Of a stretch of DNA of 21,418 bases, positions 1 through 21,418 are shown one piece after another. The stretch lies in IMG/VR virus record IMGVR_UViG_3300025101_000234, positions 1-21,418 of that record, one strand, 5' to 3'. Position 1 is the stretch's first letter. Each line of letters begins with the position of its first letter. Below the pieces are notes generated by a model. The model was not told where the DNA came from. It worked only from the letters and a program-made list of their open reading frames with translations, and did not search any database. The translations under genes were made by a program, and so were the position numbers. This DNA is from a virus.

Positions 1-267
1 AAATATTTTTTCACCTCTTGCAGCAACAATGTTATTATTAAAAAATGCTACCATCAAAACTTTTTCAGAACTAGAAGATGTTTGAGGTACAATATGATTA
101 CAGTGTTTTCTAAAACCGTTTATTCTTCTATAGCCACCCTCAATGTCAGGCTCAAAGTTTAATAACTCTAGTGCTTGACCTGGTTGCATAATAAATGTTG
201 AACGACTTTTAACAAGTCCTCCCTCGCATACAAATGCTGAAGGGGATGTTTGCGATTGGTCAGGCAT
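1..267 (-). CDS. Tail-tube-like structural protein (partial, N-terminal 89 residues)
   Basis: The gene starts at the ATG at 265-267 and runs off the left edge, so only the first 89 residues are visible. It begins MPDQSQTSPSAFVCEGGL and continues through MQPGQALELLNFEPDIEGGY, a start I associate with long podovirus tail proteins of the tail tubular B or stabilisation type, where the N-terminus says that the tail complex is built on a set of linked beta domains. It lies one base after the stop of the tail-adaptor-like gene, in the order expected for tail tube A then B. The upstream sequence has no strong ribosome site, which suggests translational coupling. The family placement is from memory of marine podovirus proteins; the missing C-terminal part would decide it. 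Confidence 0.6.
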   Translation of the reverse strand, partial: MPDQSQTSPSAFVCEGGLVKSRSTFIMQPGQALELLNFEPDIEGGYRRINGFRKHCNHIVPQTSSSSEKVLMVAFFNNNIVAARGEKIF

Positions 268-268
268 A

Positions 269-1210
269 TTAGTTTACTCTTGTTGTTATATCAGACGTTT
301 TAGAATACCCTTGTCTTGGTATAAAAGTTGACCTAACATAGTCAAATCTATTAACTAACAGTGTTTGCATATTTTTTATACCTTGCTCAAATCTTGCAAA
401 GTTAATACCATACTGTTGTGTTTCACCTCTATACTGATATACAAATGCTGTAGCACCATCTGCTATAACAGGTGCAAATCTATCAGGTATAGTTGTTGTA
501 TCACTGTGTGCTGTCATATCACTTGGAAAAGCAAAATAGTCATACTTTATTGAATATGACTTATCAGGATATGGATATAGTATATAGTTATTATCAGGTG
601 TTCTAATAATAGACTGAGGTATACCACCTCTATCAAACTGTGCTACTTGAACTCCACTATCGTGAGCAGATGCTGTTGTTCCATTAGCACCTCTAGTTGC
701 TCCTGTAAATGTAGTAGATGAACCTATAGCTGTATATGTTATTTGTTCATTACCAACAAATAATGTTCCTGCACTGTCAAATCCTGATGTGCTTACAACA
801 GTAATTGTAGTAACTGAATCTGTATGGGATGTACTTAATGTTGTTGTCTGTATTTCATCTTCTTGTGTGATATACGAATTAACATAGTCATTGTAGTTTA
901 ATATTCTTAACCTACCACCACTCGTGCCTAAATCATTGTCTCGTACTAATCTAAATGTATTATAATCTATAGTCTTACCGTCTGTAGGTATACTATATTT
1001 AAAAGTACCTGCAGTTAGTGTTTGAGTTTTTGTTGAGTGGTTAAATGGATATTGAAATTCTTTTTGATTAATAAATCGAACAGCTTCATTAACTGCATTT
1101 TTACACTGAGTTTGGATACCCCTAGAAGATGTAAAATTAGAAGAAGTTAGTTGTACTTCATTTAATCTTGCTATTACTCTATTTGTGTGTGTGAGAAATG
1201 ATTCAGCCAT
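269..1210 (-). CDS. Tail tubular A-like / head-tail adaptor protein with inserted beta domain
   Basis: This 313-residue protein follows the capsid genes and precedes a tail-tube-like protein. Its N-terminal part (about 1-105) and C-terminal part (about 190-313, with DRFAPVIADGATAFVYQYRG and FARFEQGIKNM) fit the helical adaptor proteins of the podovirus tail tubular A type, which sit below the portal and join it to the tail. Residues about 120-185 are rich in Thr, Ser and Gly (TTITVVSTSGF, GNEQITYT, TGATRGANGTTASAH). This resembles a small beta domain often inserted in marine phage structural proteins. AGGA seven bases before the ATG is the ribosome site. I see the domain split directly; the role is inferred from order and similarity. 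It could instead be another neck protein. Confidence 0.6.
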   Translation of the reverse strand: MAESFLTHTNRVIARLNEVQLTSSNFTSSRGIQTQCKNAVNEAVRFINQKEFQYPFNHSTKTQTLTAGTFKYSIPTDGKTIDYNTFRLVRDNDLGTSGGRLRILNYNDYVNSYITQEDEIQTTTLSTSHTDSVTTITVVSTSGFDSAGTLFVGNEQITYTAIGSSTTFTGATRGANGTTASAHDSGVQVAQFDRGGIPQSIIRTPDNNYILYPYPDKSYSIKYDYFAFPSDMTAHSDTTTIPDRFAPVIADGATAFVYQYRGETQQYGINFARFEQGIKNMQTLLVNRFDYVRSTFIPRQGYSKTSDITTRVN

Positions 1211-1234
1211 TCTATGTCCTAAGTGTATTATAAG

Positions 1235-1249
1235 AGGGCAAGTTGCCCT
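1235..1249 (-). terminator. Intergenic hairpin AGGGCAACTTGCCCT
   Basis: A perfect 15-base inverted repeat lies in the 60-base gap between two structural genes. In the leftward RNA it can form AGGGC/GCCCT with a 5-base loop, followed by CUUAUAAUAC. The U-tract is poor, so a strong intrinsic terminator is unlikely. It may be a partial terminator that lowers tail gene expression below capsid expression, or an RNA processing site. Confidence 0.4.
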
Positions 1250-1270
1250 GCCCCCTAATATATAATTGAG

Positions 1271-1768
1271 TTACGCTAATGTATCTCTGTCTACTTCGTC
1301 AGCAGCCATTGAGCCAATGTCATCAATGTCCATGCAGATAGCAAACAATCTGAGTTTTCCACCAGTTGTTGTACCTGTCATAGCTTGAATTTCAATGTCA
1401 ATAGTATCTGAAGTTCCACCAACAATAACTGGAGCATAAGCTGCAGGAGTAGGAGCATAATCACCTACACTTGCACCATCAAAGTCAAAACCATCAACAA
1501 AGTTGTCGAGGTCTCCACCTGTTATGCCAAAGTCAAAATCAGTGTCAGTAGAAGTACCAGCGTGTGCTTCTGTAACTTCAAACCCTGCATGAAGTATAAC
1601 AGTATTCGCAGGAATAGTTAAACCTGGAATAACGTCATTAGCTGCAAGTGCTGTTCCTTTATCAGAAGCAGCAGTAGCAAAGTTAAGTTCGTGCTGAATA
1701 AAGTATGGTTGTCTACCTCTAGACCCCATACCTCTAGCAACTGAAGTTGTATTATCGCCTAATGCCAT
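1271..1768 (-). CDS. Probable accessory head/structural protein
   Basis: This protein of 165 residues is encoded directly after the major capsid gene, with 13 bases between them and a strong ribosome site (AGGAGAATTAAAT before the ATG). The short N-terminus (MALGDNTTSVARGMGSRG) is followed by an acidic region rich in Gly, Thr, Ala and Asp that looks all-beta: strand-like segments include IPGLTIPANTVILHAGFEV, and IDIEIQAMTG. There is no signal peptide or membrane segment. The position after the capsid gene, the soluble beta-rich composition and the good ribosome site suggest a protein made in quantity, such as a head decoration or fibre protein. I do not recognise a named family, so the function is inferred from context only. 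Confidence 0.6.
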   Translation of the reverse strand: MALGDNTTSVARGMGSRGRQPYFIQHELNFATAASDKGTALAANDVIPGLTIPANTVILHAGFEVTEAHAGTSTDTDFDFGITGGDLDNFVDGFDFDGASVGDYAPTPAAYAPVIVGGTSDTIDIEIQAMTGTTTGGKLRLFAICMDIDDIGSMAADEVDRDTLA

Positions 1769-1781
1769 ATTTAATTCTCCT

Positions 1782-2840
1782 TTAAGCTAAGTGGTACTTG
1801 CATCTAACAAGAGCTTCGGGTCTAAGTATTTTTCGACCATACAAATGCATACCACGAACAATATCAGCAAAAGAATCAGGGTCTCTATAAGTCTCTGTCT
1901 TGTTGATTTGTTCAGCAGTAGCTACAGCAGAACTATGTCCTGCAACAATCACACCAAAGTTTGTTGAACTGTTTGCTCCTGTATTTGAAGAACCTGTTCC
2001 AACAGCAGGTAGATTGTTTGATTGGTACACTTTAAAACCATGTAGGTTATTAAGGATTAGACCATTCTGAAGACCAGTTCCACCGAAATCGGCATCAAAT
2101 AGTCTTGAGTCTTCGTCTTTTAAAACCTCAATAAATACTGGGTCTAAAACTAACCATCTTCCGTTAGTATCTACGTTTTGCTGGTCAAGTAATCTTGACA
2201 TACGAGCAATAACTGTTAATGGGTGTCTATCACCATTTGCAGGAGCAGCACTTGTAGCTCCACCTGTTCTAGGTAAGATAGCAACAGCATCACCTGATGA
2301 CCCACCGAAATCTTCAGCATCAATTAACATTGATGTTAACAATTCGTCTGAACCAGCAGTTGAAACAGCTTTTGCACCGTTTACAGTTGAGTTTACAGTA
2401 TCAGCAGCACCATGTAATGCTGACTGTTTAAAGCCTGACAAGTAACCAAGAACATCTTGGTCAAATTGGTCAGCTAGTCTATATGCAGCACGGTCTGAAG
2501 CTAACTGTTGAAAGTTAACGTGACTGTGTGCTTCTTCGATATCATCAACCTTAAATGCAAAGTAATTAGCTTTGTCAATTGTTAGGCTGAACTCTTCATC
2601 GTCAAGGTCTTGAGGTGTTATTGTTGTACCTCTTGTATAAGCCTTAACTGTGATTTCAGGTTCTTTAATAACCTTTACGGAATCACCCATGTTAGCAATC
2701 TCGCCAAAGTAATCTGAGTTAGTGATTTCTTCAACGACTGATGACTTGCGAAATGCAAGTTGTACCTGTTTGCTGTAAATAATTGGGCTAAAATTACCGT
2801 TAGGAAGATTACCATAACCTGCCGCACTTGAAAATGCCAT
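1782..2840 (-). CDS. Major capsid protein
   Basis: The 352-residue product fits an HK97-fold major capsid protein and is the expected next head gene after the scaffold. The N-terminal part (IIYSKQVQLAFRKSSVVEEITNSDYFGEI) and the following strand-rich region (VKVIKEPEITVKAYTRGTTI, then QDLDDEEFSLTIDKANYFAF) match the N-arm, E-loop and P-domain pattern of podovirus coat proteins. Residues about 200-260 (RHPLTVIARMSRLLDQQNV, WLVLDPVFIEVLKDED) are typical of the central A-domain part. The C-terminus ends in MHLYGRKILRPEALVRCKYHL, also characteristic. It has a strong ribosome site (AAGGAGAATAACTT) and its own promoter-like sequence upstream, as expected for the most abundant virion protein. No cleavage protease gene is visible in the window. 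Confidence 0.88.
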   Translation of the reverse strand: MAFSSAAGYGNLPNGNFSPIIYSKQVQLAFRKSSVVEEITNSDYFGEIANMGDSVKVIKEPEITVKAYTRGTTITPQDLDDEEFSLTIDKANYFAFKVDDIEEAHSHVNFQQLASDRAAYRLADQFDQDVLGYLSGFKQSALHGAADTVNSTVNGAKAVSTAGSDELLTSMLIDAEDFGGSSGDAVAILPRTGGATSAAPANGDRHPLTVIARMSRLLDQQNVDTNGRWLVLDPVFIEVLKDEDSRLFDADFGGTGLQNGLILNNLHGFKVYQSNNLPAVGTGSSNTGANSSTNFGVIVAGHSSAVATAEQINKTETYRDPDSFADIVRGMHLYGRKILRPEALVRCKYHLA

Positions 2841-2922
2841 AAGTTATTCTCCTTTTAAGAATATTTACACAGATGCAAAACGTACAAATTTATTAACAAG
2901 GGCTGACTTACGTAAGGTGCAT

Positions 2923-2951
2923 ATCATATAAGCTGTACATCTTATAATCAA
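2923..2951 (-). promoter_or_regulatory. Predicted promoter of the major capsid gene
   Basis: Read leftward, TTGATT (2951-2946) is followed after exactly 17 bases by TATGAT (2928-2923), a good sigma70-type match. The predicted start is near 2915, inside a 10-bp palindrome CTTACGTAAG at 2907-2916, about 75 bases before the capsid ATG. It lies in the largest gap within the structural module (232 bases). It would give capsid protein extra expression independent of the long upstream transcript. Confidence 0.55.
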
Positions 2952-3004
2952 TGGGCTATGTTTATCAGGTATTCTATTAAATTATTGTTGTTTGCTGATT
3001 ATAT

Positions 3005-3042
3005 GTAAGCAAAGGTGTCACATATTTGTGGGCTTTACTTAC
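3005..3042 (-). terminator. 38-base hairpin between oxygenase and capsid genes
   Basis: In the leftward RNA the outer arms GUAAGUAAAG and CUUUGCUUAC pair over 10 positions (one G-U pair). An internal loop and an inner CACA/UGUG stem with loop AAUA follow. The plus-strand RNA would have a C-A mismatch at the wobble position, so the structure favours the minus strand. It lies between the oxygenase stop and the capsid promoter. There is no U-tract after it, so it could be an RNase processing or mRNA-stabilising hairpin rather than an intrinsic terminator. Confidence 0.45.
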
Positions 3043-3072
3043 AGTATTATATATAGTTATATATATAAATTC

Positions 3073-3756
3073 TTATTTGTCAACAGTTTTATTTTGTTCT
3101 TTTGGTACTTCAACAAAACTAAAGTTGACACTAAAGGAACGTCTTTCTCCTTCAGTTTTAAATGGATAAACACAATGAAACAATTCTGCAGGAAATACAT
3201 AAAAATCTCCTACTTGTGGTTTAACCATAAAATTAGTTTGGCTATATCCTGATGGTGTACCGTGAGCAAATTGTATATGCCCATTAGCAGGATGATGGTC
3301 TTTATAATCCTCTTCCCACTCTTTTTCAATACCATCAGGTAATGCTAAATATCCAACACAAGACATCCTAGCTCCAGTATGAATATGTAAAGGATTATAT
3401 TCATTTTGAAACTGTCTTACAAACCATCCTGAAACAATCTGTATTCCATAATTAAAAGTCTCAGTGTCTAGTTTCTGTGTTCCAAAAGAATGTCTATACT
3501 CAACGTAGTTATGTAATCTTCCTATAAATTGTGAAAATTCATCTAACCATAGTTGTTCTATTTCTTTACTAAACCTTAACTCTTGTTTAACTTTACCTAC
3601 TAAGTTATCTGACCAATCCTCTAAGTTAGGACTCATTAACTTATTCATCTTTTTAACAAAGTTAGGTGTCATCTTTTTGTATCCCATTACAGGACCAAAA
3701 GGTGCTAAGTACTCTTCTTCCTTTTTAGGAATATATATTTTACTGTGATGTGCCAT
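3073..3756 (-). CDS. 2-oxoglutarate/Fe(II)-dependent oxygenase (2OG-FeII_Oxy_5-like)
   Basis: This protein of 227 residues looks like a non-haem iron dioxygenase that couples 2-oxoglutarate decarboxylation to hydroxylation of a substrate. The iron-site pattern is visible: NPLHIHTGARMSCVGYLALP at 121-140 supplies His124 and probably His126 in place of the usual HxD, GDFYVFPAELFHCVYPF at 183-199 supplies the distal His194, and RRSFSVNF at 205-212 supplies the Arg that binds 2-oxoglutarate. The order and spacing fit the family known as CHP02466/2OG-FeII_Oxy_5, common in marine phages. It lies 9 bases after the scaffold gene and before the capsid gene, inside the head assembly module, so a virion protein is a reasonable but unproven substrate. 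A free metabolite or host protein substrate is also possible. Confidence 0.85.
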   Translation of the reverse strand: MAHHSKIYIPKKEEEYLAPFGPVMGYKKMTPNFVKKMNKLMSPNLEDWSDNLVGKVKQELRFSKEIEQLWLDEFSQFIGRLHNYVEYRHSFGTQKLDTETFNYGIQIVSGWFVRQFQNEYNPLHIHTGARMSCVGYLALPDGIEKEWEEDYKDHHPANGHIQFAHGTPSGYSQTNFMVKPQVGDFYVFPAELFHCVYPFKTEGERRSFSVNFSFVEVPKEQNKTVDK

Positions 3757-3765
3757 AATGTATTC

Positions 3766-4608
3766 CTATCTTGCAGAACCTGATACATCATATATAAATG
3801 TACCACTACGTATAGATTCCATTATAGCATCTGAGTTTTTCTCATACTGTTGTGCTGACATTTTTTGAACATCAGACTCTCTAATACCACCTTTATTTTT
3901 TTCTTGTGGTTTGTTTCTCATATTTCTTGTTGAAACAGTTCTTGCTACATCATCTGATTTTCTACCACTTTCTTTCTTTATATTCTTATCTACTTTATAT
4001 AAGTCTATAGCTCGTGCAGCAGACTTTGCATCATTATCATTTTCGTACAAAGCATCTTGTACCCACTTAGGCTGTTCCTCTGCCCACTCGTGAAAGTCAT
4101 CGCTTTCTCTAATATCAGCAAAGTCAGGATGTATATGTAATAATTCTGCTTCAGCTTTTTCTTTAGATGCAGAAATTTTCATTTCATCAATTGCTTGTAG
4201 CTTCTTTTGTATATCAGCAGATTGTTCTTTAGCTTTCTTTATAGCAATTGTTTCAACGATAGCAGCAACATCGGGATACTTAGATACCCAAGCATCTAAA
4301 TCTTCTTCAGATGTTGGTAGCTTCATTTCTTTTCTTGTTGCATCAGATAGTTGATTTTCTAATGCTTCTATCTTAGCTTTAAATTCTTCTGATTGTTTTT
4401 GTTGATGTCTTCTTAAATCAGAGTATCTTTTTTTAAAAGTTTTTTCTTCAGGGTTAGAAGGTTCTTCTTCTTTTACTTCACCTTTTTGCTCTTCAACTAA
4501 TTCCTCTAATTCTTTTTCTTCTTTTTTAACTCGTTCTTCGTTAGAGTAAGGCTTAGTCATAAATGCAACTTTCTTAGGTGTTGCTTCCTTTGTCATATCT
4601 TCTGTCAT
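3766..4608 (-). CDS. Capsid scaffolding protein
   Basis: This highly charged 280-residue protein is predicted to be mostly helical, with a long Glu/Lys-rich coiled-coil segment at about 20-95 and another at about 120-165. The region HPDFADIRESDDFHEWAEEQ and the following WVQDALYENDNDAKSAARAI is a pattern I know from marine podovirus scaffold proteins. The C-terminal end is basic and then short and polar, as expected for the part that binds coat protein. Composition, length and location just upstream of the capsid gene all agree with an internal assembly scaffold that leaves or is lost from the head on DNA packaging. The ribosome site AAGGAGAATAAA is strong. No protease domain is fused to it. 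Confidence 0.82.
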   Translation of the reverse strand: MTEDMTKEATPKKVAFMTKPYSNEERVKKEEKELEELVEEQKGEVKEEEPSNPEEKTFKKRYSDLRRHQQKQSEEFKAKIEALENQLSDATRKEMKLPTSEEDLDAWVSKYPDVAAIVETIAIKKAKEQSADIQKKLQAIDEMKISASKEKAEAELLHIHPDFADIRESDDFHEWAEEQPKWVQDALYENDNDAKSAARAIDLYKVDKNIKKESGRKSDDVARTVSTRNMRNKPQEKNKGGIRESDVQKMSAQQYEKNSDAIMESIRSGTFIYDVSGSAR

Positions 4609-4621
4609 TTTATTCTCCTTG

Positions 4622-4660
4622 TTGGGGTCAAAGTAGCCATCATTGGGGTATGAGTAGCCA
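4622..4660 (-). repeat. Tandem 18-bp imperfect direct repeat upstream of the scaffold gene
   Basis: Two copies of an 18-base unit (4622-4639 and 4643-4660) are spaced 21 bases apart and differ at three central positions. On the leftward strand each reads TGGCTACT, three variable bases, ACCCCAA. They fill most of the 65-base gap before the scaffold ribosome site, so they lie in its leader RNA. They may be a protein-binding site or the trace of a local duplication. Confidence 0.6.
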
Positions 4661-4673
4661 ACAAACTAGGTAT

Positions 4674-4868
4674 TTATCGTGTACCTAAACCACGTCTTAC
4701 TACAGTCTTTACAGGTTTCTTTAATTTTATTAAACCCATAATATCAGGTCCTAGTATTTTTGCTAAGACCCTACCCTCTGCTGTTCCTTGTAAACCTCTA
4801 ACTATTTCTTTTTCATCTTCTGTAAGAGAAGCGTATCTCTCACCAAATACTCTAATTAGTTCTTCCAT
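4674..4868 (-). CDS. Small conserved-type protein between virion protein and scaffold
   Basis: The gene encodes 64 residues. The first half (MEELIRVFGERYASLTEDEKEIV) is an acidic amphipathic helix, and the second half becomes basic and Gly-rich (LGPDIMGLIKLKKPVKTVVR, RGLGTR). The ATG at 4868 lies inside the last codons of the 1059-residue virion gene (17-base overlap), so it is probably translated by coupling. There is no signal peptide or membrane helix. Its place between an internal virion protein and the scaffold suggests a minor head or assembly factor. I do not recognise the family and assign no function. Confidence 0.6.
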   Translation of the reverse strand: MEELIRVFGERYASLTEDEKEIVRGLQGTAEGRVLAKILGPDIMGLIKLKKPVKTVVRRGLGTR

Positions 4869-7800
4869 TTAATTTTCCTACAATATAACATAATGGCTCT
4901 AGTATTGCTCTTTCAACTGCACCAGCCCAATGTCGCTTACCTTTTTTCTGCATCCAAATATCAGCAGTTCTTCTACGTGCAACACCCTCTAACCACTTTC
5001 TAATAATCTTATTAGATGTATTATTATCTTTATATGCGTATCTAACAAGTGGTTTAAAAAGAATATGATAACCTATTTGATAGTGTTTGTCAAGTGTTTT
5101 ACTTTGATTTAACCAAATTGTTTGTCTAAAAGAACCAAAACCATATTGATTATTCATAGCAGTACAAACTATTTTATCATCTGACTTATCTTCTTTTTCT
5201 TCCTTCTGTTCTTTAACTACTTGTTGTGCAGCTTCTTTAGCAGACTTACCACCCTCTTTTGCTCTTACAGTACCACCAGGTTCTCTTGTTCTAACTACTG
5301 AACCTGCTTCAGCACCTGAAACACCAGACATAACATTACTTACTCTTTCTGCTTGTCTTTGGTCTTTTTCAGATTGTTCTCTTTGTTGTCTAGCTACTTC
5401 TGCTTGGGCTTCTATTGCTTGTCTTTCAGCTGCTGCTTTATCGGCTGCTGCTTTTGCTTCAGCTACTTTAGCTTTTTCTGCAGCTATTGTTGCGGCTTCA
5501 CCTTTAGCTCTAGCAGATGCAGCCATAGCATCAGCTTTTCTATCCTCAGATGCTTGTAGTGAAGCTGCTTGTTGCATAGCCATTGAGGAAGTACCTCCCA
5601 TTTTACTTGCATCATCTAATGCTTGTTGGGTTTGTTTTACAGAAGGTCTTTGTAATTCTGTAAATTCTTCCATACCTAGGTCATCAGTTGTATCTTGTGT
5701 TTCGTCAGGTTCAAAAAAGAAACCACCTCTTATAAGATTGTTAGCTCCATCAAAAGTTTGTCTATAATCTGGTTCACTTCTTACAAAAGGTTTTTTAAAT
5801 CCTTGCCCTGGTTTTGGAAATCCAAATCTATTTAATTCTAAATCAGGATTTTTAATTTGTTTTGTAACTTGTGTATCTAGTAAACCAAATTTTAATTTAT
5901 TTGCTGGTGATAAAGAACTGCCTTTTCTATTTCTATTTTCATCTAAAAAGAAAAATTCATTTGTGTTAGGGTCTCGTTCTATTTCAATTTCACCTGTACC
6001 AGGACTAAAAGCTGTTGAAATAAATCTACCTTTAGGTCTAGGCTTAGGACCTTTTTCATCAGCATCTATTTCAGATACACCTGAATCAGTACCTACTAAT
6101 GGAGGTAATGCTTCTACTGTAACATCTCCTCTAGGGTCAACAGGAGTTGTTGTCATTCCATCTGATACACCACTAACAATACCTTCCATAGTTGAAGCAT
6201 CTTCATAATCATCTAATCGTGGGTCAATTTCTGCTGCAGCTCTAACTTCTGAACTAGGTCTAGACGTAGGAGTAGGCACGTCAGATTTAAGTCTATTAAA
6301 TGCTTCTAATATACCATCTTCATTAAATAAAAACTGTGGCATACGAATACCTGTTTCACCAAATGTAGCTTTGTCTCTATTAGCTAATAGTGATTCAAAA
6401 GTTCCGTCAAAGTCCTCTGGAGCATTTTGTATTATAGATTGAACATAACCATCATAACTTCTATCTCTCATCTCTTCTTCTTCTTGTGCAACTTGTATGG
6501 CACGTTCTCTATCTTCACTAGGTTGCGTTGTAGAAACAGTCATTCCTGCTTGAACAGGTTCTTCTTCAACGGGTGCTACATAGTCACCTACTAATTCATA
6601 ACCTTTTGGTATTGGGTATAAAGGTACAAACTTACCATCTACCATACTTCCGGGAATATTAACTGTTGTTCCATCAGGACCTCTATATGTTTTAACTCCT
6701 GAAAACTGTGTTCTACCACTAGACTTTCCTACTAATGCTCCAGCACCTGGTTGAACACCTGCAGTTTGTTGTCCTTCAAATTCAGCTATATCATAGCCTT
6801 GTGGCATATTAACAATATCCCCACCTTCTCGCATCCTTCTCATCATTGGTTCTTCCTCCTCCAAATCTAAATCGTCAATAGTAAAAGGAATATCATCAGG
6901 CAGAGTAGCATCCTCTGAATTTCCCATTTGACCCATTTCTTCCATACGTTTAAGACCTGCTTTAGCTTCTTGACGTAGTGCCATAAGTTTTTCCAAACCA
7001 ATAAAACGAACAACGTCAGCAGGAAACACAAATTCGCCTTCACTCAGCATAGCTGGAATGTCATCACGAACCTCCTTTCGTAATGAACCAGATGGCACTT
7101 CATTACCTGATTCTTGGTCTACAGTTCCACCTTCATCTAGTAAACCTCCTTCATCAAACATATTCATTTGTTTTGCTTGTGCCATGCCACCCTCGTTTAA
7201 TGGTAAATAACTCATAATAAAATCAAAAGCCTGTTTAAACTTTCCTTCATTACCTTCTGTTTGTTTTCTAATTTCTTCTTGGATAGAATTAGGATTATCT
7301 AAATAACCCATAACATTTTTAATATACTTTTGATTTTCAGATTGCTTTGTACTACCGTGATAATTTTTTAAAAAAGAATCAATGCTATCTGATTGTTTAA
7401 GTTTATCTTCAATAACTAAATCAAAAAGTTTATCATAGTGTTTATCGTGTTGTTCTCTAGGTATGTTTCCTACACCTAACCCACCAAATATTTCTTTGTC
7501 TTTTTTAGTTGTTCTTATTTTTTTACCGTCTTTATATAAAGAATTATAATAGTCTATGTTTAATTTATTTTTACCTTGAGATATAAAATTTAAAGCATAC
7601 TGTTCAAACTCATCATCAAATCTACTAGGATATCTAGCTAATAAATCTTCAACAGTTGTTGATGTAATTTGCCCCGGACCAAACCCTGAAGATGAGTTTT
7701 TCTTTTTACTTACACCTGTAAAAAAATAAGGACTATCTATACTTTTTAAATAAGGTCCTACTTCATGTGCTACTATAGCTTTTTTTAAATCTGCTTTATT

Positions 7801-8031
7801 GTAACCAAATATATCTTCAGATGTTTTAGGTACTTCTTTAAAGTCTTTTGTAAACTTTGTACCTCTTGTTAACTGTGCTATTACAGCAGGAGATGGTTTA
7901 GGTATCGGAGATTGTACTTCTTCTGTCATAGGATTACCCATACTCTCATTCAAATCGGCAGTGGTAACACCCGTAGCTTCGCCCATTCTTTCTTGATACT
8001 TTCTTTTAAAATCGCTTATGCTTTCAGCCAT
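4852..8031 (-). CDS. Large multidomain virion protein with lytic transglycosylase-like N-terminus
   Basis: This 1059-residue protein is the longest in the window. Residues about 80-245 look like a peptidoglycan-cleaving transglycosylase: AIVAHEVGPYL with Glu90 as a possible catalytic acid, SSSGFGPGQITSTTVEDLL (114-130) resembling the Gly-rich GxxQI segment, and NYHGSTKQSENQKYIKNVMG (223-242) resembling the YxG...YVxxV motif. Residues about 290-365 hold a module common in marine phage virion proteins (GGTVDQESGNEVPSGSLRKE, then DDIPAMLSEGEFVFPADVV). A long Ala/Glu/Lys/Gln-rich helical stretch lies at about 800-945. The last 109 residues form a separate domain (IVCTAMNNQYGFGSFRQTIW, GYHILFKPLV, WLEGVARRR). 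It is probably an internal or ejected virion protein that opens the cell wall during DNA entry. The domain readings are mine and the catalytic claim is inference. Confidence 0.7.
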   Translation of the reverse strand: MAESISDFKRKYQERMGEATGVTTADLNESMGNPMTEEVQSPIPKPSPAVIAQLTRGTKFTKDFKEVPKTSEDIFGYNKADLKKAIVAHEVGPYLKSIDSPYFFTGVSKKKNSSSGFGPGQITSTTVEDLLARYPSRFDDEFEQYALNFISQGKNKLNIDYYNSLYKDGKKIRTTKKDKEIFGGLGVGNIPREQHDKHYDKLFDLVIEDKLKQSDSIDSFLKNYHGSTKQSENQKYIKNVMGYLDNPNSIQEEIRKQTEGNEGKFKQAFDFIMSYLPLNEGGMAQAKQMNMFDEGGLLDEGGTVDQESGNEVPSGSLRKEVRDDIPAMLSEGEFVFPADVVRFIGLEKLMALRQEAKAGLKRMEEMGQMGNSEDATLPDDIPFTIDDLDLEEEEPMMRRMREGGDIVNMPQGYDIAEFEGQQTAGVQPGAGALVGKSSGRTQFSGVKTYRGPDGTTVNIPGSMVDGKFVPLYPIPKGYELVGDYVAPVEEEPVQAGMTVSTTQPSEDRERAIQVAQEEEEMRDRSYDGYVQSIIQNAPEDFDGTFESLLANRDKATFGETGIRMPQFLFNEDGILEAFNRLKSDVPTPTSRPSSEVRAAAEIDPRLDDYEDASTMEGIVSGVSDGMTTTPVDPRGDVTVEALPPLVGTDSGVSEIDADEKGPKPRPKGRFISTAFSPGTGEIEIERDPNTNEFFFLDENRNRKGSSLSPANKLKFGLLDTQVTKQIKNPDLELNRFGFPKPGQGFKKPFVRSEPDYRQTFDGANNLIRGGFFFEPDETQDTTDDLGMEEFTELQRPSVKQTQQALDDASKMGGTSSMAMQQAASLQASEDRKADAMAASARAKGEAATIAAEKAKVAEAKAAADKAAAERQAIEAQAEVARQQREQSEKDQRQAERVSNVMSGVSGAEAGSVVRTREPGGTVRAKEGGKSAKEAAQQVVKEQKEEKEDKSDDKIVCTAMNNQYGFGSFRQTIWLNQSKTLDKHYQIGYHILFKPLVRYAYKDNNTSNKIIRKWLEGVARRRTADIWMQKKGKRHWAGAVERAILEPLCYIVGKLNGRTN

Positions 8032-8245
8032 TTGATTTGTTTACCTCTTCTCGTAAGTTTCTTAATCTTCTTAATATAGATATAGCACCTTGTGAACGGT
8101 ACATTAATACCTGATTATCTGATTGTTCTAATGCTCTTTGTTGTGTTTCAATTAAAAAATCAATATAGTTACTGAGGTGTTCCCAAGTTTTGGGGTTGTT
8201 CACTAACCCCTTCAGCTTGTTGTGGAGTTCCTTGTGGTTGTGCAT
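8024..8245 (-). CDS. Small helical protein overlapping the portal gene end
   Basis: The product is 73 residues, all helical in appearance (TWEHLSNYIDFLIETQQRAL, VLMYRSQGAISILRRLRNLR). Short proteins of this pattern often follow the portal gene in marine podoviruses. The ATG at 8245 gives a 77-base overlap with the portal gene, and the AGGA before it is only one base away, which is too close. A GTG at 8203 has AAGGGG at a better distance and would give a 59-residue protein, so the start is uncertain. The gene overlaps the next one by 8 bases. It may help in head-tail connection or assembly; no catalytic residues are visible. Confidence 0.65.
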   Translation of the reverse strand: MHNHKELHNKLKGLVNNPKTWEHLSNYIDFLIETQQRALEQSDNQVLMYRSQGAISILRRLRNLREEVNKSNG

Positions 8246-10319
8246 TTCCTGTAAATCCTTGTTCTCCTGGTACAGGTACTTGTCCTGTTCCTATTGTGCC
8301 ACCTCCAGCACCTGTTGGGTCGTTAGGGTCTGCTCCAGCTATTGGTTGTGCTGTAGAAGTACCTTGTTGTTCCCTAGCTTCTTTCATTATCTCTGCTTGT
8401 ATTGCAGCTTCTTGAATACTATTAGTTACTTTATCTACATCTAAATCAAGTGTCTTGGCTATTTCTCTAATAATATAATCCATTTTAGCAAAAGGTGCAA
8501 GAGCTGGATTACTTGCTGTTCCTAAGAACTGCATTAACCTTTGGCTTCTAACTTCATTAGCCATAAGACTTTCTGTTCCTCGTGCTTTAACTTCTAAGTC
8601 ACCTCTTATTTCAGGGTCAAAATCAAACTGCATATTAAATCTAAATAACCCTTCACCCAATGGTTTTAGTAAATAATCATCTACATTTTTTATAACATTT
8701 TTAATACCACCACTTGCAGCGTTCATTAACATAGATATACCACTAGCAGTTCTACCTACACCTGATACACCTGTTTGACCGTGTGCAAACGATGGAAACC
8801 CTGTTGACTCATCTGATAACTGTCTTGCTTTATCAAACAACATCATATTTTCTGAAGACACATTTGGAAACTTAGTACCGAAGATAGCTTGTCCTGGAGC
8901 GCCGCTTTGTCTTCTAAATATCTTTCCCGGATATATAGATAAGTCTTGTCCTGGAACTAAGTTAGTTTCATCTACTTCAATTAATAAGTTTCCAGATAGT
9001 ACAGCATTATCTACTGCCATTCTCATAAAACCATTCATTAATGTTTGTGTGTCATCCATATTTTCTGCGATACCAATACCAAAGAAAGAATATGGATTAA
9101 GTTCATAAGGTGCAGCAACATATGGTATCTTTGCAGGTTTAAATGGATTTAAAACCATTCTAATTAGTTTATTATTACATATCCATATATTTACTTGTAC
9201 TTCATCAAAATCTTTTAACTCTTCGGGTATTTCAATATCTTGTTCCATTAACATTTCAATATCACATTGACCCCAATATTCTAGTACTTCAAAACGGTCA
9301 ATGTCGTGTTCAGGAGCATAATCAATTAAATCATCTTCCCAATATTTTTTAACATAGTTTTCACCACCCATTATAACTTCTTCAATAACACTATCTCTAA
9401 AGAATGGTCTTTTCTTTAAAGCACGTAGTTGACTTCTAGACATTTTATGTCTTTCAATAGTATACTGTGCTTCATCCATATTGTTAGAATCAGGGTCAGG
9501 ATAAAAGTTCCAAACAGATACATGATTAACTTGGGGTATAGTTTTAAATATTGGATTATACTCACCCTCGTTATCCCAGTTAGGATACTCTTTGTCCATA
9601 GCAAACGGACCTTTCATTACACCAGTACCAAATAAAGCCATTTCAAATGCTGTACTACGTAAATGTTTAGTTGCACTTGACTCTTCTAATTGGTCGTGTA
9701 CTTTTTTCTCCATTGCTTTAGCTGCAATCATAGCAGGACTAAACGTAATAGACGTAGGTGTTTTACCTACTCCTTGTTTTAATTTATCTTTAATTGGGTC
9801 TAAATCATCTTCTAAAGGTCCTAGCTTATCTAGTAGACTTCGTTCTGTTGAACCAGGGGGTAAGTCTTTACCATCTCCCTCAAACCCATATGGATTATCT
9901 TTTTCTTTAAACTCTGTTACTTCAGTAGGTTCTTTAGGGTCAAAGTTTACATCTCCTTCTACACCTTCTGGTAACTTTGTAGGTTCAATGGTTAAAGGAA
10001 ATTTATTATTTGCAAGTAGAACATCTACTATTTGTCCGTAAGCTGCAAGTGTTTTTGTCTTAGTTACCTTAACAAATATTCTAGATTTTTCAGCTTCTGT
10101 AAATTGAACATCAGGACCGTATAACCCTCTATAATTTCTATATGCATTTAACCATCTTTGTTCATCTTGATATCTATAGTCATACGCTCTTTTAAATCTT
10201 TCATAAACAAATTGTACTGCGTTAGATACTGATGCATCTGTTTTATCGGTGTCTTCACTATCCTCTAAAGAGATAGCTTCTGCATCCATCATTACGTCTT
10301 CTTCTTGTTCTTCTGCCAT
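8169..10319 (-). CDS. Portal protein (head-tail connector)
   Basis: The protein of 716 residues is of the size and pattern of podovirus portals, the dodecameric ring through which DNA is packaged and ejected. Its N-terminal region reads FVYERFKRAYDYRYQDEQRW and LAAYGQIVDVLLANNKFPL. The middle has ATKHLRSTAFEMALFGTGVM, HVSVWNFYPDPDSNNMDEAQ and PYVAAPYELNPYSFFGIGIA, and VGRTASGISMLMNAASGGIK lies further on; all are typical portal segments. The C-terminal 80 residues are Gln/Pro/Gly-rich and probably flexible. It follows TerL directly, as usual. I chose the ATG at 10319, just past the TerL stop, because the other possible start, a TTG at 10331, overlaps TerL and is a weaker codon. Long acidic inserts near residues 115-170 make it larger than many portals. 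Confidence 0.88.
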   Translation of the reverse strand: MAEEQEEDVMMDAEAISLEDSEDTDKTDASVSNAVQFVYERFKRAYDYRYQDEQRWLNAYRNYRGLYGPDVQFTEAEKSRIFVKVTKTKTLAAYGQIVDVLLANNKFPLTIEPTKLPEGVEGDVNFDPKEPTEVTEFKEKDNPYGFEGDGKDLPPGSTERSLLDKLGPLEDDLDPIKDKLKQGVGKTPTSITFSPAMIAAKAMEKKVHDQLEESSATKHLRSTAFEMALFGTGVMKGPFAMDKEYPNWDNEGEYNPIFKTIPQVNHVSVWNFYPDPDSNNMDEAQYTIERHKMSRSQLRALKKRPFFRDSVIEEVIMGGENYVKKYWEDDLIDYAPEHDIDRFEVLEYWGQCDIEMLMEQDIEIPEELKDFDEVQVNIWICNNKLIRMVLNPFKPAKIPYVAAPYELNPYSFFGIGIAENMDDTQTLMNGFMRMAVDNAVLSGNLLIEVDETNLVPGQDLSIYPGKIFRRQSGAPGQAIFGTKFPNVSSENMMLFDKARQLSDESTGFPSFAHGQTGVSGVGRTASGISMLMNAASGGIKNVIKNVDDYLLKPLGEGLFRFNMQFDFDPEIRGDLEVKARGTESLMANEVRSQRLMQFLGTASNPALAPFAKMDYIIREIAKTLDLDVDKVTNSIQEAAIQAEIMKEAREQQGTSTAQPIAGADPNDPTGAGGGTIGTGQVPVPGEQGFTGNAQPQGTPQQAEGVSEQPQNLGTPQ

Positions 10320-10320
10320 T

Positions 10321-11871
10321 TTAATATCCAAACTTTTGGTCTGCTACACTCATACCCATAGAAGGTTTACCTACTGGGTCATAATCAAATATGCTAAACT
10401 TTGGTCTACTCTGAAGTCCATATCTTAAAGCATCGTATAAATGGTCTTCAGCATTTGTATCTACATCTTCAGGGTTCTTTTTATCTAATGGTAAAGAAGG
10501 CAACTGAGAAATTAAATTAGTACAATTATTAAAGATTACTAATCTAGGTTCTTCTGTAAACTCATCTATTTGTAATCTTCTATGTATTTCGTTTTTACCA
10601 GCTATTCTACTACCCCTACTCCTATCAGATGGTCTCCACCTACATCCTCTACTTATCATTTGTTCTGCAAGTGATGGTCCTAAATCACCCCGTTTGTGCC
10701 ATAAAGAACTATCTAAGACACCATACTTTATATTACCATCTCCTGCTTCTAGTGATAATATTTGGTCTGCCAAATCCGTTGCCAAAACTTTCGATACATA
10801 AAGTTCACGATAAACAACCAACTGTTCAGCAGGAGATACTGCAAACCATATAACACCACTATAAGAGCCATAACCATAATCACAAGCCCTAAACTTAACC
10901 CAATTGCTAGGAATATGAAAGGGTTCAACAACGTGTACATCCCTATTAAACTCCGTAAAAGCTGCCCCTTCTTTTATATCCCAATCACCTTCAAGAAGTT
11001 GTCTTCTTTGTTGTTCAGGTAAAGAAAGAAGCATTGCTTCATAATCACCGTTATCTGCTAAGTATGGATTGTCTGATAACCTAGCAGGTATAAAACGTCT
11101 TTTAAATAATGCATTGCCTGCTTTCTCGTGTCCAGCAGGATACTTTAAAACTTCTCCTGTATCAATATCGGTAGCATCAAATGCTTTACCAAATGCAGAA
11201 GGAGCTATAAACATTTTCTTAACCCAAGCGTGTCCTCTTCCACCTGGGTTTGTTGTTGCCCTCATATAAATAGGCAAATCAGGAGCAGTAGACCTTAGAC
11301 GAGAACGCATATAGTTCCATGCGTATGGTGTGGACCACTGTGTTAACTCGTCAAACCCTATCCAACTAAATGCTAGACCCTGATAACGCAAGACATCTTC
11401 ATCTCTATCTAGATACGACATCCACAATCTTGCTCCAGATGGTGCTGTCCACTGCATTTTTCTTTCCGACCACTTTATACCCTTCCATATTTTTGGATAT
11501 AATTCTTGAGATTTAAATATTAATTCCCTTAATTCTTCTGTGGTACGTCTTAATAATAACCCACTAAACTCTGGATGACCCATATATCGTAGAGGGTCAA
11601 CTAACATACTATAAGTTTTACCACCTCCTGCTGAACCTCCATATAAAACTTCTCTTTCATTTGCTGCGAGAAACTCTGTTTGAGGACCATCATTAGGTTT
11701 AAATATTACATTCTTTTCTTCTTCAATGCGTTCTACTTCTTCACGTATTGGCTGTGATTTCTTTTGCACCAACTCTTTCGGACTCGATTTCTTCTGCTTT
11801 TTGTATCGCCTTTTTCGCATATTCTGCCCATCTGCGTAGGCTTGTAGCTTTGTCCTTACGTTGTCTTTCAT
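10321..11871 (-). CDS. terL: Terminase large subunit (packaging ATPase and nuclease)
   Basis: TerL powers DNA translocation into the prohead and cuts the concatemer. In this 516-residue protein the ATPase signatures are clear: Walker A GGSAGGGKT at 78-86, Walker B with FDE at 173-175, and the coupling motif RATTNPGG at 204-211. The RuvC-like nuclease follows, with likely acidic residues Asp331 (RACDYGYG), Asp387 (YGVLDSSLW) and Asp480 (DHLYDALRYG). The start is uncertain. The ATG at 11871 makes a 131-base overlap with the upstream gene and has no ribosome site; a second ATG at 11820 shortens the overlap and removes only 17 residues. The first 60 residues are very basic and lie before the conserved core, so either start keeps the enzyme whole. 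It is followed immediately by the portal gene. Confidence 0.95.
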   Translation of the reverse strand: MKDNVRTKLQAYADGQNMRKRRYKKQKKSSPKELVQKKSQPIREEVERIEEEKNVIFKPNDGPQTEFLAANEREVLYGGSAGGGKTYSMLVDPLRYMGHPEFSGLLLRRTTEELRELIFKSQELYPKIWKGIKWSERKMQWTAPSGARLWMSYLDRDEDVLRYQGLAFSWIGFDELTQWSTPYAWNYMRSRLRSTAPDLPIYMRATTNPGGRGHAWVKKMFIAPSAFGKAFDATDIDTGEVLKYPAGHEKAGNALFKRRFIPARLSDNPYLADNGDYEAMLLSLPEQQRRQLLEGDWDIKEGAAFTEFNRDVHVVEPFHIPSNWVKFRACDYGYGSYSGVIWFAVSPAEQLVVYRELYVSKVLATDLADQILSLEAGDGNIKYGVLDSSLWHKRGDLGPSLAEQMISRGCRWRPSDRSRGSRIAGKNEIHRRLQIDEFTEEPRLVIFNNCTNLISQLPSLPLDKKNPEDVDTNAEDHLYDALRYGLQSRPKFSIFDYDPVGKPSMGMSVADQKFGY

Positions 11872-12151
11872 TTTTTAAACGCTTCATTAATCCTATATGT
11901 GAAATATATCTTCCAGAATTTTTTGATAACCAATTAGCAACCTCTCTGTAAGAATATTGTTTTATATAATACCTTGCTTTTTCTAATAAGTCAAGTTCTT
12001 TTTTTATAGGAACTAATAAATTTGGGTCATCTATATCTTGTTCATAACCAAAAGGTATTGTTCTAGCTATTCTTGGTATAGGCAACCACTCTTCATTTTC
12101 TTTTAAATCAGTAGGTTGTGGTAACTTCCAATTACCTGCTGTCCTAGTCAT
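11741..12151 (-). CDS. Helical protein upstream of TerL, possible DNA-binding packaging factor
   Basis: From the ATG at 12151 the product has 136 residues (a GTG three bases earlier is also possible). The N-terminal third has an extended Pro-rich character (NWKLPQPTDLKENEEWLPIP). The centre, LLEKARYYIKQYSYREVANW then SKNSGRYISHIGLMKRLKNE, looks like a helix-turn-helix of the resolvase or transposase-linker kind. The C-terminal part is a basic helix (RRWAEYAKKAIQKAEEIESE). Proteins of this pattern commonly lie directly before TerL in marine podoviruses. It overlaps the small terminase candidate by 8 bases and TerL by up to 131 bases. It could be a terminase partner that recognises DNA, or a regulator; the helix-turn-helix reading is by eye. 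Confidence 0.65.
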   Translation of the reverse strand: MTRTAGNWKLPQPTDLKENEEWLPIPRIARTIPFGYEQDIDDPNLLVPIKKELDLLEKARYYIKQYSYREVANWLSKNSGRYISHIGLMKRLKNERQRKDKATSLRRWAEYAKKAIQKAEEIESERVGAKEITANT

Positions 12152-12515
12152 CACTGCTTGTATCTTTAGGTGGCATTAACATTACACCACCTGTTGCTTC
12201 TAGTTGCATCTTTTCAGTTTTAACTAAGCCTATCCTATCAAGTATTTCTTTTGAAGCAGATAGTCTATCCCTAATACCTAATTGTGTAGGGTCATCTATA
12301 CTGCTAACCATAGCAACAGCAGCTTTAGGAGCATTACCTGCCATATAAGTTTGTGTTGCTTCAAGTATCTCATCTTTTAATGCAGATATGATTTCATTAT
12401 TATTACTATTAGGAGAATATCCTGCAATAATTTTAGCATCTTTAATACTACCATTAGCATCTGCAAATAAAGCATCTAAAAATTTTTGTTGTCTTTCAGT
12501 TAACTTTCTAGTCAT
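12144..12515 (-). CDS. Terminase small subunit candidate
   Basis: This protein of 123 residues has the usual pattern of a phage small terminase, which binds the genome packaging site and hands DNA to TerL. It starts with TERQQKFLDALFADANGSIK followed by DAKIIAGYSPNSNNN, a helix-turn-helix of the type seen in many small terminases (LTxRQxxFL ... AxxxAGYS). The centre has a helical oligomerisation-like segment (APKAAVAMVSSIDDPTQLGI), then RLSASKEILDRIGLVKTEKM, and a flexible tail ends in SSDD. Length and position, two genes before TerL in the packaging operon, agree. It overlaps its upstream lipoprotein gene by 8 bases, so the genes are translated in a coupled manner. The alternative is that the next gene is the true small terminase. 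Confidence 0.72.
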   Translation of the reverse strand: MTRKLTERQQKFLDALFADANGSIKDAKIIAGYSPNSNNNEIISALKDEILEATQTYMAGNAPKAAVAMVSSIDDPTQLGIRDRLSASKEILDRIGLVKTEKMQLEATGGVMLMPPKDTSSDD

Positions 12516-12951
12516 TTTCTTTCATCTTTGCTACTTTTTCTACTAAAGTATTTATAGCTTTAGCATCTTCAGGTCTTTGCTTAAACCTTCCTAACAAATA
12601 TGTAATTAACATAGGTATACCAATTATTGCAATACCTAACGCTAATACTATTTCCCAAGCGTGTGCTAGTAATTGGTCAAATGCTACTAGTGCCATTTGC
12701 CAAGGGTTCTCAACTTCTTTGATTGTTTCTGCTGATAAAGACTTAGATTCACCAACTAATGCTGCACCTGCTAATCCTCCTACAACTGCACTTCCAGCAA
12801 CACCTGCTGCACCTAAACTTGGTAAGACAGTTGTTGTTACTGCTGCTACACCTGCAGAACCTGCTGTTGTTGCTATATCAGAAAAATCTACATTCCTAAA
12901 AAAACATCCTGATAAAAATAAACAACTAATTAATATTAATACACGTATCAT
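12508..12951 (-). CDS. Lipoprotein with C-terminal membrane helix, unimolecular spanin candidate
   Basis: The 147-residue product starts with a lipoprotein signal: MIRVLILI then the lipobox Leu-Ser-Gly-Cys ending at Cys16, with Phe at the next position, which favours outer-membrane sorting. Residues about 46-67 are a Gly/Ala-rich glycine-zipper stretch (LGAAGVAGSAVVGGLAGAAL). A strong hydrophobic helix follows at about 100-121 (EIVLALGIAIIGIPMLITYL), then a charged tail of about 26 residues. An N-terminal lipid anchor plus a C-terminal transmembrane helix is the topology of unimolecular spanins, which fuse inner and outer membranes at lysis (phage T1 gp11 is the known example). The glycine zipper is not typical and could form a second membrane segment. 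A membrane or superinfection-exclusion lipoprotein is the alternative. It shares an ATGA overlap with the gene before. Confidence 0.6.
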   Translation of the reverse strand: MIRVLILISCLFLSGCFFRNVDFSDIATTAGSAGVAAVTTTVLPSLGAAGVAGSAVVGGLAGAALVGESKSLSAETIKEVENPWQMALVAFDQLLAHAWEIVLALGIAIIGIPMLITYLLGRFKQRPEDAKAINTLVEKVAKMKEND

Positions 12952-13193
12952 ATTTTTCTAAACTTTGCTGTTTGTTTTGCAATCGACTTTGGTTGCTTCA
13001 CAAACTGTTTGCCCTTTTTTGTTCCTTCTCTTTTGGCTTTCGTGGTTGCCGCATACTGGGCAGGTGTCATCGACTTTATTGCTGCTGTAGGCAAGTATCT
13101 TTCGCCTGTTTGCTTGGATGGCTTTCCTGATTTCGTTCGCCATTTTTGTTTCCCCCATGATACTAATGATTTTTGTGATTTCTTTAATGCCAT
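12948..13193 (-). CDS. DUF5872-like basic small protein
   Basis: The protein has 81 residues and is very rich in Lys. Its pattern, SWGKQKWRTKSGKPSKQTGE then RYLPTAAIKSMTPAQYAATT, KAKREGTKKGKQFVKQPKSI, matches what I remember of DUF5872, a family of unknown function shared by marine phages and large algal viruses. The Trp and Arg residues, Pro-rich turns and strong positive charge suggest nucleic-acid binding, but no function is known. It is a link in the leftward operon: one base shared with the upstream membrane protein gene stop, and an ATGA overlap with the lipoprotein gene after it. Confidence 0.75.
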   Translation of the reverse strand: MALKKSQKSLVSWGKQKWRTKSGKPSKQTGERYLPTAAIKSMTPAQYAATTKAKREGTKKGKQFVKQPKSIAKQTAKFRKI

Positions 13194-13498
13194 TACTTTG
13201 TAAACTGGTCCTTTATACTTCTAATTACACTTTTCAAATCAAAAGGTTTTTCATTTGGTCTATAAGGACATTGGTATTGACGAGGACACTCACCTGCATC
13301 ATATGGTACATATTCTCTATACTGTGTATGATTTGCCCCAACAAATATACATACCCTTTGTTCTTTTGTTAATATCTGACTTGCTAATCTACAAGTGGTC
13401 ATTTTCTTTTCATTGTCTTTTGTAAAAGCTACAACAGAAAACAAAATACCAAAAACTATAATTATTAAAACTATTAAACAGAAACGCTGATTAACCAT
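13193..13498 (-). CDS. Small membrane-anchored protein with conserved-looking cysteines
   Basis: From the ATG at 13498 (a TTG lies three codons upstream) the protein has 101 residues. The N-terminus is a single membrane helix (FCLIVLIIIVFGILFSVVAF). The rest is soluble and would lie in the periplasm if the helix acts as a signal anchor. It carries Cys residues in TTCRLASQ, RVCIFVGAN, GECPRQYQCPY, which could form two disulfides. The pattern QRVCIFVGANHTQY followed by CPRQYQCPY is one I associate with small marine phage proteins of unknown role. It overlaps the previous gene by 25 bases. It could be a lysis or cell-surface protein; no direct evidence. Confidence 0.65.
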   Translation of the reverse strand: MVNQRFCLIVLIIIVFGILFSVVAFTKDNEKKMTTCRLASQILTKEQRVCIFVGANHTQYREYVPYDAGECPRQYQCPYRPNEKPFDLKSVIRSIKDQFTK

Positions 13499-13953
13499 AT
13501 CATCCAACCTAACGCACTACAACCTACTAAACAAGCTATACCCATAATAGTATAATCTCGTATTTGTCTATTTCTTGCTTCACGTTGGTATATTGCTTGG
13601 CTTCTAGCTTTTCTTATCCTACCTTCTTCTTTTAATAAATCATCCCAAGCCTTTAACCCATAGTTACCAATTAAAAAATTTCTTAATTCTTCTCTTTGTT
13701 TTTCAAGTTTCTTACGACTACTATAAGATTCCATTGCAACTTGTTCAATTGAACCGTTGAATAATTTATCTAGTGTTGATGGGTTGTTTGCATTTTTATG
13801 TATATTATCTACATCACTAACAGCAGACATCCACGTTGATAATTGTGACCCTAAATCCTCAATCTCTTTGCCCATTTGGATGGCTTTTTTTATACCGTTA
13901 TAGGCAGCTGTTGCCCCACTGACAGCAGCAGATAATGTAATTGGGTCTATCAT
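13474..13953 (-). CDS. Helical protein with C-terminal membrane segment
   Basis: The 159 residues begin with a small-residue-rich helix (MIDPITLSAAVSGATAAYNG). A central coiled-coil-like region follows (SYSSRKKLEKQREELRNFLI, GLKAWDDLLKEEGRIRKARS), and a single membrane helix lies near the C-terminus (YTIMGIACLVGCSALGWMIW). Proteins of this layout recur in marine podovirus genomes next to other small membrane genes. The tail anchor with a cytoplasmic helical body is compatible with a holin-associated or assembly membrane protein, but the family has no known function. It overlaps the gene upstream by ATGA and the gene downstream by 25 bases, so it is clearly part of the leftward operon. Confidence 0.7.
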   Translation of the reverse strand: MIDPITLSAAVSGATAAYNGIKKAIQMGKEIEDLGSQLSTWMSAVSDVDNIHKNANNPSTLDKLFNGSIEQVAMESYSSRKKLEKQREELRNFLIGNYGLKAWDDLLKEEGRIRKARSQAIYQREARNRQIRDYTIMGIACLVGCSALGWMIWLISVSV

Positions 13954-14132
13954 TTCTTATCTCTTGGTAAACAAATGGCAGTTACTTTTTTTGATTTGCC
14001 ATTATTATCAGGAACACTATGTTGTCTACTTAACCGTTCTGCAAAATACTTACACCTATTAATATCTTGAAAAACTTGTGTGTTATTGTAAAGGGCTGTT
14101 CCTAAATAAACATAAAGCACGAACTCAATCAT
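13950..14132 (-). CDS. Small protein of unknown function
   Basis: Starting at the ATG at 14132 the product has 60 residues: MIEFVLYVYLGTALYNNTQV, then FQDINRCKYFAERLSRQH and a Cys near the end (ICLPRDKK). A GTG at 14156 would add eight residues and overlap the upstream gene by 20 bases; I prefer the ATG because the hydrophobic MIEFVLYVYLG start resembles short signal-like N-termini of related small marine phage proteins, although it lacks a clear ribosome site. The two Cys residues (about 30 and 55) could form a disulfide if exported. The first gene of the unit (16559-16768) has the same design: hydrophobic start, then an aromatic patch with two Cys. Confidence 0.55.
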   Translation of the reverse strand: MIEFVLYVYLGTALYNNTQVFQDINRCKYFAERLSRQHSVPDNNGKSKKVTAICLPRDKK

Positions 14133-14136
14133 GCTT

Positions 14137-14424
14137 TTAGTTTCTGTATCCTCCACCTTTTGCTTTGTATTGTTTTGCTAACATCTGTGCTTTTCTTGCA
14201 GACCACTGCCCAGGATTACCTCCCGAACCTCCAGCTTTTATTTTATTAAATAAATTTTTACGCATTGTAGGTTTTGTATAATTACCGGCTTTGTTTACGG
14301 TGCTACCACCTTTATTTAGTTTTAAAGATGATAATGATTTAGCTTGACCTGCGTGTAGTTTACTAGCTTTTTTTAAACCTTTAATAACTTTTTTTACTTT
14401 AGTTTTATTTGTTTTACTTGCCAT
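14137..14424 (-). CDS. Lysine-rich small protein, possible DNA-binding or SET substrate
   Basis: This 95-residue protein has a histone-H1-like N-terminus packed with Lys (MASKTNKTKVKKVIKGLKKA), a Gly/Ser/Lys middle, and a C-terminal part, RKNLFNKIKAGGSGGNPGQW then SARKAQMLAKQYKAKGGGYR, that I recognise as a frequent module in marine phage genomes. No function is established for the module; its charge suggests binding to nucleic acid or to acidic virion proteins. Its ATG shares one base with the stop codon of the SET methyltransferase gene (TAATG), so the two are translationally coupled. This makes it a natural candidate substrate for that enzyme, which is inference. Confidence 0.75.
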   Translation of the reverse strand: MASKTNKTKVKKVIKGLKKASKLHAGQAKSLSSLKLNKGGSTVNKAGNYTKPTMRKNLFNKIKAGGSGGNPGQWSARKAQMLAKQYKAKGGGYRN

Positions 14425-14807
14425 TAAATTACTTCTTCTTTCCTTTTAGATAGCGAGGGTCTTGTTCCCCAATATTCTTCTCCATAGTCGTGAAGTATTT
14501 CTTCACCTTTCTGAATGGGTTTAAGAGCAAAGAATCTAATAAATCTATTATCTTCTTCACATATTTCCCACTCTGCATTGGGATTAGAACAGTGGTTGTA
14601 TACCATACCCATTCCGAGAACGATAAGAAAGTCGTTACAATTTTCTTCAGGGCATTTAAACATATAGTCGTGTAAGATACAATCTTCGCCCAAATCTTTT
14701 TCATCGATAATAAGATATGGGCAAAGCTCGATTGTATCGTTTTCTTTAAATGCTTTATTTGTGAAAACACCATGCTCGTGTATTTTTGAATCAGAAACAT
14801 ATAACAT
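14424..14807 (-). CDS. SET-domain protein methyltransferase
   Basis: This compact 127-residue protein is a nearly bare SET domain, the fold that transfers methyl groups from S-adenosylmethionine to lysines in proteins. The diagnostic motifs are in order: the N-terminal SKIHEHGVFTNKAFKENDTI (7-26), then MVYNHCSNPNAEWEI (68-82) with the cofactor-binding NHxxxPN at 71-77, then FALKPIQKGEEILHDYGEEY (93-112) with the GEEI...DYG motif and catalytic Tyr108. The short length resembles the viral SET enzyme of chlorella viruses, which acts on host histones. It shares TAATG overlaps with a Lys/Met-rich gene upstream and a Lys-rich gene downstream. There is no Cys-rich pre-SET or post-SET zinc site, though Cys29, 43, 52 and 57 are notable. 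The substrate is unknown; basic phage proteins or host ribosomal proteins are possible. Confidence 0.88.
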   Translation of the reverse strand: MLYVSDSKIHEHGVFTNKAFKENDTIELCPYLIIDEKDLGEDCILHDYMFKCPEENCNDFLIVLGMGMVYNHCSNPNAEWEICEEDNRFIRFFALKPIQKGEEILHDYGEEYWGTRPSLSKRKEEVI

Positions 14808-14992
14808 TATTTCTTCTTCTTGAGCATACCCCCACGCATCATCTTTTTCTTTTTAGCCATCTTAGCCATGCCGCCACCAGCCATTTTCTTTTTCTTTGCC
14901 ATCTTAGCCATGCCGCCACCCATCATTTTTTTCTTCATCATGCCGCCGCCACGCATTTTTTTCTTTGCCATTTTTGCTTTACCCATTGCCAT
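14807..14992 (-). CDS. Lysine/methionine/glycine-rich repeat protein
   Basis: The 61 residues are almost entirely Lys (22), Met (16), Gly and Ala, with two Arg. A repeat unit close to GGGMAKMAKKKKM recurs, and the DNA carries a matching 23-bp direct repeat. There is no hydrophobic core or signal peptide, so it is probably disordered and strongly positively charged, able to bind DNA or RNA. Short proteins of this type are frequent in marine phage genomes. The ATG lies inside the end of the upstream gene (14-base overlap). Its stop overlaps the SET gene start by one base. The repeated Lys clusters are potential methylation targets. Confidence 0.7.
   Translation of the reverse strand: MAMGKAKMAKKKMRGGGMMKKKMMGGGMAKMAKKKKMAGGGMAKMAKKKKMMRGGMLKKKK
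14856..14920. repeat. 23-bp direct repeat, 42-bp period, inside the Lys/Met-rich gene
   Basis: The 23-base sequence GCCATCTTAGCCATGCCGCC plus ACC occurs at 14856-14878 and again at 14898-14920. A shorter, diverged copy of the CATGCCGCC core follows near 14939-14949. The spacing of 42 bases equals 14 codons, so the repeat keeps the protein in frame. It is the DNA trace of repeat expansion in a low-complexity coding region, and it is more GC-rich than the surrounding sequence. Confidence 0.8.
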
Positions 14993-15509
14993 TTCGTAGT
15001 CTCCTTCTATCTATGACTAAACTCTGATATACATCCTTTGGAAAATTTTTATAGTATCCAGACTTTTCTAAGCTAATAGAAGCATCATCAAGTAATGATA
15101 ACTTCTGAACAAAAACCATTGCATAATATAAATCTTTATCTGTTATGCCTTGGTCATCTAAAAAATCCAAACCTGCTTCTGTTGCATCATAGTCTGGATG
15201 AAACACCATTAGGTGCATATCTTTACCTGCTATAGATAATGCTTCATTAACTCCATCACAAAATCCATCTAGGTATTCCATATCATATGGGTCTTCTTCA
15301 GCCCATACAACAATATCATAATCATGCGTATCAAAGTCTTTTATAACATCCATTAATCCTTCTAAATGAGTATTAATAGAAAAAGTTACTTTGTTTTCAG
15401 CCCAAGCCTTTTTAGCATAAGGACAAGGAGGTAAACCATTTAATTTAACATTCGGTATTTCTAAAAAATTATTAGACCAATTCCGAATATCACTTTCGAC
15501 TTTGTGCAT
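14979..15509 (-). CDS. Conserved-type cytoplasmic protein with PPCPYAKKA motif
   Basis: The protein has 176 residues, is acidic and lacks signal or membrane segments. Near the N-terminus it carries WSNNFLEIPNVKLNGLPPCP then YAKKAW (11-36), a motif I have seen in marine phage and bacterial proteins of unknown function; the Cys29 and the two Lys after it are the conserved-looking part. The centre has hydrophobic strands alternating with acidic loops (DYDIVVWAEEDPYDMEYLDG, DMHLMVFHPDYDATEAGLDF), suggesting an alpha/beta fold. The end is helical and basic (YQSLVIDRRRLRNGNG). It overlaps the DUF5824-like gene before it by 20 bases and the Lys/Met-rich gene after it by 14 bases. No catalytic role can be assigned. 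Confidence 0.68.
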   Translation of the reverse strand: MHKVESDIRNWSNNFLEIPNVKLNGLPPCPYAKKAWAENKVTFSINTHLEGLMDVIKDFDTHDYDIVVWAEEDPYDMEYLDGFCDGVNEALSIAGKDMHLMVFHPDYDATEAGLDFLDDQGITDKDLYYAMVFVQKLSLLDDASISLEKSGYYKNFPKDVYQSLVIDRRRLRNGNG

Positions 15510-15801
15510 TTTTAATTTTTGTTTTTTTCTTTTGTTCTTCTATAAACTGTCTGTATACTTTTGCTGCACCTACTTTGCCTGCAACTCTTGCTCTTTGTTC
15601 CATAGCTATTGCAGCTTGTGTTTTATGTGCGTGGCTTCTACCTGACCTTTTTATTTTTGCCACGGATTCTCTAGCATCTTTTACTGTCGCAAACTTTAAA
15701 CCTTTTATCGTACCTCTTGGGTCTTCATCCGTATATAAGTCACTATGTTTTTTAGACTTTGCGGGTTGTCCTTTTTTTCTTGGTATTCTCTTTAAAGCCA
15801 T
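15490..15801 (-). CDS. DUF5824-like basic protein
   Basis: The product has 103 residues and high positive charge. The core, HSDLYTDEDPRGTIKGLKFA then VKDARESVAKIKRSGRSHAH and KTQAAIAMEQRARVAG, is a pattern I associate with DUF5824, shared by marine phages and algal large DNA viruses and of unknown function. The C-terminal helix (YRQFIEEQKKKTKIKNAQSR) is Lys-rich. Its role may be nucleic-acid binding or structural. It shares TAATG with the gene before it and overlaps the next by 20 bases. The family name is from memory and should be treated as a lead, while the conservation of the core pattern I am more sure of. Confidence 0.72.
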   Translation of the reverse strand: MALKRIPRKKGQPAKSKKHSDLYTDEDPRGTIKGLKFATVKDARESVAKIKRSGRSHAHKTQAAIAMEQRARVAGKVGAAKVYRQFIEEQKKKTKIKNAQSRK

Positions 15802-16028
15802 TATGCTTTATTCTTTTTTTTATCTTCTTTTCTTTTTTTAATCATATCAATAGATACAACCAGCATACCTTTATTAGCTCTTAAATCTGCATTACCAAAA
15901 TTTTTAGTTGGCATACCACCTTTTTTCATATAACCCATTCTATTACGAACATTAGTTGGTAGTTGTGATAGCCCAGGGTTTTGCATTTTATTTACTGGTT
16001 TAAGTTTTTTAACTTTTGGCTCATTCAT
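15801..16028 (-). CDS. Small lysine-rich protein of unknown function
   Basis: The 75 residues have an N-terminal Lys/Pro-rich part (MNEPKVKKLKPVNKMQNPGL), a Gly/Met/Lys centre (RNRMGYMKKGGMPTKNFG) that recalls the Lys/Met-rich protein at 14807-14992, and a C-terminal basic tail (IDMIKKRKEDKKKNKA). No fold can be seen. The gene is tied to its neighbours by an ATGA overlap upstream and a TAATG overlap downstream. It adds to the cluster of basic proteins around the SET gene. Confidence 0.65.
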   Translation of the reverse strand: MNEPKVKKLKPVNKMQNPGLSQLPTNVRNRMGYMKKGGMPTKNFGNADLRANKGMLVVSIDMIKKRKEDKKKNKA

Positions 16029-16330
16029 GAGTATTTACCTTTCCTACTTTTTGGACTAGATTTTTTACTACCACCTTTACCAGCCCATAAAAATTTACAA
16101 GACCAATAACGTGCAGTTAATTTATCAGATGCTGTATCACAGTTATGCCTAGCACGAAATGATTTACGTGCAGCATCACTATAGTTGTGACCATAGCCAG
16201 TAGCTCCAAAGTGTATTAACTTTACTTTGTCTCCACTCTTTGCAAGTACCATATATTTTTTACCCTCACGATTGGAAGGTTTAGGTTTATTGTATCCAGA
16301 AAACTTTATTCCACGATAGTCAATAGTCAT
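16025..16330 (-). CDS. DUF6321-like protein
   Basis: This protein of 101 residues matches a small family very common in marine phages that I know as DUF6321: FSGYNKPKPSNREGKKYMVL, then AKSGDKVKLIHFGATGYGHN, a central KSFRARHNCDTASDKLTARY and a final WSCKFLWAGK. The pattern of strands with conserved Gly, His, Arg and Trp residues suggests a compact domain, but no activity is known. The C-terminal 15 residues (GSKKSSPKSRKGKYS) are a basic Ser/Lys tail like a DNA-binding tail. It starts at the base before the upstream gene stop and overlaps the next gene by ATGA. Confidence 0.78.
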   Translation of the reverse strand: MTIDYRGIKFSGYNKPKPSNREGKKYMVLAKSGDKVKLIHFGATGYGHNYSDAARKSFRARHNCDTASDKLTARYWSCKFLWAGKGGSKKSSPKSRKGKYS

Positions 16331-16537
16331 TTAATTATCTTTCCAACCTTCAGCTTTCATAGCATCTTCTACTTCTTTTAAAGTAAACTTTCTGCCATAA
16401 TGTGCTTCTACTGCTTTCCTAACATAGAACACATCACTGTGTGGTATATGTAATTTATCTAGGGTATTGTTTTTAATAGCATTATAAAATGCAGTTAATA
16501 CATCATCTGTGTATAGTTTTACAGAATTTTTTGCCAT
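16331..16537 (-). CDS. Small helical protein, possible DNA-binding
   Basis: I chose the ATG at 16537, giving 68 residues; a TTG two codons earlier is possible but less likely. No ribosome site is clear for either. The protein is helical with a mixed charge: DDVLTAFYNAIKNNTLDKLH, then DVFYVRKAVEAHYGRKFTLK and EVEDAMKAEGWKDN. The last half has the pattern of a small helix-turn-helix or a three-helix bundle (RKAVEAHYGRKFTLKEVEDA). Similar small proteins occur in other marine phages. It could bind DNA or regulate the operon, given its place as second gene, but this is inference. Confidence 0.62.
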   Translation of the reverse strand: MAKNSVKLYTDDVLTAFYNAIKNNTLDKLHIPHSDVFYVRKAVEAHYGRKFTLKEVEDAMKAEGWKDN

Positions 16538-16558
16538 TGTCAAGAAAAATCTTTTTCA

Positions 16559-16768
16559 TTACGTATTTTCACCAGACTGTTCAGCAATATAAATACAAGT
16601 ACTGTATCCATTCATATACTGAGGGTCTTGCATAATACTTGTTCTTACACGAGCCACATACTCGTAACAATTATCTTGGGATGTAAATGGAAAATTAACC
16701 ATAGGAAAATTTACCCACGTAGCATTATCACCTAATGCCCACAAGATTGTTATTACAGGAATCCACAT
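16559..16768 (-). CDS. First gene of leftward operon, small exported or membrane protein
   Basis: The product has 69 residues. The N-terminus (MWIPVITILWALGDNATWVN) is hydrophobic and could be a signal peptide or weak membrane anchor. The rest contains two Cys (NCYEYVARVR and YSTCIYIAEQ) that may pair by a disulfide outside the cytoplasm. It is the first gene after the leftward promoter, with a leader of about 100 bases and only a weak ribosome site (GTGAG). Its layout resembles the small gene at 13950-14132. I do not recognise a function. Confidence 0.62.
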   Translation of the reverse strand: MWIPVITILWALGDNATWVNFPMVNFPFTSQDNCYEYVARVRTSIMQDPQYMNGYSTCIYIAEQSGENT

Positions 16769-16804
16769 ATTATTATCTCACTTATTAGTTATCTATATTA
16801 AATG

Positions 16805-16862
16805 TAACATCTAATGTTCAACGTCTTATTTCTTTTTTATTTTTATGTATAACATCTAATGT
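16805..16862. promoter_or_regulatory. Two 13-bp direct repeats with internal dyad, operator candidates
   Basis: TAACATCTAATGT occurs at 16805-16817 and 16850-16862. Each copy contains the dyad AACAT-CTA-ATGTT, perfect in the first copy (16806-16818) and with one mismatch in the second (16851-16863). The copies are 45 bases apart and lie just downstream of the predicted start of the leftward promoter, so they are in the leader RNA and in the initial transcribed DNA. They could bind a dimeric repressor or act as RNA elements. Confidence 0.55.
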
Positions 16863-16877
16863 ACTAGTTATAAGTAT

Positions 16878-16906
16878 ATTATAACCGATTTTATATCTTT
16901 TGTCAA
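16878..16906 (-). promoter_or_regulatory. Consensus sigma70 promoter of the leftward operon
   Basis: Reading leftward, TTGACA (16906-16901) and TATAAT (16883-16878) are both perfect and are separated by 17 bases. The predicted start is near 16871, about 100 bases before the first leftward ATG. All genes from 16768 to the left edge are on the same strand with tiny gaps or overlaps, so this is probably the main promoter of the whole late module. The spacer contains the 12-bp motif shared with the rightward promoter region. Confidence 0.85.
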
Positions 16907-17059
16907 CCCCCCTATGTAAAAATAATTTTACTCCTACTATATGTAGTGTCACTTGTATATGTGGTTAACACTTTATTTTCCCAATCTGTGTATTTCTGTG
17001 TATACGTATACGCTGCCACCCCCCGTGGCTGTTGCCCTACCCCTTGTTTTTAACTAGTT

Positions 17060-17153
17060 TTAGTTAATTATTAACAAGATTTAGTTAAAAAAATATTATT
17101 TTATAGCTTAACTAATATTATTTATATTCTAAGTAATTGTTTTTATTAGTTAA
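17060..17153. repeat. Four TTAGTTAA sites within 94 bp
   Basis: The octamer occurs in direct orientation at 17060-17067, 17081-17088 and 17146-17153, and inverted (TTAACTAA) at 17108-17115. The first two are 21 bases apart, two helical turns. In very AT-rich DNA such repeats can arise by chance, but the clustering is notable and could be an iteron-like or regulator-binding array. Confidence 0.45.
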
Positions 17154-17356
17154 TTATCTATTTATTCAAGAGTTATAGTATCAATTGTAGTTTATTAATT
17201 GTTTTATAGAGTTTTAAAAATAGATAACCCCCAAAAAATAGAAAGTAGGTGTATAAAATTTAAAGTGGTCACCACCTATTATTTCAAAATATATAATCAA
17301 TTTATAAAAAAGAATATAATAAAAACAATAACTTATAAAATAATTTAAAAAAAGTG

Positions 17357-17386
17357 TTTACAATGTTTTTAAAGTGTGAGCATAAT
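17357..17386 (+). promoter_or_regulatory. Possible second rightward promoter
   Basis: TTTACA (17357-17362) and CATAAT (17381-17386) each match the sigma70 boxes at five of six positions, with an 18-base spacer. It lies upstream of the stronger rightward promoter, and transcripts would cross the AT hairpin at 17431-17462. AT-rich DNA gives such matches easily, so this is a weak call. Confidence 0.35.
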
Positions 17387-17430
17387 AGAGATATCGATTA
17401 CTTGAATTTTAATTGATACTGAAAATAAAA

Positions 17431-17462
17431 TAATAAAAAGCATAACAAAAAACTTTTTATTA
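17431..17462. repeat. 10-bp AT inverted repeat
   Basis: TAATAAAAAG (17431-17440) pairs perfectly with CTTTTTATTA (17453-17462) around a 12-base loop. The stem has a single G-C pair so it would be weak as RNA. It could be an unwinding element or a weak bidirectional terminator between the upstream promoter-like pair and the main rightward promoter. Confidence 0.4.
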
Positions 17463-17547
17463 AGTGAGTGAAAGCAAGTTTATTATTTTAGATTTTAGAT
17501 AACTTATAATAGATTTATAGACTTTCTAAAATCGGTTAAAAAAAGTA

Positions 17548-17576
17548 TTGACAAAAAATGGGGGATTCGATACAGT
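17548..17576 (+). promoter_or_regulatory. Main rightward promoter
   Basis: A perfect TTGACA (17548-17553) is followed after 17 bases by TACAGT (17571-17576), a four-of-six -10 match. The predicted start is near 17583, about 345 bases before the first complete rightward gene. The weaker -10 and the nearby 12-bp shared motif suggest a promoter that is regulated, probably the early promoter of the phage. Confidence 0.65.
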
Positions 17577-17582
17577 TTAAAT

Positions 17583-17926
17583 AGGGTTTTACTTATACCC
17601 TATAATTAAAAGGCTCTGTTTTGCCAACAAAATAAGTACGCTTGTAGTAGACTAGGTACATCTACGGTAGGGGGAACTCTATTCTCTGAGGGGGTGCAGT
17701 GTGAGATTGTGAATTAATAAAATCGTGAGTGAGCAATTGGATACCTATATGACAGTAACGCCTTGTCTAGGGATAGGAAGGTAGGAAAGGAATGTCTGTC
17801 ATATGGAAGAAAGATAGCCGACAAGGGGGTGGAGTATGCCAAGAATTGGAGTGACACTTACAAATCCCCCTTGTAAAAACGCTATGTATAATATTAATGC
17901 CACGTCCAGGATTTAGGGGGTAATGT
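17583..17926 (+). ncRNA. Long structured leader of the rightward operon (possible RNA element)
   Basis: This leader of about 344 bases has visibly more G+C than the AT-rich DNA to its left and contains four G5 runs (17670, 17690, 17825, 17916). Two long-range stems are clear: 17745-17755 with 17796-17806 (11 pairs, one G-U; core ATATGACAG/CTGTCATAT) and ACAAGGGGG 17821-17829 with CCCCCTTGT 17866-17874 (9 perfect pairs). A TATAAT at 17887-17892 lacks a good -35 box. The region may be a regulatory leader, a stable small RNA, or both. No known RNA family was recognised by eye. Confidence 0.45.
17836..17916 (+). CDS. Possible 26-residue leader peptide
   Basis: An ATG at 17836 opens a 26-codon ORF (MPRIGVTLTNPPCKNAMYNI and six more) ending in TAG at 17914-17916, ten bases before the next gene. 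The AGGGGGTGGAG before it is a good ribosome site. That site is the 5' arm of the ACAAGGGGG/CCCCCTTGT stem, whose 3' arm lies inside the ORF, so folding would hide the ribosome site. This fits a leader-peptide switch, but the ORF is short enough to occur by chance. Confidence 0.3.
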   Translation: MPRIGVTLTNPPCKNAMYNINATSRI

Positions 17927-18286
17927 ATGGAATATATAACTAACAATGAAATCTTTTGTGGGTGGGTACATCAAGTAAAAAGATGTACTAATTCAATTAA
18001 TGGGAATCCACGCTATAAAGTAGTAGTAGGTAATCATAGGACTAAAAAAATATATGTACTCAAAAATCGTGAAGATGAGGGGTGGGTATATGGTATTAAT
18101 TGGCATAACTTAGAAGGTAAACAAATTCACTATACAATGGATATTGAAAATAACTTTTACCAAACTGATATGGGAGAAGTGATTCACAAAGGTGGAGAAG
18201 GTATAGCGTGGGATGGTAATACAGTAACACCACGCTATATAACTATATTAAATTCTGATGATGTAGAAGAAAAACAAGAATATTAA
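17927..18286 (+). CDS. First complete gene of rightward operon, unknown function
   Basis: The 119-residue product has no signal or membrane segment and looks strand-rich: FCGWVHQVKRCTNSINGNPR, then YKVVVGNHRTKKIYVLKN and a C-terminal RYITILNSDDVEEKQEY with an acidic tail. The GNPRYKVVV segment resembles a short motif in small phage proteins of unknown role. It has a fair ribosome site, AGGGGGTA, close to the ATG at 17927. As the first gene after the early promoter it may act in host takeover. No family is assigned. Confidence 0.65.
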   Translation: MEYITNNEIFCGWVHQVKRCTNSINGNPRYKVVVGNHRTKKIYVLKNREDEGWVYGINWHNLEGKQIHYTMDIENNFYQTDMGEVIHKGGEGIAWDGNTVTPRYITILNSDDVEEKQEY

Positions 18287-18316
18287 TTGACATTTTATAA
18301 TGGGGTGTGGTATTAA
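18287..18316 (+). promoter_or_regulatory. Predicted internal promoter before the 196-residue gene
   Basis: A perfect TTGACA (18287-18292) directly follows the stop of the previous gene. TATTAA (18311-18316) lies 18 bases later, a four-of-six -10 match. The gap also holds a strong ribosome site, TAGGAGGTAC, before the ATG at 18346. The promoter would raise expression of the 196-residue protein and the genes after it. Confidence 0.5.
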
Positions 18317-18345
18317 TATTGTACATAGTATAGGAGGTACATTTT

Positions 18346-18936
18346 ATGGCAATTACTACTAAGAATATTATTGCTATTTATAGACTAGCAAAGCCTAATG
18401 AGGTAAAGCACGGAATGACTTGGTATCACAAAGCTCTTGCCGATTGTAAGGGGGTGGCATCTAAGTTGGAACTACCATTGCATATTGTTGTTGGAGTAGT
18501 GGCATCACTATCCCCTAACAATAAATGGGAACGCAATACCATAAACGCTTATGATTTATGCAATGCTTTTATAAAAGGTAATGATATGGATAGCGTTAAG
18601 GTTAGCACCTATCATACAATGAAGAAGAAGGCTTGGTATATATTGGAAGAGATGCCAACGTATGAAGAGGTGGTGACTATATTGAATGGTAAAAAGATTG
18701 TATCATTCTACAAAAATATTATGGGTGACGAATCTGAGATTACAATAGATGGACACGCAAGGAATATCTATTATAATGATAGGCAAGGGCTGACTACACC
18801 CAATACCAATATTAGAAAATTGGAATATATAGATATCCAAAAAGCGTACAAGAGGGCTAGTAAAAAGCTAGGCATCAAAGCGTATGAGTTACAAGCTATT
18901 ACTTGGGTGGCTTGGAAGAGAATACATAATATTTAA
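18346..18936 (+). CDS. Phage protein of HhH/DNA-glycosylase-like pattern (DUF7178-like)
   Basis: This 196-residue protein is helical with several conserved-looking motifs: WYHKALADCKG (26-36), VVGVVASLSPNNKWERNTIN (48-67), KKIVSFYKNIMG (116-127), ITIDGHARNIYY (132-143) and a C-terminal KAYELQAITWVAWKRIHN. The order ASLSPxxxW..N, then FYxNI, then ITIDxHA resembles a phage family I know as DUF7178. Its helical layout with an Asp in the TIDxHA segment (Asp135) is reminiscent of the helix-hairpin-helix glycosylase superfamily, where an Asp late in the fold is catalytic. I infer a DNA-binding and perhaps base-excision or repair role; there is no Fe-S cluster Cys motif. It has its own promoter-like sequence and the strongest ribosome site of the rightward unit (AGGAGG). 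Confidence 0.6.
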   Translation: MAITTKNIIAIYRLAKPNEVKHGMTWYHKALADCKGVASKLELPLHIVVGVVASLSPNNKWERNTINAYDLCNAFIKGNDMDSVKVSTYHTMKKKAWYILEEMPTYEEVVTILNGKKIVSFYKNIMGDESEITIDGHARNIYYNDRQGLTTPNTNIRKLEYIDIQKAYKRASKKLGIKAYELQAITWVAWKRIHNI

Positions 18937-18945
18937 GGGGGTTAT

Positions 18946-19155
18946 ATGAGCAATGAGGTAAATAGAAAACTTAAAAATTTAAGTTATTATCAGCTTAAAA
19001 ATATGTATGATATTTTAGGTGGTACTCTGATGAATAGTTATAAAAGGCAAGATGGTAAATCTAATAAGCTATTAATGGTAGAGTTAATGGAAAAGATAAA
19101 GATGGAGATGTTTTATTCTTTTCCAGAAAATAATGGTAAAATATATGAAGAGTAG
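18946..19155 (+). CDS. Small unknown protein, rightward operon
   Basis: The 69-residue product is basic in the first half (MSNEVNRKLKNLSYYQLKNM) and helical throughout, with a Lys-rich centre (SYKRQDGKSNKLLMVELMEK) and an acidic end. It could be a small helical DNA- or protein-binding factor. The ribosome site AAGGGGGTTAT before the ATG is nearly identical to that of the next gene. It lies 9 bases after the previous stop. No family is recognised. Confidence 0.6.
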   Translation: MSNEVNRKLKNLSYYQLKNMYDILGGTLMNSYKRQDGKSNKLLMVELMEKIKMEMFYSFPENNGKIYEE

Positions 19156-19170
19156 TATATAGGGGGTTAT

Positions 19171-19452
19171 ATGAAGTATTTTAGTAGTGATTACTATAAT
19201 GATATAGTACATAAAATACCATTTAGGGCAATGGATACATCTGAAAAGAATGATGTATGCCCTAGTTTTGAATTGAATGGGTATGTAGTTTTTATAGAGC
19301 ATCAAGATATAAGACTTAGGGAAGATGATACTATGCCTAGATTTTTAGTTATACACGCTAAAGATAAAGGCAATGGTGGATTTGATTGGGGTTTTATGAG
19401 TGATGATTTTAATGAGGTGTTAAGCCTTGTAAATAAAACTGTATGGAGGTAG
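19171..19452 (+). CDS. Small unknown protein, rightward operon
   Basis: The protein has 93 residues, is acidic and probably globular: strands such as GYVVFIEHQDIRL and RFLVIHAKDK alternate with a C-terminal helix (SDDFNEVLSLVNKTVW). There is no membrane or signal segment. The AGGGGGTTATATG start region repeats that of the gene before, so the two may be regulated or translated alike. It is followed after one base by the next gene. No family is recognised. Confidence 0.6.
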   Translation: MKYFSSDYYNDIVHKIPFRAMDTSEKNDVCPSFELNGYVVFIEHQDIRLREDDTMPRFLVIHAKDKGNGGFDWGFMSDDFNEVLSLVNKTVWR

Positions 19453-19453
19453 T

Positions 19454-19687
19454 ATGAAAAAGTTAACGACAGTAAGGTTTATTCCTAATGGGAAGACACC
19501 AATCTCATCACCCCAATGGGTGAGTTTATATTGTGACTTAGCGTGTCACATAGAAAGTAAACTATATCCTAATAGGAGAACTCATAATGAGTATGGGGAT
19601 AGATTGGAAGAAACTGAGGACGATTTTTTGGAGATAGTAGATGACGTTGAAGAGATAATGTCTCACTATTTTCAAAAGACTAGCTAG
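19454..19687 (+). CDS. Small acidic unknown protein, rightward operon
   Basis: The 77 residues begin with a strand-like basic stretch (MKKLTTVRFIPNGKTP) and continue into a helical acidic part (SLYCDLACHIESKLYPNRRT, then EETEDDFLEIVDDVEEIMSH). The strong negative charge of the second half is seen in small phage proteins that inhibit or mimic nucleic-acid-binding partners, but this is only a suggestion. The ribosome site is GGAGGTAGT, overlapping the end of the previous gene. No family is recognised. Confidence 0.58.
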   Translation: MKKLTTVRFIPNGKTPISSPQWVSLYCDLACHIESKLYPNRRTHNEYGDRLEETEDDFLEIVDDVEEIMSHYFQKTS

Positions 19688-19777
19688 GTGTAACAATAAG
19701 CAATGGGTTTTTTATCGTTATTACCATTGACGAAAAGTGTCTAACAATGAAGTTATGAACTTACCTAGCTCTTTTTT
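19682..19777 (+). terminator. Long inverted repeat followed by T-run; terminator or structured RNA
   Basis: AGCTAGGT (19682-19689) is exactly complementary to ACCTAGCT (19763-19770), which is followed by CTTTTTT. Inside, CAATGG/CCATTG (19701-19706 and 19724-19729) can pair. TAACAATAA (19691-19699) can also pair with TTATCGTTA (19712-19720) with one mismatch; 19712-19720 is then part of a different hairpin, so the two folds can alternate. The final stem and U-tract look like an intrinsic terminator in a 114-base gap, or the closing stem of a small RNA. Confidence 0.45.
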
Positions 19778-19801
19778 AACATAGTAATACGGAGGTTAAA
19801 T

Positions 19802-20083
19802 ATGTTAGAGCAATTAATAAATAAGATGTCTATGTCTAATGACAAGTATAGTGCTTGGAGGGTAATCCAGGATTATGAGGAACGAGGTGTAAAGCCAACA
19901 ATTGATAGGACAAACACCACTTCAAAAGGTTGGCGAGGTTACTCAGTAAAGCCTAGTAAGAAAGGTAATTTTACTGAGGTTAATTATGGGTATAGAGTTT
20001 GTTACTATGGCAACCCATTTAAAAATGTTTATAGGATAGTGGCAAGAGATGGTAAAGAGTACATCACGCACCAAATATCCTAG
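19802..20083 (+). CDS. Small unknown protein, rightward operon
   Basis: The 93-residue protein is basic. A helical N-terminal part (MLEQLINKMSMSNDKYSAWR, VIQDYEERGVKPTID) precedes a strand-rich half (GWRGYSVKPSKKGNFTEVNY, GYRVCYYGNPFKNVYRIVAR). The aromatic- and Arg/Lys-rich beta part might bind nucleic acid. It follows the structured gap and has a good ribosome site (CGGAGGTTAAAT). No family is recognised. Confidence 0.6.
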   Translation: MLEQLINKMSMSNDKYSAWRVIQDYEERGVKPTIDRTNTTSKGWRGYSVKPSKKGNFTEVNYGYRVCYYGNPFKNVYRIVARDGKEYITHQIS

Positions 20084-20098
20084 TAGGATTAACCCCAT

Positions 20099-20141
20099 AG
20101 TCAAGGCACTAATAAATTTAAAAAAAAGTGTCTTGACTTTT
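20099..20141 (+). terminator. 12-bp hairpin, possible intrinsic terminator
   Basis: AGTCAAGGCACT (20099-20110) and AGTGTCTTGACT (20127-20138) pair over 12 positions in RNA, with one G-U pair, around a 16-base A-rich loop. It is followed by a short T-run ending at 20141. It lies in the 115-base gap between two genes. Its loop sequence AATAAATTTAAAA is repeated at 20175-20187, just before the ribosome site of the next gene. Confidence 0.5.
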
Positions 20142-20198
20142 AAACCTAAAAAGGGTAAAGGTAGTTATAACAGAAATAAATTTAAAAGAGGTGACTAA

Positions 20199-20432
20199 AT
20201 GGTATATGATATTATCTACACACTAAATGGCTCAAGAACTTTTGATAGTCAAGAAAGTTTAATAGACTATTGTAAGTGCAATGGGTATGAACACAAAGGT
20301 TTTAATCGTAACACTTGGCATAGACAAGAGTTACAAGAGCAACCAATATTTGATGGCTTGGCTGGACCATTATGGGATGGTGATAGAGTACGCTATGAAA
20401 CTTGGGATGTATTTGAAAGGTTATCAAGATGA
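20199..20432 (+). CDS. Small unknown protein, rightward operon
   Basis: The 77 residues include aromatic- and charge-rich segments: YDIIYTLNGSRTFDSQESLI, then DYCKCNGYEHKGFNRNTWHR and GPLWDGDRVRYETWDVFERL. A CxC motif (about 25-27) with nearby His might bind metal, but only weakly suggests this. It starts after GAGGTGACTAA and overlaps the next gene by four bases (ATGA). No family is recognised. Confidence 0.6.
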   Translation: MVYDIIYTLNGSRTFDSQESLIDYCKCNGYEHKGFNRNTWHRQELQEQPIFDGLAGPLWDGDRVRYETWDVFERLSR

Positions 20433-20665
20433 TTTATTATGATGATAAGTATGGATATAAAAATGTTCTATCATATGACGAGTGTGAAGTTGTCAATGAT
20501 TTAATTAGAGAAAGGCTTTATCAGTTAGAACATTCTGATAGAGTAACCCACAATGAGATAGTAGAGTTAGAAACTATACTAGATAAAATTAATGGACTCT
20601 ATCCAAGAGATAGGGATGAAGACCAAGTATTAGCAGAGATGAAGGAGGGCATACATGAAGATTAA
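20429..20665 (+). CDS. Small acidic helical protein, rightward operon
   Basis: The 78-residue product is helical and acidic. After an aromatic N-terminus (MIYYDDKYGYKNVLSYDECE), it has two helices (VVNDLIRERLYQLEHSDRVT and EIVELETILDKINGLYPRDR) and an acidic tail. The pattern suggests a helical hairpin. It shares ATGA with the previous gene, and its end overlaps the next gene by 11 bases, so the three genes are translationally coupled. No family is recognised. Confidence 0.6.
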   Translation: MIYYDDKYGYKNVLSYDECEVVNDLIRERLYQLEHSDRVTHNEIVELETILDKINGLYPRDRDEDQVLAEMKEGIHED

Positions 20666-21356
20666 AGATATCATTAAGATACTAGAGATAACTGAGGGTA
20701 AACTTATAGCTGATGAAGAGTTAGAAACTAAAAAGCTACCCAAAGATATGTATGATGAGTTTAACTGTACCATACACGGAGTTACTAGACCCTTAGAAGA
20801 GTTAGACTTTATACATCTAGTGAGGTCTTATAAAAATAAGATTAGAGATTTAACTGATGGGTATGTTAGTAGAGATATCTATGAGATGGTATTTAATAAG
20901 GTTGAACAGTTAGAGAAAAACGCAAACTCTAAAATGGTTTTTAAATTAGAGGAAGAAGTATCTAGGTTGAAGTCTGAGGTTGAAAGATACAAGAGTATGA
21001 AAGAGGGTGCTGAAAACTCAATGGTAGAATGGAGAAATAACTTTAATTTACTAGGTGACAAACATCAACAACTCAAGGATGAAAACAAAAGGTTGAATGA
21101 TAGATATATTGATGCTATGTATGGTGATAAAACTGTAGGACACAAGTATTGTTTTGCAGAAATACCCAATGATGATGAGGGCAATGCCTTGATAAAACAG
21201 ATGCGGCAATATGTAAATCGCAAGGGATATCATATGGTAGTTAGAGGTCAGCACCTAAAAGACGGAGAAGATTGGAGAGAACATCCTCATGGTCAGCCTA
21301 TTGACAAGTCAACTCATCTAAGAGTATACTTACACAGAAAATATAAGGAGAATTAA
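20655..21356 (+). CDS. Coiled-coil protein of unknown function
   Basis: The protein has 233 residues. An N-terminal globular part (about 1-85, with ITEGKLIADEELETKKLPKD) is followed by a long coiled coil at about 85-155 (KLEEEVSRLKSEVERYKSMK, LLGDKHQQLKDENKRLND), and then a C-terminal globular part of about 70 residues with His and aromatic residues (YHMVVRGQHLKDGEDWREHP, THLRVYLHRKYKEN). No membrane or signal segment is present. It could be a scaffolding or DNA-handling early protein. It overlaps the previous gene by 11 bases and is followed after one base by a lipoprotein gene. Confidence 0.68.
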   Translation: MKIKDIIKILEITEGKLIADEELETKKLPKDMYDEFNCTIHGVTRPLEELDFIHLVRSYKNKIRDLTDGYVSRDIYEMVFNKVEQLEKNANSKMVFKLEEEVSRLKSEVERYKSMKEGAENSMVEWRNNFNLLGDKHQQLKDENKRLNDRYIDAMYGDKTVGHKYCFAEIPNDDEGNALIKQMRQYVNRKGYHMVVRGQHLKDGEDWREHPHGQPIDKSTHLRVYLHRKYKEN

Positions 21357-21357
21357 A

Positions 21358-21418
21358 ATGAAACTATTATATATATTATTACCACTATTATTAATATCGT
21401 GTTCATATATGCCTGAAC
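21358..21418 (+). CDS. Lipoprotein gene (partial, N-terminus only)
   Basis: Only 20 residues are visible before the right edge: MKLLYILLPLLLISCSYMPE. They form a clear lipoprotein signal, with a short basic start, a Leu/Ile-rich core and the lipobox Leu-Ile-Ser-Cys with Cys15 as the lipid-modified residue. Ser at the following position favours the outer membrane. The ribosome site AAGGAGAATTAAA is strong. Possible roles include superinfection exclusion or an Rz1-type lysis protein; the rest of the gene is needed. Confidence 0.7.
   Translation, partial: MKLLYILLPLLLISCSYMPE

Follow-up and report, generated by a model that had tools for sequence, protein, structure and literature searches.

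A SAR116-type SET-domain protein encoded behind a lysine-rich repeat protein in HMO-2011-type marine phages: a candidate enzyme and its candidate substrate

What would a SET-domain protein do in the late genes of a short-tailed marine phage, and on which protein would it act? The question is raised by a 21.4-kb virus record (IMG/VR record IMGVR_UViG_3300025101_000234, positions 1 to 21,418; this whole stretch is referred to as the window), in which a SET gene lies between two genes for lysine-rich proteins. The window is identified as an HMO-2011-type phage by its terminase (10321-11871), which shares 82% identity with the terminase of Puniceispirillum phage HMO-2011 and 62-79% with those of the Roseobacter CRP-series phages. 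The genes of the SET block, entirely on the minus strand, lie upstream of those for terminase and lysis and are transcribed in the order phrog_28122 protein, a repeat protein here called KMG, SET, and a basic protein of 95 amino acids with a phrog_17747 C-terminus (Table 1). A first-pass annotation of this DNA had described the last three reading frames with one-base TAATG overlaps on both sides of SET, and all of these were found in place.

Table 1. Features of the SET block in the window
Feature	Position	Strand	Evidence or remark
phrog_28122 protein, 176 aa	14979..15509	-	phrog_28122, E=8.4e-75
KMG protein, 61 aa	14807..14992	-	Upstream neighbour of SET; coding by codon-position test
SET-domain protein-lysine methyltransferase (predicted), 127 aa, vSET-like minimal single domain	14424..14807	-	Pfam, phmmer, AF2
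Basic 95-aa protein	14137..14424	-	C-terminal 60 aa = phrog_17747, E=4.9e-34
TAATG stop/start overlap KMG-SET, one base (14807)	14805..14809	-	Sequence
TAATG stop/start overlap SET-95-aa protein, one base (14424)	14422..14426	-	Sequence; not general in relatives

The layout of the block is by itself a poor guide to function. Genes overlap by at least one base at 18 of the 25 junctions of the late block, so that TAATG coupling as such is not special here. Strongly basic small proteins are common as well, since six of them, with net charges of +15 to +24 and including KMG and the 95-aa protein, are encoded between 12.9 and 16.3 kb, and basic neighbours alone therefore say little. The lysine-rich flanks to which attention had been drawn are thus both indeed basic, but this is no sign in itself with six such proteins nearby. 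Elsewhere in the window, the gene for a putative 2OG-Fe(II) oxygenase (3073-3756; PF13759, E=2e-17) separates the capsid gene from the late gene that follows, and a DUF7178 protein (18346-18936; E=6e-39, phrog_3842) is encoded in the plus-strand block.

The SET protein itself, which is acidic (net charge -13), matches Pfam PF00856 with E=3.8e-14 and 53.4 bits (cut-off 22.4) over profile positions 2-105 of 105, while PHROGs returns a weak match to an unnamed family, phrog_28741 (E=3e-4). Among the PDB sequences, phmmer ranks vSET of the chlorella virus PBCV-1 first (E=1.1e-17), aligned end to end (vSET 8-118), followed by PFL0690c from Plasmodium and then Set7 from fission yeast. Structure prediction was carried out with AF2 on an alignment of 44 relatives (pLDDT 82.7, pTM 0.76), and this model was used instead of an earlier, poor one obtained with 15 close relatives (pLDDT 64). 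A Foldseek search with it gave 313 matches at E<=0.001, and the 50 of these 313 that were listed are SET enzymes or SET-containing complexes throughout. Fold comparison gave Z 15.0 to PFL0690c and Z 14.1 to vSET (3kma; rmsd 2.1 over 101 residues), and vSET, PFL0690c and Set7 were the top structures in both fold comparisons. The model therefore agrees with the compact SET domain first proposed from its motifs, NHxxxPN (71-77), GEEI...DYG (101-109) and the catalytic Tyr108, all of which are present. The residues G13, F15, N71, H72, N77 and Y108 are invariant in the 44 sequences, phage and bacterial, and Y108 aligns in phmmer with Y105 of vSET, whose replacement in Y105A or Y105F yields inactive catalytic mutants (PMC3510492). 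As judged from sequence and model, this is a complete SET-fold protein with an intact catalytic set. The profile and fold matches, the invariant catalytic residues and the alignment of Y108 with vSET Y105 make it very likely an active lysine methyltransferase, and the invariance of these residues across wide divergence indicates that it is under selection.

With regard to known systems, vSET (A612L) of PBCV-1 trimethylates H3K27 of a eukaryotic algal host and is packaged in the virion (PMC7019647). The window protein is likewise a virus-encoded minimal SET of approximately 120 residues (127 in the window), devoid of pre-SET and post-SET, with 35% identity to vSET over the superposed fold and the same SYG/DYG-x-x-YW end. 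However, it is found in a tailed phage of bacteria, its kin are SAR116 genes and it is coupled to KMG. Moreover, the H3K27 substrate in a eukaryotic host does not apply to it, given that HMO-2011-type phages have bacterial hosts, which lack histones. By analogy, the phage protein may work like vSET in catalysis without being, in its biology, a member of the vSET-like H3K27 methyltransferases. A second comparison, made by description, is with Go1-SET of the archaeon Methanosarcina mazei, which methylates the chromosomal DNA-binding protein MC1-alpha in vitro (PMC3980110). Go1-SET is a prokaryotic SET enzyme too, but it is cellular, and its substrate is a folded chromosomal protein rather than a repeat polycation such as KMG. 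The action of Go1-SET on MC1-alpha, and that of virion-packaged vSET on a basic chromatin protein, provide a precedent for the methylation of KMG.

The closest cellular relatives of the window SET are chromosomal genes of SAR116 bacteria, with 47-57% identity over the whole domain. This rules out that the gene, framed at first in terms of eukaryotic and algal-virus enzymes, was recently acquired from such a source. The gene is present in single copy in 51 of 61 genomes of the SAR116 family (Puniceispirillaceae), many of them incomplete, compared with 6 of 190 genomes sampled from the class as a whole, a figure that includes the SAR116 centre genome. It is thus apparently a lineage-core lysine methyltransferase, for which no description of a function was found in the literature searched. 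In SAR116 it stands alone among metabolic genes, in at least four differing chromosomal contexts: with a metallo-beta-lactamase and a molybdopterin oxidoreductase; with transporters, a DMSP-lyase-like cupin and pyruvate kinase; with a pyridine-nucleotide-disulphide oxidoreductase and DUF3833; and with a TRAP transporter. KMG was beside it at 0 of 36 SAR116 loci, and the strict KMG DNA motif was absent from all 61 SAR116-family genomes. The tree, which is built on few alignment columns and does not give the direction of transfer, places 79 of the 80 SETs from phages in a single clade (SH-aLRT 90), with the SAR116 genes next to it. HMO-2011 itself infects SAR116. The frequency of the gene in SAR116 as compared with the class indicates that the phage SET is probably host-derived, and a single capture from a SAR116 bacterium followed by spread among phages fits best, in a direction that we infer.

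This distribution also bears on the substrate. A near-core gene with varied neighbours and no KMG nearby suggests that the ancestral substrate of SET is a host protein, and makes for a serious alternative, the strongest of those considered. The phage SET would then be an auxiliary gene acting on the native host target of the SAR116 enzyme, such as a protein of the nucleoid, the ribosome or the translation machinery, whose function would be kept or redirected during infection, and KMG would be a mere convenient slot in the late operon, its stop/start junction giving expression. Such a role would be in keeping with vSET, whose target, H3K27, belongs to a protein of its host (PMC7019647), and with the presence in HMO-2011 of another putatively host-type gene nearby, annotated as a methanesulfonate monooxygenase. 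On the other hand, it accounts by itself neither for the near-absence of SET elsewhere in the genome nor for the fact, described below, that a specific type of KMG accompanies SET each time the latter is gained or lost anew. We regard it as a possibility of real weight, although not the probable one.

KMG consists of 36% lysine, 26% methionine and 20% glycine, has a net charge of +24 and is made up of repeats of the AKMAKKKMMRGGGM type with RGG-like steps. Owing to this low complexity it was sought by a DNA pattern and not by BLAST, and it has probably been missed by annotation in many genomes for the same reason. In HMO-2011 (NC_021864.1), an unannotated KMG repeat protein is found at the same place, between gp65 and gp66 (approximately 50,620-50,780). 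Codon changes among 47 independent pairs of relatives show KMG to be a real protein, as they are concentrated at position 3 (363, as compared with 70 at position 1 and 62 at position 2); a spurious reading frame is thus ruled out.

The pairing of the two genes was surveyed in other viruses. Scans of IMG/VR for relatives of the window SET gave 32 stretches with the single sequence and 302 with the alignment, from which 79 distinct relatives with upstream sequence were used for the junctions; the phrog_28122 protein, as the constant upstream neighbour of KMG, anchored the survey of synteny. The same one-base overlap between KMG and SET was found in 57 of the 79, and the two genes were no more than 7 nt apart in 73. 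In five others KMG precedes SET by 177-371 nt, and in one it is absent. Judged on these sequences, the conservation of the junction exceeds chance. The exception is the contig IMGVR_UViG_3300012920_005189, the sole viral contig that carries this SET without KMG or phrog_17747. Its SET is also the only one from a viral contig to group with bacterial genes, and for this reason it may represent bacterial DNA or a second acquisition of SET. In eight of the relatives SET is about 20 residues longer and overlaps by 86-116 nt, in another frame, with the 5' end of the basic gene that follows.

On the downstream side the arrangement is looser. The 95-aa protein ends in the 60 residues of phrog_17747, with an invariant QWSARKAQ core, and begins with a variable lysine-rich extension. 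The phrog_17747 gene directly follows SET in 38 distinct relatives, and in 40 a gene-sized gap intervenes, usually coding for a protein related to HMO-2011 gp64. It is therefore the coupling of KMG and SET that is a conserved feature, and not that of SET and its downstream neighbour, so that of the pairing expected with both flanking genes only the upstream half holds. It could be supposed that SET methylates the phrog_17747 protein at the ARK tripeptide of QWSARKAQ, which resembles ARKS, the target site of vSET in H3. The motif GQWSARKAQ is present in 69 of 71 distinct combinations with SET, and the gene is coupled to SET by one base in the window, yet phages without SET conserve the core to the same extent (102 of 117), and the family is found in many marine phages lacking SET, including pelagiphages and methylophages. 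Since it is conserved without SET, and no more than about half of the phages with SET have the two genes side by side, the motif does not appear to be kept for SET, and we consider methylation at this site very unlikely. Equal partnership of both flanking genes is likewise ruled out as far as the 95-aa protein is concerned. Between its 17747 and 13950 homologues, the window's closest relative carries a further 334-aa Lys/Arg-rich reading frame (6554-7558 of that contig) that the window lacks.

Neither neighbour depends on SET, as both KMG and phrog_17747 occur in phages devoid of it. Of 188 distinct combinations, 185 have KMG next after phrog_28122, and since SET is missing from 116 of these, a dependence of the KMG gene on SET is ruled out. 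SET is distributed patchily over the phrog_28122 tree, with at least four gains or losses forced by well-supported branches and always at the KMG slot, except in the contig without KMG. No remnants of SET were found in the gap between KMG and gp64 of the phages lacking it, where the slot has other sequence, and a decayed SET is thus ruled out there. However, the sequence type of KMG differs with the presence of SET. The N-terminal signature GKAKMAKK was found in 90% of 60 distinct KMGs from phages with SET and in 0 of 86 forms from phages without; KKKK runs average 1.57 per KMG with SET and 0.29 without, GGGM steps 2.50 and 1.14, and valines are fewer with SET. Five well-supported independent switches of SET (11 on the best tree when support is ignored) show several of these traits following SET and almost never the opposite. 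With only these 5 supported pairs the test cannot pass p<0.05 (median p 0.06-0.5 depending on the trait), and the traits were picked after viewing the sequences. In pattern, then, the sequence type of KMG co-segregates with SET, and this would favour KMG as a substrate or partner of SET.

Transfer of KMG and SET together as one block explains this co-segregation as well as co-adaptation does. SET, whether active or idle cargo, could simply move with KMG as a recombination block lying between the conserved phrog_28122 and the downstream genes, the two being linked physically and not functionally. Overlapping junctions (18 of 25) and basic genes are common in the block, the single clade of phage SETs means that KMG and SET could descend together, and the slot in phages without SET holds other sequence instead of remnants. 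Such neutral carriage is hard to reconcile with catalytic residues that stay invariant over wide divergence. Furthermore, the association with SET does not become stronger along phrog_28122 toward its 3' end, a weak check which speaks weakly against crossover inside that gene. We therefore hold neutral linkage to be unlikely.

KMG is thus the best candidate, on comparative grounds, for the substrate of the phage SET. In the explanation that we prefer, a lytic HMO-2011-type phage would express, in active form, a free-standing SET lysine methyltransferase acquired from a SAR116 bacterium, whose gene became fixed downstream of KMG in the operon of late genes for structure and packaging. Ribosomes that terminate on KMG would restart on SET at the common TAATG, as the junction suggests, so that the two proteins would be made together. 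The acidic SET (-13) would then methylate lysines of the polycationic KMG (+24), and the methylated lysines would alter its contact with nucleic acid or with other parts of the virion, tuning the presumed nucleic-acid binding of this RGG/poly-Lys protein in late infection or packaging. This explanation counts in its favour the close upstream position of KMG in 73 of 79 relatives, as opposed to its absence beside the SAR116 SET. Against it stand the occurrence of KMG without SET in most related phages, where KMG must work unmethylated, the presence in SAR116 of a SET that acts without KMG, and the small number of supported pairs, whose pattern the joint transfer of a cassette would also give. 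In addition, the C-terminal KKKK of KMGs from phages with SET may serve the translation of SET and not methylation. Taken as a whole, a SAR116-derived SET coupled to KMG and most likely methylating it is our leading reading, held at somewhat less than an even chance. The wider proposition, of a protein-methylation module widespread in marine phages in which the SAR116-derived SET is permanently paired with the poly-lysine/RGG protein that it methylates, and KMG serves as a chromatin-like protein of the phage, which also encodes the enzyme that modifies it, is put forward more tentatively. The co-segregation strengthens, if indirectly, the original suggestion that the phage methylates its own basic proteins with regard to KMG; the equal standing given to the 95-aa protein was not upheld.

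The type of enzyme, a vSET-like SET, is known. In agreement with the first-pass annotation, the open literature searched yielded no description of a phage-borne member of SAR116 type located behind a poly-lysine repeat protein. There, no paper was found that ties HMO-2011-type phages to SET or SET to auxiliary metabolic genes, and among the titles listed on SET, bacteriophages and lysine methyltransferases none dealt with a phage-encoded SET enzyme. A survey paper on HMO-2011-type phages does not mention methyltransferase, histone or lysine. If the preferred explanation is true, lysine methylation by SET would be a heritable component, and a common one, of the infection programme in one of the most abundant groups of marine phages. 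The phage gene also exposes a near-universal, uncharacterised SET of SAR116, the function of which could be approached from the phage side. KMG is small, synthesizable and easy to assay, and the TAATG-coupled pair provides two short proteins with which the question of enzyme and substrate can be put to the test. A further phage SET protein, 36% identical to that of the window, is encoded at 692216-692545 of LR756501.1, a 735-kb uncultured phage record.
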